From: an uncultured Clostridia bacterium
Lineage (GTDB): Bacteria; Bacillota; Clostridia; Oscillospirales; Ruminococcaceae
Direction of reading: 5' to 3'
NCBI GenBank assembly: GCA_947627875.1
Contig: CANQXS010000002.1
Span: 124,001-188,000, forward strand
Length of the DNA stretch: 64,000 bases
Shown: positions 1 through 64,000 of the stretch, in pieces
How the letters are laid out: the number at the start of each line of letters is the position of its first letter
How positions within the stretch are numbered: the stretch's first letter is position 1
The notes under the pieces: generated by a model
The model's input: the letters and a program-made list of their open reading frames with translations, nothing else
What the model was told of the DNA's origin: nothing
Databases searched by the model: none
Translations under genes and position numbers: made by a program

Positions 1-331
1 TCTGCTCAGAGAAGTGAGCGATGTTGCGGTCGGTTGAGACGCGGGGGTGTACGCCGGTTTTTATGGCGTAGTTTTCTGCGGGAAGACCGAACGCGTCGAA
101 GCCCATCGGGAAGAGGACGTTATAGCCCTCAAGGCGCTTCTTGCGCGAGAGCGCCTCAAGACCGGTATAAGCCTTTATATGCCCGACGTGCATACCCGCG
201 CCCGAGGGGTAGGGAAATTCCACCAAAGCGTAATACTTCGGCTTTGTGCGGTCTATCTCTACCTCAAATGTCTTGTTTTCCTCCCAGTATTTCTGCCATT
301 TTGCTTCAACGGCGGAAAAATCGTATTTCAT
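1..331 (-). CDS. leuS: Leucine--tRNA ligase, N-terminal part (runs off the window)
   Basis: Class I aminoacyl-tRNA synthetase charging tRNA-Leu. The reverse strand reads [20 protein letters not shown] and then [16 protein letters not shown], which contains the HIGH-type motif (HVGH) of the Rossmann active site, followed by [16 protein letters not shown]; all are typical of LeuRS. Only about 110 N-terminal residues are inside the window; the KMSKS loop and editing domain lie beyond base 1. I chose the ATG at 331 because AAGGA sits 9 nt upstream; an in-frame ATG at 340 touches the AAGGA directly and is unlikely. It has its own promoter inside the 3' end of rsfS and a leader of only about 40 nt, so no T-box fits. 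Confidence 0.95.
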
Positions 332-379
332 CTGAATCATTCCTTTTTATGAAAAATAGAAATCGGGAAATCGGACAAT

Positions 380-408
380 ATTGTATCACAATAAAGTCGC
401 GATGTCAA
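380..408 (-). promoter_or_regulatory. Sigma-A promoter of leuS
   Basis: On the minus strand TTGACA (403-408) is followed by a 17-bp spacer and TACAAT (380-385). The -35 lies in the rsfS coding end and the -10 starts just after its stop codon. leuS starts about 40 nt downstream. Confidence 0.75.
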
Positions 409-736
409 CCGCTTCTCCGTCGCTCCAGAGCTTTTCGAGGTTATACTGCTCCCTGACGTCGCGGTAGAAGACGTGGACAACTATATCGCCGTAGTCCATA
501 GCTATCCAGCTCGCGCCGTCTACTCCCTCGATATGGTCGACGTTCACGCCCTTTTCGCCCATTCTGAAATCGACCTCGTCGACAAGACCGCGGGTGTGGG
601 TCGTCGAGGTGCCGTTGGCGATGACGAAATAGTCGGCAACAATAGTGAGGTCGCCTATCCTTATCACCCTGATGTCCTGCGCGCTCTTTGAATCGAGAGC
701 CTTTACTATGGTCGACAGCTTTTCGAGTTGTGTCAT
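386..736 (-). CDS. rsfS: Ribosomal silencing factor RsfS
   Basis: 116-residue Iojap/RsfS protein. The family binds ribosomal protein L14 and blocks joining of the 30S and 50S subunits, lowering translation in starvation or stationary phase. The diagnostic stretch W77-F90 (SWIAMDYGDIVVHVF) and the N-terminal helix ending in ADYFVIANG match the family, and length is normal. The start ATG has AGGAGG 8 nt upstream. It follows an LCP-like gene and yqeK on the same strand and precedes leuS, the classical Firmicutes order. Confidence 0.95.
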   Translation of the reverse strand: MTQLEKLSTIVKALDSKSAQDIRVIRIGDLTIVADYFVIANGTSTTHTRGLVDEVDFRMGEKGVNVDHIEGVDGASWIAMDYGDIVVHVFYRDVREQYNLEKLWSDGEAVDIATLL

Positions 737-755
737 ACCGTTTTCCTCCTTTTTG

Positions 756-1706
756 TCATTCCAGTATATCCGCTGCCTTTACGGGCAGATTTTCATAAGG
801 GAACTCCCCTGCCGGCGCCGCGGGGACGCTCAGATTTTCCTTGGGGACTTCTATACCCTTTACGCGAAAGTATTTGTTTAAAAGCTCAGCCATTCCGTCG
901 GCGCTGAGCGACCATATCCTCGAATCGCCGAACTTCGCCGGATATCCGACTGCGAGCCGAAGATTTATCTTTCTGAGTTTAACGCCGCTGACGGAATTTA
1001 CCGCGGCGATGATTTCGTCCATCGGCATATCGGTATCGAACCGGTTTACGATAAGATTCATCAGCAAAGAGAAGCTTTCAAACGAGCCTCGCCTGCTCAT
1101 TTCGGAAAAGATACCAGCAAGAAGCCTTCGGTAGAGCGCGACAGCCTCTTTGTCTCCGCCGGAATAGCAGAAGCCGTCGAGGGCGATCTTTTTGCCGACA
1201 TCTTCGGTAACTTCAATCTCTCGCGCCCGATAAACGCCCTTCGGGAGCTCAAGCTTAACCTCTAAGAGCTGCGCGATGTCGCCAAAAGTAACGGCGTCAA
1301 AGCTTACCGAGCCGCTTATTTCGAGCCGAAGGGCGGCTTCGGCAATCTGAGTGTAGACTGAGGTCGAAAAAGCGTCGCGGAGCGTCCCAAAATAGCCGTC
1401 GGCGATAACATAAGAGTCGGGCGGGAGCTCGAGGATATCTACAGTATTTTTGTCTTCGTCGACGGTAAAAACGTGGATCCTTACGGGCAGCTCGCCGTCG
1501 GTTACGGTTATCAGATAGTTTTTCTTGCTGCTGACGGTGTCGAACCCGTAGCCCTCGGAGATATATCTGATATAGTCGGGTTCGTTATACTGCGAGGCCA
1601 CCCGAAGCCTTGCGGCTCTTGCGGCGCTGCCGAGAATCGCGAGAGTCGCCGCCGCGCTGACGAGGCAGAAGGTTATAAGCGTGAATGCAAATCCGGTTTT
1701 TTTCAT
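756..1706 (-). CDS. Degenerate LytR-CpsA-Psr-like membrane-anchored protein
   Basis: 316 residues with one N-terminal transmembrane anchor (residues 5-28) and an extracytoplasmic domain. Its place between yqeK and rsfS is where Clostridia usually carry a LytR-CpsA-Psr (LCP) ligase, which attaches glycopolymers to peptidoglycan. The fold trace is visible: R76-IHVFTVDEDKNTVDILELP aligns with the first LCP block, and a segment ending in DIAQLLEVKLELPKGV resembles the block normally containing lVD.lGGV. The usual arginine of the S-I-P-R-D motif is proline here (LPPDSYV, 94-100), and the acidic and arginine ligands for the polyprenyl phosphate are not apparent, so catalysis is doubtful. No strong ribosome site precedes the ATG. 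The family call is inference from position and weak similarity. Confidence 0.6.
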   Translation of the reverse strand: MKKTGFAFTLITFCLVSAAATLAILGSAARAARLRVASQYNEPDYIRYISEGYGFDTVSSKKNYLITVTDGELPVRIHVFTVDEDKNTVDILELPPDSYVIADGYFGTLRDAFSTSVYTQIAEAALRLEISGSVSFDAVTFGDIAQLLEVKLELPKGVYRAREIEVTEDVGKKIALDGFCYSGGDKEAVALYRRLLAGIFSEMSRRGSFESFSLLMNLIVNRFDTDMPMDEIIAAVNSVSGVKLRKINLRLAVGYPAKFGDSRIWSLSADGMAELLNKYFRVKGIEVPKENLSVPAAPAGEFPYENLPVKAADILE

Positions 1707-1745
1707 TCGGAAAACCCGACGGGGCGCTGCTTCCCGAATCTCCTG

Positions 1746-2339
1746 TTATCCGTCGCCGAGCCTTGAAATCTCCAAAGCGGTGTATTCGTTGTATGCGTCG
1801 TATGTAGACGGAGGTATAAGCCTGCATTTTTCGAGGTTTTCCTGTATCATCCATTTGAAGGCTTCGTAAAGCCCGCGGTTGAGGTCGGCATAAGTGATTT
1901 TTCTTATTCTCTCGATGTCGCCATAGCTGCGGTCGTCCGAAATAAGGTCAGCCATATAGATTATCTTCTCGTTAAGGGTCATACCGCCCTTTCCGACGGT
2001 GTGCCAGCGTATCGGCGAGAGGATATCGCGGTCGGTGATGCCGTATTTTTCCTTCACGAAAACGGCTCCGGCTATGGCGTGGTGGGTCTTAGGCGCGCCG
2101 AGCTCGATTTCGGAGACTTCAAACTCGGAGCGCTTAACCAGCTCGAGCTGCTCGGGCTTCGGAAGCTCCTTACAGATGTCGTGAAGAAGCCCCGCAAGAT
2201 AGCATTTATCGGCGTCTGCGCCGTTTATTTCGGCGAGGCGCTTCGCTGCGGCGGCAACGTTTAAGCTGTGGGTATATCTCTTTTCGGAGAGGTTTTCTTT
2301 AAGAAATTCCTTCATTTCGGGAATTCTCGGGTCGGTCAA
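1746..2339 (-). CDS. yqeK: YqeK, HD-domain Ap4A hydrolase
   Basis: 197-residue HD phosphohydrolase. YqeK enzymes split diadenosine tetraphosphate symmetrically into two ADP using an iron-dependent HD site. Visible ligands: H24 in RYTHSLNV, H53-D54 in AGLLHDICKE, H86/H87, H113 in RWHTVGKGG and D131 in IYMADLISDDR. The start is a TTG with GAGGG 7 nt upstream; no better in-frame start fits the family N-terminus. It lies directly after yhbY; the nadD gene that commonly separates the two is absent here. Confidence 0.93.
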   Translation of the reverse strand: MTDPRIPEMKEFLKENLSEKRYTHSLNVAAAAKRLAEINGADADKCYLAGLLHDICKELPKPEQLELVKRSEFEVSEIELGAPKTHHAIAGAVFVKEKYGITDRDILSPIRWHTVGKGGMTLNEKIIYMADLISDDRSYGDIERIRKITYADLNRGLYEAFKWMIQENLEKCRLIPPSTYDAYNEYTALEISRLGDG

Positions 2340-2370
2340 TGTTAAGCCCTCTTTTCCTGATATATTGCTT

Positions 2371-2664
2371 TCAAAGATTTTGGCTTACCGTCGGCTTTTC
2401 GGGATTAGGGCGGAACAAAACCGCTTTTGAGCCGATAACGATTACGACCTCGGAACCGGTCAGCGAGGCGAGCTCGCGCGCGGCTTCGTCGGCGGTATAA
2501 AGCGAATTGTCGAGCACCTTTATCTTTACGAGCTCGTGGGCTGTGAGGTATTTCGATATCCCCTCAGCCTGCTCTTTCGATACGCCGCCCTTCCCGACCT
2601 GAAACGCAGGTTCGAGATTTGCGGCTATGCCCTTTAAATATGAGCGCTGTTTTGAAGTCAGCAT
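2371..2664 (-). CDS. yhbY: YhbY, CRM-domain RNA-binding protein
   Basis: 97 residues starting MLTSKQRSYLKGIAANL, a single CRM domain of the YhbY family that associates with pre-50S ribosomal particles. The GxxG-type loop is visible as QVGKGGVS. The ATG at 2664 has GGAGG 6 nt upstream and gives the usual family length. An upstream in-frame start would overlap the preceding gene and lacks a ribosome site. Confidence 0.93.
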   Translation of the reverse strand: MLTSKQRSYLKGIAANLEPAFQVGKGGVSKEQAEGISKYLTAHELVKIKVLDNSLYTADEAARELASLTGSEVVIVIGSKAVLFRPNPEKPTVSQNL

Positions 2665-2680
2665 ATTATTCCTCCGATAA

Positions 2681-2992
2681 TTATTTATAGTTTTCGAGAA
2701 GCCATTTTGCAACTCCGTCGTCCTCGTTCGAGCCGATGACTCCTGTCGCCGCGGCTTTAAGCTCGTCGCAGGCGTTTTCGACTACGGCGGCACCGTTATA
2801 GGTTATAAGCGGAATCTTTGACACAAGCCCGTTCGTGACCTTTGAAGCGGTAACGGCAGAGCGCGCCGTCGCATAGGAAAAGAGCATTCCTTTTGCTGTC
2901 AGACTGTTTATAACGCCGTTCGTAAACTCCGAAGTTCGCTCGCTGCTTCGCAGAAGGGTTCCGTCGAGGTCGGAGATATACAGAGTCCTCAT
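2681..2992 (-). pseudogene. Internally deleted Cof-type HAD phosphatase
   Basis: The reading frame is intact but only 103 codons long, against about 270 in Cof-like HAD hydrolases. Residues 1-70 are a normal N-terminus: motif I DLDGT (8-12), motif II-like SYATARS (39-45) and ITYNGA (63-68). Residues 74-103 match the extreme C-terminus of such enzymes (NACDELKAAATGVIGSNED, then DGVAKWL). The whole cap domain and motifs III and IV (Lys and GDGxND) are missing, so about 160 residues were lost in frame near residues 71-74. The start overlaps the rdgB stop as ATGA, so it is probably still translated but not as an active phosphatase. A small intact protein with a new role is the alternative. Confidence 0.75.
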
Positions 2993-3576
2993 TGATTTTT
3001 GAGGCGAATATATTCCGCAAGGGCTCTTAAAGCCTTTCCGCGGTGGCTCACGGCGTTTTTCTGCTCGGGGGTCATCTCTGCGGAGCTTATATCGCCGACC
3101 ATAAATATCGGGTCGTAGCCGAAGCCGTGTTCCCCTCTCATTTCGTAGCCTATCCTTCCCTCGAACTTGCCGAGAAAATGCGATTCGCTGCCGTCGGAGT
3201 CGATATAGGTTATCGCGCAGACAAACCTTGCGGTCCGCTTTTCGTCGGGAACGCCCTCAAGCTTTTTTATAACGAGGTAGTTATGCGCGATGTCGTCGCG
3301 AGTACCGCCGTAGCGCGCGGAGTAAACCCCGGGCTCGCCGCCGAGAGCGTCTACCTCAAGACCGCTGTCGTCGGCAATAACCGCGCATTTCGCGATGCCG
3401 TAAATGGTCCTTGCCTTTATCGCGGAGTTTTCCTCGAATGTGGCGCCGTTCTCTTCGGGCTCGATATCTATTCCTGCGTCCTTCTGCGAAACGACTTCGC
3501 AGCCGAGCGGTTCCAAGATCTCGCGGAATTCGCGGAGCTTATGCGGATTCGAGCTTGCAAGTATCATCTTTGTCAT
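2989..3576 (-). CDS. rdgB: Non-canonical purine NTP pyrophosphatase (RdgB/HAM1)
   Basis: 195-residue house-cleaning enzyme that hydrolyses dITP, ITP and XTP to monophosphates plus pyrophosphate. Family marks: ASSNPHKLREF at the N-terminus, ADDSGLEVDALGGEPGVYSA in the middle, GFGYDPIF and the C-terminal SHRGKAL. The ATG at 3576 is preceded by GAGGGG at 6 nt; a longer in-frame start upstream would overlap ftsY and lacks support. The stop overlaps the start of the truncated HAD gene. Confidence 0.95.
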   Translation of the reverse strand: MTKMILASSNPHKLREFREILEPLGCEVVSQKDAGIDIEPEENGATFEENSAIKARTIYGIAKCAVIADDSGLEVDALGGEPGVYSARYGGTRDDIAHNYLVIKKLEGVPDEKRTARFVCAITYIDSDGSESHFLGKFEGRIGYEMRGEHGFGYDPIFMVGDISSAEMTPEQKNAVSHRGKALRALAEYIRLKNQ

Positions 3577-3586
3577 AGCTTTCCCC

Positions 3587-4498
3587 TCAGTCGTCGTTTT
3601 CAAACAGCGCCTCGACGAAATCATGCGCCGAGAAAGGCTGTAGATCGTCTATCTTTTCACCGACCGAAACAAGCTTCACGGGGACTTTGAGCTCGTTGGC
3701 GATGGAAATGACTATCCCGCCCTTAGCGGAGCTGTCGAGCTTGGTAAGGATTATTCCCGTGATGTCGGCGGCTTCGTTGAACGCCCGAGCCTGATTAACG
3801 GCGTTCTGACCCGTTGTGGCGTCGAGGGCTATAAGGACCTCCAATGCGCAGCCCTCCGCCTTTTGGCGGACTATTCTCGATATCTTTGCAAGCTCGTTCA
3901 TAAGGTTCGACTTGTTATGAAGCCTTCCGGCGGTGTCGATGATAACAACGTCGGCGTTGCGGGATTTCGCCGCGTCGAGAGCGTCGTATACAACGGCCGC
4001 GGGGTCCGAGCCCTCGTTATGCTTTACTATCTCTACTCCGGCGCGGTCGGTCCAGACGTTGAGCTGATCAATAGCAGCCGCGCGGAAGGTATCCGCCGCC
4101 GCGACGATAACGCGCTTCCCCTCGCTTCGGAGCTGATTTGAGAGCTTGCCTATAGCCGTGGTCTTTCCAACGCCGTTTACGCCGATAACGAGCACCACCG
4201 ACGGAACGGTCGAAAGGTCGAGCGGGGTGTCGTCGCCGAGCATCTCCCTAATCATCTGCTTTAAAGCCTCGCGGACCTCGTCGGGGGTCGAGAGCTTTTG
4301 CTCCTTTACCCTTTGGCGAAGACCCGAAACGATATCCTCCGAGGTCTTTGCGCCGATATCCGAGAGGATAAGCGTTTCTTCGAGCTCGTCGTAAAAATCG
4401 TCGTTTATCTCTGAGCCCGAGAGCAGCGAATTTATGCTGCCGATAAGTCCGGATTTTGTCTTTTTAAGACCCTGTTTAAGCTTTTCAAAAAATCCCAT
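3587..4498 (-). CDS. ftsY: Signal recognition particle receptor FtsY
   Basis: 303-residue SRP GTPase that receives ribosome-nascent-chain-SRP complexes at the membrane. Only the NG domain is present, with no long acidic A domain, as is common in Firmicutes. N helix bundle in about residues 1-90; P-loop GVNGVGKT (106-113); insertion-box DTFRA (136-140); DTAGRL (188-193); [10 protein letters not shown]; and closing KIDDLQPF. The ATG has AAGGAG upstream. It lies 9 bp after smc in the same operon. Confidence 0.97.
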
Positions 4499-4507
4499 AA
4501 TGTCTCC

Positions 4508-7500
4508 TTATTCCGCTTCCGTATTTCCTACTTCGCTTATATCCATTCTCAGAAGCTTTGAAACGCCCTTTTCCTGCATCGTAACGCCGTAAAGAACGTC
4601 GGCCTCCTCCATAGTTCCTCTTCTGTGGGTTATAAGTATAAACTGAGTGGTGCCGGTGAAGTTTCTGAGATACTGCGCATAGCGCGTTACGTTCACGTCG
4701 TCGAGCGCCGCTTCAATCTCGTCGAGTATGCAGAACGGCGACGGGCGGAGCTTGAGTATCGCGAAGTATATCGCTATTGCGACGAACGCCTGCTCTCCTC
4801 CCGATAGCAGCGACAGGTTTTTTATGACCTTTCCCGGAGGGGCTACGTTTATCTCGATGCCGGATTCAAGAACGTTGTCGGGGTCGGTAAGAATCAGCTC
4901 TCCCCTGCCCCCTCCGAACAGCTCGACGAAGGTGGTCTTGAAGTTTTCGTTTATCTTATTGAAGCTCTCGGTGAATATCTCGCGCATACTCTTGGTTAGG
5001 CTTGCAATAAGCTTTTCTAACTCGTCTTTTGACTGCGTAACGTCGCCGAGCTGCCCCGAAAGGAATTCGTATCGTTCCTTTACTTCCTTATATTCGTCGA
5101 TGGCGTCGGTGTTGACCGAGCCGAGCGCGCGTATCTTGTTCTTAATCTCGTTGAGGCGCTTCTGAGCGTCGGCGATGTCTTCTATATCCTCAGCCTGAGC
5201 CGCGGCGTCGGCAACGGTAAGCGAGTATGACTCCCAGAGCTGGGCGATCATTCCGTCGCTTTCTTTTTTTACGTTGTCGCGGCGCTCGGTTATGCGGGAT
5301 ATCTCAGCCGAGACGGTCTCTTTTTCGTCGGATTTCGAGCGCTGGATTCCCCTGAGGCTCTGCGACTGCCGCTCATATTCGAGCCCGCGCTCGTTTTCCT
5401 CCCTGATTTTATCCGAAAGCGAAGCGGCGGTCTGCTTTGCTTCGTCTGCCTCGCGCCCGCGTTCCTCGAGTTTTATGTTTTCGTCGTCGATAGCCTTTTT
5501 GAGCTCGCCTATCTTCTCGTCATACCGCTTTGCCTCGGCTTCGGAATCGACGATGCTCTGTTCGAGCCTTGAAATCTCATCTTCGCAGGACTGAACGTCC
5601 TTAGAAAGACCGGCTATCCTGAGCCTGCGGTCGGAAATCCCTTCCGAGAGCTTTTCTCTGACGCCCTTTGTCTCTCCGCTCTTTTCCTGAGCTGCCGAGA
5701 GCTCGCTTTCGAGCGCGGAAATCTTTGCTTCGCAGTCTTTGAGCTCGGCGGAATCCGATTCCTTCTGAGCGGCAGAGGCGGCTATTCTCTCGGCGCTGTC
5801 GCCGATGCTCTTTTCGAGCTCGGCTATGCGCTTTTCGTATTGCTCCTTAAGGGCTGATATCCTGCCCTTTTCGCCTTCGAGGCGGACCTTTTCGGTCTCT
5901 GCCCTCGATATCATATCCCGTTCGCCCTCGAGGTCAAAGCCGAGCTTTTCGGTCTCGGCGGAAAGGCTCTCGCGCCTGCGCTTTACGGTTTCATAAGAGG
6001 CGCTGAGCTTTTCGAGGCGGGATTCTATCGACTTTATCTCGTTCCTCCTCGAAAGCACGCCAGACGAGCGCTGAGAGCTTCCTCCCGTGAAGGAGCCGCC
6101 CGCGTTGATGACCTGACCGTCGAGGGTTATTATCCTGAATTTATAGCCGTATTTCTTCGCGATATTCGAGGCGAGGTCGATGTCCTCGGCGATAACTATC
6201 CTGCCGAGAAGCGAATCGACTATCCCGCGGTATTCCGGCTCGAAGCTCACGAGCTCGCTCGCGAGGGCAATATAGCCCTCCTGCATATCGAGGTTCTTCT
6301 CTGTAAGGGTGTTTCCCTTTACGGAGGTTATCGGCAGGAAGGTCGCGCGACCTCCGTTGGTCTCCTTTAAAATCTTTATTCCGCGCTTGGCGGTATCCTC
6401 ACTGTCGACGACGATATTCTGGAGCGCGCCGCCGAGTGCGGTCTCGATGGCGAGGCTGTATTTTTGTTCGACCGAGATGAGCTGGGCGACGGTACCCCTG
6501 ACACCCCTAAGCTGACCGCTTCTGCCTGCCTTGACTATCTGCCTGACGCTCCCCGCGAAGCCCTCCATCGAGTTTTCGAGGTCCAAAAGCATCTGCCTGC
6601 GCTGGCTCAGGTTTCTTATGTCGAGGTCGGCGCTGTTGCACTCTTCAGTGAGCGCCTTGAGCTGCTCGCTCTTTTTATTATAGAGCATCTGGAAGCCGTT
6701 TAAACGGTTGGTATGATCCTTCGAGGCTTCCTGCGCATCGGCTATCTCTTTATCGAGACGCGCGAGCTCGTTTTCGGCGCTATTCGCCTCGGATTTTCCC
6801 TGTAAGACGGCGTTTTTGGCGTCGGAGACGGTTTTTTCAAGCTCGGCTTTAAGCGAATCCGCGCTTGCGATTGAAAAGCTCAGCTCTGATTTTCTGATGT
6901 AAAGGCGGTTGAGCTCCTCGTTTCTGTCCGAAAGGGAGCGCTCGAATTCGTCAGCCTCAAGCGAAAGGGTCGAGAGCTTTTCGGAAAGCTCGGCTATCTC
7001 GGCTTCAATTCCGGATTTTTCCTCTTCGATGCTTTCGATCTCGGCTTTTTTCGCGGCTATCTTCTCGCGAAGCTGAGTTTCTCCGAGAGAAAGCTCCGAC
7101 TTGCGCTGAATGTTTTCGTCGATCTGGGCGTTGAAATGCTGGATATTGTTCTTATAGACCGCGATGTCGGCTGCGGCGGTGGCGCCGAGACTTTCTAGCT
7201 CGGAGATCCTCAGGCGGTATTCCTCGGCGGCGGCGGTGCAAAGCTGGCGCTTGCGCGAGAGCTCGGAAATATCGGCGTCGCATTTGTCTATCTCGCTGCT
7301 CAGGTGCTCGTATTCGGCGTTAGAAGCCAAAAGCCTGTCCTCCAAGCCGTCGATGACTCCGCTCAGTTCCTGCAATCTGCGGGTCCAGACAGCTATTTCG
7401 AGCGAGCGGCGCGAATCGGCAAGGACGAGGTATTTTTTCGCCTTTTCCGACTGGACTCTGAGCGGCTCGACCCTTCCTTCGAGCTCGGAAAGAATGTCTT

Positions 7501-8074
7501 TGAGCCTGAGGATATTGTCCTCGGCGGCGGCGAGCCTGCGCTCAGATTCCGCCTTTTTATAGCGGAATTTCGATATTCCGGCGGCTTCTTCAAAGATCTC
7601 TCTGCGCTCACCCGACTTGCTGCCGACGATATCGGCAACTCTGCCCTGACCGATTATCGAGTAGCCGTCGCGCCCGAGACCGGTGTCCATAAACAGCTCG
7701 ACTACGTCGCGGAGCCTAACGGGGCTGCCGTTTATAAGGTATTCGCTGTCGCCGTTGCGGTAGAGCTTGCGCGTTACGCTTACGGTGTCGGCGTCGACGG
7801 AGAGGGTTCGGTCGTCGTTGACGATATTCAGCGTTACCGAGGCGAAGCCCACTGGCTTGCGCTGCTGAGTTCCGCCGAAAATTACGTCCTCCATCTTGCC
7901 GCCGCGCAGCGTTTTTGATGACTGCTCGCCGAGGACCCACCTCACGGCGTCGCCGATATTCGATTTTCCGCTGCCGTTCGGTCCGACAACGGCAGTAAGC
8001 CCCTTGCCGAATTCAAGAGTTACTTTGTCGGGAAAGGACTTGAAGCCGTGAAGTTCAAGCGATTTTAAATACAC
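4508..8074 (-). CDS. smc: Chromosome segregation ATPase SMC
   Basis: 1188 residues. SMC forms the condensin core with ScpA and ScpB, loops DNA and helps segregate origins. Head parts: Walker A GPNGSGKSN (31-39) near the N-terminus, and a C-terminal signature LSGGEQAFVAIAIYFAIL with Walker B FCILDEIEAALDD. Two long coiled coils (about 165-490 and 670-1010) flank a hinge that includes LRGVRGTVAQLI. The signature helix reads QAFVAIAIY, a variant of the more usual KALTAIALL. The start is GTG, immediately after the stop of the radical SAM gene (TAAGTG), with GGAGG 8 nt upstream. Confidence 0.97.
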   Translation of the reverse strand: MYLKSLELHGFKSFPDKVTLEFGKGLTAVVGPNGSGKSNIGDAVRWVLGEQSSKTLRGGKMEDVIFGGTQQRKPVGFASVTLNIVNDDRTLSVDADTVSVTRKLYRNGDSEYLINGSPVRLRDVVELFMDTGLGRDGYSIIGQGRVADIVGSKSGERREIFEEAAGISKFRYKKAESERRLAAAEDNILRLKDILSELEGRVEPLRVQSEKAKKYLVLADSRRSLEIAVWTRRLQELSGVIDGLEDRLLASNAEYEHLSSEIDKCDADISELSRKRQLCTAAAEEYRLRISELESLGATAAADIAVYKNNIQHFNAQIDENIQRKSELSLGETQLREKIAAKKAEIESIEEEKSGIEAEIAELSEKLSTLSLEADEFERSLSDRNEELNRLYIRKSELSFSIASADSLKAELEKTVSDAKNAVLQGKSEANSAENELARLDKEIADAQEASKDHTNRLNGFQMLYNKKSEQLKALTEECNSADLDIRNLSQRRQMLLDLENSMEGFAGSVRQIVKAGRSGQLRGVRGTVAQLISVEQKYSLAIETALGGALQNIVVDSEDTAKRGIKILKETNGGRATFLPITSVKGNTLTEKNLDMQEGYIALASELVSFEPEYRGIVDSLLGRIVIAEDIDLASNIAKKYGYKFRIITLDGQVINAGGSFTGGSSQRSSGVLSRRNEIKSIESRLEKLSASYETVKRRRESLSAETEKLGFDLEGERDMISRAETEKVRLEGEKGRISALKEQYEKRIAELEKSIGDSAERIAASAAQKESDSAELKDCEAKISALESELSAAQEKSGETKGVREKLSEGISDRRLRIAGLSKDVQSCEDEISRLEQSIVDSEAEAKRYDEKIGELKKAIDDENIKLEERGREADEAKQTAASLSDKIREENERGLEYERQSQSLRGIQRSKSDEKETVSAEISRITERRDNVKKESDGMIAQLWESYSLTVADAAAQAEDIEDIADAQKRLNEIKNKIRALGSVNTDAIDEYKEVKERYEFLSGQLGDVTQSKDELEKLIASLTKSMREIFTESFNKINENFKTTFVELFGGGRGELILTDPDNVLESGIEINVAPPGKVIKNLSLLSGGEQAFVAIAIYFAILKLRPSPFCILDEIEAALDDVNVTRYAQYLRNFTGTTQFILITHRRGTMEEADVLYGVTMQEKGVSKLLRMDISEVGNTEAE

Positions 8075-9070
8075 TTAGTCGTCCTCCGTTTGTCTTTTTA
8101 TCTTATGCCCGAGGGCTTGCGGGTCGGGTATCAGCCTGACCTCAACGCCCTTCGAGCGGAAATATTCTATATTCGATCTTTTCTGACCGAGAGCCTTTGA
8201 AAGCTCCCTCTGCGGCACTGTAAAGGCAGCTTCCTTGTCAGTACCGATGAGCCGCTCCATTTCGTTTCGATAGCGAAGGCTTTCGCAGAGCTCACGAAAA
8301 GCGGGATGATAGAGCCCTCCGAGCATGTCCTTTTCGACGTCCTGAGAAGAATGAAGCCCAAGCTTTATCACCGATATCCCCGCTGCTTCAAACATATCGA
8401 GAAGCCTCGCGCAGAGCGCAACTGCGTCGTTTAAGGCGTAAGGTCGGTATTCTCCGCTCAGAAAAAGCTCTCCGAGACGGGTATTTTTAAGGATAACCGT
8501 AGGGTAGATTCGCGCCTCGGAGGGCTCGAGAGCTATCAGACGTTCGGCGGTATATATGTCGGTATCGGGGGAAGAGCCGTAGAGCCCGACCATCATCTGC
8601 AAGCCGAGAGTAAAGCCATATGACTTTACAAGCTTTGATGCGTTCACGACGTCTGCCGAAGTGTGCCCGCGCTCGTTTTTTGCGAGAACTTCGTCCGACA
8701 TCGACTGCGCGCCGAGTTCAATAGAAGTAACGCCGTAGTCTTTGAGTATACCGAGCACTTCAGAATCAATGGCGTCGGGGCGGGTCGAGAGGCGTATCCC
8801 TCTAAAGCCCTTTTTGACGTATTCCTTCGCCGCGGCAAGAAGCTCAAGCATATACTCCCTCGGGACAGCGGTAAAGCTGCCGCCGAAAAAGGCTATCTCG
8901 GTGTTTTTAAGGTCTGCGCCGCACTCAGCGGCGCGCTCGCAGGCTGCGGCTACGTCGTGCGCGCGGGGAACGGTCTGCGAGCCGGTTATCGCCCTCTGGT
9001 CGCAGAAGCTGCACCTGTGCGGGCAGCCTATATGCGGCACGAATATTGCCACCGAAGCGCGTTTGCTCAT
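8075..9070 (-). CDS. Elp3-like radical SAM protein
   Basis: 331 residues. An N-terminal radical SAM domain with the Cys triad C16-x3-C20-x2-C23 (GCPHRCSFCDQ) binds the [4Fe-4S] cluster that cleaves SAM. FFGGSFTAVP and IRLSTRPDAI follow, as in the Elp3/MiaB-like group. There is no C-terminal acetyltransferase domain, so it is not a full Elp3. The substrate is unknown; an RNA-modification or maturation role is only inferred. The ATG at 9070 overlaps the rnc stop as ATGA. Its place between rnc and smc is conserved in many Clostridia. Confidence 0.85.
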   Translation of the reverse strand: MSKRASVAIFVPHIGCPHRCSFCDQRAITGSQTVPRAHDVAAACERAAECGADLKNTEIAFFGGSFTAVPREYMLELLAAAKEYVKKGFRGIRLSTRPDAIDSEVLGILKDYGVTSIELGAQSMSDEVLAKNERGHTSADVVNASKLVKSYGFTLGLQMMVGLYGSSPDTDIYTAERLIALEPSEARIYPTVILKNTRLGELFLSGEYRPYALNDAVALCARLLDMFEAAGISVIKLGLHSSQDVEKDMLGGLYHPAFRELCESLRYRNEMERLIGTDKEAAFTVPQRELSKALGQKRSNIEYFRSKGVEVRLIPDPQALGHKIKRQTEDD

Positions 9071-9759
9071 TTCTTTTTCCAACCCATCAGGCGGAGCGCC
9101 TCTTTTGCGGCAAGCTGTTCTGCGGACTTCTTGCTGTGAGCGGTCCCCTCGCCTATGACGTTGGAATTGAGCATCACCCTGACCGTAAACGACTTGTTGT
9201 GGTCGGGTCCCGACTCGCCTACGAGCCTGTATTCTACGTGCTCCTCTGGGTTTTTCTGGATTATCTCCTGCAAAATAGTCTTGTAGTCGTCGTAAGCCTC
9301 GGCGACGGCGCCCAGAACATCTTCGGGCATAAACCTTAGAATGTGCCTGCGGGCAGCTTCTATTCCCCCGTCGAGATATATCGCGGCTATGACCGCTTCG
9401 AAAGCGTCGGCGATTATCGACGGGCGCTCGCGTCCTCCGGCAAGCTCTTCGCCTTTACCGAGCATAATGTAGCTTCCGAGGTCGATCTGCGAACCGAAGT
9501 GGTGAAGCGCCTTTTCGCAGACAAGCGTCGCGCGGGTCTTGGTGAGCTCGCCCTCGGGAATATCGGTGAAATTCTCGAAGAGGTAGTCGGAAACGACTAT
9601 CGAGAGCACCGAATCGCCCAAAAATTCCAGCCTTTCGTTGGAGCGGAAGCGGTGCTTCGACTCGTTCGCAAAGGAGGAGTGCGACAGCGCTTCAAAAAGC
9701 AGACTGCGGTCCTTAAAGCGGTAATCTATTACCTTTTCAAATTCTTCGAGTTTGTCCAT
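9067..9759 (-). CDS. rnc: Ribonuclease III
   Basis: 230-residue double-strand-specific endonuclease that processes rRNA precursors and regulatory RNAs. The signature NERLEFLGDSVL (41-52) carries the metal-binding acidic residues; a second acidic set lies in ADAFEAVIAAIYLDGG; the C-terminal dsRNA-binding domain ends KKSAEQLAAKEALR. The ATG has GGAGG only 4 nt upstream. plsX lies upstream, but the acpP gene that usually sits between plsX and rnc is missing here. Confidence 0.97.
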   Translation of the reverse strand: MDKLEEFEKVIDYRFKDRSLLFEALSHSSFANESKHRFRSNERLEFLGDSVLSIVVSDYLFENFTDIPEGELTKTRATLVCEKALHHFGSQIDLGSYIMLGKGEELAGGRERPSIIADAFEAVIAAIYLDGGIEAARRHILRFMPEDVLGAVAEAYDDYKTILQEIIQKNPEEHVEYRLVGESGPDHNKSFTVRVMLNSNVIGEGTAHSKKSAEQLAAKEALRLMGWKKK

Positions 9760-9788
9760 ACTGCCTCCAAATGTAAAGTAAAATGCCT

Positions 9789-10799
9789 TTAATGTTCATC
9801 TACCTGTACTTTAAGGCTGTCGAGCCCCTTGGAAATCTCGTCTACAAGGTTGTTTTCTACGCATATCTTAGCCTGACGGACCGCGTTGTAAAACGCCTTT
9901 GCGTTAGACGAGCCGTGCGCCTTGATAACCGGCTTGCGCGCGCCCAAAAGCGGCGCTCCGCCGTGCTCGGTATAGTCCATCTTCTTTTTGAAAGCGTTTA
10001 TTTTTCCGAGGAGCATAACCGCGCCTAACTTTGCGCCCAAACCTCCCGAGAACATCTCTTTTAGCGACGAGGAGAAGAATTTTCCCATTCCCTCGATAGT
10101 CTTTAAGATAAGGTTTCCCGAGAAGCCGTCGGAAACGACTACGTCGGCGGCTCCTAAAGGAATATCCCGCCCTTCGACATTTCCGATGAATTTTACCGGC
10201 GCTGTTTCGAGGAGCTTATAGCTCTCGGTCTCGAGTTCTCTGCCCTTGGTCGGCTCTGCGCCGATATTCGCAAGCGCGACGGTCGGTTCCTTGATATCCA
10301 TAAAGCGGGTCATATATGCCGAGCCCATAACCGCAAACTGCGCGAGCATTTCGGGGCGGCAGTCGGCATTTGCGCCTACGTCGAGCAAAAGCGTATTAGA
10401 GCGCAGAGTCGGGATAAGCGTAGCCAGCGCAACGCGCTTTATGCCCTTAAGCCGCTTCACTATAAATGTCGTTCCGACAACGAGCGCGCCGGTAGAGCCC
10501 GCCGACAGAAAGGCGTCGCCCTCGCCGTCGGCAAGCATTTTAAGCCCGACAGCCATCGAGGAATCGGAGTATTCCTTAAGTATCTTTGTCGGCTCGCAAC
10601 AGACGTCGATAACAGATTCCGCGTGCCTGAGCGTCAGACCGGATATGTCGATTCCGTTTTCCTCGGCGCATTTGCGTAGCCTGTCCTCGTCTCCGACGAC
10701 GGTTATCTCAACTCCGAGACCCTCGGTCGCCTGTACGCATCCCTTTAAAACTTCGAGCGGGGCGTTGTCTCCTCCGAAGCCGTCAACGATTATTCTCAT
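9789..10799 (-). CDS. plsX: Phosphate acyltransferase PlsX
   Basis: 336 residues. PlsX converts acyl-ACP plus phosphate to acyl-phosphate, which PlsY then uses to start phospholipid synthesis at the membrane. Opening RIIVDGFGGDNAP, then LDVGANADCRPEMLAQFA and VVSDGFSGNLILKTIEG are family hallmarks; D in the first motif replaces the more usual A-M-G-G-D spacing only slightly. The ATG has AGGAGGT 7 nt upstream and overlaps the trmFO coding end by 17 bp, implying translational coupling. Confidence 0.96.
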   Translation of the reverse strand: MRIIVDGFGGDNAPLEVLKGCVQATEGLGVEITVVGDEDRLRKCAEENGIDISGLTLRHAESVIDVCCEPTKILKEYSDSSMAVGLKMLADGEGDAFLSAGSTGALVVGTTFIVKRLKGIKRVALATLIPTLRSNTLLLDVGANADCRPEMLAQFAVMGSAYMTRFMDIKEPTVALANIGAEPTKGRELETESYKLLETAPVKFIGNVEGRDIPLGAADVVVSDGFSGNLILKTIEGMGKFFSSSLKEMFSGGLGAKLGAVMLLGKINAFKKKMDYTEHGGAPLLGARKPVIKAHGSSNAKAFYNAVRQAKICVENNLVDEISKGLDSLKVQVDEH

Positions 10800-12114
10800 T
10801 TCGGTTACCTCCTGTCAGAGCGTCTTCAAGACTTCTCAGCGAACGCTCGGCGAGCGCCGCGTATTTTTCCTGCTTGCCTCTTATCTTTTCGGGGAGCTCG
10901 GGCAGTATCCCCATATTCGCGCCCATCGGCTGAAATCCCGAGGGCGAGCCCGTCTCGACGTATTTTGCGAGCGCCCCGAGCATCGTGTCCTCGGGAAGAG
11001 TTATCTCGCTCTCGCCCTTTAGCCGCCTTGCAAGGCTCATAGCGGCGTAAATCCCGCTCGCCGCCGATTCGATATAGCCCTCTACGCCGGTCATCTGCCC
11101 CGCGAAGTATATCCTCGGGTCGCTTTTCAGGCAGAAATGCCTGTCCAGCAGCTCGGGCGAGTTAAGGTAGGTATTTCTGTGCATAACGCCGTATCTCATA
11201 AACTCGGCGTTCCCAAGCCCGGGTATCATCGAAAACACGCGCTTCTGCTCGCCGAATTTCAGATTAGTCTGGAACCCGACGAGGTTATAAAGAGTTCCGG
11301 CGGTGTTTTCAAGCCTGAGCTGAACGACCGCGTAAGGGCGTCTGCCTGTCCTCGGGTCGGTAAGACCGACGGGCTTGAGCGGTCCGAAGCGCATACAATC
11401 TTCTCCGCGCTTTGCGAGCGCCTCTATCGGCATACAGCCCTCGTAGACCTTGTAGTTTCCCGCTTCGTCAAAGTCGTGGAGCAGTGCGGTCTCGGCGCTG
11501 ATGAGCTCGCTGTAAAATGCGAGGTATTCCTCTTTGTTCATCGGGCAGTTGAGGTAATCCTCGCCGCCCCTGCCGTAGCGTGACGCGCCGAAAACAAGGC
11601 TTCTGTCGAGGCTCTCGGCGGAGACTATCGGCGCAGCGGCGTCGTGAAAATAGAGATAATCCGAGCCGACGAGCCTGTTGATGCTCTCGGAAAGAGCGTC
11701 GGAGGTCAGCGGTCCTGTGGCGATTATAACGTACCCATCGGGGATATCGGTTACTTCTCCCTCAATGAGCTTTATCATCGGGTGGGAGCGGATCTTTTCG
11801 GTGATGAAGTCGGAAAACTGCTCGCGGTTTACGGCAAGAGCTCCTCCTGCGGGAACGCGAGAAGCTTCGGCAGCCCGCATAGAAAGCGAACCGAGTCGGC
11901 GCATCTCCTCTTTTAGGAGCCCCGCTGCCGATTCGAGCCGCTCAGCCTTTAAGGAATTAGAACAGACGAGCTCGCTGAGCCCCTTGTATTTATGGGCGGG
12001 GGTGAATTTTTGCGGCTTCATCTCGAAGAGCTCGACGTTTATTCCGCTCTCGGCAAGGCGCCAAGCCGCTTCGCAGCCCGCGAGCCCCGCTCCGATGACC
12101 TTTACTTCCGTCAT
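10783..12114 (-). CDS. trmFO: TrmFO, folate-dependent tRNA m5U54 methyltransferase
   Basis: 443 residues. It uses FAD and methylene-tetrahydrofolate to methylate U54 of the tRNA T-loop. The FAD-binding GAGLAGCEAAWRLAESG (8-24) and the later YVETGSPSGFQPMGANMGI segment are characteristic; GQMTGVEGYIESAASG closes the FAD fold. The ATG at 12114 overlaps the topA stop (ATGA) and has AAGGAG 5 nt upstream; an open frame continues upstream inside topA but has no family similarity. topA-trmFO is a common Firmicutes pair. Confidence 0.96.
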   Translation of the reverse strand: MTEVKVIGAGLAGCEAAWRLAESGINVELFEMKPQKFTPAHKYKGLSELVCSNSLKAERLESAAGLLKEEMRRLGSLSMRAAEASRVPAGGALAVNREQFSDFITEKIRSHPMIKLIEGEVTDIPDGYVIIATGPLTSDALSESINRLVGSDYLYFHDAAAPIVSAESLDRSLVFGASRYGRGGEDYLNCPMNKEEYLAFYSELISAETALLHDFDEAGNYKVYEGCMPIEALAKRGEDCMRFGPLKPVGLTDPRTGRRPYAVVQLRLENTAGTLYNLVGFQTNLKFGEQKRVFSMIPGLGNAEFMRYGVMHRNTYLNSPELLDRHFCLKSDPRIYFAGQMTGVEGYIESAASGIYAAMSLARRLKGESEITLPEDTMLGALAKYVETGSPSGFQPMGANMGILPELPEKIRGKQEKYAALAERSLRSLEDALTGGNRNENNR

Positions 12115-14189
12115 TTCAGCTCCTTTTCGTAGCCGCAGCCCTCTTTGTGGCAAATAAGCTTTCCGTGAGCGCCGCCCTTGTTGAAGAGCGTAGAGCCGCA
12201 GTTCGGGCAAACCTCGGCGGTCGGGGTGTCCCAGGTCATAAATTTGCAGGTCGGATTGTCTTCGCAGCCGAAGTATTTCTTTGCCTTTCTGGTCTTGCGC
12301 TGAACGATTTTTTTGCCGCATATAGGGCATTTTCCGGGCGTTTCCTGAACGAGCCTCTTTGTGTTCTTACACTCGGGGAAGCCGGTGCAGGCGAGGAATT
12401 TTCCGTATCTTCCGAGCTTTATGACCATAGGCTTTCCGCAGAGCTCGCAAATCTCGTCGGTCGCCTCGTCGGGGACCTTTACCCGCTTGCCCTCCATATC
12501 GGTCTCGGCCTGTTTGAGGGTCTTGTCAAATCCGTTATAGAAGCCCGAGAGCACGTCTACCCAATCCTTTTCGCCGAGCTCTATTTTATCGAGGTCGTCC
12601 TCCATCTCGGCGGTAAACCCGAGGTCGACTATATCCTTGAAGTGCTCTTTCATTAGCTCGGTAGTGACTTCACCGAGCGAAGTAGGCTTTAGCTGCCTGC
12701 CGTCGCGCTCGACGTATGCGCGAGAGATTATCGTCGTTATAGTGGAGGCGTAGGTCGAAGGGCGGGCAATGCCGTATTCCTTGAACGCCTTTATAAGAGT
12801 GGCTTCGGTGTATCTTGCGGGCGGCTGGGTGAAATGCTGAACGCCGCCGACGGATTTTACATTGAGGATATCCCCTTTTTCGAGCGGCGGTAGGGCGTTG
12901 TTTTCTTCATCGTCGTCGTTCTGCTCCTCATAAAGGACTGTAAAGCCGTCAAACTTTACAGAGAACCCCGAGGTTCGGAACACGCAGCCGTTGGCGTCTA
13001 TAGCCGCGGCGGTGGTGTCGAGCACGCAGTCCGACATCTGGCTTGCCAAAAATCTCGACCAAATCAGCCTGTAGAGCTTATACTGGTCTGCCGTGAGCGA
13101 GGATTTTGCTGCGTCGGGCGTCAAAGAGGGCATAGTCGGTCTTATCGCCTCGTGGGCGTCCTGGACGTTAGCCCCGCCTGCGCGGTATGCCCTCGGCTTT
13201 TCGGGGATATATCTGCTGCCGTAGGTATTTTCGATGAATTCCTTTGCGGCGGCTCTCGCCTCGTCGGAAATTCTGAGCGAGTCGGTCCTCATATAGGTAA
13301 TGAGACCCATAGCGCCTATCCCCTCTACGTCGACGCCCTCGTAGAGCTCCTGGGCTACGTTCATAGTCCTTCTTGCCTGCCAGCCGAGGCGCTGTGCGGC
13401 GTCCTGCAAAAGGGTCGAGGTCGAGAACGGAGCCGCAGGAGAGCGCAGGCGCGTTCCCTTTTTTACCGATGCGACCTTAAATTCTGCGCCGTTTACTCTT
13501 GCAAGAACGGCGTCGGTCTCCTCTTTGGTTTTGAGGTCGGCTTTTTTGCCGTCGACGGTAGAGAGCTTTGCGGTGAAAGCTTTTTTAGAGGTTCCCGCAG
13601 TGAGCTTAGCCTCGACGCTCCAATACTCCGCAGGAACGAACGCCCTTATTTCGTTCTCGCGGTCGACTATCATTCTTACGGCGGCGGACTGAACTCTGCC
13701 CGCCGAAAGACCGCGCCTTACCTTTTTCCAGAGGAAGGGCGAGAGCTTATAGCCGACAATCCTGTCTAAGATACGGCGCGCCTGCTGCGCGTTTACTATA
13801 TTCATATCTATCGTGCGCGGAGCCTTCATTCCGGCTTCGACGCCAGTTTTTGTTATCTCGTTGAAGGTCACGCGGTTCTTGTCGTTCATATCGAAGCCGA
13901 GGATAGTTGCAAGGTGCCAGGAAATAGCTTCGCCCTCGCGGTCGGGGTCGGTTGCGAAATAAACGTGTTCCGACTTGTTCGCAAGCTTGCGGATATCCTC
14001 GATTATCTTCTCCTTGCCCTTTATATCGACATAGGTGGGCTTGAAGCCGTGTTCGATATCAACCGCAAGCTTGGATTTCGGCAGGTCTCTGACATGACCT
14101 ATGCACGCCACGACCTTGTAACCCTTGCCGAGCGTGCTCTGAACCGTGTGGATTTTTGAAGGTGACTCCAGAATGATTAAATCAGACAT
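12111..14189 (-). CDS. topA: DNA topoisomerase I
   Basis: 692-residue type IA topoisomerase that relaxes negative supercoils. The TOPRIM domain runs from SDLIILESPSKIHTV to DPDREGEAI (81-89). The catalytic Tyr is Y299 in GLITYMRTDS. The C-terminus carries three four-cysteine zinc ribbons: CELCGKP...CTGFPEC, CPICGKK...CEDNPTC and CPNCGST...CHKEGC. It starts 31 bp after dprA with AGAGGT upstream. Confidence 0.97.
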   Translation of the reverse strand: MSDLIILESPSKIHTVQSTLGKGYKVVACIGHVRDLPKSKLAVDIEHGFKPTYVDIKGKEKIIEDIRKLANKSEHVYFATDPDREGEAISWHLATILGFDMNDKNRVTFNEITKTGVEAGMKAPRTIDMNIVNAQQARRILDRIVGYKLSPFLWKKVRRGLSAGRVQSAAVRMIVDRENEIRAFVPAEYWSVEAKLTAGTSKKAFTAKLSTVDGKKADLKTKEETDAVLARVNGAEFKVASVKKGTRLRSPAAPFSTSTLLQDAAQRLGWQARRTMNVAQELYEGVDVEGIGAMGLITYMRTDSLRISDEARAAAKEFIENTYGSRYIPEKPRAYRAGGANVQDAHEAIRPTMPSLTPDAAKSSLTADQYKLYRLIWSRFLASQMSDCVLDTTAAAIDANGCVFRTSGFSVKFDGFTVLYEEQNDDDEENNALPPLEKGDILNVKSVGGVQHFTQPPARYTEATLIKAFKEYGIARPSTYASTITTIISRAYVERDGRQLKPTSLGEVTTELMKEHFKDIVDLGFTAEMEDDLDKIELGEKDWVDVLSGFYNGFDKTLKQAETDMEGKRVKVPDEATDEICELCGKPMVIKLGRYGKFLACTGFPECKNTKRLVQETPGKCPICGKKIVQRKTRKAKKYFGCEDNPTCKFMTWDTPTAEVCPNCGSTLFNKGGAHGKLICHKEGCGYEKELK

Positions 14190-14220
14190 TTCTTACCTCT
14201 TGATATGCTGTGACTTTGCC

Positions 14221-15408
14221 TTAAACGCTGAATCTGTTCCCGGGGAGCGAGCGGATAAGCCCGTCGAGCTCGAGCTCGGTCAAAAAGGCTTCTATCTCGT
14301 AAACGTCCCCTATTCCCACCGCGAGCTGGTCGAGATGCGTCTCACCGTGCTCGCGTATGTATTCGTATATCTGCTTCTTTGTTCCCTCGAGAGCATACGC
14401 CTCGGGGGCTTCGGTTATTTCGACGAGCTCGACCTCGGGCTTTGCGGCTTCGGGCTCAATCCTATGCGGCTTTTCGCCCGTCGGCTTCTTAGGCTGCTTT
14501 TTATAAAGCGGCTTCGTCTGAAGCTTATGCCTGTATATGCCGGTGTATTCGCCCAAGATGTCGCCGCTGTCAAAGACCGGCGTTGCGCCGTCGCGGATAA
14601 GCCCTATAACTCCGGCGTAGGAATCGTTATAGAGCTCGTGAGGAGGGATACAGAAGATATCCCTGCCCTGTGAGAGCGCGAACGAAGCAGTGCTGAGCGC
14701 GCCGCTCTTCGAGCCCGCCTGAAGCACGAGCGTTCCGAGACCTAAGCCCGAGAGAACTCTGTTCCGCGCCCTGAAGCTCAATGACGTAACGTTGTCGCCG
14801 GGGAAATATTCGCTTATGAGAGCGCCGTGGGCGGCAATTATCGGTCTTGATTCCAAGTTTTCTTTAGGATATTCGCACAGAAGACCGCAGGGAAGGACGG
14901 CATAGGTTATTCCTCCCGCCCTGAGCGCTGCGGAATGGGCGACGGAATCGAGCCCTACAGTGAAGCCGCTCGCTATCCTTACGCCGTTGGCGGCGAGGTC
15001 GGTTATTATCCTTCGGCTTACGTCGACGGAATATTCGCTCGGGGTCTTTGTCCCTACGGCGGTTATTACTATACTGTCGTCAATGCCCGAAATATCGCCC
15101 GAATAAAACAGCACCGACGGAGGATTGTATATCTCTTTCAGCCTTTGGGGGTAATCGGCGTCGCCGTAACAGCATATGCTTATCCCCTTTTCAGCGCATA
15201 GCTCCTCAAGCTTTATTACCAGCTCCATATTCGCGGCGGAGACCGTTTTTGCGTCCTGAGGGAGAATTTTTGAAGCGTCGGAAGAGGTTATCCTCTCATA
15301 AGCCTCGGAGACGGAGCCGTAATGCGAAAGCGCGTTCCATTTGCGTGGATTTGCCGGTCCGAACGCGAGAGTGAGCCAAAGCCAATACTGCCTGTCGGTA
15401 TACTGCAT
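14221..15408 (-). CDS. dprA: DNA-processing protein DprA
   Basis: 395 residues. DprA loads RecA on incoming single-stranded DNA in natural transformation. The Rossmann-like core contains ITAVGTKTPSEYS, the SGFTVGLDSVAHSAALRAGG block and PGDNVTSLSFRARNRVLSGL. A proline/lysine-rich linker (about 300-330) leads to a C-terminal winged helix (from TKKQIYEYIREHGETHLDQL to the end), as in many Clostridia. GAGGG lies 6 nt before the ATG. comF elsewhere in the window also belongs to the competence set, but no DNA-uptake pilus genes are seen here. Confidence 0.95.
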   Translation of the reverse strand: MQYTDRQYWLWLTLAFGPANPRKWNALSHYGSVSEAYERITSSDASKILPQDAKTVSAANMELVIKLEELCAEKGISICCYGDADYPQRLKEIYNPPSVLFYSGDISGIDDSIVITAVGTKTPSEYSVDVSRRIITDLAANGVRIASGFTVGLDSVAHSAALRAGGITYAVLPCGLLCEYPKENLESRPIIAAHGALISEYFPGDNVTSLSFRARNRVLSGLGLGTLVLQAGSKSGALSTASFALSQGRDIFCIPPHELYNDSYAGVIGLIRDGATPVFDSGDILGEYTGIYRHKLQTKPLYKKQPKKPTGEKPHRIEPEAAKPEVELVEITEAPEAYALEGTKKQIYEYIREHGETHLDQLAVGIGDVYEIEAFLTELELDGLIRSLPGNRFSV

Positions 15409-15424
15409 AAGATTCCCTCACTTT

Positions 15425-16210
15425 CTATTTGCAGAGCTCCCAAAGGAATATCGCCGCAGCCGCAGCCGCGTTGAGCGATTCTATTGTTCCGCTCATCTTT
15501 ATCGTTATTCTGCCGTCGCAGAGGGCGGCGTCTTCATTAGAAAGACCGTTTCCCTCGTTCCCGATAACTGCCGCGCAGCTCTCGGGAAAAGCGAATCCGC
15601 GAAGGCTTTCGGCGGTTTTATCGACAACCGAGGCATAAACCGGAATCCCCGACGCCTTAAACAGCGCGATGACGTCGCGATAGCCGAGCCTGTCGGTCAG
15701 CGGGACCCTGAAAAGCGAGCCCATAGTCGAGCGAACGAGCTTCGGGTTATATATATCGCAGGAATCGCAGAGATATACGCCCGAGATTCCTACCGCATCG
15801 GCGGCGCGAAGAATCGTCCCGACGTTGCCCGGGTCCTGAAGCGAATTGAGTATCAGGAATTTTCCCCCGTCTACTATTTTATCCAAAGGCGGAGTTTTGT
15901 CAAGCCTCGGGGCGACGGCGTATATCCCCTGCGGCGCTGATGTGTCGCAGAGCTTTTGCGAGACTTCCTCCGAGATCTCCTCGGCGGCGCCGCCGATTTT
16001 TGATATAAGCGCCGAAACGGTATCGGGGTATCTTTCGGCGGCGGAGGCGGTGTAAAAGGCAGATTTCAGCGGGACATTCTCTTTAAGAGCGTCTGAGATT
16101 ATCCTTGCGCCCTCGAGTACAAAAAGACCTTCGTCGGCGCGGGTCTGTTTTTTATCGCGCAAGCGGGTATACATTTTTATCTTCGGATTGTCCCTGCTGA
16201 CAATAGCCAT
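15425..16210 (-). CDS. SpoU/TrmH-family rRNA methyltransferase
   Basis: 261 residues of the SPOUT class with a deep-trefoil-knot SAM site. The N-terminal substrate-binding domain (LRDKKQTRADEGLFVLEGAR) is followed by the knot motifs NSLQDPGNVGTILRAADA, GSLFRVPLT, IGNEGNGLS and the closing IKMSGTIESLNAAAAAAIFL. It is probably an RlmB-like ribose 2'-O-methylase of 23S rRNA, but the exact target cannot be read from sequence. The ATG at 16210 has AAGGTG 6 nt upstream; a GTG at 16219 lies inside that site. A terminator separates it from rplT. Confidence 0.9.
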   Translation of the reverse strand: MAIVSRDNPKIKMYTRLRDKKQTRADEGLFVLEGARIISDALKENVPLKSAFYTASAAERYPDTVSALISKIGGAAEEISEEVSQKLCDTSAPQGIYAVAPRLDKTPPLDKIVDGGKFLILNSLQDPGNVGTILRAADAVGISGVYLCDSCDIYNPKLVRSTMGSLFRVPLTDRLGYRDVIALFKASGIPVYASVVDKTAESLRGFAFPESCAAVIGNEGNGLSNEDAALCDGRITIKMSGTIESLNAAAAAAIFLWELCK

Positions 16211-16235
16211 AGCCTTCACCTTAAATCTTCGGATA

Positions 16236-16270
16236 ATTAGAAAACACGCCCGCGTGAGGAGCGTGTTTTA
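16236..16270 (-). terminator. Intrinsic terminator of infC-rpmI-rplT
   Basis: A perfect 9-bp stem, AAAACACGC/GCGTGTTTT (16241-16249 with 16261-16269), with an 11-nt loop and a short U run on the minus strand just after the rplT stop codon. Confidence 0.75.
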
Positions 16271-16278
16271 TAAGGGGC

Positions 16279-16635
16279 TTAGTTTAGAGCCGCCTTTGCC
16301 TTTTCAACGATAGCGGTGAACCCTGCGGGGTCGCTGATCGCGATTTCTGAAAGCATCTTTCTGTTGAGCGTTACGCCCGCCTTTTTAAGACCGTTCATCA
16401 GAGTCGAATAGTTGATGCCGTTCATCTTTGCGGCGGCGGAAATTCTCGCTATCCAAAGCTGGCGGAATTCGCGCTTCTTCTGCTTTCTGCCGATATATGC
16501 GTAGTTGCCGGATTTCATGACGGCTTGCTTAGCCATCTTGAAATGCTTCGACTTTGAACCCCAATAGCCCTTGGCGAGGCTGAGGGTCTTGTTTCTTCTC
16601 TTGCGAGTCATCATTGCTCCCTTAACACGAGCCAT
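16279..16635 (-). CDS. rplT: 50S ribosomal protein L20
   Basis: 118 residues. L20 is an early 50S assembly protein and, in Firmicutes, the repressor of its own operon through the infC leader. The sequence [20 protein letters not shown] and the [13 protein letters not shown] block are typical. It is third in infC-rpmI-rplT and is followed by a terminator. Confidence 0.98.
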
Positions 16636-16685
16636 AATTTATTACCTCCGTTATTTGATGTTCTGAGTTTCCTTACGACCCGTGA

Positions 16686-16889
16686 TTATTTGTAAGGGAT
16701 CGTTTTTCTGAGCGCTTCGATGTTTGCGGACGAAGCATAAGCAGTGCCTCTTGCGAGTCTCTTTGCCTTGTGGTCCTTAGAGACGAGGCGGTGTCTCTTA
16801 TAGGCGTGCTGGAACTTTACCTTGCCGGTTCCGGTGAAGGAAAAGCGCTTCTTGGTGCCGGAATGGGTTTTTACCTTGATTTTTGCCAT
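16686..16889 (-). CDS. rpmI: 50S ribosomal protein L35
   Basis: 67 residues, very basic, with KIKVKTHSGTKKRFSFTGTG, HLVSKD-like RLVSKDHKAKR and a C-terminal LRKTIPYK. It lies between infC and rplT in the standard order and has AGGAGG upstream of the ATG. Confidence 0.98.
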   Translation of the reverse strand: MAKIKVKTHSGTKKRFSFTGTGKVKFQHAYKRHRLVSKDHKAKRLARGTAYASSANIEALRKTIPYK

Positions 16890-16914
16890 TTTTGTATCCT
16901 CCTAAAATAATGAT

Positions 16915-17436
16915 TCACTGCTTTTTGGGCGAGACGAACAGAACTATGTTCCTGCCCTCGACTTTGCTGGGCTTGTCGAATACGCCGAATTCAGCCACGG
17001 CATCCTTGAACTGATCGAGAAGCTTGTTGCTGAGCTCCGAATGAAGCGCGACACCCTTGCGGAATTGAAGCCTTATCGAGACCTTTACCTTGTCTCCGCC
17101 TTTGAGGAACTTTACAGCCTGATTGACCTTTGTGTTGAAATCGTTGGTATCGATCTTTGAGGTCATTCTGACCTCTTTTATATCGACTGTCTTCTGGTTT
17201 TTGCGGGCTTCTTTTTCGCGCTTGGACTGCTCGAAGCAATACTTCGCATAGTCCATGATCTTGCATACGGGCGGGACGGCGTTCGGCGCGATTTTAACGA
17301 GGTCCATATCCTTGGAAGCGGCTATATCAAGGGCTTCCTTCGAGGAAATGATACCGAGCTGGGTGCCGTCGGCGTCGATGACTCTTACCTGCGCGTCGCG
17401 GATTTCTTCATTGATCTGATGCTCCATGGTGGCTAT
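16915..17436 (-). CDS. infC: Translation initiation factor IF-3, apparent AUA start
   Basis: IF-3 prevents premature 50S joining and checks the start codon in the P site. N-domain HQINEEIRDAQVRVID; linker KIMDYAKYCFEQSKREKEAR; C-domain VSIRLQFRKGVALHSE, all canonical. The first in-frame ATG is at 17427, but the only ribosome site (GGAGGT, 17445-17450) is 17 nt away from it. The same site is exactly 8 nt from an in-frame ATA at 17434-17436, which gives the N-terminus (M)ATMEHQINEE usual for IF-3. Rare AUU/AUA/AUC starts in infC are known to allow autoregulation because IF-3 discriminates against them. I therefore place the start at the ATA (173 residues); use of ATG (170 residues) cannot be excluded. 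Confidence 0.9.
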   Translation of the reverse strand: MATMEHQINEEIRDAQVRVIDADGTQLGIISSKEALDIAASKDMDLVKIAPNAVPPVCKIMDYAKYCFEQSKREKEARKNQKTVDIKEVRMTSKIDTNDFNTKVNQAVKFLKGGDKVKVSIRLQFRKGVALHSELSNKLLDQFKDAVAEFGVFDKPSKVEGRNIVLFVSPKKQ

Positions 17437-17602
17437 GGCGCAACACCTCCAAAGTGAAATAAAATTAAAGAGCGCAAGCCTTTCGGTTCACGCTCCAAAA
17501 ATGCACGCTTATCGGCATAAGCCGACGCTGCGGGAAAATCGGGATATTGACCTCTTCGCAACAGGCTGGAGGCGAGAACGCGAACGCTTCTGCTTTCTTT
17601 AC
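17437..17602 (-). promoter_or_regulatory. infC leader with attenuator hairpin (L20-leader type)
   Basis: An approximately 165-nt untranslated leader separates the promoter from the infC ribosome site. It contains a hairpin with loop UAUG-like (TCGGC TTAT GCCGA, about 17511-17526). Next comes a longer stem with a GAAA loop at 17470-17495 (GAGCGTGAACC/GGCTTGCGCTC) followed by a U-rich run, which forms an intrinsic attenuator just ahead of GGAGGT. In Bacillus, L20 binding to the infC leader promotes attenuation; the arrangement here fits that mechanism, but the L20 pseudoknot itself was not modelled. Confidence 0.65.
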
Positions 17603-17608
17603 CCGCAT

Positions 17609-17637
17609 ATTATATACTCCCCCGATGGATTTGTCAA
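17609..17637 (-). promoter_or_regulatory. Sigma-A promoter of infC operon
   Basis: Perfect TTGACA (17632-17637), 17-bp spacer, TATAAT (17609-17614) on the minus strand. Confidence 0.9.
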
Positions 17638-17655
17638 GGGGTTTTGAAAAAATTT

Positions 17656-20600
17656 TTACGCTTTCAGCTCTATTCCCTCTCCGAGGCGGAAGGAATAGAT
17701 AAAGCTCGATTTAACGGGCTTATCGAGCAAAACGTCGAAGGCGGCTTTATAAAGCTCGAGCTGCCCCCTGTATTTCTCGACGAGCTCCTCGGGGCTTTTT
17801 ACCCTGTCGGTCTTGTAATCGACAAGGACATAGCCGTCGTCTTCTTCAAACAGGCAGTCGGCGATGCCCTGGAGCATTCCGTCGGTGCTGCCGTATTTTT
17901 CCCTGAGGCTGCCGTCGACCTTTATATCGTCAAATCTGACGATAAACTGCTTTTCTCTCAGGACGTTTTTGCTTCGGCTCAGCCGCACGTATACCCCGCT
18001 TTCAAAGAATCTCATCACCGCTCTGCGGTCTATGGCTGCCGCCTCCTGAGCGGTGAAAACTCCGGCAAGCCTCAGGCGCTCGATCTCGGGCTCGACGCTT
18101 TCGCTCGAGGCTTTAAAGTTGCAGAACTGCATAAAGCGGTGGGTTATAGTGCCTCGGCGAGCTGCGGAGATTTCTTCGAGTGATTCCCCGAGGCTCGGGA
18201 CCTGCGGGAAGAAGCTCAGGGCGTCTTCCTTTACGACCTCGGTGACAGTGAGCTTAGCCTCGCTTTCGGTGAGGATACCGTCGGTCCTCAGAGCAAAGCT
18301 TTCTTTAAGGAACGCCGCGAGGGCTTCGTCGGCAACGGCGGCTTTTTCGCCCTCGGAAGTCGCTTCGCTCGTGGAACGCTCCGGCATAGACGTAACCGAG
18401 ATGTCGGGAAGGATATCCCCGCTGTCGGTGTAAATCCCGCCGTCGAGGCGGCTGCGGAGCGCTCCGAAATCGGGGTGCTTCATAAGCGCCGACATAAGCC
18501 AGTCGGCAAGGCAGGTCGCTTTGCAAGCGACCGAAGGCGGAACGCGGTAGCCGTCTATTTCAAACGAGAGCTCCGAGGCGCGCTTTATTGCCTTTTCGTT
18601 GAGGTCGAGGACTATAAACAGCCGCTCCTTTGCGCGGGTCAGCGCGACATATAAAAGCCTGAGTTCCTCAGAGAGCATTTCCTCGGTGTTGGCGCGCCTG
18701 AGATATTCCCAAATCGCGGTTTTTCTCTTTGTGAGGGTCGAATAATCGAGGAATCCGAGACCGACGCCCTTTTCGTTGTTGAGCTGCATAAGCCCGTTCA
18801 AGTCGGTGCGGTTGAACCTCTTAGAGGTTCGGCAGAGGAACACAAACGGGTATTCCAGTCCCTTAGAGCGGTGGATAGTTTTTATCACGACGGAATCCTC
18901 GGGCTCGGTCACAGTGAGCGCCTGCTCGAAGTCCCCTCCGCTCGCGGAGATATAGTCGATATATCTCAGAAATCCAGCTATTCCGTCGGGCGACGACTGC
19001 TCATAGCTCCTTGCATATTCGAGGAGCAGATAGAGGTTCGCGCATTTCTGAGCGCCGTCCTCGTAGGCGGAAGCCGCCGCGAAAATGTCGGTTATATCGT
19101 AGATTTTCCGGATCAGCCTTGTAAGTGTGAGACCCGAGGCGTAGACGCTCAGCCGCTTGAGAAGCGCAACGGCATCGGCGCATTTTTTGCGGAGCGCGTC
19201 AGTTGCTTCATAATCTCCGACGGATACCGCGAGCATCACCTTATAGAGCTTGTCGCTCCTTGAAAAGAGCCGCAGCGCGGCGACGTCGTCGTCGGAAAAG
19301 CCGAAAATCGGAGAGAGCATTACCGAAACGAGCGGAATGTCCTGCATAGGGTTTGAAATCAGCGCAAGAAGGTTCAAAAGAAGCGAAATTTCCCGCGATT
19401 TGAGATACCCCGAGGTGTCGCTCGTTAAAACCTTAAGACCCTCTTCGGCGAATATCTCCGAGATGTCGGAGCCGGCGATGTTGTTGCGGCTGAGAACGCA
19501 GAAATCCGAGGGCTTGCAGGGTCTCACGCCGTTTTCGTCCTTAACGGGGGTCTTTTCGTCGATGAGCTGCCTAATGCGGCGGGCTATCGCCGTGAATTCG
19601 AGGTCGGCTCCGTCGGCGGTATCGCTGTTTACCGCGATTATCTCGGTTGGAACGTCGCCGCCGTCAAACTCGGCGCCCTTAACGAGCGCTTCCTCCGAGG
19701 TATAGTCGGTCTCACCGACTCGCCTCGACATAAGCGCCCCGAAGACGTAGTTGCAGAATTTCAGCACTCCGCCGCGGCTCCTGAAATTGCGCCTTAAAAG
19801 TATCTCTCTGACCGGGCTTTCGGGTGATTTTCCCTGAGCGCGGGTACGCATAAAAATCTGCGGGTTGGCGAGCCTGAACCGGTATATCGCCTGTTTTACG
19901 TCGCCGACTGCAAAGACGTTTGAGCCTATCTCGTCGGTGTTTTCGCCGCTCGATATAGCCTTGAAAATGACCTCCTGGAGGTTGTTGACGTCCTGAAACT
20001 CGTCGATGAGGATTACTTTATATCTCTGAGCGCGTATCATCTCTTCGGCAAGAGGAGTGCGGACGATCTTTCCGTCCGAGCCGCAGCTCGCCAAGAGCCT
20101 TACGCTCATCAGCTCGGTATCGGCAAAATCTACGGCGTTCCGCTCGACCTTTAAGCGGTGGGTCTCGGCGTCGAGAAGATTGCAGAGCCTTACGAGCTCG
20201 GCGAAGTAAACCGCAGTTTTTTCGGCGTCGGCGGCGGTCTCATCCTCGGTGTATATGTATATCTGCGATAGCTCTTCAAAGAGGCTTTTAAGATGGTTGT
20301 TGCAGCTCCTTGCGGACTCGTAGAGCCCCTCCTCAAGCTGAGAACAGCACTCCTTTTCGGCTTTTGTCTGCCTTACTCTGAGGGCTTTCCATTCGATTCC
20401 CGAGGCGAGCGCCGCAACCTCGCTCCGCTCTGCACGAGAAATCTTTTCGGCGGCATCGAGCGCGAGCGCGCAGTTGTCGAGCAGAACGGCTTTTGCACCG
20501 GAATGGTATTCGAGCGACTCGGCGCATCTTCTGAGCCTCTCGACGGCGCCGGATATCAGCCCGAGAGTCTCCCGGGCGCGGGAATCGAGCTCGTCAAATA

Positions 20601-21216
20601 CGGCTTTAACAACGCTTCCGTCGCGAAGCGAGCGCAGAACGTTCTCGGTCCAGACCTCTGAAAAAGGCAGCGAGCGCAGGAACCTGTAAAGCTGAAGTAT
20701 CATTCTTCTAAGCGAGGAATCGTTTTCGCGGCAGAACAGCGAAATGAGTTCCTCGGTCTCCTGCGGGCGCTCGGAATATTCCCGCTCCAAAACGGCTGTA
20801 AGCGCCCTGTCGGTAAGCATATCTGCTTCGTTTTCCTCAAGTATCCTTATCCCGCTCTGAAAATCGGTGTCGGAGAGGTTGTCCTTAACTAAATTGTAGC
20901 AAAACGAATTTATCGTCGTGATATCGGCGAGCCTCAGAAGCACCTGCTGGCGCTGTATCCATTCGTTATCGGGCTCGAGCTCGGCTCTTGCGTCGATAGC
21001 CTGAGAGAGCTTCTGCGACATCTGAGATGCGGCGTCGTTGGTAAACGTTACCGCGAGCAGTCTGTCTGCGGGAATGGCGAGCTCTTTGTCGCATAAAAGG
21101 CGGATTGTACGCTCGACGAGCACAGCAGTTTTGCCGCTGCCCGCCGCAGCAGAAACTATTACAGGCGAACCGTAGGCACTTACGGCTTCGAGCTGTTCGT
21201 CGGTCCAGTTATACAT
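17656..21216 (-). CDS. addA: ATP-dependent helicase/nuclease subunit A (AddA)
   Basis: 1186 residues; the motor and one nuclease of AddAB, which resects double-strand breaks up to Chi-type sites before RecA loading. SF1A helicase: Walker A SAAAGSGKT (22-30), IDEFQDVN (Walker B region), GDVKQAIYRFRLANP and the motif VI region YVALTRAKERLFIV. C-terminal RecB-family nuclease: VLVDYKTDRVKSPEE. The ATG at 21216 has AAGGAGG 8 nt upstream and overlaps the addB stop by 8 bp; an in-frame GTG 6 nt earlier sits too close to the ribosome site. Confidence 0.96.
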   Translation of the reverse strand: MYNWTDEQLEAVSAYGSPVIVSAAAGSGKTAVLVERTIRLLCDKELAIPADRLLAVTFTNDAASQMSQKLSQAIDARAELEPDNEWIQRQQVLLRLADITTINSFCYNLVKDNLSDTDFQSGIRILEENEADMLTDRALTAVLEREYSERPQETEELISLFCRENDSSLRRMILQLYRFLRSLPFSEVWTENVLRSLRDGSVVKAVFDELDSRARETLGLISGAVERLRRCAESLEYHSGAKAVLLDNCALALDAAEKISRAERSEVAALASGIEWKALRVRQTKAEKECCSQLEEGLYESARSCNNHLKSLFEELSQIYIYTEDETAADAEKTAVYFAELVRLCNLLDAETHRLKVERNAVDFADTELMSVRLLASCGSDGKIVRTPLAEEMIRAQRYKVILIDEFQDVNNLQEVIFKAISSGENTDEIGSNVFAVGDVKQAIYRFRLANPQIFMRTRAQGKSPESPVREILLRRNFRSRGGVLKFCNYVFGALMSRRVGETDYTSEEALVKGAEFDGGDVPTEIIAVNSDTADGADLEFTAIARRIRQLIDEKTPVKDENGVRPCKPSDFCVLSRNNIAGSDISEIFAEEGLKVLTSDTSGYLKSREISLLLNLLALISNPMQDIPLVSVMLSPIFGFSDDDVAALRLFSRSDKLYKVMLAVSVGDYEATDALRKKCADAVALLKRLSVYASGLTLTRLIRKIYDITDIFAAASAYEDGAQKCANLYLLLEYARSYEQSSPDGIAGFLRYIDYISASGGDFEQALTVTEPEDSVVIKTIHRSKGLEYPFVFLCRTSKRFNRTDLNGLMQLNNEKGVGLGFLDYSTLTKRKTAIWEYLRRANTEEMLSEELRLLYVALTRAKERLFIVLDLNEKAIKRASELSFEIDGYRVPPSVACKATCLADWLMSALMKHPDFGALRSRLDGGIYTDSGDILPDISVTSMPERSTSEATSEGEKAAVADEALAAFLKESFALRTDGILTESEAKLTVTEVVKEDALSFFPQVPSLGESLEEISAARRGTITHRFMQFCNFKASSESVEPEIERLRLAGVFTAQEAAAIDRRAVMRFFESGVYVRLSRSKNVLREKQFIVRFDDIKVDGSLREKYGSTDGMLQGIADCLFEEDDGYVLVDYKTDRVKSPEELVEKYRGQLELYKAAFDVLLDKPVKSSFIYSFRLGEGIELKA

Positions 21217-24200
21217 TTTCACCGCCTCCTTCGCCTATCTCGGCTTTGAGCTTTTCGGCGTCGCTGCCGCTTATTATCTTCATAAGATACTTTTTGCGGT
21301 TGCAGACCGAGAAATATTCGCACCAGGAGCATTCAAGCTCATCGGGGCTGTCGCCCGCGGGAACGGCGTCTATTCTTCCGTCAATAAGGCAGCGCCCGAA
21401 TTCCTCGACCTTGCGCTTTGCAAAGTCCTCCAACAGCTTAAAACTCTCGGGGCTGATGAGCTCGGAGCTTGAGGTATAATCGCCGTTGCTCTTTTTCTTT
21501 ACGGGGACGAACTGACCGCCAAAGGTGGAATCCATAGCCTCTATCGCTTCGTCGATGCCGACTATGAGACCGTTTCTCTTGAGCTGCTCGGCGGTTCGCT
21601 TAAGCCTCGATTTTGAGTCCTCCGAGAGAGGGTCGAAGTTGTCTTTACACTCCAAAAATCCCGCGCGCATATAGAGGATACCGCTCGGTATGCAGTCCTT
21701 AAAATCGGCGTCGCTGCCCTCGGTAAGGGCGAGCATATAGAGCAGAAGCTGCAAATTTATGCCGTTGTAGATGTCTTCAAGGCAGAATTTCTTGCTGCCG
21801 GTCTTGTAGTCCACAACGCGGATATAGCGCTTTCCCTCGGGCGAGACATAGGTATCGACCCTGTCGACGACGCCGCGAATTTTTACGCTCACTCCCCTGC
21901 CGATGGGAACGGTTAAAACGCTGCCGCCGTCTTCGCGGTTTAAGTCGTATTCAAACCTTGCGGGGCGGAACTTCGAGACCTTGAACTCCTCGCGCATATT
22001 AAAGAGTATCTCGAGCGCCGCTCCGCCGAGGCGGGCGTAATCGGCGCGGAATTTCGCGCTCTTGCCGAAGTCTCCGCCGAGATCGCGGTCGGAAAATTCC
22101 TTTAAAAGCCTGTCGACGAGCGCGGCGAGCTCTTCGTCGGTAGCCTCGGAAAAGCTCTCGCCGTAATATTCGAGCACGCTCTGGAACAGAAAGTGCATAA
22201 CGGTGCCTCGGTTCGCGGGATCGACCGCCATCGGCTTCACCGGCTCGATTTTGAGACCGTATTTGCAGAAATACTCGAACTGACAGCGGTTATAAACGTC
22301 TATCCTCGAGGCGGTAACGTTAATGTCCTTCGCGGCGAAAAGCTTCTGCGAAATTTCGGGCGCGAGGATATGCCGGCTGTCGGATATGCCCCCGAGCCGC
22401 CGAAGCTTTTCTCGGTATTCGGGAATTTCGGAAAGTGCGCCATAAATCGCGGCTTTTTCCGAGGGAGTGCAGTTTCGCGATACCGCGCAGGCGTAATACG
22501 CGGCGGCAGGCGTCGAGGAATAGAGCGCCGTTCCGAGCGAAAGAGCGCTTTTTGTCTCGGCGCCGCAGAACTGAGTTATCCTTCTTATAAAGCGCGACGG
22601 GCGGAGCTCTTTTCCTCTGAGGTCTGTGCCGGACCAGCTCAGATAGAGCCTCTCCGAAGGAGCTGTAAGAGCTTTATAGCAGTCGAACCGCTCGGCGTTG
22701 AGTCCGGCCTCGGGGGGTATGTCGAAGCAAACTCCGACCGCTTCAAGCTCGGCGAGGTCGCGCCCCGAAAACAGCCCAGATTTTCTGACATCGGCGGGGA
22801 AAGCTCCGTCGGCAAGACCGACGACAAAAGCCGCCCTCGGTTCGCGGATTATCGAGCGCTCGACGTCGGCGACGGTAACGCTGTCTAACTTCTGCGGCGG
22901 GCTTGAAACCGTAGTTTGCATAAGCATCAGACGGAGAAGATCGGCGAAAGCGCGAAGGGTGATTTTTTCCTCCCCTGCGGCGAGGTAAACCTCGCTGATC
23001 GCCGACATAACTGCGTTCCAGAGCTGTTTGAAGAGCCTCGCGGTCTCGAGCTTCAGACCGTCTTCGGCGCAGTCTTCGATAACTTTATAGGCGCGCTCGG
23101 CGAGCTCGGTCTCTCTGAGAAATTCGCAGAAGGTCTCGGCGACTTCCTTTGCCGTCGCTGATTTTGCGGCTTCGTGGAGCTTCAAAAGCGGAGTTATCGC
23201 CTTTTCCCGAGCGGAGTTGACCGTTTCGAGGGCGTCGTCGGCACCGGTGAAATCGCCTTTCCACATTTCGCCGTCGACGTTCCACTTAACGCAGTAGTCC
23301 CACAGAAGCGAGACCTCCTCCTGAGAAAGCGGAGAAAACGGCGAGCGGAGATATTTAAGTATTTTGTCGGTGTCGGGGCTGCGGGTCGCCGCGGCTTCGA
23401 GGGCGTCGAGCGCGAAAAGAACGAGCGACATTCCCGCAGCGGGCTGGGGGCGGTCGATGAAGGCGGTTATGCCGAAGCGCTCAAAAGCAGCCTCCAAAAC
23501 GCCGGAATAGCTCTCGATATCGTGGGTTATGACGGCAATATCGTTGAAGCTGAAGCCCTCGCGGGTGACGAGCCGGCGTATCTGCGCGGCGACATATTCC
23601 GCTTCTTCATACATATTTTCCGCCCTGACTATGCTTATGCTGCCGTCGTTTTTAACGGTGCTTTTTATCGGCGCGAAAAGGCATTCGCCCACCCCCGAAA
23701 GGACGGCGTTTGAGGTTCGCGGAAGGTCGCAGTCGAGGTATTTTAGCGGAACGTTGAGCGAGGCGGCGAGCTCGGCAAGCTGCCGCTGGGTCGCTTCGCA
23801 ATGGAGATACGGCGAGACCGCCGAACGCTTTGATGAGAACGGAACCCCGAGGTTGACGGTAACCGTTCGGGCGTCTTTTACCGCCGCGCGGAGCATAAGA
23901 AGCTCATCGGGCGAAAAGCTGTCGAACCGCTCTACGAAAACGTCGCTGCCCGAGAAAAATCCGCTCTCCGAGGCGATACGCGCGCCCTCGGTTATTATCG
24001 AGCTTTCGTCGCGGAGGGAGCGCTCCTTTAAAAGTTCGAGATAGGCTCCGTAGATTTTTGAGATGTCAAACAGCTTGTCCTTAAGAGCGCCGGAGAGCTT
24101 TTCCGAGGCGCTTTCGAGGTCGGAGGGAGATATCCCCGCGCGGCGGAGCCTGTCGGCAAGGCGGGACATATCCTCGCAAAAAGCGGGCTTTTCGGCGGCT

Positions 24201-24529
24201 TTTTCAAGGAATCTGAGGCATTTTTCGGCTCTTATGCGCCGAAGGGCGAGCCAAATAATAACGGTGCGCTCGTTCTGGGAGATCAGCGTTCCCTCGCGCG
24301 TTCCGAAGCGCTCTATCAGCGACTCCGAAAGCCGCCTGAAGCTTAAAACGGTAACGCGGTTGAAGTCCTTAGCGCCGAGCTCTTGGTAGAGCGCCTTGTC
24401 GAAATCAAAGGAAAACTGGTCGGGAACAACGGCGATAACGCTTCCGCCGCTTAAAAGCCGCTCCTTCATATCGAGGGCGCACCTACGAAGCTTTTCGTTC
24501 TGATTTTCGCCTAAAAAAATTCTCAACAT
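21209..24529 (-). CDS. addB: ATP-dependent helicase/nuclease subunit B (AddB), no Walker A
   Basis: 1106 residues; partner of AddA that recognises the Chi-type site and cuts the other strand. The C-terminal nuclease domain (IRVVDYKTGSKKF) is framed by the four cysteines of the iron-sulfur staple: one in NRCQFEYFCKYGLKI and three in ELECSWCEYFSVCNRKKY. The N-terminus LRIFLGENQNEKLRRC lacks the GxxxxGKT found in Bacillus AddB, so ATP binding here is unlikely, as in the RexB branch. AGGAGG lies 8 nt before the ATG, and the gene has its own promoter. Confidence 0.93.
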   Translation of the reverse strand: MLRIFLGENQNEKLRRCALDMKERLLSGGSVIAVVPDQFSFDFDKALYQELGAKDFNRVTVLSFRRLSESLIERFGTREGTLISQNERTVIIWLALRRIRAEKCLRFLEKAAEKPAFCEDMSRLADRLRRAGISPSDLESASEKLSGALKDKLFDISKIYGAYLELLKERSLRDESSIITEGARIASESGFFSGSDVFVERFDSFSPDELLMLRAAVKDARTVTVNLGVPFSSKRSAVSPYLHCEATQRQLAELAASLNVPLKYLDCDLPRTSNAVLSGVGECLFAPIKSTVKNDGSISIVRAENMYEEAEYVAAQIRRLVTREGFSFNDIAVITHDIESYSGVLEAAFERFGITAFIDRPQPAAGMSLVLFALDALEAAATRSPDTDKILKYLRSPFSPLSQEEVSLLWDYCVKWNVDGEMWKGDFTGADDALETVNSAREKAITPLLKLHEAAKSATAKEVAETFCEFLRETELAERAYKVIEDCAEDGLKLETARLFKQLWNAVMSAISEVYLAAGEEKITLRAFADLLRLMLMQTTVSSPPQKLDSVTVADVERSIIREPRAAFVVGLADGAFPADVRKSGLFSGRDLAELEAVGVCFDIPPEAGLNAERFDCYKALTAPSERLYLSWSGTDLRGKELRPSRFIRRITQFCGAETKSALSLGTALYSSTPAAAYYACAVSRNCTPSEKAAIYGALSEIPEYREKLRRLGGISDSRHILAPEISQKLFAAKDINVTASRIDVYNRCQFEYFCKYGLKIEPVKPMAVDPANRGTVMHFLFQSVLEYYGESFSEATDEELAALVDRLLKEFSDRDLGGDFGKSAKFRADYARLGGAALEILFNMREEFKVSKFRPARFEYDLNREDGGSVLTVPIGRGVSVKIRGVVDRVDTYVSPEGKRYIRVVDYKTGSKKFCLEDIYNGINLQLLLYMLALTEGSDADFKDCIPSGILYMRAGFLECKDNFDPLSEDSKSRLKRTAEQLKRNGLIVGIDEAIEAMDSTFGGQFVPVKKKSNGDYTSSSELISPESFKLLEDFAKRKVEEFGRCLIDGRIDAVPAGDSPDELECSWCEYFSVCNRKKYLMKIISGSDAEKLKAEIGEGGGENV

Positions 24530-24553
24530 TCCGCTCGCCTCCTGTCTGATAAA

Positions 24554-24582
24554 ATTTTACCACAAGGAGCGCGCAGTGTCAA
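24554..24582 (-). promoter_or_regulatory. Sigma-A promoter of addBA
   Basis: TTGACA (24577-24582), 17-bp spacer, TAAAAT (24554-24559) on the minus strand, about 25 nt before the addB start. Confidence 0.85.
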
Positions 24583-24624
24583 ACATAATTTTAGTTTTCG
24601 GCGTTTGCGTCCGAAAAAACGTAC

Positions 24625-25221
24625 TTATTTTAAAAACAGCCGACGAAGCTTTCTTATCGCCTCGAAGCACCAGAGCTTATATCTGACTTTTTCCGGCTCC
24701 TTTATGATAATCAGCTCGCCCTCGCTGAACACTCCGCATTTGTCGACCGACATCGCCGAGCCGAGGCATATCGACGGGTAGCAGACGCACCACCAGTTTT
24801 TCCCCTCGGCGCTGCCCAATCTTATGCAGAGCGAGTCGTACTCCCCCGCGGGCAGCTCGAAGCCGTCGTATGTCCTGCGGTCAAACTCCTCGCGCGAAAG
24901 AGTGCAGTTTACCTCATAGCCGAAGCCGTTTTCGGCGACTATCCCGCGAGCCTCATCCTCAATCCTGCCGAGACCGTCGCAGAGCGATTCCATAGCCTCG
25001 GTCTTGGTTTTGCAGCCCTCGGTCAGCTCGGAAACATAGGAAAGTATACCGTCGCGGACCGCTAATTTGAGGTTTTGGTCCTCTTCGCTGTCGGAATTAG
25101 CGATAACGTGTATCCTAATCAGCTTGTCGGTGAGGTCTTCGACCTCGCGGGCGCTGCCGATAACGCTCAGAACGGCGCAGATAATGAGCGAAAGAGCGAT
25201 TGAAAATGTAAGCTTTTTCAA
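24625..25221 (-). CDS. spoIIR: Stage II sporulation protein R
   Basis: 198 residues. SpoIIR is made in the forespore, is exported, and triggers SpoIIGA to cleave pro-sigma-E in the mother cell. N-terminal signal or anchor (residues 4-22), then the family core LIRIHVIANSDSEEDQNLKL, LPAGEYDSLCIRLG and GKNWWCVCYPSICL. The start is TTG with GGGAGG 7 nt upstream; that ribosome site forms one arm of the preceding terminator hairpin. Presence of this gene is good evidence of endospore formation. A forespore sigma promoter was not recognisable to me. Confidence 0.94.
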   Translation of the reverse strand: MKKLTFSIALSLIICAVLSVIGSAREVEDLTDKLIRIHVIANSDSEEDQNLKLAVRDGILSYVSELTEGCKTKTEAMESLCDGLGRIEDEARGIVAENGFGYEVNCTLSREEFDRRTYDGFELPAGEYDSLCIRLGSAEGKNWWCVCYPSICLGSAMSVDKCGVFSEGELIIIKEPEKVRYKLWCFEAIRKLRRLFLK

Positions 25222-25225
25222 GAAA

Positions 25226-25252
25226 AATCCTCCCGAAATTTATTCGGAAGGA
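25226..25252 (-). terminator. Terminator hairpin that contains the spoIIR ribosome site
   Basis: On the minus strand CCTTCCGAA (25251-25243) pairs with TTCGGGAGG (25237-25229) around a 5-nt loop, followed by ATTTTTC. It can end recD2-comF-mreB transcription, and its 3' arm is the GGGAGG that serves spoIIR. Confidence 0.75.
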
Positions 25253-25278
25253 TTATTGGCATATTTTTCCTCTTATAT

Positions 25279-26295
25279 TCAGAGCCTTGAAACCGATACC
25301 TTTTCAAAGCCGTTGCGGAGCTTATCTCTGACCCGAAACGCCATATGCGTCCCCCTGGCGACGCAGCCGAGAGGGTCGTCGGCGACGGTGCACTTAACGC
25401 CGAATTCTCGGGTTATATGCATATCGAGACCGCGAAGCAGCGCGCCTCCGCCGGTTATTACTATGCCGTGGTCGAATATGTCGCCTACGAGCTCGGGAGG
25501 TGTTCTCTCAAAGACCACTCTTATTGCGGCGATAATGGCGTCGATGTCGTCGGTTATCGCGCGGCAGATGTCGTCCTCGCTTATTTCGAGCTTTGCGGGA
25601 AGCCCGGTTATAAGGCTTCTGCCCGAGATGACGCCGGTTTTTTCGGTCGAGGGCCAGAACACGTTTCCGCATTTGATTTTTGCGTCCTCAGCCATTCTTT
25701 CGCCGATGAGGAGCTTGTAATTTTCTTCAAAATAACGCTGAATCGAAGCGTTAAAGGCGTTGCCCGCCTTTTTGACCGAGTTTGCCGCGACGATGCCACC
25801 GAGAGAGGTAACCGCTATATCCGAGGTCCCGCCGCCGATATCGACTACCATTCTTCCGAAGGGGCGCATAATGTCTTCCCCCGCGCCTAAAAGCGCCGCT
25901 ACGGGCTCCTCTATAAGATAAACCGTCCTCGCGCCGGCGGATTCCGCGCTTTCTACGACGGCTTTGCGCTCGACGGCGGTTATCCCGCTCGGAACGCACA
26001 TAACTATCCGCGGGTTAATAAGCCTTTTGCCGATTACCTTTAAAATGCAGAGGCGGATAAGCTCCTGAGCCATATCGTTGTTTGAGATAACGCCGTCTTT
26101 CAGCGGCTTTATGACGGCAATGTGCTCCGGCGCTCTGCCTATCATTGCGTAGGCCTCTCTGCCGAAGGCAACTACGCTTTCGGTGTTCTTGTCGAAGGCT
26201 ATTACGGTCGGCTCGTTGAGTACGGCGCCGCCCTTTCCCGTCGATATGATTATATTAGCGGTACCGAGGTCGATACCGAGGTCGAGAACAGACAT
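25279..26295 (-). CDS. MreB-like bacterial actin
   Basis: 338 residues of the MreB/Mbl/MreBH family, filament-forming actins guiding lateral wall synthesis. Phosphate-1 LGIDLGTANIIIS (6-18), phosphate-2 MVVDIGGGTSDIAV and adenosine GIVITGGGALLRG are intact, as is LLIGERMAEDAKI. The usual GGDxFDxxI segment reads AGNAFNASI, a clear divergence near the active cleft, and the N-terminal amphipathic membrane helix of canonical MreB is absent. It is not beside mreCD, so this is probably a paralogue rather than the main MreB. It starts right after the comF stop (TAAATG) with GGAGGG upstream and is last in its operon. Confidence 0.88.
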   Translation of the reverse strand: MSVLDLGIDLGTANIIISTGKGGAVLNEPTVIAFDKNTESVVAFGREAYAMIGRAPEHIAVIKPLKDGVISNNDMAQELIRLCILKVIGKRLINPRIVMCVPSGITAVERKAVVESAESAGARTVYLIEEPVAALLGAGEDIMRPFGRMVVDIGGGTSDIAVTSLGGIVAANSVKKAGNAFNASIQRYFEENYKLLIGERMAEDAKIKCGNVFWPSTEKTGVISGRSLITGLPAKLEISEDDICRAITDDIDAIIAAIRVVFERTPPELVGDIFDHGIVITGGGALLRGLDMHITREFGVKCTVADDPLGCVARGTHMAFRVRDKLRNGFEKVSVSRL

Positions 26296-26994
26296 TTATA
26301 TCCCTCCGTTTTTGATGGTTCCGGCGAGCACAGCGCAGTAAACCTTTGCCGCGCCGATGGATTTGAGCGCTTCGGCGCAGGCAGATAGCGTGCTGCCGGT
26401 GGTGATTATGTCGTCGCATAAAATTACGGTTTTACCGGTAATATCGCTGTGTTTTTCAAGCGGAAAATAAGCTTTGAAGGCTTCTGCGCGGCGCTCGTCC
26501 GCCGAAAGCTCGTGCTGCGCCCGCGGGGAGCTTCTTTTTCCGAGAAGCTTAAAATCGCAGCTTAACCCGCTCAGCTTCGAGAGCTCTTTGGCGATGTATT
26601 CCGCCTGATTATATCCGGTTTCGCGGCGGCGGGAGCGGGTCATCGGGACGGCGGTTATAAGCGAAGCTTCCGAAAGAAAGCCGTTTTCGGCGAGGATATT
26701 AAAAACCTCGGGAGCGAGATACTCAGCGGCGTTGAAGCCGCAGCGGTATTTGAGCTCGAGTATGCCGTTTCGGACGGTTCCGGCATAAGGTCTTGCAACG
26801 GCGCAGCCGTCGTAGCTTATGCCGCCCGCAGAGCATTCGCAGGGACTCTTTCCGCATAAAGGGCAGAAACTTGCAGTCTCTAACTTTTGCCTGCATTCCT
26901 CGCATACAAGCGCATCCCACTTTATAAAGCCCGAGCAGAACGCGCAGCGGTTCGGGAACACGAGATTTGATACCCAATTCAAAACCTTATTCAT
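26296..26994 (-). CDS. comF: ComF-family phosphoribosyltransferase-like protein
   Basis: 232 residues. ComF helps move single-stranded DNA into the cytoplasm during transformation. An N-terminal four-cysteine zinc finger (CAFCSG...CEEC) and a second Cys set (CPLCGKSPCEC) precede a type I phosphoribosyltransferase fold with the PRPP-loop motif VILCDDIITTGSTL. The start overlaps the recD2 stop by 8 bp. Confidence 0.93.
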   Translation of the reverse strand: MNKVLNWVSNLVFPNRCAFCSGFIKWDALVCEECRQKLETASFCPLCGKSPCECSAGGISYDGCAVARPYAGTVRNGILELKYRCGFNAAEYLAPEVFNILAENGFLSEASLITAVPMTRSRRRETGYNQAEYIAKELSKLSGLSCDFKLLGKRSSPRAQHELSADERRAEAFKAYFPLEKHSDITGKTVILCDDIITTGSTLSACAEALKSIGAAKVYCAVLAGTIKNGGI

Positions 26995-29218
26995 CTCCGC
27001 TGTCCTCCGGCGGAGCGCCGTATGCCTCTTCGCAGAGCATCTGCCTTAGGCAGGTGTAGCGGTTCATTCTGCGGTTGTTCTTCACCATAAATTCGAGCCT
27101 GTTTTTTGAGCCGACTATAACGAGGAGCTTTTTTGCCCGCGTCACGGCGGTATAAAGCAGATTCCTGAAATAGAGCTTGTCGTAGCCGCCGAGTATCGGG
27201 AGGATAACTGCGTCGAACTCGCTGCCCTGGCTCTTATGTACCGTTGCGGCATAGGCGAGCTCAAGATTTTCGAGCATACCCGTGTTATATACCGCGACTC
27301 TGCCGTCGAAGTCGATCTCGATTTCACCTAAAAGGCGGTTAAGTCGGGTTATAACTCCGATGTCGCCGTTGAAGATACCCGCGCCGCGCTCGTCGCCCTT
27401 TTTCCAGTCGATCTCGTAGTCGTTCTTTGTCTGCATAACCTTGTCGCCGACGCGGAAGGTATAAAGGAAGGTTTTTATTTCGGTCTTTTGGCGGGAAGGA
27501 GGATTGAGCGCCGCCTGAAGCCTTTTATTGAGCTCTACCGTCCCGAGCGGACCCTTTCTCGTCGGAGAAAGGACCTGTATGCCGCCTATCGGGTCGAGAC
27601 CGTAAGCCTTCGGAAGGCGGTTTTCGCAGAGATCGACGGTCAGCGCGGCGGCTTCGTCGAAGTCGAGGCGCTGCAAAAAGAAGAAGTCCTTCGAGTTGTC
27701 AAGAACCGGCATCTCGCCGCCGACGATTCGGTGGGCGTTGGTTATTATCGCGCTTTCGAGCGCCTGTCGGAATATCTCGGTAAGCGAGATTACGGGGACG
27801 GTATGCGATTCGATTATGTCGTGGAGGACGTTGCCCGCGCCGACCGACGGGAGCTGATCGCTGTCTCCGACCATTATAAGCTTGCAGTCTATCGGCAAAG
27901 CCCTCAGAAGCGCTTCGAAGAGCAGAGAATCGACCATCGACATCTCGTCGATGATAACAACGTCGCAGTCGAGGAGGTTTTCCTCGTTATGCTCGAAGCC
28001 GGCAATCTCGCCGCCGGCTTTCACTCCCAAAAGGCGGTGTATTGTCTTGGCGTCGTAGCCGGTGAGGTCGGAAACGCGCTTTGCGGCTCTGCCCGTCGGC
28101 GCGCAGATAAGCGGCTTGAGCCCCTGCTGTTCAAAGAGCGAGATTATTGCGTTTAAAGTGGTGGTCTTGCCGGTGCCGGGACCGCCCGTTAAAACCATAA
28201 AGCCCTTTGAAAGCGCGGTGTTTATAGCTTCGCGCTGCTTTTCGGCGTATTCGATGCCGTTTTCGGTCTCGGCGATGTCTATTACTTCGTCGTAGTTTAT
28301 TTTGGTGTCATAAGAAAGGCTGTTCATTATCGAGAGCCTCCGCGCGATATACTGCTCAGCGGTATAGTAGTCACGGAGCATTATGAACGGGCGGTTTTTC
28401 TTCAGATAGACAAATAGGTTTTCCTCGTCGATCTCGCGCTTAACGGCTTCGTATGCGACCGCGGGCTCGACTCCGAGGAGCTTTGCGGCGAGGTCTAAGA
28501 GCCTGTCCTGCGGGAGGGCGGTATGACCGGCGTCGGCGTTTTCTTCCAAAATGTATTTTATTCCCGCTGTGAGCCTGAACGGGCTGTCCTCGGGGACGCC
28601 CTTCTCGCGGGCTATCTCCTCAGCCTTAAGAAACGGGAGCTCGATAGACGAGGAGCAGAGGATATAAGGGTTCCTGCGGACGAGCTCTAAGGCGTTTTCG
28701 GCGTATTTTTTCCAGGCTCTTATGCCGTAGAGCGCAGGGATACCGCATTCGGTGAAATGCATAAGAAGGCTGCGAAAGCCTATTACCTTCGCAAATTCGT
28801 CGGAAAAGGTCTTCGCTTTAGCCTTTGTTATCCCCTCGACTTCGGTGAGGCGGTCGGGGTCGTTCTCCATGATCTCGAGGGTCTCGTCGCCGAACTGGGC
28901 GACTATCCTCTTTGCGAGGACGGGTCCTATCCCCTTGACTACTCCCCCCGCAAGGTAGCGCTGGATAGCCGACGCCTCGGCGGGAAGGGTTCGTATGCAG
29001 ACGTCTGCCCTGAACTGGTCGCCGAATTTCGGGTGCCTGATAAAAGCGCCGGTGAGTTCGAGGTCTTCACCCTCTTCGACATTTCCGAGCTCGCCGACGA
29101 CGTTTAACGGCTCGCCGTTGTAATCGAGAACGATCACTCCGAAGCCGTTGTCGTCGTTTCTGTATGTAACGCTGTCGACCGTGCCTTTTATCGTCACGGA
29201 TTTATTCCGTTCCTCCAC
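26987..29218 (-). CDS. recD2: SF1B DNA helicase RecD2
   Basis: 743 residues. RecD2 is a 5'-3' helicase independent of RecBC that is linked to replication-fork and mismatch repair. The N-terminal OB-like and tandem helix-hairpin-helix region (about 1-330) distinguishes it from RecD; then come Walker A TGGPGTGKTTTLNA, DEMSMVDSLLFEALLRALP (Walker B), GDSDQLPSVGAGNVL and the C-terminal AYAATVHKSQGSEFDAVI with YTAVTRAKK. The start is GTG with GGAGG 6 nt upstream, overlapping the preceding gene by 17 bp. Confidence 0.95.
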   Translation of the reverse strand: MEERNKSVTIKGTVDSVTYRNDDNGFGVIVLDYNGEPLNVVGELGNVEEGEDLELTGAFIRHPKFGDQFRADVCIRTLPAEASAIQRYLAGGVVKGIGPVLAKRIVAQFGDETLEIMENDPDRLTEVEGITKAKAKTFSDEFAKVIGFRSLLMHFTECGIPALYGIRAWKKYAENALELVRRNPYILCSSSIELPFLKAEEIAREKGVPEDSPFRLTAGIKYILEENADAGHTALPQDRLLDLAAKLLGVEPAVAYEAVKREIDEENLFVYLKKNRPFIMLRDYYTAEQYIARRLSIMNSLSYDTKINYDEVIDIAETENGIEYAEKQREAINTALSKGFMVLTGGPGTGKTTTLNAIISLFEQQGLKPLICAPTGRAAKRVSDLTGYDAKTIHRLLGVKAGGEIAGFEHNEENLLDCDVVIIDEMSMVDSLLFEALLRALPIDCKLIMVGDSDQLPSVGAGNVLHDIIESHTVPVISLTEIFRQALESAIITNAHRIVGGEMPVLDNSKDFFFLQRLDFDEAAALTVDLCENRLPKAYGLDPIGGIQVLSPTRKGPLGTVELNKRLQAALNPPSRQKTEIKTFLYTFRVGDKVMQTKNDYEIDWKKGDERGAGIFNGDIGVITRLNRLLGEIEIDFDGRVAVYNTGMLENLELAYAATVHKSQGSEFDAVILPILGGYDKLYFRNLLYTAVTRAKKLLVIVGSKNRLEFMVKNNRRMNRYTCLRQMLCEEAYGAPPEDSGDE

Positions 29219-29528
29219 TTTTTTCCTCCGGAACTATGTCAAAATCTCTCTTGAGCTTTTTGCGCAGAGCCTCAAGCCACTGCCCGCTCTCGGGCGTCGC
29301 TATCCTGTCCGCGACCGTTATATGAAGGTCGAGCCCTCTGAGCGCCGAGCTTGAATATATTTTTTCAAGGATATATTCGAGGCACTCGCAGCCGCTGTCG
29401 AAATAAACGGTCATATCGGCGCGCGGGCGCGGGCAGGAATGCCTGAAATCGGAGGTAAGGAGCCTCACGATTAAAATCAGACCGACCGCCGCCGCAATAA
29501 GTATCGCAGAAAAAACAATATCTCTCAT
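29202..29528 (-). CDS. Small membrane-anchored protein of unknown function
   Basis: 108 residues with one N-terminal transmembrane helix (4-24) and a mixed soluble tail that contains CECLEYILEKIY and ends in charged residues. I do not recognise a family. It has GGAGG 8 nt before the ATG, is first in the operon with recD2, comF and the MreB-like gene, and overlaps recD2. The role is unknown; co-transcription with recD2 is the only hint. Confidence 0.75.
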   Translation of the reverse strand: MRDIVFSAILIAAAVGLILIVRLLTSDFRHSCPRPRADMTVYFDSGCECLEYILEKIYSSSALRGLDLHITVADRIATPESGQWLEALRKKLKRDFDIVPEEKSGGTE

Positions 29529-29599
29529 CTGTCACGCCTCCGAAGATTTTTCTATATTTTATGCTAAATCCCGACTGCGCGACACGGCGTTGTTAAATT

Positions 29600-29628
29600 A
29601 TTGTACCACAAAACCTTTTACAATGCAA
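29600..29628 (-). promoter_or_regulatory. Sigma-A promoter of the recD2 operon
   Basis: TTGCAT (29623-29628), 17-bp spacer, TACAAT (29600-29605) on the minus strand, about 70 nt before the first gene. The -35 overlaps the U tract of the preceding terminator. Confidence 0.75.
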
Positions 29629-29658
29629 GACAAAAAGCTTCCGAAAAACGGAAGCTTT
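29627..29658 (-). terminator. Intrinsic terminator of the 56-residue gene
   Basis: Perfect 10-bp stem AAAGCTTCCG/CGGAAGCTTT (29649-29658 with 29634-29643) around a 5-nt loop, ending in a T run on the minus strand. Confidence 0.88.
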
Positions 29659-29665
29659 CCCGATA

Positions 29666-29836
29666 CTATTTTTTGTTGGCGTCGGTCTCTTTTTTGGCTT
29701 GGATCACGTTCTCGACGGAGCGGTTGTAAACTCTGCCGTCTCCGTCGGTGTAGTTGTCGACGGCGGGATTGGTCTCGTAGAGCGGGATGACCCTGCCCTT
29801 TGGCTTATAAATTTTTACATCTTCTTTTTCGGACAT
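29666..29836 (-). CDS. Small hydrophilic protein, unknown
   Basis: 56 residues, MSEKEDVKIYKPKGRVIPLY at the N-terminus and a lysine-rich end, with no membrane segment or cysteine. AAGGAG lies 7 nt before the ATG and a strong terminator follows, so it looks like a real monocistronic gene. I do not recognise it. A longer in-frame extension upstream would run through the tRNA-Leu promoter and is unlikely. Confidence 0.7.
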   Translation of the reverse strand: MSEKEDVKIYKPKGRVIPLYETNPAVDNYTDGDGRVYNRSVENVIQAKKETDANKK

Positions 29837-29899
29837 AATGCTTCTCCTTTCGGATAATCTTAAAGTATTATTGACAAAAAAGAATTTTCTATTCGGCTG

Positions 29900-29928
29900 T
29901 TGACATTTTGGGGACAAAGTGGTAATAT
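29900..29928 (+). promoter_or_regulatory. Sigma-A promoter of tRNA-Leu
   Basis: TTGACA (29900-29905), 17-bp spacer, TAATAT (29923-29928), ending 9 bp before the tRNA. Confidence 0.88.
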
Positions 29929-29937
29929 AAAAGTCGC

Positions 29938-30023
29938 GCCGCTGTGGTGAAATTGGCAGACACATGGGACTTAAAATCCCCCGCCCTTAAAGCGTACCGG
30001 TTCGAGTCCGGTCAGCGGCACCA
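29938..30023 (+). tRNA. tRNA-Leu (anticodon UAA)
   Basis: 86 nt including encoded CCA. Acceptor GCCGCTG/CAGCGGC, long class II variable arm (CCCGCCCTTAAAGCG region), T loop TTCGAGT, anticodon TAA at 29972-29974. Confidence 0.97.
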
Positions 30024-30070
30024 CTCTGAACGTAAGTTGAACCATTTCAGCTTGCGTTCCATTTTAGCAA

Positions 30071-30103
30071 AAAGCGAGGACAAACCGCCCTCGCTTTCCT
30101 TAT
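30071..30103 (+). terminator. Probable terminator after tRNA-Leu
   Basis: 9-bp stem AAAGCGAGG/CCTCGCTTT (30071-30079 with 30089-30097) with a pyrimidine-rich tail. Confidence 0.6.
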
Positions 30104-30121
30104 ATTCCGCTAAATTGAAAT

Positions 30122-30544
30122 TTATTTCTCTGTTTTTTCCAAAGCAAACGAAAAACTGCCATCATTGCATTTACCGTCTGATTCAATTATTATGTAAATT
30201 GTTTTATTGCCTGTAAAAGCTTCAGTTTTTCCATCAACAGAACCGTTAGCTTCAATTTCAAATAAGTTCAGCTTTTCATCATTAAAATCATCGTAAACTT
30301 TTATATTTCCTTCTCCCAACGTCGCTTCATAAGTTAAAAACACCTCGTCTGTGCTGTTGTTTTTCAATTTTATAACGTATGTTCCGCTAAAACTATCAAA
30401 TGAAACCGACGCTTTATTTGAGAAATTTGTGCTTACCATCAGCATAGCACTATAATGGCTTACATATTTATTTCCGCAAGCAGATAATGTAAAACACAAT
30501 ACCAATGTTACCACTGCAATGATTACTCTTGCAAATTTTTTCAT
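30122..30544 (-). CDS. Small secreted lipoprotein, unknown
   Basis: 140 residues: lysine-rich start, hydrophobic signal helix and lipobox LSAC (Cys near residue 23), so it should be lipidated and anchored outside the membrane. The mature part is beta-rich and Ser/Thr/Asn-rich with no recognisable domain. Base composition is clearly more AT-rich than in the flanking housekeeping genes, suggesting later acquisition. GGAG lies 9 nt before the ATG at 30544, and it has its own promoter. Function unknown. Confidence 0.75.
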   Translation of the reverse strand: MKKFARVIIAVVTLVLCFTLSACGNKYVSHYSAMLMVSTNFSNKASVSFDSFSGTYVIKLKNNSTDEVFLTYEATLGEGNIKVYDDFNDEKLNLFEIEANGSVDGKTEAFTGNKTIYIIIESDGKCNDGSFSFALEKTEK

Positions 30545-30583
30545 AATACACTTCTCCAATAAATTACTGTTTATTATAATATG

Positions 30584-30612
30584 ATTATAGCATAGAACCG
30601 CAAATAAATCAA
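30584..30612 (-). promoter_or_regulatory. Sigma-A promoter of the lipoprotein gene
   Basis: TTGATT (30607-30612), 17-bp spacer, TATAAT (30584-30589) on the minus strand. Confidence 0.8.
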
Positions 30613-30670
30613 GTCTTAACGGGAAAAAATCAGAATGGCACTTTGCGTCATTTTCGGGGCCCTTTTATTT

Positions 30671-30716
30671 GCGGGCCGCGTATCGTTCGCGGCGGCATTT
30701 TTATGTTGCTGCTCAT
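30671..30716 (+). repeat. Dispersed hairpin repeat, copy A
   Basis: This 46-bp stretch shares the core CGTATCGTTCGCGGCGGCAT plus TTTTATG with 49979-50024 in the same orientation, and continues to CTCATT in both. The right arm (ATGTTGCTGC) still pairs with the left arm (GCGGCGGCAT) through G-U wobbles, so the hairpin is kept. Confidence 0.75.
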
Positions 30717-30769
30717 TTATAACAACATTTAAAATCACAGTTGCATTTGAAAAACCGAGGTGATAAAGC

Positions 30770-31423
30770 TTGAACAAGCTCATTAAACAGTCAAACGATT
30801 TGTTAAGGCACGGAAATTTTGAATACACGTTTTGCGGAGGTCAGGCTGTCGACCTCTTTTTAGGATATGAAAGCCGAATCCACGGCGACATTGACGTTTG
30901 CGCCTATTGGAGCGAGCGGGATAAAATCATTCGGTTTATGCAGTCACGAGGATTTCTGGTCTATGAAATGCTCGGAGGAGGCAGAGCGCACAAAATCGCC
31001 GACATATCAAACCAAATGAAGTTAAAGCGCAATATTTTCTGCTTCAAAGACGGCTGCCCGCTTGTCAGGCTTTACCCTCACGATGAGAACGACTGCTGTT
31101 TAATCGAATTTTTCCACATTGGGCAAACCGAGTTAAACTTTATAGAAATTCTTTTTAACGACAGGTCGGAAACTCGGTTTGAATATGCCCGCGACAGAGA
31201 AATCAAACGCGAATACGGAAAAGCCTTGCTCTATGCGGACGGAGTACCGTATCTCGCTCCGGAGATTTGCCTTTTGTATAAATCGACCGATACTGAGCGC
31301 AAAGGCTATCAGCGCGACTTCGAACTCGCATACGCAGCTATGAGCCCTGAACAGCGGGCTTGGCTCCAAAATGCGCTTAAAAGGCTTTATCCGCAAGGGC
31401 ATAAATGGATAACCGACCGATAA
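30770..31423 (+). CDS. Nucleotidyltransferase-fold protein (aminoglycoside adenylyltransferase-like)
   Basis: 217 residues. The N-terminal FCGGQAVDLFLGYESRIHGD followed by IDV fits the minimal nucleotidyltransferase pattern (GG...R.H.DxD) seen in ANT(2'')-like and related proteins. The rest is helical without a second recognisable domain. Such proteins may modify antibiotics, act as toxins or antitoxins, or have metabolic substrates; none can be chosen here. The start is TTG, with GAGGTGA a few nt upstream. It lies in an AT-richer accessory stretch and ends in a terminator. Confidence 0.75.
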   Translation: MNKLIKQSNDLLRHGNFEYTFCGGQAVDLFLGYESRIHGDIDVCAYWSERDKIIRFMQSRGFLVYEMLGGGRAHKIADISNQMKLKRNIFCFKDGCPLVRLYPHDENDCCLIEFFHIGQTELNFIEILFNDRSETRFEYARDREIKREYGKALLYADGVPYLAPEICLLYKSTDTERKGYQRDFELAYAAMSPEQRAWLQNALKRLYPQGHKWITDR

Positions 31424-31450
31424 AAAGCGGGCGTTGAACTCGCTTTTTTC
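31421..31450 (+). terminator. Terminator of the nucleotidyltransferase gene
   Basis: AAAAAGCG (31422-31429) pairs with CGCTTTTT (31441-31448) across an 11-nt loop, with T run. Confidence 0.7.
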
Positions 31451-31494
31451 TTTCCGTCACAGCCGTAATTCGGATATTTTTTTGACAAATACTC

Positions 31495-31523
31495 TTGATA
31501 TGCTCAAAATCTTGTGATATAAT
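31495..31523 (+). promoter_or_regulatory. Sigma-A promoter of the membrane-protein gene
   Basis: TTGATA (31495-31500), 17-bp spacer, TATAAT (31518-31523), about 50 nt before the start codon. Confidence 0.8.
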
Positions 31524-31575
31524 GTAAATAGCTAAAATTCGGCAGTTATTTGACGTTATTTAGGAGGCTGACAGT

Positions 31576-32094
31576 ATGGAAGAAAGAGACGCTCTGCGGA
31601 CAATGCTTTACGGCTGGGCAAGGCTCGGTCTGTTCTGGCTGATAAATATTTTTGCGACAATAATCGGTAGGACGGCGATACTCGGCATCGTCGGGACTTT
31701 TGTCCCCCGCCTCGCCCTTTACGACAACCCCGAAACGCTCAGCTTTATTTCGTGGTTCATTCCGGTATGGCTCCTTATCTGGCTCTTCTGGGACGACGCA
31801 AAAAGGCACACCGCATACGGAAGATACGATCCCGTGGCGGTGTCGATAATCGTTATTTTAACTGCGGCGGTATTCTACGCGCCGGTGTTTATCCTCGAAT
31901 ATATGACGGATAAAAAGGTCGTGACCGTTGTAACGAACATCTATTTCACGAGCTACTGGCTTTCTAAAATAGACGACGACCCGCAGATCTACGCGCTTAT
32001 AGGCGCGATCATCGAGGCTGTACTGTGCATCGCGAGCTATCTTATAGCGCACAGGTTCTACCTGAAAAAGTTTGCCGAAGAGGAAGCGGAATAA
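31576..32094 (+). CDS. Four-helix membrane protein, unknown
   Basis: 172 residues with four predicted transmembrane segments (about 15-45, 57-72, 88-108 and 137-158) and charged ends. I do not recognise a family. GGAGG lies upstream of the ATG and the gene has its own promoter; it converges on the GHKL ATPase gene with 5 bp between stops. Confidence 0.75.
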   Translation: MEERDALRTMLYGWARLGLFWLINIFATIIGRTAILGIVGTFVPRLALYDNPETLSFISWFIPVWLLIWLFWDDAKRHTAYGRYDPVAVSIIVILTAAVFYAPVFILEYMTDKKVVTVVTNIYFTSYWLSKIDDDPQIYALIGAIIEAVLCIASYLIAHRFYLKKFAEEEAE

Positions 32095-32099
32095 CCCCC

Positions 32100-32852
32100 T
32101 CAGAGCGAAACCGAAGCTCCGTCGTATTTGTAGATCAGCAGCGACGACGGCGAAAATACTCCCATATTCATACGCACTATGTCGGCTTTGAACTCAAGGC
32201 TTTCGGACGGCGGCGCAAGCGGTATCCTAACGGTAACGCTGAAGCCGCCGTTTTCCGTTGTCTCAATAAGCGGCGAGGTACCTACGCTGTTGCAGAATTT
32301 TTTGAGTATGTCGAATCCGCAGCAGCCGTCCTCGCGGCTGAGGCGCTCCGATACCTCGGCTCCGCTCATACCGTAGCCGTTGTCTATTACCGATACCGCG
32401 GCGAAGTCGGAGGCTCTCTTTAAGGTTATCTTTACCTCGCCCTCCTCCTGGTCGACATTCTGGAAGGCGTTTACGATAAGATTAACCAAACAAGCCGAAA
32501 AGCGCTCGGGGTCGGCGGTGACGAGGAGCCCCTCCTCGATATCGGCGCCGAATTTGACCTTTACATTTCTCGTTTTTGAGCGGACCGCTCCGAAAATGTC
32601 TTCGACCGTCTCCGATATATTGAATACGGAGGGCTCCGACCTGCCCTCGCGGTAGGCGGCGGCTTCAAACAGGTTCTGTATCTGCGCCAAAGAGCGCAGG
32701 CAGCAGGCTGCCTGCTCGCGGAGAAGCCGCGCTTCTTCAAACATTTCGGCGGATTCAAGGCGGTGGTTGAGCTCATAATCTATCGAGAGTGCGCGGGTGA
32801 GATATGCACTCAGGAGTATGGGGTCGATTCCCGTTCGCTCGATATCGCTCAT
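32100..32852 (-). CDS. GHKL-type ATPase, histidine-kinase-like without clear H-box
   Basis: 250 residues. The C-terminal half is a GHKL (Bergerat) ATPase: N-box ACLVNLIVNAFQNV, G1 VIDNGYGMS and a short lid ending CCGFDILKKF, followed by GGFSVTVRIPL. The N-terminal 90 residues form a helical, probably dimerising segment, but no H-E-x-x-x-P phospho-acceptor box is visible; the sole early histidine is in ELNHRLES. There is no sensor, membrane segment or adjacent response regulator. It could be a cytosolic kinase, an anti-sigma-like regulator or a Spo0B-like protein. AGGAGG lies 6 nt before the ATG at 32852; it is divergent from gap. Confidence 0.8.
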   Translation of the reverse strand: MSDIERTGIDPILLSAYLTRALSIDYELNHRLESAEMFEEARLLREQAACCLRSLAQIQNLFEAAAYREGRSEPSVFNISETVEDIFGAVRSKTRNVKVKFGADIEEGLLVTADPERFSACLVNLIVNAFQNVDQEEGEVKITLKRASDFAAVSVIDNGYGMSGAEVSERLSREDGCCGFDILKKFCNSVGTSPLIETTENGGFSVTVRIPLAPPSESLEFKADIVRMNMGVFSPSSLLIYKYDGASVSL

Positions 32853-32882
32853 AATAGCCCTCCTAAAAAATTTATTTTTTTC

Positions 32883-32911
32883 AGTATAACATTTTTTTGT
32901 CGAATAGTAAA
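32883..32911 (-). promoter_or_regulatory. Promoter of the GHKL ATPase gene
   Basis: TTTACT (32906-32911), 17-bp spacer, TATACT (32883-32888) on the minus strand. Confidence 0.65.
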
Positions 32912-32992
32912 GGATTTTCGCGATTTTTTGAGAAGGTATATTTTTTTCGGCTTTGTTCGGAAAATTTTGTTGATATTTTTTTCCCAAAGGAC

Positions 32993-33021
32993 TTGCAAAT
33001 ATAACCGATTTGGTGTAATAT
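32993..33021 (+). promoter_or_regulatory. Promoter of gap
   Basis: TTGCAA (32993-32998), 17-bp spacer, TAATAT (33016-33021), about 36 nt before the gap start. The divergent interval to the GHKL gene is strongly AT-rich. Confidence 0.75.
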
Positions 33022-33064
33022 ATAGGAGCAATAAAGCGCAAATTTTTACAGGAGGTAATTCATA

Positions 33065-34135
33065 ATGTCAGTAAAAGTTGCAATCAACGGCTTCGGAAGA
33101 ATCGGACGTCTTGCTTTCCGCCAGATGTTCAACGCTCCCGGCTACGAGATCGTTGCCATCAACGACCTCACCAACCCCGAGATGCTCGCGCATCTTCTCA
33201 AGTATGATACCGCTCAGGGCGGCTACTGCGGAAAGATCGGCGAGAATCTCCACACCGTCGACGTTAAGCCCGCCGTTTACGGCGAGGACGGCAAGACCGT
33301 CGTAACCCCCGGCGCCATCATCGTTGACGGAAAGGAAATCACCATCTATGCGGAGCCCAAGGCCCAGAACCTTCCTTGGGGCAAGCTCGGCGTAGACGTC
33401 GTCCTCGAATGCACCGGTTTCTACACCTCTAAGGCAAAGAGCCAGGCTCATATCGACGCCGGCGCAAAGAAGGTCGTTATCTCCGCTCCCGCAGGAAACG
33501 ATCTCCCCACTATTGTCTACGGCGTAAACGAGAATACTCTCACCAAGGACGACACTATCATCTCCGCGGCTTCCTGCACCACCAACTGCCTCGCTCCTAT
33601 GGCTAAGGCTCTCAACGACTACGCTCCCATTCAGAGCGGCATTATGTCGACCATTCACGCCTACACCGGCGACCAGATGATCCTCGACGGTCCTCACCGC
33701 AAGGGCGATCTCCGCAGAGCCCGTGCCGGCGCTGCCAACATCGTTCCCAACTCCACCGGCGCCGCCAAGGCTATCGGACTCGTTATCCCCGAGCTGAACG
33801 GCAAGCTCATCGGCTCTGCCCAGAGAGTTCCCGTTCCCACCGGCTCTACCACCATTCTCACCGCTGTAGTTAAGGCAGACGAGCTCACCAAGGACGGCAT
33901 CAACGCCGCTATGAAGGCTGCCGCCTCCGAGTCCTACGGCTACAATTCCGATCCTATCGTCTCCTCCGACGTTATCGGAATGAGATACGGCTCCCTCTTC
34001 GACGCCACCCAGACTATGGTCGCCAAGATCGCCGACGGTCTCTATGAAGTCCAGGTCGTTTCCTGGTACGACAACGAGAACAGCTACACCAGCCAGATGG
34101 TAAGAACTATTAAGTACTTCGCTGAGCTCGGATAA
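33065..34135 (+). CDS. gap: Glyceraldehyde-3-phosphate dehydrogenase, type I
   Basis: 356 residues of the glycolytic NAD-dependent GAPDH. NAD-binding [15 protein letters not shown] near the N-terminus, catalytic C171 in [12 protein letters not shown], and [13 protein letters not shown] near the C-terminus. It is about 20 residues longer than many homologues. Codon use is sharply biased to C-ending and AAG codons, with very little ATA, unlike its neighbours: the mark of a highly expressed gene. AGGAGGT lies 8 nt before the ATG; promoter and strong terminator make it monocistronic. Confidence 0.98.
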
Positions 34136-34144
34136 TCACAAGCA

Positions 34145-34175
34145 AAAAAGACCTCCCCTGAGGGAGGTCTTTTTG
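34145..34175. terminator. Bidirectional terminator between gap and ychF
   Basis: Perfect 13-bp stem AAAAAGACCTCCC/GGGAGGTCTTTTT (34145-34157 with 34162-34174) with a CTGA loop; T runs on both strands serve the convergent gap and ychF. Confidence 0.93.
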
Positions 34176-34216
34176 TTTTGCAAAAAACGGATATATTTCC
34201 TGCTGAAGCTGCAAAA

Positions 34217-35308
34217 TCACACGTTGAACCTGAACAGAATCACGTCGCCGTCCGCAACCACATAGTCCTTGCCCTCGGAGCGGACGAGCCCCTTTTCCTT
34301 GGCGGCGTTCATCGTTCCGCAGGCTTTGAGGTCGTCGAATGCGACCACCTCGGCGCGGATAAATCCCCGCTCGAAGTCGGTGTGAATTTTTCCCGCGGCC
34401 TGAGGCGCTTTTGTACCGCGCTTTATAGTCCAGGCGCGGCATTCGTCGTGTCCGGCGGTGAGGAAGGATATCAGCCCGAGGAGCGAATAGCCCTCCTTTA
34501 TAACGCGGTTGAGACCCGAGACCTCGAGCCCCATTTCCTCGAGGAACATCTGCTTGTCTTCGTCCTCCATTTCGGAAATTTCGGCTTCGATCTGAGCGCA
34601 TATCGGCAGAACGACCGAGCCCTCGGCGTCGGCTATAGCCTTTACCGCGAGGTAATTCTTGCAGGAATCTATGTCGGAAAAATCGTCCTCCGAGACGTTT
34701 GCGGCGTATATGACCGGCTTCTGCGAAAGAAGCGGAGTAGACTTTATAAGCTCGGCTTCTTCCTCGCTGAACGGATAGGAACGCGCGGGCTTGCCGTCGG
34801 TGAGGTGAGCTATTAGCGCTTCGGTCATATCGATGTCGGCCTGATATTTCTTGTCGCCCTTGAGCGCCTTTTTTGCGCGGTCGAGGCGGCGCTCCAAAAC
34901 TTCGAGGTCGGCAAAGATCAGCTCTAAGTCGATGGTCTCGATGTCGCGCTTGGGGTCGACTGAGCCTTCAACGTGGATAATATCGTCGGACTCGAAGCAC
35001 CGCACGACGTGGATTATCGCGTCGCACTCGCGGATATTCGCCAAGAATTTGTTGCCCAGACCCTCGCCCTTCGACGCGCCCTTTACAAGCCCCGCGATAT
35101 CGACAAATTCGAGGGTTGCGGGCTTGAAGCTGAGGGTGTCGTAAAGCTCGGCGAGCCAGTCGAGGCGCTCGTCGGGAACCGATACTATGCCGACGTTCGG
35201 CTCGATGGTGCAAAATGGATAGTTCGCCGACTCTGCGCCGGCGTTAGTGAGCGCGTTGAAAAGGGTGCTCTTTCCGACGTTCGGGAGACCCACCATTCCT
35301 AATTTCAT
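34217..35308 (-). CDS. ychF: Redox-regulated ATPase YchF
   Basis: 363 residues of the Obg-like OLA1/YchF subfamily, ribosome-associated P-loop proteins that prefer ATP. G1 GLPNVGKST (7-15), [15 protein letters not shown] with the G3 region, NVSE in place of the GTP-specific NKxD, and a C-terminal TGS domain ([15 protein letters not shown]). The ATG follows AAGGAG at an unusually long 12 nt. It probably belongs to the trpS transcription unit, since no promoter is visible directly upstream. Confidence 0.95.
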
Positions 35309-35367
35309 ATGTTTTCATATCTCCTTTATTACTGCGGGTTTGCAGGTTTTTCTCTTGCGCCGCTTTT

Positions 35368-35925
35368 TTATTCTGCGGCGGATATTTTATCTATAATTTC
35401 CTTTGCTCTGCGCAAAATCGGCAGCTCCCTGTTTGCGATAAGCCTGCCCAATTTTGTAGCGGAGCAAAGTTCATATTCCCTCACCGCGCCGTCATATGAC
35501 AGCCTCAGCGTCGAGAGATGAAAGCTCTCGATCTCGTCCCGAGTCAGATGCTTATCCCCGAAGGATTCTGCGCGGCAGAGGTAATAATTGTTGATATTGT
35601 GCCGGTGAATAAGGTTATAATAGTCGCTCACGACCCCGATCTTGCAGATTATTTCGACGTTCGCGCCGAGCTCCTCCAAAAGCTCGCGCTTTATCGCGGC
35701 AATAAGATCTTCGCCGCTCTCAACGCCGCCTCCGGCGGTCTCGATGAACGTCCCCTTTCCAAAGTCGTCGTCCCGCGTGACCCTGACGAAACGGAACATT
35801 CCGTCGCTGTCAAAAACTATCGCCCGCGCGGTCTGCCGGTCGTTGTCGGTATATTCAAACTCCCACTCTTCGTCTTTGAGCTCGAGCCGAATTTCCGAGA
35901 TGTCGGAAAGGATTTTCGGAGCCAT
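35368..35925 (-). CDS. NUDIX hydrolase
   Basis: 185 residues. The NUDIX box is complete: G66-x5-E72-x7-R80-E81-x2-E84-E85-x-G87, within GGGVESGED and RELLEELGA. These pyrophosphohydrolases cleave nucleoside diphosphates linked to various groups; the substrate cannot be told. It sits between the toroid protein and ychF on the same strand. Confidence 0.9.
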   Translation of the reverse strand: MAPKILSDISEIRLELKDEEWEFEYTDNDRQTARAIVFDSDGMFRFVRVTRDDDFGKGTFIETAGGGVESGEDLIAAIKRELLEELGANVEIICKIGVVSDYYNLIHRHNINNYYLCRAESFGDKHLTRDEIESFHLSTLRLSYDGAVREYELCSATKLGRLIANRELPILRRAKEIIDKISAAE

Positions 35926-35958
35926 TTTTACTCCTTACTCGGGAGAGTCGAACTCCCG

Positions 35959-36852
35959 CTAAAATTTAAGATTATCAATAGCGGCTATCGCCTTACACCA
36001 GTTTTCGGCGATATACCACTCTTTATAGTCGTTGCCCCAAGTCCAGGGGACGTAGAACGAGCCGTCGGGGCTCTGGTAATCCTTGATAAACTTACACTCT
36101 GCGCGGCAGACTTCCTCTAAATCGGCGCGGTAGAACCTGCTATTGCGCGAATCTATAAACGCCGACGGGCGGGGAAGATATTCCCACCAGCGGTTTGGGT
36201 CGCGGCAGACAGACTTATCGACGACCTCGTCGAGCGCTTTTAAGAGCGCCTCGCCGTCAAAGGGCATCACACCCGCAGCCTTGCAGTCGTCATACATCGT
36301 TATGAAGCAGCGCGCGATATGCCGCTCGATAGGAGTTTCTTTTAAAAACCACTCGGCGGCTTCGTGGGCGATTCGAACGCCCTTTTCGTAAAGAACGCTC
36401 CCCTTTTCGGCGTATCTGACTATGAAACCCGCGAGCGCGGCGGTGGGGTTGTATCTGAAATCTCCGCCGTCTTCGGGGCATTTCCACCAAATCGCGCAGG
36501 GGACTTCGTTGCTCGAAGGGACGACGTTTGCCCATTGGTCATGCTCGGCACTGAAGCCGTCGCCGCTTTCAAGATAGCGCAAAATTCCCCGAATTATGGG
36601 GTGTGAGGGTTCGAGCCCGCCCGCTTCGCGGATATATTCGGTTGCTTTCCAAACGCCCATCGGCAGCGAAAGCGGGTTGAAGTTATCCGCCTCCAAGCCG
36701 TGACCGAAGCCGCCGTCGGGGTTCTGGTAAGCCGCAAGCGCGGTTATGATATCCTCGGCGGGGGCGTTTTCAAAGGCGTGACGGTAAACTGCGAGGTCGA
36801 TGGGTCGGGCGCTGCGGTAGATGAACGCGCGGGATTTTTCGTAGGTGGTCAT
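35959..36852 (-). CDS. Terpenoid-cyclase-like alpha/alpha-toroid protein, unknown
   Basis: 297 residues with no signal peptide. Two QW-like turns, AYQNPDGGFGHGLEADNFN near residue 45 and YQSPDGSFYVPWTWGND near the C-terminus, plus regular helix pairs suggest the (alpha/alpha)6 toroid of squalene-cyclase and prenyltransferase-like proteins. No DxDD or zinc triad of the known enzymes is visible, so no reaction is proposed. GGGGAG lies 6 nt before the ATG at 36852; trpS is 29 bp upstream in the same direction. Confidence 0.75.
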   Translation of the reverse strand: MTTYEKSRAFIYRSARPIDLAVYRHAFENAPAEDIITALAAYQNPDGGFGHGLEADNFNPLSLPMGVWKATEYIREAGGLEPSHPIIRGILRYLESGDGFSAEHDQWANVVPSSNEVPCAIWWKCPEDGGDFRYNPTAALAGFIVRYAEKGSVLYEKGVRIAHEAAEWFLKETPIERHIARCFITMYDDCKAAGVMPFDGEALLKALDEVVDKSVCRDPNRWWEYLPRPSAFIDSRNSRFYRADLEEVCRAECKFIKDYQSPDGSFYVPWTWGNDYKEWYIAENWCKAIAAIDNLKF

Positions 36853-36881
36853 TCGAAACTCCCCTTTTTGATAATGGCGGC

Positions 36882-37889
36882 TCAGCGGTAATCCACAAAG
36901 CCTATCTTTCTGCAAGCCTTGGCGTAGATCTTGTTTGAAAGCCTGAACGCGCGCTGAGCGCCGTCGGTCCAGCACTGCTTCAAATACGCCTTGTCGTCCA
37001 TAAGTCGGGCGTATTCAGTGCGGACGGGTTCGAGCCAATCTGCGACGGCTTCTCCGACCGCTGCCTTGAAATCGCCGTAGCCGAAGCCCGAAAACTCCTT
37101 CTCGGCGTCTTGGACGGTCTTTCCCGTGGCGCAGGAATATATCGTTAAAAGGTTGTTTATGCCGTCCTTGCCCTCGGCGTAGCGAATCTCGGTCTCGCTG
37201 TCGGTGACGGCGCGCTTGAATTTGCGCATGATCGTATCTTTGTCGTCAAGAATGAAAATAGTCGCGTTGGGGTTGTCGTCTGACTTTGACATCTTCTTGG
37301 TCGGGTCCTGGAGTGACTTTATCCTTGCGCCTACCTTCGGAATATAAGCCTCGGGGACAGTGAAGGTCTCGCCGTAGCGCTGGTTGAACCTTACGGCGAT
37401 GTTCCTTGCAAGCTCTAAATGCTGGCGCTGGTCGTCGCCTATCGGGACGACGTCGGCGTTATAGGTCAAAATATCCGCCGCCATAAGAACGGGATAGGTG
37501 AAAAGACCGGCGTTGATATCGTCGGCGTGCTTTGCCGCCTTGTCCTTGAACTGGGTCATTCTCGAAAGCTCGCCGAACTGGGTTACACAGCCAAGTATCC
37601 AGCTGAGCTGGGCGTGGTTGGGGTTATGTGACTGTATAAACGCTATGGATTTTTTCGGGTCGATACCGCAGGCAAGAAGAAGGGCGTAGCCCTCGACGGT
37701 CTGCTGGCGGAATTTCACCGGATCGCGCCTTACGGTTATCGCGTGCTCGTCGACTATTGAGTATATGCAGTCGTATTCGTCCTGGAGAGGTCCCCAGTTG
37801 CGTATTGCTCCGACATAGTTGCCGAGCGTGAAAACGCCCGTGGGCTGTATCCCGCTGAATATGACTTTTTTTCTTTCGGCTTCCGACAT
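36882..37889 (-). CDS. trpS: Tryptophan--tRNA ligase
   Basis: 335 residues, class I synthetase. The HIGH-equivalent is in SGIQPTGVFTLGNYVGAIRN, the KMSKS loop is KKMSKSDDNP, and GDDQRQHLELARNIA is typical. AGGAGG lies 6 nt before the ATG. The promoter is only about 40 nt upstream, leaving no room for a T-box leader. Confidence 0.97.
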   Translation of the reverse strand: MSEAERKKVIFSGIQPTGVFTLGNYVGAIRNWGPLQDEYDCIYSIVDEHAITVRRDPVKFRQQTVEGYALLLACGIDPKKSIAFIQSHNPNHAQLSWILGCVTQFGELSRMTQFKDKAAKHADDINAGLFTYPVLMAADILTYNADVVPIGDDQRQHLELARNIAVRFNQRYGETFTVPEAYIPKVGARIKSLQDPTKKMSKSDDNPNATIFILDDKDTIMRKFKRAVTDSETEIRYAEGKDGINNLLTIYSCATGKTVQDAEKEFSGFGYGDFKAAVGEAVADWLEPVRTEYARLMDDKAYLKQCWTDGAQRAFRLSNKIYAKACRKIGFVDYR

Positions 37890-37925
37890 AATTATCCTCC
37901 TCGTTCGGAAAATGTAATCGGGGAT

Positions 37926-37954
37926 ATTTTAGCACAACAGCGGGAAAATGTCAA
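37926..37954 (-). promoter_or_regulatory. Sigma-A promoter of trpS
   Basis: TTGACA (37949-37954), 17-bp spacer, TAAAAT (37926-37931) on the minus strand. Confidence 0.88.
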
Positions 37955-37956
37955 AC

Positions 37957-38010
37957 ATTTGTGAACAGAGAGTACGCTGACCGAAAACTTCTGAGTTTAT
38001 GTTCACAAAT
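37957..38010. repeat. 11-bp inverted repeat in the trpS/spoVB divergent region
   Basis: ATTTGTGAACA (37957-37967) and TGTTCACAAAT (38000-38010) are perfect inverted arms 32 bp apart, starting 2 bp upstream of the trpS -35. Regulator site or cruciform; function unknown. Confidence 0.65.
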
Positions 38011-38073
38011 CGGACACATCTGATTCTATATTGCCCGTCCCCGAAATAGAATAGTACAAACTGTTCTGAGGGG

Positions 38074-39771
38074 TTGACATTTACGAAAAAGCAGGGACTT
38101 ATTCACAGCTCGATTATTCTAATGACCGCCGTTTTTGTCGGCAAGGCGGCGGGGCTTATATTCAAGATATTTTTGGCGAATATCCTCGGCGGAACGGGAA
38201 TGGGCTACTTTTCGAGCGCATACGCCGTTTTCACGCCGCTTTATGCGCTCTGCGCCGCAAGCCTGACTCCCGCCGTCGCTCAGCTCGTCTCGGAAAACGA
38301 GGCGAAGGGGCGCTTAAAAAGCGTCAAGGGAGTTAAGACCGCCGCGCTGAGGCTGTTTTTGATACCGAGCATACTCTGCTCAACGCTGCCGATGATCTTT
38401 GCGGGATTCATCACAAGGCGGTTTATCGGCAATGAGGGCGCAAAAGCCGCGGTCATAGCTATTCTCCCCTGCGTTTTTCTCGGGACCGTTACGGCAATCT
38501 ACAGGGGCTATTACGAGGGGCTGCGGAATATGACTCCGACCGCCGTTTCGCAGATACTCGAATCGGCCGTTAGGGTCGCATCGGGGCTCGGGTTCGCATT
38601 TTTGGCGCAGAACGCCGCATATAAGTCCTTCATCGACGGAAAAGACGTTTTCGGGGTACACTGCCAGAGCTTGCAAACGCTTTCTGAGGTTTCGCTGCCC
38701 TATGTAGCCGCCGCAGCGGTGCTCGGGGTGACTGCTTCCGAGCTTTCGAGCTTTCTTTTTATGCTGTTAAGATACCGCCTCGGCTCGGACGGTATCCCGA
38801 AGGATATCCGCGCGGGAAAGGACGAGATAAACGAGGAGCGCGGCAGACTTATAAGGCTGATAATGCCTATTTCGGCGGCGGCGATAGTTTCGAGCCTCGC
38901 GGGGACCGTCGACCTTTATACTATTATCCTCTGCATAAAAACCTCGCTTGCGAAATACCCTCAGCTTTACACGGAAAAATATGCCGAAGTTATAGCGAGC
39001 GGAGTGCAGCTTAAAGAGCTTCCGAACTATCTTTACGGCTCGTTCACCGGGCTTGCGGCAACGGTTTTCGGGCTGGCGCCTTCGATCTGCTCGGTATTCG
39101 GAAAGAGCGCGCTGCCGAACGCCGCGCAGTATTGGGCGAGGCGCGACGGCGAAAGACTGAGCCGCGAGATAAGGCGGGTATTTTCGGTGATACTCTTTAT
39201 TTCGATCCCCGCGGGGATAGGGCTTTCGGCAATGTCGAGGCAGATACTCGGGCTGCTGTTTTCATCGAGGTCGGGAGAGATCGCGGTCACGGCTCTGCCG
39301 CTGAGCATTATGGCTCTCGGAACGCCCTTCGTAACCGTCGGCGGGGCGGCGTATTCGATGTTGCAGGCAGTCGGGCGGGCCGACCTTCCGATAAAAATAA
39401 ACCTTATGGGAGCTTTTGTTAAATTAGGACTCAATACCCTGCTTGTACCTGTCCCCTCCCTCGGGCTGTCGGGCGCGGCTTTGGCTTCGCTGATAAGCGG
39501 CGCGGCGATGTGTTTGGCGTCGGTAATATCGCTCTATCGGATAACAAATACAAAACCGAAGCTGATTTTTACAGTCATTCTGCCCTCGGCTGGAGGAGCG
39601 ATAGCCGCTATGGCGGCAAAAAGCATCGGCGTTTCTTCCTCAAAATACCTGCCGTATTCGGTTTCTACCCTATTTTCTGTAATTTTTGCCGTGATATCGT
39701 ACATAATTTTTGTTATTGTGTTGGACATTTCTACTAAAAATCGTCTGAGAGACGAAATATTGGGAAAATAG
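38074..39771 (+). CDS. spoVB: SpoVB/MurJ-type lipid-linked oligosaccharide flippase
   Basis: 565 residues with about 14 transmembrane segments, MOP superfamily. The SpoVB signature is visible in AIYRGYYEGLRNMTPTAVSQ followed by ILESAVRV, and LANILGGTGMGYFSSAYAVF near the N-terminus. The family flips lipid II or related precursors; SpoVB is needed for spore cortex. It heads spoVB-hup-rqcP. The start is uncertain: the TTG at 38074 abuts GAGGGG with no spacing, the stop codon at 38047 limits the N-terminus, and no ATG occurs before residue 17. A rare start a few codons later is possible. Confidence 0.85.
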   Translation: MTFTKKQGLIHSSIILMTAVFVGKAAGLIFKIFLANILGGTGMGYFSSAYAVFTPLYALCAASLTPAVAQLVSENEAKGRLKSVKGVKTAALRLFLIPSILCSTLPMIFAGFITRRFIGNEGAKAAVIAILPCVFLGTVTAIYRGYYEGLRNMTPTAVSQILESAVRVASGLGFAFLAQNAAYKSFIDGKDVFGVHCQSLQTLSEVSLPYVAAAAVLGVTASELSSFLFMLLRYRLGSDGIPKDIRAGKDEINEERGRLIRLIMPISAAAIVSSLAGTVDLYTIILCIKTSLAKYPQLYTEKYAEVIASGVQLKELPNYLYGSFTGLAATVFGLAPSICSVFGKSALPNAAQYWARRDGERLSREIRRVFSVILFISIPAGIGLSAMSRQILGLLFSSRSGEIAVTALPLSIMALGTPFVTVGGAAYSMLQAVGRADLPIKINLMGAFVKLGLNTLLVPVPSLGLSGAALASLISGAAMCLASVISLYRITNTKPKLIFTVILPSAGGAIAAMAAKSIGVSSSKYLPYSVSTLFSVIFAVISYIIFVIVLDISTKNRLRDEILGK

Positions 39772-39773
39772 GC

Positions 39774-39802
39774 TTGATTTTTGGGCAAAATCGGTATAAA
39801 AT
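39774..39802 (+). promoter_or_regulatory. Promoter of hup
   Basis: TTGATT (39774-39779), 17-bp spacer, TAAAAT (39797-39802), just after the spoVB stop and about 60 nt before hup. Confidence 0.7.
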
Positions 39803-39871
39803 GTTTGTTATGTTGAGCCTGCGGACTACCGCGGCAAAATATGATTTATGCAAAAACAGGAGGAAACAAAA

Positions 39872-40147
39872 ATGACAAAGGTCGAACTCGTAAACAAAAT
39901 TGCGGCTAAAGCTGCATGCTCCAAGAAGGATGCCGAAAAGGCTCTCAATGCTGTTGTAAGCAGCATTACCGAAGCTCTCACCGAAGGTGATAAGGTCACT
40001 CTCGTAGGATTCGGAACATTTGAAGTAAAGAACCGCGACGCTAAGGTCGGTATCAATCCGAGAACCAAGGCTCAGATCAAGATTCCTGCAAGAAAGGTCC
40101 CCACCTTTAAGGCAGGCAAGGCTCTCAAGGACGTAGTAGCCAAGTAA
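39872..40147 (+). CDS. hup: HU-family nucleoid protein
   Basis: 91 residues; a dimeric DNA-bending protein. MTKVELVNKIAAKAACSKKD, VGFGTFEVKNRDAKVG and GINPRTKAQIKIPARKVP (the beta arm with the DNA-intercalating proline) are canonical. AGGAGG lies 8 nt before the ATG at 39872. Codon bias toward AAG and C-ending codons signals high expression. Confidence 0.97.
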   Translation: MTKVELVNKIAAKAACSKKDAEKALNAVVSSITEALTEGDKVTLVGFGTFEVKNRDAKVGINPRTKAQIKIPARKVPTFKAGKALKDVVAK

Positions 40148-40204
40148 TCAAAAGCTTTGACCGATCGGTGTTCAACGCCGGTCGGTTATTTTTATGAGGT
40201 ATAT

Positions 40205-40447
40205 ATGAGACTTGATAAATATCTGAAAGTATCGCGGCTGATAAAGCGCCGCACAGTTGCCAACGAAGCCTGCGACGCGGGCAGGATATCGGTAAACGGA
40301 AAGGTCGCGCGGGCTTCTTACGACGTAAAGGTAGGCGACGTTATCGAAATAAACTTAGGGCAGTCCCCTCTCAAGGCTAAGGTGACCGCAGTTACCGAGG
40401 TCGTTAGAAAAGAATCTGCTCAGGAGCTCTACGAAATAATTCAATAA
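40205..40447 (+). CDS. rqcP: S4-domain protein RqcP
   Basis: 80 residues, a single S4 RNA-binding domain: MRLDKYLKVSRLIKRRTVAN and ACDAGRISVNGKVARASYDV. RqcP (YabO) works with RqcH in adding C-terminal alanine tails to stalled nascent chains on 50S subunits. The start is the ATG at 40205 after GAGGT. hup-rqcP is a conserved pair; the sporulation genes yabP and yabQ that commonly follow are missing. Confidence 0.93.
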   Translation: MRLDKYLKVSRLIKRRTVANEACDAGRISVNGKVARASYDVKVGDVIEINLGQSPLKAKVTAVTEVVRKESAQELYEIIQ

Positions 40448-40449
40448 AG

Positions 40450-40489
40450 AATGCGCCCGCCTCAGCGAGGTCAGGGCGCATATATTTTT
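40450..40489. terminator. Terminator between rqcP and pdaA
   Basis: Long stem ATGCGCCC...GGGCGCAT (40451-40458 with 40474-40481), with inner CCTC/GAGG pairs, then TATATTTTT. It lies between convergent genes and may serve both strands. Confidence 0.85.
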
Positions 40490-40495
40490 CGGCAT

Positions 40496-41503
40496 TCAGA
40501 AGTCGCAGCCGAAAGTGTATCCTTCTGCGAGCATAGCGTCGATAAAGTCTCCGAGGATATTTGCGTTTGTCTCGGAAACCGAGTGCAGAAGATAGATGGC
40601 TCCGGGGTGAGCCCTGTCGATGAGCTTTTGCAGAGCCTCCTGCGGATCGGGCTGGTTTTTGGTGTCCCAATCGGCATAGGCAAAGCTCCAAAGAACCGTT
40701 TTATAGCCGAGGTCCGAGGTTATCGCGAGGCTCTTTTCGGAATACTCCCCCTTCGGAGGTCTGAATAAATTCATCTGTATTCCGAAATTCTCGAGCATAT
40801 ATTCGTGAAGCCCCATTATCTCCTCGGTCGCTTCCTCTACGGAAAGCTCGGGCATCGAATAATGGTTCACGGAATGCGAGCCGACGGTATGACCTTCGTC
40901 TATCATTCTTTTTACGAGCTCGGGCTGGCGCTCGGCGTAGTCCCCGACTACAAAGAAGGTGGCTTTTACGCCCTTTTCCTTTAAGGTGTCGAGAATCATC
41001 GGAGTGAAGCCGTTTTCGTAGCCTTGGTCAAAGGTGAGGTTTATCACCTTTTCTTCGGTCTCGTTTATCGCCTTTGCGTTGTAATCCGAATAACCGCTGT
41101 TGAAATTAAGCGCGCCCTTCGGGCGGTTGAGGTCGTCGAATCTGACTCCCTGACCGTATCCGTGGGACTCGGTGTCAAGAGCCGAATAGTCGCTCCGCAG
41201 GGTCGTTGACAGAGGCTCTATAACGTCGCTCACGCCTGTTTCCGAGCTCTCGGGCGCCTCTTCGGGCAGCTCCTCGGGTTCCTCGGAAAAAGCGGAAGTC
41301 TGCTCCTCTGTCGCCTCGGTCTCGGGAGCGGTGCTTGCCGGAGCCTCGGTTATTACCGAAGGCGCGGGCTCGCTCTCGGAAGGAGGCGAGGTTATCCTGC
41401 CGTTGTTTTCGTATCTGCCGTTCTCTAAAGACGTGCAGCCGCAGAGCGACAGAACGACCGCCGCAGCCGACAATATCGAAATAAATCCTGTTTTAACTGA
41501 CAT
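40496..41503 (-). CDS. pdaA: PdaA-type polysaccharide deacetylase lipoprotein
   Basis: 335 residues. Signal helix with lipobox LCGC, a Ser/Glu/Pro-rich linker (about 30-110), then a NodB deacetylase domain: motif 1 NLTFDQGYENGFTP, the zinc pair GSHSVNH and RPPKGEYSEKS. The FDxGYENG form is typical of PdaA, which deacetylates N-acetylmuramic acid to make muramic delta-lactam in spore cortex; here N is replaced by Q (FDQGYE). Lipid anchoring and the long linker are unlike Bacillus PdaA. GGAG lies 6 nt before the ATG at 41503. The 190-bp upstream gap has one GCGGGGATTCCCGC palindrome (41591-41604) and no clear sigma-A promoter, which would fit sporulation-specific transcription. Confidence 0.88.
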   Translation of the reverse strand: MSVKTGFISILSAAAVVLSLCGCTSLENGRYENNGRITSPPSESEPAPSVITEAPASTAPETEATEEQTSAFSEEPEELPEEAPESSETGVSDVIEPLSTTLRSDYSALDTESHGYGQGVRFDDLNRPKGALNFNSGYSDYNAKAINETEEKVINLTFDQGYENGFTPMILDTLKEKGVKATFFVVGDYAERQPELVKRMIDEGHTVGSHSVNHYSMPELSVEEATEEIMGLHEYMLENFGIQMNLFRPPKGEYSEKSLAITSDLGYKTVLWSFAYADWDTKNQPDPQEALQKLIDRAHPGAIYLLHSVSETNANILGDFIDAMLAEGYTFGCDF

Positions 41504-41689
41504 TTTTATCTCCGTTTCTGTCACGGCGCCGTTAAGCGCCTGCCGTTTCAAATGTTTCGGGGGATTTTAAGCCCGAAGCGCTCTTGAACCGCGGGAATCC
41601 CCGCAGTTATAATATGCGCGGAAAAGCGTCAAAAATCGGCGGTAAATTTTGAATTTTAATGACGATTTCCGTCGATGATCATATTATAA

Positions 41690-41725
41690 ATCACCGCTCC
41701 GAAAAAATCAATTTCGGAGCGGTAA
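41690..41725 (-). terminator. Terminator-like hairpin after the MFS gene
   Basis: Perfect 12-bp stem ACCGCTCCGAAA/TTTCGGAGCGGT (41693-41704 with 41712-41723); the U run after it is poor. Confidence 0.6.
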
Positions 41726-41730
41726 CAATT

Positions 41731-42942
41731 TTATGAATTTTCGGTAACAGAATCGGATTTCTTTTTCACACGCTTTAATGCAAGTATTCCCGCGATCATG
41801 ACCGCAGGGAAGATGACCGCGGCTAAAAGACCCGTCCGCAGGCTGTCGCCCGCAGCGGAAGATACCAGCCCGACGAAGGTCGGTCCTCCCGTGCAGCCGA
41901 GGTCGCCGGCAAGCGCCAAAAGCGCAAAGAGCGCCGTTCCGCCCTTCGGCATCGAGGCGGAGGCTATGCTGAACACTCCGGGCCACATTATCCCGACCGA
42001 GAAGCCGCATAAGCCGCAGCCCAAAAGCGCGACTGCTGGTATCGGGCAGAGAGAAGCCGCAAGATAGCTGATAAGGCAGAGAAGCCCGCTTATGAGAATA
42101 AAGCTTTCGAGCTTGATTTTATCACCGAATTTGGCGTAAAAAACCCGCGCGACGCCCATAAGTATCGCAAACACGCAGGGACCCGCTAAGTCGCCTATAG
42201 CCTTTGCGACTCCGAGACCGCTTTCGGCAAATGCGGAAGCCCACTGCGCCATCGCGAGCTCCGAGGCTCCGGCGGCAAACATAAGAAGCATAAATATCCA
42301 GAAAATGCCTGTTTTAAAGAGCCCGCCGAAGCTCATTCCCTCGCCCTCCGAGGTCAGGCTGTTGATAGGCACACGGGTGAAGAAAAACGCGTTGGCAAGC
42401 GGGATGATCGCCCAAATCACGCAGAGCAGCCGCCAGCTTTCCCGCCCGAAGAGCCAAAGCCAAAGGGTAGAGAGAGCGATGACCGCTACAACTCCCCAGC
42501 AGTAGAAGGAATGGAGCAGGCTCATAGCCCCCGCCTTGTTGTCGGAAGGACACGCCTCCACTATCGGGCTTACGAGGACCTCAAGGAGCCCTCCGCCGAC
42601 GGCATAGAGAACGGCAGATATAAGCAGCCCCGCGAACGGACTCGGGAGATAAAAGGGCAGCACAGCCATTCCGACAAGACCGAAGAAGCAGAAAATATGA
42701 GCCGCGACGACGCACTTTCGGTAGCCGATCTTATCTACGAAGCACGCCGAGAGAAGGTCGACGGCAAGCTGAGTCGCGAAATTCAACGTTGTGAGGAGCG
42801 TTACGCTGCCGAGGGTAGCCCAGCCGGAGTTTATGAAGGTAAGAAAGAGCAGCGGGGCAAGGTTATTGACGATGCCCTGAGTTATGTAGCCGATATAGCA
42901 GGCGTAAACAGTTTTGCGATAGGACTTTTCCAAAATAATCAC
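41731..42942 (-). CDS. Major facilitator superfamily transporter
   Basis: 403 residues with 12 predicted transmembrane segments. The loop 2-3 motif is present in the form DKIGYRKCVVAAH, the MFS hallmark. General likeness is to sugar-type MFS (FucP/GlcP-like) permeases, but the substrate is unknown. Start ambiguous: GTG at 42942, or an in-frame TTG at 42933 with GGGTGA 6 nt upstream. Flanked by a terminator hairpin downstream and tRNA-Arg upstream on the same strand. Confidence 0.85.
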   Translation of the reverse strand: MIILEKSYRKTVYACYIGYITQGIVNNLAPLLFLTFINSGWATLGSVTLLTTLNFATQLAVDLLSACFVDKIGYRKCVVAAHIFCFFGLVGMAVLPFYLPSPFAGLLISAVLYAVGGGLLEVLVSPIVEACPSDNKAGAMSLLHSFYCWGVVAVIALSTLWLWLFGRESWRLLCVIWAIIPLANAFFFTRVPINSLTSEGEGMSFGGLFKTGIFWIFMLLMFAAGASELAMAQWASAFAESGLGVAKAIGDLAGPCVFAILMGVARVFYAKFGDKIKLESFILISGLLCLISYLAASLCPIPAVALLGCGLCGFSVGIMWPGVFSIASASMPKGGTALFALLALAGDLGCTGGPTFVGLVSSAAGDSLRTGLLAAVIFPAVMIAGILALKRVKKKSDSVTENS

Positions 42943-42961
42943 CCAAAAACAAATATGACAT

Positions 42962-42997
42962 AAAAAACCGCCGCAAGCATAACGTATCCTGCGGCGG
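42962..42997 (-). terminator. Terminator of tRNA-Arg
   Basis: 8-bp stem CCGCCGCA/TGCGGCGG (42990-42997 with 42968-42975) followed by six T on the minus strand. Confidence 0.9.
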
Positions 42998-42999
42998 CT

Positions 43000-43075
43000 T
43001 GGCGCGCCCGGGGAGATTCGAACTCACGACCTACCGGTTCGTAGCCGGGCACTCTATCCACTGAGCTACGGGCGC
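43000..43075 (-). tRNA. tRNA-Arg (anticodon ACG)
   Basis: 76 nt with encoded CCA on the minus strand. Acceptor GCGCCCG/CGGGCGC, anticodon loop CTACGAA, T loop TTCGAAT. Confidence 0.97.
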
Positions 43076-43089
43076 ATCCACAAGTAGGT

Positions 43090-43118
43090 ATGTTATCACA
43101 AAATCCTGCGGTTGTCAA
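43090..43118 (-). promoter_or_regulatory. Sigma-A promoter of tRNA-Arg
   Basis: TTGACA (43113-43118), 17-bp spacer, TAACAT (43090-43095) on the minus strand, 15 bp before the tRNA. Confidence 0.88.
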
Positions 43119-43157
43119 GCGATTGGAAGAAAAAATTTGAATTTATTTCTCGGACGG

Positions 43158-43186
43158 TTGCCCAAAGCCGAAAACTTTGGTATACT
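43158..43186 (+). promoter_or_regulatory. Promoter of the HTH-repeat gene
   Basis: TTGCCC (43158-43163), 17-bp spacer, TATACT (43181-43186). A 7-bp palindrome TTCAAGC-GAT-GCTTGAA (about 43190-43206) sits at the expected transcription start, a possible operator for autoregulation. Confidence 0.7.
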
Positions 43187-43290
43187 TTATTCAAGCGATG
43201 CTTGAATCGGGCGCTTCAACCAGCGCTTGCTGGTATTTTACGCGCAGCCGATGCATAATGGAGGCACCAAATAACGAAAGGGCGGTTAAA

Positions 43291-44253
43291 ATGATATTCG
43301 GCAAATCCAAAAACGAAATTCTTAAGAGCACCCAGAGCGAGGTGTTCGACATTATGAGGGTCGGCGCAAACATCTCGAGACTGAGAAAAGCCGCGGGAAT
43401 AACCCAGACCGAGCTCGCCGACAGGCTCAACGTAAGCTTTCAGGCGGTATCGAACTGGGAAAGAGGTCAGAGCTGCCCCGACATCGCGAACCTTATGGAG
43501 CTCGCCTCGATATTCGGCGTAAGCGTCGACAGGATACTCGGCAGCGAGCGCGCGGCAAAGCTCGTGACCGAAATAAGCGAGGAAAAGGCTCCGGAAATGT
43601 CGGCGGAGGAGATAAAGGAGATAGCTCCTATTCTCGACGAGGCTCAGGCGGACAGCGTTGTGAGGAAAAACCTTATTGGCGAAGCCGGTACGACCGAGGA
43701 AGAAGCCGCCGACAGCGAAGAATACGAAAGCCTGTGCAGCGTTCCGACGGCGCTTCTGCCGTTTTTGAGCAACGAGCTTATAAGCGAGCTTGCCGTCGAC
43801 GCATTTAAAAAAGACGGCATAGATGCAATTCCGCCGAGCTGGCTGCCGTTTATCGACTATGAAGTTTTAGGGAAAATCGCAAAGGAGATTATGGAAAATG
43901 AAGGCATAAACGCGATACCGAACAGCTGGCTCCCGTTTATCGATGAGGACGTGTTGAGCGATATGGCGGATGATGTCTGCGAGAAAAACGGAATCGGCGC
44001 ACTGCCGCCGAGTTGGCTGCCGTATATCGACGCGGAACGGCTCGGAGCGCAGGCAAAGGCTTTGATCGAAAAGAGCGGAAAGGACGCGCTTCCGCCGAGT
44101 TGGCTGCCGTTCATAGACTATGAGGTTTTAGGCACAATCGCAAGAGAAATTATGGAAAATGAAGGTATAAAAGCGATACCGTCGAGCTGGCTCCCGTTTA
44201 TAGACGATGACGTGCTGAGCGACTATATCAGAAAGCGATTGAAAAAGAAATAA
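43291..44253 (+). CDS. XRE-family HTH protein with C-terminal SWLPFID tandem repeats
   Basis: 320 residues. Residues 24-85 form an XRE/Cro helix-turn-helix (GITQTELADRLNVSFQAVSN, WERGQSCPDIANLMELASIF). A linker follows, with a degenerate repeat-like unit (IAPILDEAQADSVVRKNLIG, 111-130). From residue 147 a 29-residue unit repeats: one diverged copy, then full copies at 177-205, 206-234, 235-263 and 264-292 and a final partial copy at 293-320. The core is PxSWLPFIDxEVL followed by an acidic-basic helix ending ENEG. No known ligand domain is recognised. The ATG at 43291 follows AAAGGG at 8 nt; an ATG at 43258 lacks a ribosome site. Acts presumably as a DNA-binding regulator; what the repeats bind is unknown. 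Confidence 0.85.
   Translation: MIFGKSKNEILKSTQSEVFDIMRVGANISRLRKAAGITQTELADRLNVSFQAVSNWERGQSCPDIANLMELASIFGVSVDRILGSERAAKLVTEISEEKAPEMSAEEIKEIAPILDEAQADSVVRKNLIGEAGTTEEEAADSEEYESLCSVPTALLPFLSNELISELAVDAFKKDGIDAIPPSWLPFIDYEVLGKIAKEIMENEGINAIPNSWLPFIDEDVLSDMADDVCEKNGIGALPPSWLPYIDAERLGAQAKALIEKSGKDALPPSWLPFIDYEVLGTIAREIMENEGIKAIPSSWLPFIDDDVLSDYIRKRLKKK
43819..44250 (+). repeat. Coding tandem repeat, 87-bp unit (29 residues)
   Basis: Units begin at 43819, 43906, 43993, 44080 and 44167. Units 1 and 4 are near identical, as are 2 and 5, so a three-unit (261-bp) block was probably duplicated after the basic array formed. Confidence 0.88.
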
Positions 44254-44267
44254 CAGGCGTTTTTGCA

Positions 44268-44301
44268 TTGCGGGCGGGAAGATTTTTCCCGCCTGCTTTT
44301 T
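44268..44301 (+). terminator. Terminator of the HTH-repeat gene
   Basis: 11-bp stem GCGGGCGGGAA/TTCCCGCCTGC with one mismatch (44270-44280 with 44286-44296), then TTTTT. Confidence 0.88.
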
Positions 44302-44328
44302 GCAATATATAATCCATTATTTTATCTA

Positions 44329-44357
44329 TTGCAAAATCAGTAACAGTCTGCTATAAT
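44329..44357 (+). promoter_or_regulatory. Promoter upstream of lon
   Basis: TTGCAA (44329-44334), 17-bp spacer, TATAAT (44352-44357). It would give a leader of about 170 nt. Confidence 0.75.
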
Positions 44358-44471
44358 AATCGCAAGCGATTATTATATTTTATTTTTAGTCGCCCTTTTG
44401 CTCCCCGACTTCGTCGGGAACCGCAAAAGATGGCTAATTATAGCACAAAGCCTTCGGCTTTATGCTATAAT
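44352..44471 (+). repeat. Array of three hairpin-forming palindromes in the lon leader
   Basis: Hairpin 1: a 12-bp perfect stem TATAATAATCGC/GCGATTATTATA (44352-44377, 2-nt loop), overlapping the -10 box. Hairpin 2: TTTTGC...CCCGAC-TTC-GTCGGG...GCAAAA (44396-44428). Hairpin 3: ATTATAGCA-c-AAAGCC-TTC-GGCTTT-a-TGCTATAAT (44437-44471). The last arm again contains TATAAT. No CIRCE or CtsR-type operator is seen. Confidence 0.7.
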
Positions 44472-44535
44472 AGAGCGCACACACAACAAGCAGACAACGG
44501 GTTTTCCTATTCTGATAAAAAGAGGTAATTGGTTT

Positions 44536-46935
44536 ATGTCCGAAAAATTCACGTTTATTACCCTGCCCTGCATCGCCACGCGCGACGTTATCGTGCAGCC
44601 GGGTATGTCGCTGAGATTCGATATTTCGCGCAAGCGCTCCCTCGAATCCTTGCAGTATGCCCTCGACGGCGACAGGCAGGTATTTCTGACCGCTCAGCGC
44701 GACGTTACCGTCGCCGACCCTTCGCTCGAAGACGTTTACAACATAGGAACGGTATGCGAGGTAAAGCAGATAGTTAAGGGCGCCGACGGGCTCTCAAGGG
44801 TAAGGGTCGAAGGGCTTTACAAGGCGAGGATAATCGACTTCAACAAGGACGCCGCGGGTATACTCACGATAGTGCGCCCGCTCAGGACCTTCTCGCGCGA
44901 GCACGCAAGCGAGGAGGAGATCTCGGCGCTGATGAGAGTTCTCAAATCCGCGTTCGGGGCGTATATGCAGGTCGTACCGAGAATGCCCGACGAGCTCAGA
45001 AGCGCAGTCGAAAACGCCAAGACCGCAGAAGCGCTCTATGAAACGCTCGCTTTTAATCTGAGCATTCCCGCAGAAGACAGGCAGCAGATATTGGAAGCTC
45101 CCTCGCTCAGCGACAAGCTCTCGGTTTTGCTCGCCGTTCTCACAAAGGAAACGCAGATACTCTCTATCGAAAAAGATATACATATGAAGGTCGGCGAGGC
45201 TATAGACCGCGGTCAGCGGGAATATTACCTTCGTGAGGAGATGAGAGTTATACGCGAAGAGCTCGGCGAGGAGGAAGACCCCGCCGACGAGAGCTATCAG
45301 TATCTCGAAAAAATAGCGAAGCTCGGGCTTTCGGAGGAAAGCGTCGAAAAGCTTGTCGGCGAGGCAAAGCGGCTCGAAAAAATGCCCTACGGCTCGCAGG
45401 AGGCGGCGGTCATTCGCAGCTATCTCGATACCGTTTTGGAGCTCCCCTGGAACGTAAAAACCGAGGATAAGACCGACATCGAGCGGGTCCGCGCGCAGCT
45501 CGACAAGGACCACTACGGAATGAAGAAGGTAAAGGAGCGCATACTCGAGCTTATAGCCGTGAGAAGCCTCGTTCCCGACGTTAAGGGGCAGATAATCTGC
45601 CTTGTCGGACCTCCGGGCGTCGGCAAGACCTCTATCGGCAGGTCGATTGCAAAGGCTCTCGGCAGAAAATACGCGAGGGTATCTCTCGGCGGAGTGAGGG
45701 ACGAATCCGATATAAGGGGTCACAGAAAGACCTACATAGGCTCTATGCCGGGGCGCATAATCGCTGCGATAAAGCAGGCCGGAACCTCTAACCCGCTGAT
45801 ACTCCTCGACGAGATAGACAAGATGTCGAACGACTTCCGCGGCGACCCTTCGAGCGCGATGCTCGAAGTCCTCGACAGCGAGCAGAATAAAGAGTTCAGG
45901 GACCACTACATCGAAGTCCCGTTCGACCTCTCGGACGTTCTCTTTGTAACGACCGCAAACAACCTCGATACCGTAGCTCCCCCGCTGCTCGACAGAATGG
46001 ATATAATCGAGCTGCCGAGCTATACCCGCGAGGAAAAATTCGAGATAGCAAAGCGCCACCTCGTCCCGAAGCAGCTCAAGGCAAACGGCTTGAACGGGAA
46101 TATGCTCCGCTTCCCCGACGCGGGGCTCTACGAGATAATAGACTTCTATACCCGCGAGGCGGGCGTGAGAACGCTTGAGCGCACTATCGCCTCGATTTGC
46201 AGAAAAGCCGCAAAGGACATCGTCTCGCACGAAGCCCAGAGGATAACCGTTACCCCCGAGGTCGCGGAAAAATACCTCGGCGTAAGAAAGTTTACCGACG
46301 ACCTAAAATCCGATAAGCCGCAAGTCGGCGAGGTGAACGGCCTTGCGTGGACCTCGGTAGGCGGAACGCTTATGCCGCTCGAAGTCCTGAGCATCGACGG
46401 CAAGGGCGCAATAGAGCTCACCGGCTCGCTGGGCGACGTTATGAAGGAAAGCGCAAAAATTGCGGTAAGCTACGCAAGAAGCGTCGCGGAAAAATACGGG
46501 ATCGAAAAGGACTTCTACACCAAGAAGGACATACATATCCACGCGCCGGAGGGAGCTGTCCCGAAGGACGGACCTTCGGCGGGCGTTACCCTTGCGACGG
46601 CGATAATCTCGGAGCTTTCGGGGCTCCCAGTCCGCTCAGACGTTGCGATGACCGGCGAAATAACCCTTCGCGGAAAGGTCCTCGCGATAGGCGGTCTGAG
46701 AGAAAAGACGATGGCTGCCTATAAAGCCGGAATCAAGACGGTTATAATCCCGAAGGCAAACAAGCCCGACCTCGAGGAGGTAGACGAAAAGGTCCGCGAC
46801 GGGCTGGAGTTCGTTTACGCCGACACGGTCGAGGACGTCCTCGGAACTGCGCTGATAATGCCGGAATCGGAGCGCAAGATCATTCCTCCGCCGCAGTATA
46901 AGAAGGCGCCGACGGGAATAGGAGCGAGAAGCTGA
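44536..46935 (+). CDS. lon: ATP-dependent protease Lon
   Basis: 799 residues; a hexameric AAA+ serine protease for damaged and regulatory proteins. N-terminal LON substrate domain (1-200), coiled linker, Walker A GPPGVGKT (358-365), Walker B LILLDEIDKM, and a C-terminal protease with the Ser-Lys dyad S681 (PKDGPSAG) and K724 (GGLREKTMAA). GAGGT lies 9 nt before the ATG at 44536; an open extension upstream runs through the hairpin leader and is not coding. It overlaps engB by 1 bp. Confidence 0.97.
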   Translation: MSEKFTFITLPCIATRDVIVQPGMSLRFDISRKRSLESLQYALDGDRQVFLTAQRDVTVADPSLEDVYNIGTVCEVKQIVKGADGLSRVRVEGLYKARIIDFNKDAAGILTIVRPLRTFSREHASEEEISALMRVLKSAFGAYMQVVPRMPDELRSAVENAKTAEALYETLAFNLSIPAEDRQQILEAPSLSDKLSVLLAVLTKETQILSIEKDIHMKVGEAIDRGQREYYLREEMRVIREELGEEEDPADESYQYLEKIAKLGLSEESVEKLVGEAKRLEKMPYGSQEAAVIRSYLDTVLELPWNVKTEDKTDIERVRAQLDKDHYGMKKVKERILELIAVRSLVPDVKGQIICLVGPPGVGKTSIGRSIAKALGRKYARVSLGGVRDESDIRGHRKTYIGSMPGRIIAAIKQAGTSNPLILLDEIDKMSNDFRGDPSSAMLEVLDSEQNKEFRDHYIEVPFDLSDVLFVTTANNLDTVAPPLLDRMDIIELPSYTREEKFEIAKRHLVPKQLKANGLNGNMLRFPDAGLYEIIDFYTREAGVRTLERTIASICRKAAKDIVSHEAQRITVTPEVAEKYLGVRKFTDDLKSDKPQVGEVNGLAWTSVGGTLMPLEVLSIDGKGAIELTGSLGDVMKESAKIAVSYARSVAEKYGIEKDFYTKKDIHIHAPEGAVPKDGPSAGVTLATAIISELSGLPVRSDVAMTGEITLRGKVLAIGGLREKTMAAYKAGIKTVIIPKANKPDLEEVDEKVRDGLEFVYADTVEDVLGTALIMPESERKIIPPPQYKKAPTGIGARS

Positions 46936-47519
46936 TGAACTTTGCCGCAGCCGAATTCAAGGCGTCATATGGGGTGTTTGAGCAGCTCCCGCCGCCCGAA
47001 AAAAGCGAGATTGCCTTTTCGGGGCGCTCAAACGTAGGGAAATCCTCGCTGATAAACCGCCTCTTCGGGAGGAAAAACCTCGCGAGGGTGAGCTCGCAGC
47101 CCGGCAAGACCGCGACGATAAACTTCTATTCGCTCGAAAATCTCTATTTTGCCGACCTCCCCGGCTACGGCTACGCAAAGGTCTCGAAAGCCGAAAAGGA
47201 GCGCTGGAATAAGCTCATCGGCGGATATTTATCTGACCCCGACAGGGATATTGCGCTCGTTTTTCAGCTCGTGGATATGCGCCACAGCCCGACAAAGGAC
47301 GACCTTTCGATGATAGAATATCTCGTCGAGACCGAGCTGCCGTTCGTGGTCGTTCTGACAAAGGCGGATAAGCTCAACAAGTCCGAGCGGGAGCGCCGCC
47401 TGGAGGCTCTTAAAACCGAGCTCCCCTATTACGATCAGCTCACCGTTGTGCCGTTCTCAGCGGTCACAGATGAAGGAGTTGAACGATTAAGAGAAATTAT
47501 TGACGAAATATCGGAATGA
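46935..47519 (+). CDS. engB: Ribosome-assembly GTPase EngB/YsxC
   Basis: 194 residues. An essential GTPase in late 50S assembly. G1 GRSNVGKSS (30-38), T(A/T)TINFY switch, G3 DLPGYGYA, G4 TKADK. Start overlaps the lon stop (TGATG). lon-engB is the usual Firmicutes order. Confidence 0.96.
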   Translation: MNFAAAEFKASYGVFEQLPPPEKSEIAFSGRSNVGKSSLINRLFGRKNLARVSSQPGKTATINFYSLENLYFADLPGYGYAKVSKAEKERWNKLIGGYLSDPDRDIALVFQLVDMRHSPTKDDLSMIEYLVETELPFVVVLTKADKLNKSERERRLEALKTELPYYDQLTVVPFSAVTDEGVERLREIIDEISE

Positions 47520-47548
47520 TTTTTGATTTCTTTTGAAAAATTTTGAAA

Positions 47549-47588
47549 AAAAGTGGCATTTCTTTGATTTGCCACTTTACTTTTTTGA
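47549..47588 (+). terminator. Terminator of lon-engB
   Basis: 8-bp stem AAGTGGCA/TGCCACTT (47551-47558 with 47570-47577), then TACTTTTTT. Confidence 0.78.
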
Positions 47589-47604
47589 AATAATGTGATA
47601 ATAT
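47576..47604 (+). promoter_or_regulatory. Probable promoter of yerC
   Basis: TTTACT (47576-47581), 17-bp spacer, TAATAT (47599-47604); the -35 overlaps the preceding terminator. Other TA-rich hexamers nearby make the exact -10 uncertain. Confidence 0.55.
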
Positions 47605-47648
47605 ATATTATATAGGTAAACCGGACGTTTAAGAAAGGAGAATATATT

Positions 47649-47957
47649 ATGAAATCAGGATCCACAGGATTGAAAGACCGCCAGCTTGACGATTTATTCG
47701 AGGCCATTCTCAGCCTTAAAACGAAGGAAGAATGCTACAGCTTCTTTGAGGACATCTGCACCGTTCTCGAGCTCAAGAGCATCTCCCAGCGCTATGAGGT
47801 CGCAAGAATGCTCACCAACCACTATGTTTACAGCGATATCGTCGCGGAGACAGGCGCCTCCACGGCTACTATAAGCAGAGTCAACCGCTCCATCAACTAC
47901 GGAAACGGCGGCTATGCTATGGTCTTCAAGCGCCTCGAAGAAAACAAGGGTAAATGA
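47649..47957 (+). CDS. yerC: YerC/YecD, TrpR-like DNA-binding protein
   Basis: 102 residues of the TrpR-superfamily YerC group. LKDRQLDDLFEAILSLKTKE opens the protein, and the helix-turn-helix is YSDIVAETGASTATISRVNR. The regulated genes are unknown in general. AAGGAG lies 8 nt before the ATG; the stop overlaps the methyltransferase start (ATGA). Confidence 0.92.
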   Translation: MKSGSTGLKDRQLDDLFEAILSLKTKEECYSFFEDICTVLELKSISQRYEVARMLTNHYVYSDIVAETGASTATISRVNRSINYGNGGYAMVFKRLEENKGK

Positions 47958-48703
47958 GCTACTCGGCTTTCGCGGCTTATTACGACATTCTGACAGCAAA
48001 TGTAAACTACGCGGGATATGCACGCAGGGTGGATCATTTGCTGTCGGGCTTCGGGCTGCAGGGCTGCACCGTTCTTGACGCCGCCTGCGGGACCGCGAGC
48101 CTTTCCGCAAAGCTGTCGGAACTCGGCTACGGTATCATCGGCGCGGATATAAGCCGCGAGATGATTTCGGCTGCCTGTGATAAGCTCGGTTCAGAGCGTC
48201 CGAAAGGGCGCTTTAAACTTTCCGTCGGGGATATACGCAGGCTTTCGCCCTCGGAATTTTCGGCGGACGCTGCCGTTTGCTCGCTCGACGCTCTTAATCA
48301 CCTCGGCGGGATTCGCGAGGTAGAAGCGGCTTTTCGCAGCATAGCCGGCTGCCTCGGCAGGGGCGGCGTTTTTATCTTCGATATGAACACCCCCTATAAG
48401 CACCGCGCGGTCCTCGGAGACAATACTTTTGTCTACGACCTCCCGGATGTCTACGCCGTATGGCAGAACAGCTTCCGCGAGAGCGACTGCTCGGTCGGCA
48501 TAACCCTCGACCTTTTCGGGAAAACCGAGAGCGGATATCAGCGCCATACCGAGCGTTTCCGCGAAAAGGCATACCCGAAAAGCGCTGTTTTGGGCGCTCT
48601 GCGCCGAGCGGGGTTCAGGTCGGAGGCTGTTTTTGACGAGCTCAAAAGCTGCGCGCCCGGTCCGCGCACCGAACGGATACTTTATGTCGCAAGGAGAATA
48701 TGA
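47954..48703 (+). CDS. Class I SAM-dependent methyltransferase
   Basis: 249 residues. Motif I LDAACGTASLSAKLSELGY binds SAM; GADISREMI and VCSLDALNHLGG follow the Rossmann order. Similar to the small YqeM-like Firmicutes methyltransferases; substrate unknown. Start overlaps the yerC stop by 4 bp and hslO follows after 1 bp, so the three are co-translated. Confidence 0.9.
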   Translation: MSYSAFAAYYDILTANVNYAGYARRVDHLLSGFGLQGCTVLDAACGTASLSAKLSELGYGIIGADISREMISAACDKLGSERPKGRFKLSVGDIRRLSPSEFSADAAVCSLDALNHLGGIREVEAAFRSIAGCLGRGGVFIFDMNTPYKHRAVLGDNTFVYDLPDVYAVWQNSFRESDCSVGITLDLFGKTESGYQRHTERFREKAYPKSAVLGALRRAGFRSEAVFDELKSCAPGPRTERILYVARRI

Positions 48704-48704
48704 T

Positions 48705-49613
48705 ATGGGCAGAATCGTGAGAACGATAAGCGCCGACGCCTCTGCGGTGTGCAGCGCCATAGACGGGACGGATATAGTAGCCGAAATCGAGAGGATCCAC
48801 AAGACGAGCGCGGTAGTTACCGCGGCTCTCGGCAGGCTCGCCCTCGGAACGTCGCTAATAGGCTTCGGTCTCAAGGACAAGGACGACTCGGTTACCGTAA
48901 AGGTCAGCGGCGGCGGTCCTATCGGCGGAATGACTGCGGTTTCGGACAGCTTCGGGAACGTAAAGGCATATTGCGACGAAAATATAGTTGAGCTCCCCCT
49001 TAAGCCGAACGGCAAGTTAGACGTCGGCGCAGCCGTAGGCAGCAGCGGAAGCATCACCGTGATAAAGGACCTCGGTCTGAAGGAGCCGTATATCGGTCAG
49101 ACCGAGCTTGTGAGCGGAGAAATCGCGGAGGACATCACCAACTACTTCGCGGTGAGCGAGCAGGTCCCGACGGTATGCGCACTCGGGGTATTGGTAAATC
49201 CCGACCTGACCGTCAAAAAAGCTGGCGGATTTATTTTGCAGCTCCTCCCCTTCGCGCCCGAAGATTGCATCGACACTATCGAAAAGAATATCTCATCGAT
49301 GCCGAGCGTTACGACTATGCTCGAACTCGGGCTTACTGCCGAGGAGATAGCGATGAACGCGCTGAATGGGTTGGAGCCGAATGTTCTCGACGACTTCGAG
49401 GTGGCGTATAAATGCGATTGCAGCCGCGAGCGAACCGAAAGGATACTTTTCAGCCTCTCGAAGAAAGACATCGAGAGCCTCGCCGAGGACGAAATTACAG
49501 AGGTGAAGTGCCATTTCTGCGACAAGGTTTATCGCTTTACACGCGATGAGATACTCGCGCTGGTAACGCGGAAACAGGCGGTTTCGGAGAGCGGCGGAGA
49601 GCAAGAACAGTGA
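48705..49613 (+). CDS. hslO: Redox-regulated chaperone Hsp33
   Basis: 302 residues. Hsp33 becomes a holdase when its zinc-binding cysteines are oxidised. The C-terminal switch is C237-x-C239 and C269-x2-C272 (CDC...CHFC); the N-domain shows SGGGPIGGM and GKLDVGAAVG. The ATG at 48705 has AAGGAG 8 nt upstream; it follows the methyltransferase stop by 1 bp. Confidence 0.97.
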   Translation: MGRIVRTISADASAVCSAIDGTDIVAEIERIHKTSAVVTAALGRLALGTSLIGFGLKDKDDSVTVKVSGGGPIGGMTAVSDSFGNVKAYCDENIVELPLKPNGKLDVGAAVGSSGSITVIKDLGLKEPYIGQTELVSGEIAEDITNYFAVSEQVPTVCALGVLVNPDLTVKKAGGFILQLLPFAPEDCIDTIEKNISSMPSVTTMLELGLTAEEIAMNALNGLEPNVLDDFEVAYKCDCSRERTERILFSLSKKDIESLAEDEITEVKCHFCDKVYRFTRDEILALVTRKQAVSESGGEQEQ

Positions 49614-49673
49614 TAATATTTGTAAAGTGATTTGGATTTACAAGAAATTTTTCAAGTTTTTTCGATTTAGGTA

Positions 49674-49702
49674 TTGACATTTAGGCTCTGATTCTGTATA
49701 AT
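49674..49702 (+). promoter_or_regulatory. Sigma-A promoter of the tRNA cluster
   Basis: TTGACA (49674-49679), 17-bp spacer, TATAAT (49697-49702). Confidence 0.92.
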
Positions 49703-49729
49703 TGTACAGGTCGGCACGAGATGCCGAAT

Positions 49730-49806
49730 GGCCCGGTAGTTCAGTTGGTTAGAACGCTAGCCTGTCACGCTAGAGGTCGTCGGTTCGAGCCCGATCCGGG
49801 TCGCCA
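49730..49806 (+). tRNA. tRNA-Asp (anticodon GUC)
   Basis: 77 nt with encoded CCA; acceptor GGCCCGG/CCGGGTC with one G-U pair; anticodon GTC at 49764-49766. Confidence 0.97.
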
Positions 49807-49818
49807 ACTTTTAAATAT

Positions 49819-49894
49819 GCGGATTTAGCTCATCCGGTAGAGCGCCACCTTGCCAAGGTGGAGGTAGCGAGTTCGAGCCTCGTAATCCGCTCCA
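49819..49894 (+). tRNA. tRNA-Gly (anticodon GCC)
   Basis: 76 nt with encoded CCA; acceptor GCGGATT/AATCCGC; anticodon GCC at 49852-49854. Confidence 0.97.
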
Positions 49895-49897
49895 TAG

Positions 49898-49971
49898 GGT
49901 GCCATAGCCAAGTGGTAAGGCGTAGGACTGCAACTCCTTGACCCCCAGTTCAAATCTGGGTGGCACCTCCA
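49898..49971 (+). tRNA. tRNA-Cys (anticodon GCA)
   Basis: 74 nt with encoded CCA; acceptor GGTGCCA/TGGCACC; anticodon GCA at 49930-49932. Confidence 0.97.
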
Positions 49972-49978
49972 CGCCGTC

Positions 49979-50024
49979 GCGGACTTCGTATCGTTCGCGG
50001 CGGCATTTTTATGCCGCCGCTCAT
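49979..50024 (+). repeat. Dispersed hairpin repeat, copy B
   Basis: Starts 8 bp after tRNA-Cys. It contains the perfect 10-bp stem GCGGCGGCAT-TTTT-ATGCCGCCGC. It matches copy A at 30671-30716 in the same orientation. The hairpin may end the tRNA transcript, although the T run is missing. The gene-free interval 49972-50289 otherwise holds two further hairpins (listed separately) and no coding signal that I can support. Confidence 0.75.
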
Positions 50025-50123
50025 TCACTCCGTGCGCATACGCGTAAAAACTCTTTGAGGGCGAGCAATCAATCCGAAACGATTGCGAAGCCCGAAAAGA
50101 TAGCTTTTTACGCTTATGCTGCC

Positions 50124-50169
50124 GGCTTTTTCCCCACAAAGTCTTATGACTTTGCGGGGAGCCCTTTTT
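50124..50169 (+). terminator. Long hairpin with T run, downstream of the tRNA cluster
   Basis: CCCCACAAAGTC (50132-50143) pairs with GACTTTGCGGGG (50148-50159) with one mismatch; outer GGCT/AGCC can extend it; CTTTTT follows. Confidence 0.75.
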
Positions 50170-50233
50170 CAAGCGATATGAAGCTTGCGGCGCCTTTTAT
50201 ATGTATAATTAGACGCCATCAATATCAATATAT

Positions 50234-50264
50234 AACGCTCCCCGCTTCGACTGCGAGGAGCGTT
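50234..50264. terminator. Hairpin ending the ABC-exporter transcript
   Basis: 8-bp stem AACGCTCC/GGAGCGTT (50234-50241 with 50257-50264) between the tRNA cluster and the minus-strand ABC permease stop; usable on both strands, weak T runs. Confidence 0.6.
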
Positions 50265-50289
50265 TGTTATATATGTTTTTGCAACGTTG

Positions 50290-52629
50290 TCACGCCGCGG
50301 TTTTCTTTCTTCCGCACCACTTTATCTTTGCATAAACTGCTGCAGCGATGCCGACAGCTGCCGCCATAATCCACGGCAGAGCGTGAAGAAGGCTGCCGTC
50401 GCCCATTTTCCACATTATCTCGGCAGACGACACGGGAATCGTGAAGGAAAAATACTTTGCGGCGTCGAGCCCGAGGACGGTAAACATCGGCGGAAGAACG
50501 AGCACAGCCGTCCCGAGAAGATAAGCGCCGAGAACGTTTTTCGACAGGCTGCTCAGAAGCAGGACGGCGAGCGCAACGAATATCAGCATTACCAGCCTTA
50601 CGGCGTAGAGAATTATCAGGTACTGCGCTATGCTTATGTTGAGAGGAAAGCTTGCGAGCGCGTCGATGTTTCTGACGGGCGCGGCAAAGGTCTTGGGGTG
50701 GCAGAACCGGATAAAATCGCCGAGCTCGCGCATATAGACCGCCGCCCACGAAATTGCCGCAGAAAGAACCGAAATAAGGACCTTACGCGCAAACACTGCG
50801 TTTCTTCCGCGCTTGAGGGAACGGAGCATATATTCGACTCCGGTCTGGCGCTCATAGACGAAGATCGCCGCCGTCAGAAACACTGTGAAGAATATCGCGG
50901 CTGCGGCGTTGAGGCGCTGAACCGAGAACGAAGAGCTGCCGAAATAAATGTCGTAATTTACGTCGTAGACTATCCAAGGCTCAAAGCCGCCCTCGGATGC
51001 GCGCTGCTTTATCTCTTCGGCCTTGCGCTCGAGCATATCTATAGCCTGAAGAGCTTCGCCGGCGTTGGCGGAGTAAAGAGCGGATTCTCGGGCGCGCTCG
51101 AAGTATTCGGCTTCGCTGCCGTCTATCACGCCCTCGACATCGGAGCAATAGGCGCCATACATTCCGTTTTTGAGAAGCGACGAATCGAAGATCCCTCTGA
51201 ATCCTAAAAGACCGCCGACCGCGACCACCGCGATTATGATAATTATTCCGAACTCATATATCAGCCACTTGTAGAGCTCCCAGCCGCCGACCGTAAGGCG
51301 GGCGCGGAAAACGTCGGAAAAGCGGTTAAGCACCGAAGAAAGCTTCGAGAGGATATCCTTGTTGCCTTCGGGGCGGCGCTTCGCCTGCATAAGTATCGCC
51401 CAGAGCGCAAAGCAAACAGCCAGAACGGGCGCAGCAGTGAGCATAAACCTGCGGGCATTTATCGGCGTTCCGAAAACGTTGAGATTGAAATAATCGGTAT
51501 ATAGACCGGATATGCGGACATAAGAAAACAGGTTCAGATATTTGAATACATTCGCAGAGCTTTGGGCGGGAATGAATCTGTAGAGGACGTATTCCCCGAC
51601 AAGAAGCGTTCCCAGCACGCCGAGGGAAAACTGAGCGTTTGCGAGCGAGCCCAAAAGGCACCACAGAAACAGCCCTATGAGTATACCCGTGAAGACCTTG
51701 AGAGCGAAATATCCGCAAAGCCATTCGCCGACAGTGACAACGGCGCTGCAAAGCTTAAAGCTTTCGAGGGACTGTATCGGTCGACCGAGGTCTCCGAGAC
51801 CGCCGCCGAAAGCGCAGGACACCGCCAGCGGTATTGCGTAAACGAGAACGGTTGAAACAAGCGAGCCGACAAAAAGTATCCCCACGCGGGTGAAGCCGAG
51901 GACGGCTCTGCCGTTTTTGCAGCTTCTGACGGTATGCCAGAGACCGTTTTTGCGCTCGTCCAAAAACGAGAGGACGATGATTATTATCATCGCGAGGAAG
52001 AAATAATCGGCAAAGTCGTATCCGAGCCAGTTTTCGAGGGAAATGCTGTTGTCGAACGAAACCTTTGTGCCGTCTATCTTAGAGAAATCCTCGGCGGTCT
52101 TTTCGATATTCTTTGAGGTGTAGCCGCCGCTTGTCTGGAATATCCCGACGCCGGAGACCCTTTTAGCCTGCTCGTTTACCGAATTGAGGTAATCGGCATA
52201 GCCCGAGAGGTATACCGCCTGATCTCTTACCCTGTATACCCCTGCAAGCGCTGTCCCCGCGAACCTCATTACGGCGTATCTTTCGTTTCCGAGGGATAAA
52301 AACCTCGGGAAATGGACCGCAACCGCTTCTTCGGCTTCTTTAAAAGAATCGCTTTCCTCGGGCGGAAGAGAGCCCGAGAAAAAGGCGGTGTAATTATAAA
52401 TCACGGATTCGTATTCCGCGCAGATCTCGGCTATCTCGTCGTAGCTCCTGCCCCTGCACTCGGAATAAAGCTCGGAAACGGCTTTCTGAGCGGCTATCAT
52501 ATCTCCGACCGCCCCGGGCTCGAGGCGGCTGACGAGCGAGGTTGCAAAGAACACCGTGCAGAGAACGGTTATAAGAAGAAACAGGACCGCTCTTTTTCGG
52601 TCAAAAAATACCCTTTTCCATTCGCTCAT
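50290..52629 (-). CDS. ABC-2-type exporter permease, double-length
   Basis: 779 residues. Two similar halves, each with a transmembrane helix near its start (about 14-36 and 460-482), a large extracytoplasmic loop, then a cluster of five or six helices, as if two ABC-2 permeases were fused. The architecture resembles the ABC-2/NatB-like exporters paired with a single ATPase. Substrate unknown. It lies 3 bp after the ATPase gene. Confidence 0.82.
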   Translation of the reverse strand: MSEWKRVFFDRKRAVLFLLITVLCTVFFATSLVSRLEPGAVGDMIAAQKAVSELYSECRGRSYDEIAEICAEYESVIYNYTAFFSGSLPPEESDSFKEAEEAVAVHFPRFLSLGNERYAVMRFAGTALAGVYRVRDQAVYLSGYADYLNSVNEQAKRVSGVGIFQTSGGYTSKNIEKTAEDFSKIDGTKVSFDNSISLENWLGYDFADYFFLAMIIIIVLSFLDERKNGLWHTVRSCKNGRAVLGFTRVGILFVGSLVSTVLVYAIPLAVSCAFGGGLGDLGRPIQSLESFKLCSAVVTVGEWLCGYFALKVFTGILIGLFLWCLLGSLANAQFSLGVLGTLLVGEYVLYRFIPAQSSANVFKYLNLFSYVRISGLYTDYFNLNVFGTPINARRFMLTAAPVLAVCFALWAILMQAKRRPEGNKDILSKLSSVLNRFSDVFRARLTVGGWELYKWLIYEFGIIIIIAVVAVGGLLGFRGIFDSSLLKNGMYGAYCSDVEGVIDGSEAEYFERARESALYSANAGEALQAIDMLERKAEEIKQRASEGGFEPWIVYDVNYDIYFGSSSFSVQRLNAAAAIFFTVFLTAAIFVYERQTGVEYMLRSLKRGRNAVFARKVLISVLSAAISWAAVYMRELGDFIRFCHPKTFAAPVRNIDALASFPLNISIAQYLIILYAVRLVMLIFVALAVLLLSSLSKNVLGAYLLGTAVLVLPPMFTVLGLDAAKYFSFTIPVSSAEIMWKMGDGSLLHALPWIMAAAVGIAAAVYAKIKWCGRKKTAA

Positions 52630-52632
52630 AGC

Positions 52633-53370
52633 TCATTCCCCCAGGAAGCAGAGATAAACGTCTTCGAGGCTCGGATAATGCGCGACGGGGGTCCAGCTTT
52701 CGGGAAGCGAGGCGATGAGCTCGGCGGGAGTAGCCGTGTTGATGAGCTTGCCGCGCTTCATAAGTATCACCTTGTCGGCAATAGACTCTATATCGCTGAC
52801 GATATGGGTCGCAAGCAGGACTATCCTGTCTTTTGAAAGCTCGCTGATAAAATTGCGTATCCTTACCCTTTCACGCGGGTCGAGACCGGCGGTGGGCTCG
52901 TCTAAAATAAGCACCTTCGGGTCGCCAAGAAGAGCCTGAGCCAGAAGCGCGCGCTGCTTCATTCCGCCCGAAAACTGACCGACGGCTTTATGCTTTACGT
53001 CCCAAAGGTTGGTGAGCCTTAAGACCTGCTCGGTCTGTTCGCGCAGGAGCCTCCCCTTTAAACCCTTGAGCCTGCCCATATAGGTCACGAAGCTTAGGGC
53101 GGTCATACGGTCATAGATGCCCTGCTGCTGTGGCATATAGCCTAAAACTGCGCGGAATTCGTTACCCATTTCGAGGATATCCCTGCCCTCGAAGGTTATA
53201 GAGCCGCCGTCGCGCTTTATGTTGTCGGTGATGAGGTTCATCATAGTTGATTTTCCCGCGCCGTTAGCGCCGAGAATACCGCATATTCCGGTATCGAAGG
53301 TCACCGTAAGACCGTCGAGGGCGGTAAAGCTGCCGTAGCGCTTTACAACGTTTTCAAGCTTAAGTTCCAT
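52633..53370 (-). CDS. ABC transporter ATP-binding protein
   Basis: 245 residues with Walker A GANGAGKST, Q-loop YMPQQQGIYD, signature GQFSGGMKQRALLAQALL, Walker B VLILDEPTAGLDP and H-loop ATHIVSD. It is of the ABC-2 exporter type. The ATG at 53370 has AGGGGTG 5 nt upstream, 4 bp after the lipoprotein stop; the permease follows directly, so the two form one exporter. Confidence 0.93.
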   Translation of the reverse strand: MELKLENVVKRYGSFTALDGLTVTFDTGICGILGANGAGKSTMMNLITDNIKRDGGSITFEGRDILEMGNEFRAVLGYMPQQQGIYDRMTALSFVTYMGRLKGLKGRLLREQTEQVLRLTNLWDVKHKAVGQFSGGMKQRALLAQALLGDPKVLILDEPTAGLDPRERVRIRNFISELSKDRIVLLATHIVSDIESIADKVILMKRGKLINTATPAELIASLPESWTPVAHYPSLEDVYLCFLGE

Positions 53371-53374
53371 ATTT

Positions 53375-54670
53375 TCACCCCTGATCTTTATGGTTTGCGT
53401 CCAAAAGGACTTCGGCAAAGGAGCCGTCGAGAGCAAAGCGCACAAAATAGTTATTTGCTGTAGTACCGAAGAACACGCCGTCTTTGACGGAGCAGGGATA
53501 GCAAGCTATATTTTGGTTTTCAAACTGCCTCTTTGTGACATCGCTTCCGGCTTCAAATTTCGGCGTGCCGAAGCTTATGGGATTTCCGTCGTAGTCCCAA
53601 GCCTCGAGCGTAACGCTCCCGTCGTCCTCTATGATCGGCACTTTGAAAATATAATCTTCCGTAAACTCAACGCTCGTGTCGCTACAATCCGGCGTAAATA
53701 CGACTTCGCTCCTGTTTTCTTCGGGAATAACTTTTTCAACGCTAACAATACGATTGCCTTCGTCGTCTTTGTGCCAAGTGCAGATATATATATCCCGCTC
53801 GGGGGTCACCTTAAGGTTGCCCATCAAGATAAGGTTATCGGTCGGCGGGACGATTTTGCAAATAGTTTCAAGCTCGCGGGTCTTTGAGTGAAATACTCTG
53901 AGTATTATCGGCTGGGTACCTACAGACTCATCGACAGACCCGTCGTCGCTGAGGATATAAATATCGTTCCCAATCGCATACATACCGAAATCAAGAGTGG
54001 GACCGCTGATATAAGGACCACTCAGGTCGTCTAACACTTCATATTTCTCTCCGGTTTTAAGAGATATCGCATACAAATAATTGTGCCCGACATTAACACC
54101 GTTTTCGACAATACTTGTGTTAAAAGCTACATAGCAGTAGCCGCGGTGGCAAAACATTGTTCTGTTGCTGTAGTACTTCTGATGCGTCGGCGGCAATTCG
54201 CGGACTACCGCGATCTCTTTTCTGTCGCTGCCGTCTGTCGCACAGGAATAGAGGCAATCGTCGTCGCCTTCGCCTATGCTTACCCAATAGATCCTCCCGT
54301 CGTAATAGCACATACACAAAGGAAAGCCTATATAAGCGTTGCAATCGGGGGTATCGTGCATACATTCGGGCTTGGCGCAAAGCGGGCCGGAGATTCCCGA
54401 GGCTTTATCGTAAAATATTAAACTGTCATGAGCACCTCCGGCAAACATATAATAAGCGTCGGGAGTTTCGCAACCCATCCACGAACTATAGCAGAGCACT
54501 CCCGCGTCGTAGCCCTCGAGATATTCATCGGTATCGAATTTTTTGTCGGCAAGGTAATTTGCGTCCGACTTTTTGCCGCTCCCGTCGCTTTCGGCTTCGG
54601 CAGGACCGCAGGCGGTCAGCAGAGAAAGCGCGAGCAGAGCGCAGAGAAGAAGGCTTATAAGTTTTTTCAT
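53375..54670 (-). CDS. Lipoprotein with Cys motif, probable beta-propeller
   Basis: 431 residues. Signal helix with lipobox LTAC. The mature part has repeated YDGRIYW-like beta strands suggestive of a propeller, and a cysteine cluster PLCAKPECMHDTPDCNAYIG near residue 105. This motif recurs, in my recollection, in Clostridial extracellular proteins near ABC exporters and sigma factors, but I cannot name a function. AAGGAG precedes the ATG at 54670 at 11 nt. It is first in an operon with the ABC exporter and has its own promoter. Confidence 0.8.
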   Translation of the reverse strand: MKKLISLLLCALLALSLLTACGPAEAESDGSGKKSDANYLADKKFDTDEYLEGYDAGVLCYSSWMGCETPDAYYMFAGGAHDSLIFYDKASGISGPLCAKPECMHDTPDCNAYIGFPLCMCYYDGRIYWVSIGEGDDDCLYSCATDGSDRKEIAVVRELPPTHQKYYSNRTMFCHRGYCYVAFNTSIVENGVNVGHNYLYAISLKTGEKYEVLDDLSGPYISGPTLDFGMYAIGNDIYILSDDGSVDESVGTQPIILRVFHSKTRELETICKIVPPTDNLILMGNLKVTPERDIYICTWHKDDEGNRIVSVEKVIPEENRSEVVFTPDCSDTSVEFTEDYIFKVPIIEDDGSVTLEAWDYDGNPISFGTPKFEAGSDVTKRQFENQNIACYPCSVKDGVFFGTTANNYFVRFALDGSFAEVLLDANHKDQG

Positions 54671-54705
54671 ATATTTAATCACTCCTTGAAAATGTCTTTA
54701 ACCTT

Positions 54706-54734
54706 ATTTTATCACATAAATTCGATAAAGTAAA
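54706..54734 (-). promoter_or_regulatory. Promoter of the lipoprotein-ABC operon
   Basis: TTTACT (54729-54734), 17-bp spacer, TAAAAT (54706-54711) on the minus strand. Confidence 0.65.
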
Positions 54735-54788
54735 GAGGCTATAAAAATTTATTTTGCAGCATTTTTGACCCTCCTTTAAAATCGCCTT

Positions 54789-54868
54789 CATGATAATAAA
54801 CGAAGGTTCACTGCAATTAACTTCAAATTCTCGGCTTTATTTTATATTTTCGGCAATTTCAACAATTT
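54789..54868. repeat. 80-bp repeat, copy 1 (3' end of the DUF4367 gene plus flank)
   Basis: Closely matches 56168-56248 in the same orientation; both include CATGATAATAAACGAA, TGCAATTAACTTCAAATT and the last codons of a DUF4367-type gene. Confidence 0.85.
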
Positions 54869-55532
54869 CTTCTTTGCTTAACTGTCCACTAATGCAATAT
54901 ACATAACTGTCATTATACCATATTGCGGTATTATCCTCTCCGTCTTGCGTTGCGATATAAAAGTAGTAAAGCTGACCGTTGATTGTTTCCTCGACATATT
55001 CGTGCCGTTCGTTATCCATATCAAAGAAAGAACTGCCGGCGGAACTGTATGAAAACACAAACAAATCAGAGTCGGAATGGGCATTGAGATACTGCATAGT
55101 AATGCAATTACCCGCAAAATTTATCTGTGTAAGTTCATACCTTTCCGGTATATAGCCGAGGCGCAGCTGCTTTCCTGTTTCCGGTTCAACGTCGCTTTTA
55201 AAGGTAATGTAGTCGTGGTCCGAAAAAGTCTCTTTTATAACGTTTTGCACGGCGGCATATACCTCCTGCTGCGTTAAAAGCGCGCAGAAGCAGAGGCTTA
55301 ATACAACAGCGAGCGTAAGCGCTATGCTGCGGACGGCTTTTCCGAACCCCGCCGCCTGCTCCTTTATCCCCACCGAACGGCGGAGCTTTTTTATCTTTTT
55401 ATCAAACTCCGGCGAAAAGCCGACGCTTTCCGTTCCGTCGAGCCGCTCAAGCTCGCGCTCGCAGTGCTCGGTGAGGGCTTCGGTCAGAAGCGCGTCCCAA
55501 AGTCTCGAATTTGCTCTATCAGTCAATTTCAT
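54837..55532 (-). CDS. DUF4367-type membrane protein (putative anti-sigma factor)
   Basis: 231 residues: cytoplasmic N-terminal 65 residues, one transmembrane helix (about 67-88) and an extracellular domain ending in GQLSKEEIVEIAENIK. The outer half matches the DUF4367 pattern seen downstream of ECF-like sigma genes in Clostridia. Such proteins are likely to tether and inhibit the sigma factor. GGAGG lies 9 nt before the ATG, and the start overlaps the sigma gene by 14 bp, supporting a functional pair. Confidence 0.82.
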   Translation of the reverse strand: MKLTDRANSRLWDALLTEALTEHCERELERLDGTESVGFSPEFDKKIKKLRRSVGIKEQAAGFGKAVRSIALTLAVVLSLCFCALLTQQEVYAAVQNVIKETFSDHDYITFKSDVEPETGKQLRLGYIPERYELTQINFAGNCITMQYLNAHSDSDLFVFSYSSAGSSFFDMDNERHEYVEETINGQLYYFYIATQDGEDNTAIWYNDSYVYCISGQLSKEEIVEIAENIK

Positions 55533-56073
55533 AGCCCATTTCCTCCAGCTTTTCTTTAAGCATTATTTTTGCGCGGTATATCCTCGTCGCCGCGCCCTTT
55601 TCGGATATTCCGAGCAGTCCGCCTATATCGGCGCTGCCGTAGCCGAATATGTATTTCAGCTTTAAGGCGTCGCTGTAAATGCTGTCGAGACTGTCTATTG
55701 CCTCTAAGAGCCCGACTGTGCCGCCCTCGAGGACCGCGCGAACGTCGGGGAAAGCGACGGAATCGGAATAATCGGCGATGTCTCCGAGGGGCTCGGTTCT
55801 CTCGGGTCGCTCTTTCCTGAGGATATCTATCGCTGTGTTTCTGACGATAATTATTATGAGCGACTGCGTTTTCCTGCCGCTCAGACCGGAAAACAGCGCG
55901 AATTTCTTTGCAATTTTGAAGAACGACTCCGAGACGGCTTCCTCCGCCAAAGAGGGATTATGGAGCACCGACATAGCGGCAGCATACATTTTATCCCTGT
56001 ACGAGTTGTAGAGTTTATCGAATTTTTCCTTGTCAGAGGGCTCGGGAATCAAGGCAAGGTAAAGCGAAAGCAT
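55519..56073 (-). CDS. RNA polymerase sigma factor, ECF-like
   Basis: 184 residues. Sigma region 2 spans KLYNSYRDKMYAAAMSVLHN to IIVRNTAIDILRKERP; region 4 ends with LKLKYIFGYGSADIGGLLGI and an RIYRAK helix. AAGGAG lies 7 nt before the ATG at 56073. It heads the pair with the DUF4367 protein. Targets unknown; the adjacent lipoprotein-ABC operon is an obvious candidate, though its promoter looks close to the sigma-A form. Confidence 0.9.
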   Translation of the reverse strand: MLSLYLALIPEPSDKEKFDKLYNSYRDKMYAAAMSVLHNPSLAEEAVSESFFKIAKKFALFSGLSGRKTQSLIIIIVRNTAIDILRKERPERTEPLGDIADYSDSVAFPDVRAVLEGGTVGLLEAIDSLDSIYSDALKLKYIFGYGSADIGGLLGISEKGAATRIYRAKIMLKEKLEEMGYEID

Positions 56074-56092
56074 AAAATCACTCCTTTCTGAC

Positions 56093-56121
56093 AGTATCTC
56101 ACATGATGCGACGAAATGCAA
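56093..56121 (-). promoter_or_regulatory. Promoter of the sigma/DUF4367 operon
   Basis: TTGCAT (56116-56121), 17-bp spacer, GATACT (56093-56098) on the minus strand, just ahead of the ribosome site. Confidence 0.65.
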
Positions 56122-56167
56122 GATAAGTAAAGGGGTGCAAGGATATTTACGGATTAAAAAATCCTTA

Positions 56168-56248
56168 CATGATAATAAACGAAAATTTTTTGCAATTAAC
56201 TTCAAATTTTCGGCTTTATTTTATTTTTTCGGCGATTTCAACAAGTTT
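56168..56248. repeat. 80-bp repeat, copy 2
   Basis: Same sequence family as 54789-54868, now upstream of the sigma gene; see the pseudogene entry beside it. Confidence 0.85.
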
Positions 56249-56260
56249 ATCGGGGAAAAT
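56216..56260 (-). pseudogene. 3' remnant of a second DUF4367 gene
   Basis: On the minus strand the frame reads FPDKLVEIAEKIK and then a stop, matching the C-terminus KEEIVEIAENIK of the intact gene at 54837. No start or upstream body remains; the terminator of the 56298 gene immediately precedes it. It shows that the sigma/DUF4367 unit was once tandem, or that this end was left by recombination. Confidence 0.75.
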
Positions 56261-56261
56261 T

Positions 56262-56292
56262 GCAAAAAAATAAGGCTCCCTTTCGGAAGCCT
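56262..56292 (-). terminator. Terminator of the gltB-glnA-pyrG operon
   Basis: 8-bp stem AGGCTTCC-GAAA-GGGAGCCT (56285-56292 with 56273-56280) followed by TATTTTTTT on the minus strand. Confidence 0.9.
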
Positions 56293-56297
56293 CTTTT

Positions 56298-56927
56298 TCA
56301 GTGTCTGCTTTTGATGTAAATTATATCGCTCTTAACGTGATGCGTTTCGCCGCCGTCTGCGATATAGAGACTGTTGAAGCCTTTGGCTTTTACGCCGTCA
56401 ACGTAAGCCTTTATGCCCTCTTCTATCTGCTCAAAATCCATCTTGAGCTTTAAATTTTCGTAAGCATCGGCGCCGTCGCAGACGATGAACAGCCGGTTTG
56501 CAAAATGCTTTCTCCCGCCCTGAGACTGGTGCTTGTAATACCAATATATCATATTGTTTTTGCCTATGCGGGTGGTGAGGTCATAGGAGTGGTCGGGAAG
56601 ACTTGCGGGATAAACCGTAACCTTGAGGTCGAAATGCTCCCCGCAGAGGTAAAAATCAATGAGATTATTCTTTTCGTTTTTTTCGGGTGTTGCACCGTGT
56701 TCCGCAAATATCCGCTCGCATTCCTTTGAAGTCTTGTAGTTATACCAGCGGCAAAGCGCATAGTTGACGTCGCAGCCGTTTTCGCGGGCTTTGCTCACAA
56801 CCTCGTCATAGGTTTCCGCGTCGTAGATGAATTTGCTTTTTTCGTCGTTCTCGTCGTCCTGAATTTTCCAGTGCGGGTCGATGTGTTCAAGCGCCTTTCG
56901 GAGCTCGGCTTTAAGTTCTTCGGTCAC
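56298..56927 (-). CDS. Unknown protein, possible PD-(D/E)xK fold
   Basis: 209 residues, soluble. Not recognised as a named family. The segment NLIDFYLCGEHFDLKVTVYP places an acidic residue, then a beta strand and D-x-K, as in the minimal PD-(D/E)xK nuclease core; this is only a suggestion. The start is GTG with GGAGGG 6 nt upstream, 15 bp after pyrG, and it is the last gene before the operon terminator. Confidence 0.75.
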   Translation of the reverse strand: MTEELKAELRKALEHIDPHWKIQDDENDEKSKFIYDAETYDEVVSKARENGCDVNYALCRWYNYKTSKECERIFAEHGATPEKNEKNNLIDFYLCGEHFDLKVTVYPASLPDHSYDLTTRIGKNNMIYWYYKHQSQGGRKHFANRLFIVCDGADAYENLKLKMDFEQIEEGIKAYVDGVKAKGFNSLYIADGGETHHVKSDIIYIKSRH

Positions 56928-56942
56928 GACTTTCCCTCCGCG

Positions 56943-58565
<1,623 letters not shown>

Positions 58566-59150
58566 TTATTTGTATTTCTCGATTATTTCCTCGGCTGCGC
58601 GCCTTTTGGTTATGCAGCCGTTCATCGCCTTGCGCTCTATATATCTGTGGGCTTCCGCCTCGTTCATTCCGAATTCGTTTATAAGCGCCCATTTCGCGCG
58701 GTTCACAAGCCTTATTTCCTCCATTTTTTCCTCGAGCGAAGCGGTTTTCTGCTCCATTCTTCTGAGCCTTTCGCGGGTGGCGCATAAAAGGAGCATAGAT
58801 TGCAGGACGATCTGACCGCTCGCGGGCTTAGATACCGTAAGAACTCCGTAATCGGTCACCTGATTATAGACCTCGTCGAAATTTTCGCTCTTTACAAACA
58901 GCATAACGCCTATGCCTATCTCGCTCGAAAGGTCGATGGCAAGGCGGGTGCCGTAGTCGTCGGGAAGCGGTGTGTTGATTATAACGATATCGTAGCTGCG
59001 CTCCAAAAGCTCGCGCTTGGCGGCGCCCACCCCCGACGTTACCTTTATAGGCTGATACTTCTCGGCGGGAAGGGCGTTCTGAAGCGAGGTATTGAATTTT
59101 TCGGAACCCGAAACAATAAGAACGCTGTATACCTGTTCCTTTGGGCTCAA
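58566..59150 (-). CDS. ANTAR-domain regulator with altered receiver
   Basis: 194 residues. N-terminal receiver-like domain, coiled linker (about 120-145), C-terminal ANTAR domain (about 135-190) with NRAKWALINEFGMNEAEAHR. ANTAR proteins bind paired RNA hairpins to prevent termination. The phospho-acceptor position is asparagine N59 (DIVIINTPLPDDYG), so ordinary phosphorylation is unlikely; control by another input or by protein contact is possible. The start is TTG, with AGGAGG 8 nt upstream. It follows glnA by about 38 bp. The hairpin targets were not found. Confidence 0.9.
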   Translation of the reverse strand: MSPKEQVYSVLIVSGSEKFNTSLQNALPAEKYQPIKVTSGVGAAKRELLERSYDIVIINTPLPDDYGTRLAIDLSSEIGIGVMLFVKSENFDEVYNQVTDYGVLTVSKPASGQIVLQSMLLLCATRERLRRMEQKTASLEEKMEEIRLVNRAKWALINEFGMNEAEAHRYIERKAMNGCITKRRAAEEIIEKYK

Positions 59151-59188
59151 GGCTCTCTCCTCCTCGGCACGGAATAAATCTCGGCTGC

Positions 59189-60412
59189 TCAGCGCTTGGC
59201 GCAGTAGCAGTCGGTGATCTGGGCGGGAAGGTATTTGTTTATAAAGTCGCTCGAGCGAGCTGCGCGGACCGCCTCCTCGAAGTCGTGGGGAAGGGTCTTG
59301 AAGCCGCTAAGAGTCTGTTCGTCGGCGGTGTAGAGGTCGATATCGGCGGGAAGGGGCAGAACGGCGTCGTCCTTTAAGCCCTCGAGCCCCGCAAGGATAA
59401 GGAGAGCAAACGCAAGATAGGGATTTGCGAGCGGGTCGGGAGACCTGAGCTCGGCGGCTCTTAAATCGTCGGACTCGCCCGTCGGGGCGGGTATTCTTAT
59501 GAGCTGGGAGCGGTTTTCGCTCGACCAGGTTATGTATTTCGGGGCCTTGTTTGCCCCGAGCCTGAGATACGATTCGTCGGAGGTGTTGAGGAAGAGGGTC
59601 ATATCGGGTATGCGCTTTAAGATTCCGGCGATAACGCGGGGCAGAAGCTCGCCGCGCGCGTTGTTGGCGACGGATATCTTAATATGGAAGCCGTTGCCGG
59701 GCCTGTTCTTAATGGGCTTCGGCGAAAAATCGGCATAAAGACCGTTCCTCGCGGCGATGGTGCTCACCACCGAGCGGAAGGTAACGGCGTTGTCAGCCGC
59801 GGTAAGCGGGTCTGAGCGGCGGAAATCTATTTCGTTCTGACCGGGACCCTCGGCATGGTGAGAGCTTTCGGGGATTATCCCCATTCTCTCGAGGTCGAGG
59901 CATATTTCGCGCCTTACGTTTTCGCCCTTGTCGGCGGGGGCGATGTCCATATACCCCGCGCGGTCATAGGGGACTGAGGTGGGCTCGCCGTTTTCGTCGC
60001 GGTTAAAGAGGTAAAACTCGGTCTCGGAGCCGATGTAAAAGCTGTAGCCCTCGGCTTCGGCGAGCTCGACCGCCCTTTTGAGCAGGCTGCGGGTGTCGGG
60101 CGCGAACTCCCTGCCGTCGGGGTAGGTTATCGTGCAGAACATTCTGACTACCCTGCCGTGCTCGGGTCTCCAAGGGAGAATGGCGAGCGTTGAAGGGTCG
60201 GGGTGTAAAAAGAGGTCTGAATGGACCACGCCTCCGAAGCCGGCTATGGCGGAGGCATCAATCGCGATGCCGTATTTGAAGGCGCGCTCAAGCTCTCCCG
60301 GCATTACCGAGATGTTTTTCTGAGTGCCGAAAACATCGGTGAACGCAAGCCTGATGAACTTTACGTCTTCCTCCGCAACATACTGAATAGTCTCTTCGGG
60401 CGTGTAAATCAT
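59189..60412 (-). CDS. glnA: Glutamine synthetase, GlnA type
   Basis: 407 residues, somewhat shorter than the usual 440-470. It makes glutamine from glutamate, ammonia and ATP. Family stretches: FTDVFGTQKNISV, SETEFYLF (metal), AEGPGQNEIDFRR, GNGFHIKISV, and the ATP-binding NRSQLIRIPA. It lies between the split glutamate synthase and the ANTAR regulator, giving a GS-GOGAT operon. Confidence 0.93.
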   Translation of the reverse strand: MIYTPEETIQYVAEEDVKFIRLAFTDVFGTQKNISVMPGELERAFKYGIAIDASAIAGFGGVVHSDLFLHPDPSTLAILPWRPEHGRVVRMFCTITYPDGREFAPDTRSLLKRAVELAEAEGYSFYIGSETEFYLFNRDENGEPTSVPYDRAGYMDIAPADKGENVRREICLDLERMGIIPESSHHAEGPGQNEIDFRRSDPLTAADNAVTFRSVVSTIAARNGLYADFSPKPIKNRPGNGFHIKISVANNARGELLPRVIAGILKRIPDMTLFLNTSDESYLRLGANKAPKYITWSSENRSQLIRIPAPTGESDDLRAAELRSPDPLANPYLAFALLILAGLEGLKDDAVLPLPADIDLYTADEQTLSGFKTLPHDFEEAVRAARSSDFINKYLPAQITDCYCAKR

Positions 60413-60429
60413 ACCTTTCAGTCCTTCCT

Positions 60430-61164
60430 TTAATTCTGAACGTACATCTGTTTATAGGGGTTCTTGCTGTCGGGCGTTACGACGGTGTAATCCGACGAAA
60501 TAAGGCTTTTAAAATCCTCGCCGTAAAGCGCGCAGTATTCGCCGACATATTTTTCTATCTCTTTTATGTCGTCGGGCGAAGCGGGGCGGGCGGTGACCTG
60601 CTTCGGGAAGGCTATCCCCTCGCATTTCGACCTTAAGAACAGCTTTCCGCCGTGCATACCCGTGCAGGGGAAGTTGCCGACTATAGGCTTGCCGTCGGTG
60701 TTCAGACCGAGGACTATTATAAGACCTCCAGCCTGATACTCGCCCAAAAAGCTGCCAGTTCTGCCGCCTATTACCATAACGGGGACTTTGTCTTTATAGG
60801 CTTTCATATGGATACCCGCGCGGTAGCCCGCGTCGGTTTTAACGAAAATCTCGCCGCCGCGCATGGCATACCCCGCGGCGTCGCCTATAGAGCCGTGAAT
60901 GATTATCTTTCCGTCGTTCATAGTGTCGCCGACGGCGTCCTGAGCGTTGCCGAAGACCTCGACGGTCCCGCCGTTGAGATAAGCTCCGAGGGCGTTGCCC
61001 GGGGTCCCGCCTATCTTTATGCTGCGGTAGCTCATTCCCGCCGCGATGAACCTCTGACCGAGGCAGTTTTTGATCTCGCAGTCGCCCGCTTCTCTTATTA
61101 TAGCATTTAATTCCGAAAATTCAAGATTTTCCGCGTCGATTACCGTGATTTTATTTTCGGACAT
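60430..61164 (-). CDS. Glutamate synthase GXGXG-domain subunit
   Basis: 244 residues. The right-handed beta-helix with GxGxG-type repeats (GGTPGNALGAYLNGGTVEVF, GDAAGYAMRGGEIFVKTDAG) that forms the C-terminal domain of GltB in other bacteria is a separate gene here. The ATG at 61164 overlaps the preceding stop (TGATG) and has GGAGGT 8 nt upstream. Cys-rich KLFLRSKCEG near the end is also typical. Confidence 0.9.
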   Translation of the reverse strand: MSENKITVIDAENLEFSELNAIIREAGDCEIKNCLGQRFIAAGMSYRSIKIGGTPGNALGAYLNGGTVEVFGNAQDAVGDTMNDGKIIIHGSIGDAAGYAMRGGEIFVKTDAGYRAGIHMKAYKDKVPVMVIGGRTGSFLGEYQAGGLIIVLGLNTDGKPIVGNFPCTGMHGGKLFLRSKCEGIAFPKQVTARPASPDDIKEIEKYVGEYCALYGEDFKSLISSDYTVVTPDSKNPYKQMYVQN

Positions 61165-62405
61165 CACACAACACCTCCGAGTTTTTCGCTCCGATATGCC
61201 CTGCCGAACGGCGCGAGCGCGGGAGACTTCTTTAAAAGCTCAAAATCGACTGAATCGAGCGGGGTCCTGTTTCTAATAAGAGCGGTGTAGATACCCGCGC
61301 GGTCGTTTTTGCCGATGAGGATAAAGCCCTTGAGCAGGTTGTCTTTGACGTAAAGCCGCTTTATTCCGCCCTCGAAGCGCTCTTCAAGGCATTCGCCGAC
61401 ATAGCTTCCGGCGGTCATACAATGGAGCCCCGCGAAGCCGATGGAGTTCATAGGAAACGCGTTTTCGATTTTCTCATCGCCGCCAGCCATATTCGCGCCG
61501 GCGCAGTGACCCTGCATATATGCAAGCGGCATTATCGCCATGACCTTGCGGGTCTCCGAGGTTATATCGAAGGATTCGGTGCAGTCGCCGGCGGCGTAGA
61601 TACCGGAAAGCGAGGTCTGCATTTTTTCGTTTACGGCAATTCCCCTGCCGCATTCTCCGCCGATATCTTTTATCAGCGAAATATTCGCCCTTACGCCTAC
61701 TGCCGTAACGAGCGCGTCGAAATCAACGTCGCAGCCGCTTTTCATATGGGCGGTATTTTCCTCGAATTTCGCGACGGTATCGCCGAGGAGGAATTTTATC
61801 CCCATTTTTTCGAGGCGAGCCTGCATTATAGCGGCGCAGTCCTGGTCGAGTATGCTCGAAAGGACTCTCGGGGCGAGGTCGCAGACGGTTATTTCGCGGC
61901 AGAGGTTTAAAATCCCTTCGGCGCATTTAAGACCTATCAGCCCCGCGCCGACTATCAAAACCTTAGAATCGGGAGTAAGGCTCGATTTGAGCGACTCGGC
62001 GTCGTCGAGGGTCATAAAGGTGTGAACGTTCTTGACGCTTTTGAGCCCCTCCGTCGGCGGGACGAACGGGGTCGAGCCCGTCGCCGCGCAAAGCGCGTCG
62101 TAGCCGAGCTTTTTGCCGCTGCCGAGCGAAACCGTCTTGCCGCTCGGGTCAACGGAAACGGCTTCTTCGCCGTAAAGGACTGTTACGGAGTTTTTCTCGT
62201 AGAAGTCGGACGGGCGGTAGAGGATACGCCCGAGGTCGGTTTTGCCCTCGAGGTAGTAGGAAATGAGCGGGCGGGCGTAAACGCTGCGGTTTTCGCGGGA
62301 AATAACGGTTATCTCGCCGCTTTTGTCGGCGGAGCGTATGCCCTCTATCGCGCCGACGGCAGCCGCGCCGTTGCCTATGATGACGTATTTTTTCAAGCCG
62401 CTCAC
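61164..62405 (-). CDS. FAD/NAD(P)-dependent oxidoreductase of the glutamate synthase cluster
   Basis: 413 residues. Two Rossmann dinucleotide folds: FAD IIGNGAAAVGAIEGIRS near the N-terminus and NAD(P) LIVGAGLIGLKCAEGI near residue 150; AAGDCTES closes the FAD site. Probably delivers electrons to the GltB FMN domain, with the ferredoxin. Start ambiguous: GTG at 62405 (GTGA overlap with the ferredoxin stop) or an in-frame TTG at 62396 with AGAGGTG 6 nt upstream, giving 410 residues. Confidence 0.9.
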   Translation of the reverse strand: MSGLKKYVIIGNGAAAVGAIEGIRSADKSGEITVISRENRSVYARPLISYYLEGKTDLGRILYRPSDFYEKNSVTVLYGEEAVSVDPSGKTVSLGSGKKLGYDALCAATGSTPFVPPTEGLKSVKNVHTFMTLDDAESLKSSLTPDSKVLIVGAGLIGLKCAEGILNLCREITVCDLAPRVLSSILDQDCAAIMQARLEKMGIKFLLGDTVAKFEENTAHMKSGCDVDFDALVTAVGVRANISLIKDIGGECGRGIAVNEKMQTSLSGIYAAGDCTESFDITSETRKVMAIMPLAYMQGHCAGANMAGGDEKIENAFPMNSIGFAGLHCMTAGSYVGECLEERFEGGIKRLYVKDNLLKGFILIGKNDRAGIYTALIRNRTPLDSVDFELLKKSPALAPFGRAYRSEKLGGVV

Positions 62406-62830
62406 CTCTCTTCAAAAACTATCGCCCTGTTGGGGCAGCCCTTTACGCAGGCGGGCTCTCCGAAGGAATTGTTAAGGCAGAGCTCGCATTTCTGCACCGC
62501 GCCTTGCTCGCCCTCGCGAATGCAGCCGTAAGGGCAGACGAGAACGCAGGTAAGGCAGCCGACGCATTTGTCGTGATCCACCCTTACAGCGCCGTCCTCG
62601 ATGGAGAGGGCGCCGGAAATGCAGCTTTTTACGCAGATCGGGTCGCGGCAATGGCGGCAGGAGACCGCAAAGTTGATATCGCCGTCCTCCTCGACTACTA
62701 TATTCGGGCGCACCGTCTTTTTGCGCAGAGCCTTTATCATATCGCTCTCGCCGGAATTGGCATAGGCGCAGTTGTATTCGCAGAGCCGGCAGCCAAGGCA
62801 CCATTTTTCGTTTACATAAACTCTTTTCAT
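62402..62830 (-). CDS. 4Fe-4S ferredoxin-type electron carrier
   Basis: 142 residues with four cysteine groups: CLGCRLCEYNC, CRHCRDPICVKSC, CVGCLTCVLVCPYGC and the C-terminal CELC...CVKGC, so up to four clusters as in HycB-type ferredoxins. It probably links the FAD oxidoreductase to GltB. The ATG at 62830 follows GGGTGA at 5 nt, 1 bp after the gltB stop; a GTG at 62839 is a weaker choice. Confidence 0.92.
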   Translation of the reverse strand: MKRVYVNEKWCLGCRLCEYNCAYANSGESDMIKALRKKTVRPNIVVEEDGDINFAVSCRHCRDPICVKSCISGALSIEDGAVRVDHDKCVGCLTCVLVCPYGCIREGEQGAVQKCELCLNNSFGEPACVKGCPNRAIVFEER

Positions 62831-62831
62831 A

Positions 62832-64000
62832 TCATTCACCCGCGTGGGAGATACCGAGTATCTCCAGCTCCTTTTCAGTCATATTCACGCCTCTGAGCAT
62901 AAGCCTGTTGCCCCTGAGCGCCTCTATCGAGTTGATACCCATTCCGCCCATAAGCTCCATTATTTCGTGGCGCCAAGCGGTCATAAGATTTATTAGCCGC
63001 TCGCTGCCTATATCGGGATTCAGGCGCTTTACGAGCTCGGGGCGCTGGGTGGCTATTCCCCAGTTGCACTTGCCGGTCTGGCATGTGCGGCAGAGGTGGC
63101 AGCCGAGAGCCAAGAGCGCTGCGGTCGCTATGTAGCAGGCGTCGGCCCCGAGGGCGACCGCCTTTACGACGTCGGCTGCGGAGCGTATCGACCCGCCGAC
63201 GACGAGGCTGACGTTTCCTCTTATGCCCTCGTCCCTGAGCCTTTTATCGACCGAGGCGAGCGCAAGCTCTATCGGAATGCCGACGTTGTCCCTGATCCTT
63301 GTCGGGGCTGCGCCGGTGCCTCCTCTGAAGCCGTCTATCGCGATGATGTCTGCTCCCGAGCGGGCTATGCCCGAGGCTATCGCCGCGATATTATGAACGG
63401 CGGCGACCTTTACGATTATCGGCTTTTTATATTCGGTAGCTTCCTTAAGGGAGTAGACGAGCTGCCTGAGGTCTTCTATCGAATAGATGTCGTGGTGAGG
63501 CGCGGGAGAAATGGCGTCGGAGCCCTCGGGGATCATCCTTGTGCGGGAGACGTCGCCGACTATCTTAGCGCCGGGAAGATGCCCGCCGATGCCGGGCTTC
63601 GCGCCCTGACCCATCTTTATCTCAATAGCTGCGCCGGCGTTGAGATACCCTTCGTGGACGCCGAAGCGCCCCGAAGCCACCTGAACTATCGTATTCGGTC
63701 CGTATTTATAGAAGTCCTCGTGGAGACCGCCCTCGCCGGTGTTGTAGTAAAGACCGAGCGCGGTTGCGGCGCGGGCAAGGCTTTCGTGGGCGTTATAACT
63801 AATCGAGCCGTAGCTCATCGCAGAGAACATAACCGGCATAGAAAGCTCGAGCTGAGGGTCTAACTTGGTTACAAGCTTTCCGTCTTCGCCGCGCTTCATT
63901 TCGGAGGGCTTTTTTCCGAGGAAAACCTTGGTTTCCATCGGCTCTCTTAGCGGGTCAATCGAAGGGTTAGTTACCTGGGAGGCGTTGATAAGTATCCTGT
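62832..64000 (-). CDS. Glutamate synthase FMN-domain subunit (5' end beyond the window)
   Basis: 388 C-terminal residues inside the window, in frame to the edge. This is the central FMN-binding (beta/alpha)8 domain of GltB that makes glutamate from 2-oxoglutarate and ammonia. Visible: NPSIDPLREPMETKVFLGKK, EGYLNAGAAIEIKMGQGAKP followed by GIGGHLPG, IDGFRGGTGAAPTRIRDNVG, and the 3Fe-4S cysteines CRTCQTGKCNWGIATQ. An internal ATG at 63938 is not the start, because the reading frame and GltB similarity continue upstream without a ribosome site. Confidence 0.93.
   Translation of the reverse strand, partial: RILINASQVTNPSIDPLREPMETKVFLGKKPSEMKRGEDGKLVTKLDPQLELSMPVMFSAMSYGSISYNAHESLARAATALGLYYNTGEGGLHEDFYKYGPNTIVQVASGRFGVHEGYLNAGAAIEIKMGQGAKPGIGGHLPGAKIVGDVSRTRMIPEGSDAISPAPHHDIYSIEDLRQLVYSLKEATEYKKPIIVKVAAVHNIAAIASGIARSGADIIAIDGFRGGTGAAPTRIRDNVGIPIELALASVDKRLRDEGIRGNVSLVVGGSIRSAADVVKAVALGADACYIATAALLALGCHLCRTCQTGKCNWGIATQRPELVKRLNPDIGSERLINLMTAWRHEIMELMGGMGINSIEALRGNRLMLRGVNMTEKELEILGISHAGE

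Follow-up and report, generated by a model that had tools for sequence, protein, structure and literature searches.

An Unnamed Family of XRE Regulators With a Predicted Repeat Solenoid and a Conserved Operator Promoter

Introduction

The described regulators closest to the locus studied here are the CI repressor of phage lambda and the RRNPPA proteins of Bacillota. In lambda, OR2 is centered at −42 of the PRM promoter. According to the cited section of PMC3708714, CI bound at OR1 and OR2 activates PRM, whose −35 and −10 elements read TAGATA and TAGATT. The family reported here resembles PRM in possessing two putative operators, the proximal one near −43 and beside a poor −35 element. However, the CI proteins of lambda, P22, and 434 have a C-terminal domain of their own where our family has a predicted solenoid, and CI-type repressors belong to a phage setting, whereas none was noticed around the gene analyzed here. 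ImmR of ICEBs1 is a repressor of a mobile element; to our knowledge it has no solenoid, in contrast to the predicted one of our family.

The RRNPPA regulators (PlcR, ComR, Rgg, PrgX, NprR, and AimR), also of Bacillota, share with our family a helix-turn-helix (HTH) joined to C-terminal two-helix repeats. As far as the cited section of PMC9765709 describes them, they combine an N-terminal HTH with a C-terminal superhelix of two-helix repeats, Rgg and PrgX show no recognizable TPR sequence, and many members have no neighboring peptide gene. RRNPPA proteins contain five to nine TPR motifs of ~34 residues or a TPR-like fold, whereas the units of our family are mostly 26–31 residues long, have a PF[LI] core, and in the proteins scanned match no TPR model. 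Unlike RRNPPA members, our family has a putative autoregulatory double operator, and no conserved adjoining peptide ORF was seen in the window or three congeners. The repeats of PUF (Pumilio) domains give a weak match of low identity, and the repeats analyzed here are acidic.

The gene lies in a 64,000-nucleotide stretch of DNA from an uncultured Clostridia bacterium, hereafter the window (GenBank assembly GCA_947627875.1, contig CANQXS010000002.1). An unnamed regulator family present in two phyla brings with it a testable prediction of site, spacing, and direction of action; the conserved operator could be used to locate targets in other genomes, and the differing unit numbers of sister species provide a natural experiment on how repeat length might tune a genetic switch.

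Domain Layout and Repeat Units of the Window Protein

The gene and its product comprise the following features (window coordinates).

43291..44253, + strand: XRE regulator gene, an ORF of 320 aa
43354..43548, + strand: XRE helix-turn-helix, residues 22–86
43603..43677, + strand: pre-repeat helix pair EEIKEIAPILDEAQADSVVRK, residues 105–129, conserved among aligned relatives
43684..43731, + strand: probable flexible linker, residues 132–147, low pLDDT
43738..43824, + strand: unit 0, diverged, residues 150–178
43825..43911, + strand: unit 1, residues 179–207
43912..43998, + strand: unit 2, residues 208–236
43999..44085, + strand: unit 3, residues 237–265
44086..44172, + strand: unit 4, residues 266–294, 25/29 residues shared with unit 1
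44173..44250, + strand: unit 5 and C-terminal cap, residues 295–320
44270..44303, + strand: intrinsic-terminator-like hairpin, 3′ of the regulator gene

The window protein contains an XRE/HTH_3 domain (PF01381, E = 3.1e-17, 62.8 bits against a curated cut-off of 23), in agreement with the initial annotation, which had called it an HTH regulator. By analogy, SFQAVSNWER would be the recognition helix of this domain. From residue 150 onward the protein is built of six 29-residue units (units 0–5), five of which contain WLP, at residues 184, 213, 242, 271, and 300 and hence exactly 29 apart; a weaker, in-register unit occupies residues 150–178. Both the earlier count of at least five copies and the exact period read from glycine positions, which follow this register, hold. 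Two further, decayed copies had been proposed; that at 147–176 is the in-register unit 0, whereas the stretch at 111–130 belongs to the pre-repeat helix pair that aligned relatives conserve. Over residues 96–320 the mean BLOSUM62 self-score at lag 29 is 1.68, compared with a shuffle maximum of −0.09 (1000 residue shuffles, largest value across lags 5–99).

Units 1 and 4 are nearly identical, as had been noted, sharing 25/29 residues and 75/87 nucleotides. The same was said of units 2 and 5, which in fact share just 62% of residues and 60% of nucleotides over their 26 common residues, about the first 17 being close by eye. These similarities had been read as a recent duplication of a three-unit block in the window genome, and the self-score at lag 87 is indeed 1.51. 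However, because the three-unit pattern is also seen in congener G313, whose protein is 71% identical, the duplication is not clearly a recent event in the window genome.

At the locus adjoining lon, the window species and G313 each have six units, G318 has nine, and G316 has 13; G321 was left out, its contig ending inside the gene. The expectation that copy number varies is borne out by these figures, which compare species, not strains. In G318, a tandem three-unit block with 256/261 identical nucleotides is judged a really recent duplication, and in G316 two stretches of two units are identical at 170/174 nucleotides. Some units resemble a counterpart in another species more closely than they do the adjacent units, and both inheritance and fresh duplication of units are therefore indicated.

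On the 3′ side of the gene, the terminator-like hairpin is followed by lon; because of this hairpin, the gene is probably monocistronic. The genome contains one copy of the repeat regulator.

A repeated element of ~120 bp with an inverted end stretch of ~25 bp lies between the regulator gene and lon (window 44350–44475). The genome has six near-full-length copies with 92–100% identity, two of them in tandem. At this locus the element is present in G318 and absent from G313 and G316.

Predicted Fold and Database Searches

AlphaFold2 models the repeats as an alpha-solenoid of two-helix units, with pLDDT values of 90–97 over the units. By this confident prediction, the C-terminal half of the window protein is an acidic alpha-solenoid (repeat pI 4.2) and not a disordered tail, in line with the helical repeat proposed earlier. 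Searches of Pfam, NCBIfam, and PHROGs with the window protein and five relatives, whole or in parts, returned models of the HTH and a few isolated or weak matches, and nothing credible for the repeats. The initial annotation could not match the unit to a named domain; likewise, these searches found no named repeat family that it fits, and none of the searched libraries names the regulator family. ArdA scored 25.8 bits for the window protein against a cut-off of 27, whereas TTRAP on L014 and CITED and HalOD1 on L022 exceeded their cut-offs, each in one of five Pfam-scanned proteins; all of these are in our opinion compositional or helical chance matches. The RstR family (NF041951) scored 60.3 bits for the window protein, below its curated cut-off of 80, and covered residues 22–116 alone.

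A PDB sequence search with the repeat stretch of relative L013 yielded no rows at E ≤ 10. The same stretch had no match in plasmids, and the window repeat half had none in phages. Sixteen loci in viral contigs matched, in the HTH or little further, and the whole window model aligned mostly with HTH proteins of a viral structure library. PlcR and ComR chains were among the structures aligned by VIA-align; their longer alignments have rmsd values of 12–18 Å, one ComR row being limited to the HTH. The match to PUF (Pumilio) is weak, with low identity. A search of open PMC papers found none on the repeat core, the operator strings, or the HTH motif.

A Family in Bacillota and Chloroflexota

The initial annotation missed a widespread family in which its SWLPFID unit is one small clade's version. 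On sequence comparison, this family consists of XRE proteins with mostly 4–13 units resembling LAPFLSEEVLDELAKKAYEKGG, at a period of 26–31 residues. A scan of named genomes located members in Clostridia, Bacillaceae, Paenibacillales, and Chloroflexota; 285 relatives were confirmed by tblastn with the HTH included, and the best 80 of these 285 were examined. Automatic parsing, which demanded the HTH motif, handled 77 of the 80 loci and found 1–13 units (median 6; the one-unit locus, L046, ends at a contig end), and the other three (L099, L106, and L122) are members by eye. Unit spacing is mostly 26, 28, or 29, a single value making up at least three quarters of the spacings in 56 of the 76 proteins that have three or more. 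An approximate consensus for the unit is L-x-x-[LI]-A-P-F-[LI]-[SD]-E-[ED]-x-[LI]-D-x-[LI]-A. Its PF[LI] core and the frame are kept from Clostridia to Chloroflexota, and the pre-repeat and end caps recur across relatives.

Counting the window genome itself each time, the repeat half has matches in 9 of 297 genomes of the GTDB family (E ≤ 1e-3), the whole protein in 8 of 31 genomes of the genus (E ≤ 1e-20, some chiefly in the HTH), and the repeat profile in 6 of 398 genomes of the phylum (E ≤ 1e-6). Frames read from the repeat-only searches have an HTH in front of the repeats, with the exception of L010, in which the frame is cut inside the HTH. A tree of 78 family and six other HTHs had poor resolution and did not recover the family as a single clade.

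A Conserved Promoter With Two Putative Operators

Upstream of the window gene, the following elements were recognized.

43158..43186, + strand: P1, sigma-A-like promoter TTGCCC-17-TATACT, ending beside operator site 1
43189..43207, + strand: operator site 1, palindrome ATTCAAGCGATGCTTGAAT, perfect ATTCAA-N7-TTGAAT
43214..43232, + strand: operator site 2, TTCAA-N7-TTGCTG, center 43223, about −43 from the inferred start
43254..43259, + strand: inferred P2 −10 box CATAAT, inferred start near 43266

The TTCAAGC palindrome reported earlier in the promoter is real and a likely DNA target; what had escaped notice is that the promoter is conserved and contains a second operator besides it. The two sites are 25 bp apart, and the −35 position of P2 (43231–43236, TGGTAT) is poor. 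This is a layout like that of lambda PRM, with two operators of which the proximal is centered at −43 from the inferred start beside a poor −35. By eye, the P1 arrangement recurs in L045 and L046, and L047 has a similar one; it is not general in the family, in which no strongly conserved columns lie upstream of site 1.

Comparison across the family shows that most of its genes carry this conserved promoter, with a putative operator at fixed distance from the −10 box and usually a second one farther upstream, on the same face of the helix. At least 10 of 12 positions of ATTCAA-N7-TTGAAT are matched in 52/78 family upstream regions, compared with 3.2 expected from dinucleotide shuffles, and TCAA-N7-TTG is found within 350 bp upstream of 73/78 family genes. 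Other HTH genes have no TCAA-N7-TTG within 300 bp upstream (0/12, seven from the window genome and five from viral contigs; 12 of 23 control loci were parseable). With family regions aligned at whichever copy lies closest to the start codon, a −10 box occupies columns 38–43 (per cent: T82 A90 T39 A67 A54 T92) and column 15 is T in 97%, columns 0–3 and 11–13 being invariant by construction. The gap from operator to −10 is exactly 22 in 60 own-promoter matches, with at most eight at any other gap between 16 and 28.

The strict element (operator TCAA-N7-TTG with the −10 at fixed distance) is present in 63/81 family genes: 8/8 in Bacillaceae, 7/8 in Paenibacillales, 5/5 in Chloroflexota, and 43/60 in Clostridia and others. 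It is missing from 18/81, several of which are off by one spacing base or one letter by eye, others altogether. The phylum search also yielded six family genes that are more distant; the element lies just upstream of two of them (L155 and L158) and ~560 bp upstream of one (L157), and is not found at all in L156, L159, and L161.

A further, mostly symmetric operator occurs 24–46 bp upstream in 47/59 cases, with spacings clustered at 24–26, 31–36, and 43–46. Their helical phasing gives R = 0.66 (99.9% of random draws fall below 0.38), a statistic that is not independent because the family loci are related. Two operators are present in 51 of the 63 genes with the strict element, the proportion in Paenibacillales being 1/7. 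No family promoter (0/59) has a −35 with five or more of six matches at 16–18 bp; the mean score is 2.98 (best of three spacings, from counts) against a background of 2.45, and since this is slightly above background, a poor −35 is not an absent one. All 59 have a −10 with 4–5/6 matches, two or three letters of which are fixed by the search pattern.

Proposed Mechanism and Alternatives

The best explanation, to which we assign a probability of about 0.6, is a stand-alone XRE factor with a solenoid that activates its own gene cooperatively through the two operators. We infer that the regulator binds both because of their position, their absence before control genes, and the strongly conserved HTH. 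Cooperative positive autoregulation is suggested because site 2, at −43 and touching the −35 edge, lies where a class II activator would bind and almost where OR2 lies in lambda PRM. Dimers would bind sites 1 and 2 cooperatively, as their spacing suggests, and the dimer at site 2, centered near −43 beside the poor −35, would contact sigma and turn the gene on. The solenoid might be the regulatory part, offering a dimer–dimer contact or a surface for a partner or ligand, and might set when the self-activating loop fires; gain or loss of units might in turn tune this role. Of the roles suggested for the repeats in the initial annotation (oligomerization, ligand sensing, and multivalent binding), the present results favor none over the others. 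In the window clade, P1 could be a basal promoter that the protein switches off, since site 1 would cover the P1 start there. More tentatively still, and in our view doubtful, the family could represent a widespread and hitherto undescribed class of bistable chromosomal switch: a phage-free self-activator like lambda CI, in which the expandable solenoid would act as both sensor and cooperativity device and unit number would set the threshold. Its main detectable target would be the gene that encodes it, joined in some lineages by an ABC-exporter operon.

Repression is also conceivable for an operator that touches the −35, and the protein may instead bind both sites to shut its own promoter or promoters until a signal on the solenoid releases it. 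Autorepression is common among XRE proteins, site 2 reaches into the edge of the −35 position, and in the window clade a good P1 −10 box is followed immediately by site 1. However, the family-wide −35 is near background (0/59 with at least 5/6 matches), which would be odd in a promoter that is merely repressed, fixed spacing with a center near −43 is the classical place of an activator, and P1 is not general in the family. We consider autorepression possible, if somewhat doubtful. That the solenoid binds a short secreted peptide which switches DNA binding, in the manner of RRNPPA proteins, appears unlikely: units are mostly 26–31 and not ~34 residues, no TPR model was listed for the scanned proteins, inspection of the window and three congeners found no conserved small ORF beside the gene, and the longer PlcR and ComR alignments have rmsd values of 12–18 Å, with one ComR row confined to the HTH. 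The missing peptide ORF is not decisive, since many RRNPPA genes have no neighboring pheromone gene, and the presence of PlcR and ComR chains among the aligned structures speaks for this reading, as does the shared layout, in which an HTH at the N terminus precedes a superhelix built of two-helix repeats (the predicted model, and PMC9765709 in the section cited).

Two further readings concern the repeats themselves. Their units duplicate and diverge fast between congeners, as would a neutral, functionless expansion of the tail of an ordinary XRE protein. This is nevertheless very unlikely in view of the frame and PF[LI] core kept from Clostridia to Chloroflexota, the confidently predicted fold, and the recurring pre-repeat and end caps. 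A PUF-like solenoid that binds nucleic acid, giving a protein that binds both DNA and RNA, is scarcely credible for repeats as acidic as these (pI 4.2).

Candidate Targets

The main target found in the window genome is, on the evidence of operator matches, the regulator gene itself. Its site 1 is the sole perfect ATTCAA-N7-TTGAAT in the genome, which has five further one-mismatch places; a control pattern has one place. One of the five (L142) is intergenic and precedes an alcohol-dehydrogenase-like gene, so named by eye; a site-2/−10 element was found beside none of them. Three site-2-like matches in the genome lie inside ORFs or at a plain TTGACA promoter, and no second operator pair was found there. 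Across the genus, perfect site 1 occurs in 9/31 genomes, at one place each, compared with six places for the control pattern; site 1 by itself is not diagnostic, because just 2/9 of these matches are the promoter of a family gene. Among the fetched loci, the gap-22 element also matches three non-family places (L073, L076, and L116), and other gaps match 1–7 each.

Targets in relatives were sought in 16 genomes with 92 listed matches, examined in part through 40 stretches (45 matches) and 30 loci (37 matches, overlapping). Among the matches examined, the full element was found at family genes (including the paralogue L212), an exporter operon (L218/L243), L239, and L235. The last two were rejected as chance occurrences inside ORFs, and the L235 element lies far from the match. 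The operon, at L243 1240–6540 (G731:C27) in the genome that also contains L072, has both sites 22 bp apart with a −10 at the exact distance, and encodes, with names assigned by eye, a pair of ABC exporter subunits of 607 and 622 aa, a protein of 355 aa, and a GNAT-like protein. Among the matches examined, it is the sole candidate target besides family genes, and a single case; control of exporters by family regulators is a lead, not a result. The exporters encoded immediately after the family gene in L077 and L123 have a similar Q-x-x-[YW]Y motif at the C terminus. In 50 further genomes and another set of 28 (21 shared with the 50), the site pairs among the matches listed were taken, from their coordinates, for the promoters of the family genes themselves. 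A symmetric site in G788 was rejected as a target, lying inside a gene (L244).

The paralogue L212, in the Paenibacillus eucommiae genome that contains L052, is a second family-like gene, whose frame has MLDLRKIGAYIS as in L158 and which carries the same promoter element.

Gene Neighborhood

Within up to four genes per side at ~80 loci, no general conserved neighbor was found. ABC transporters form the biggest neighbor cluster, with a raw count of 14 loci and mixed types. Immediately after the family gene, exporter-size pairs are found on the same strand in L077 and L123 and on the opposite strand in L100; they also occur farther upstream in L120 and L064, with one each in L067 and L071, near relatives of L064. 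Around the window gene, no prophage or mobile setting was noticed. An MFS gene flanks one side in four congeners, as in the window, and lon the other side in three, the contig of G321 ending inside the gene.

The family gene of L038 (7623–10591) precedes genes that by eye look PadR-like, DUF1700-like, and DUF4097-like, a combination familiar from envelope-stress operons. In L076, L096, and L098, the family gene has genes resembling response regulators and histidine kinases by eye downstream of it, on the same strand and the first at ~190–260 bp.
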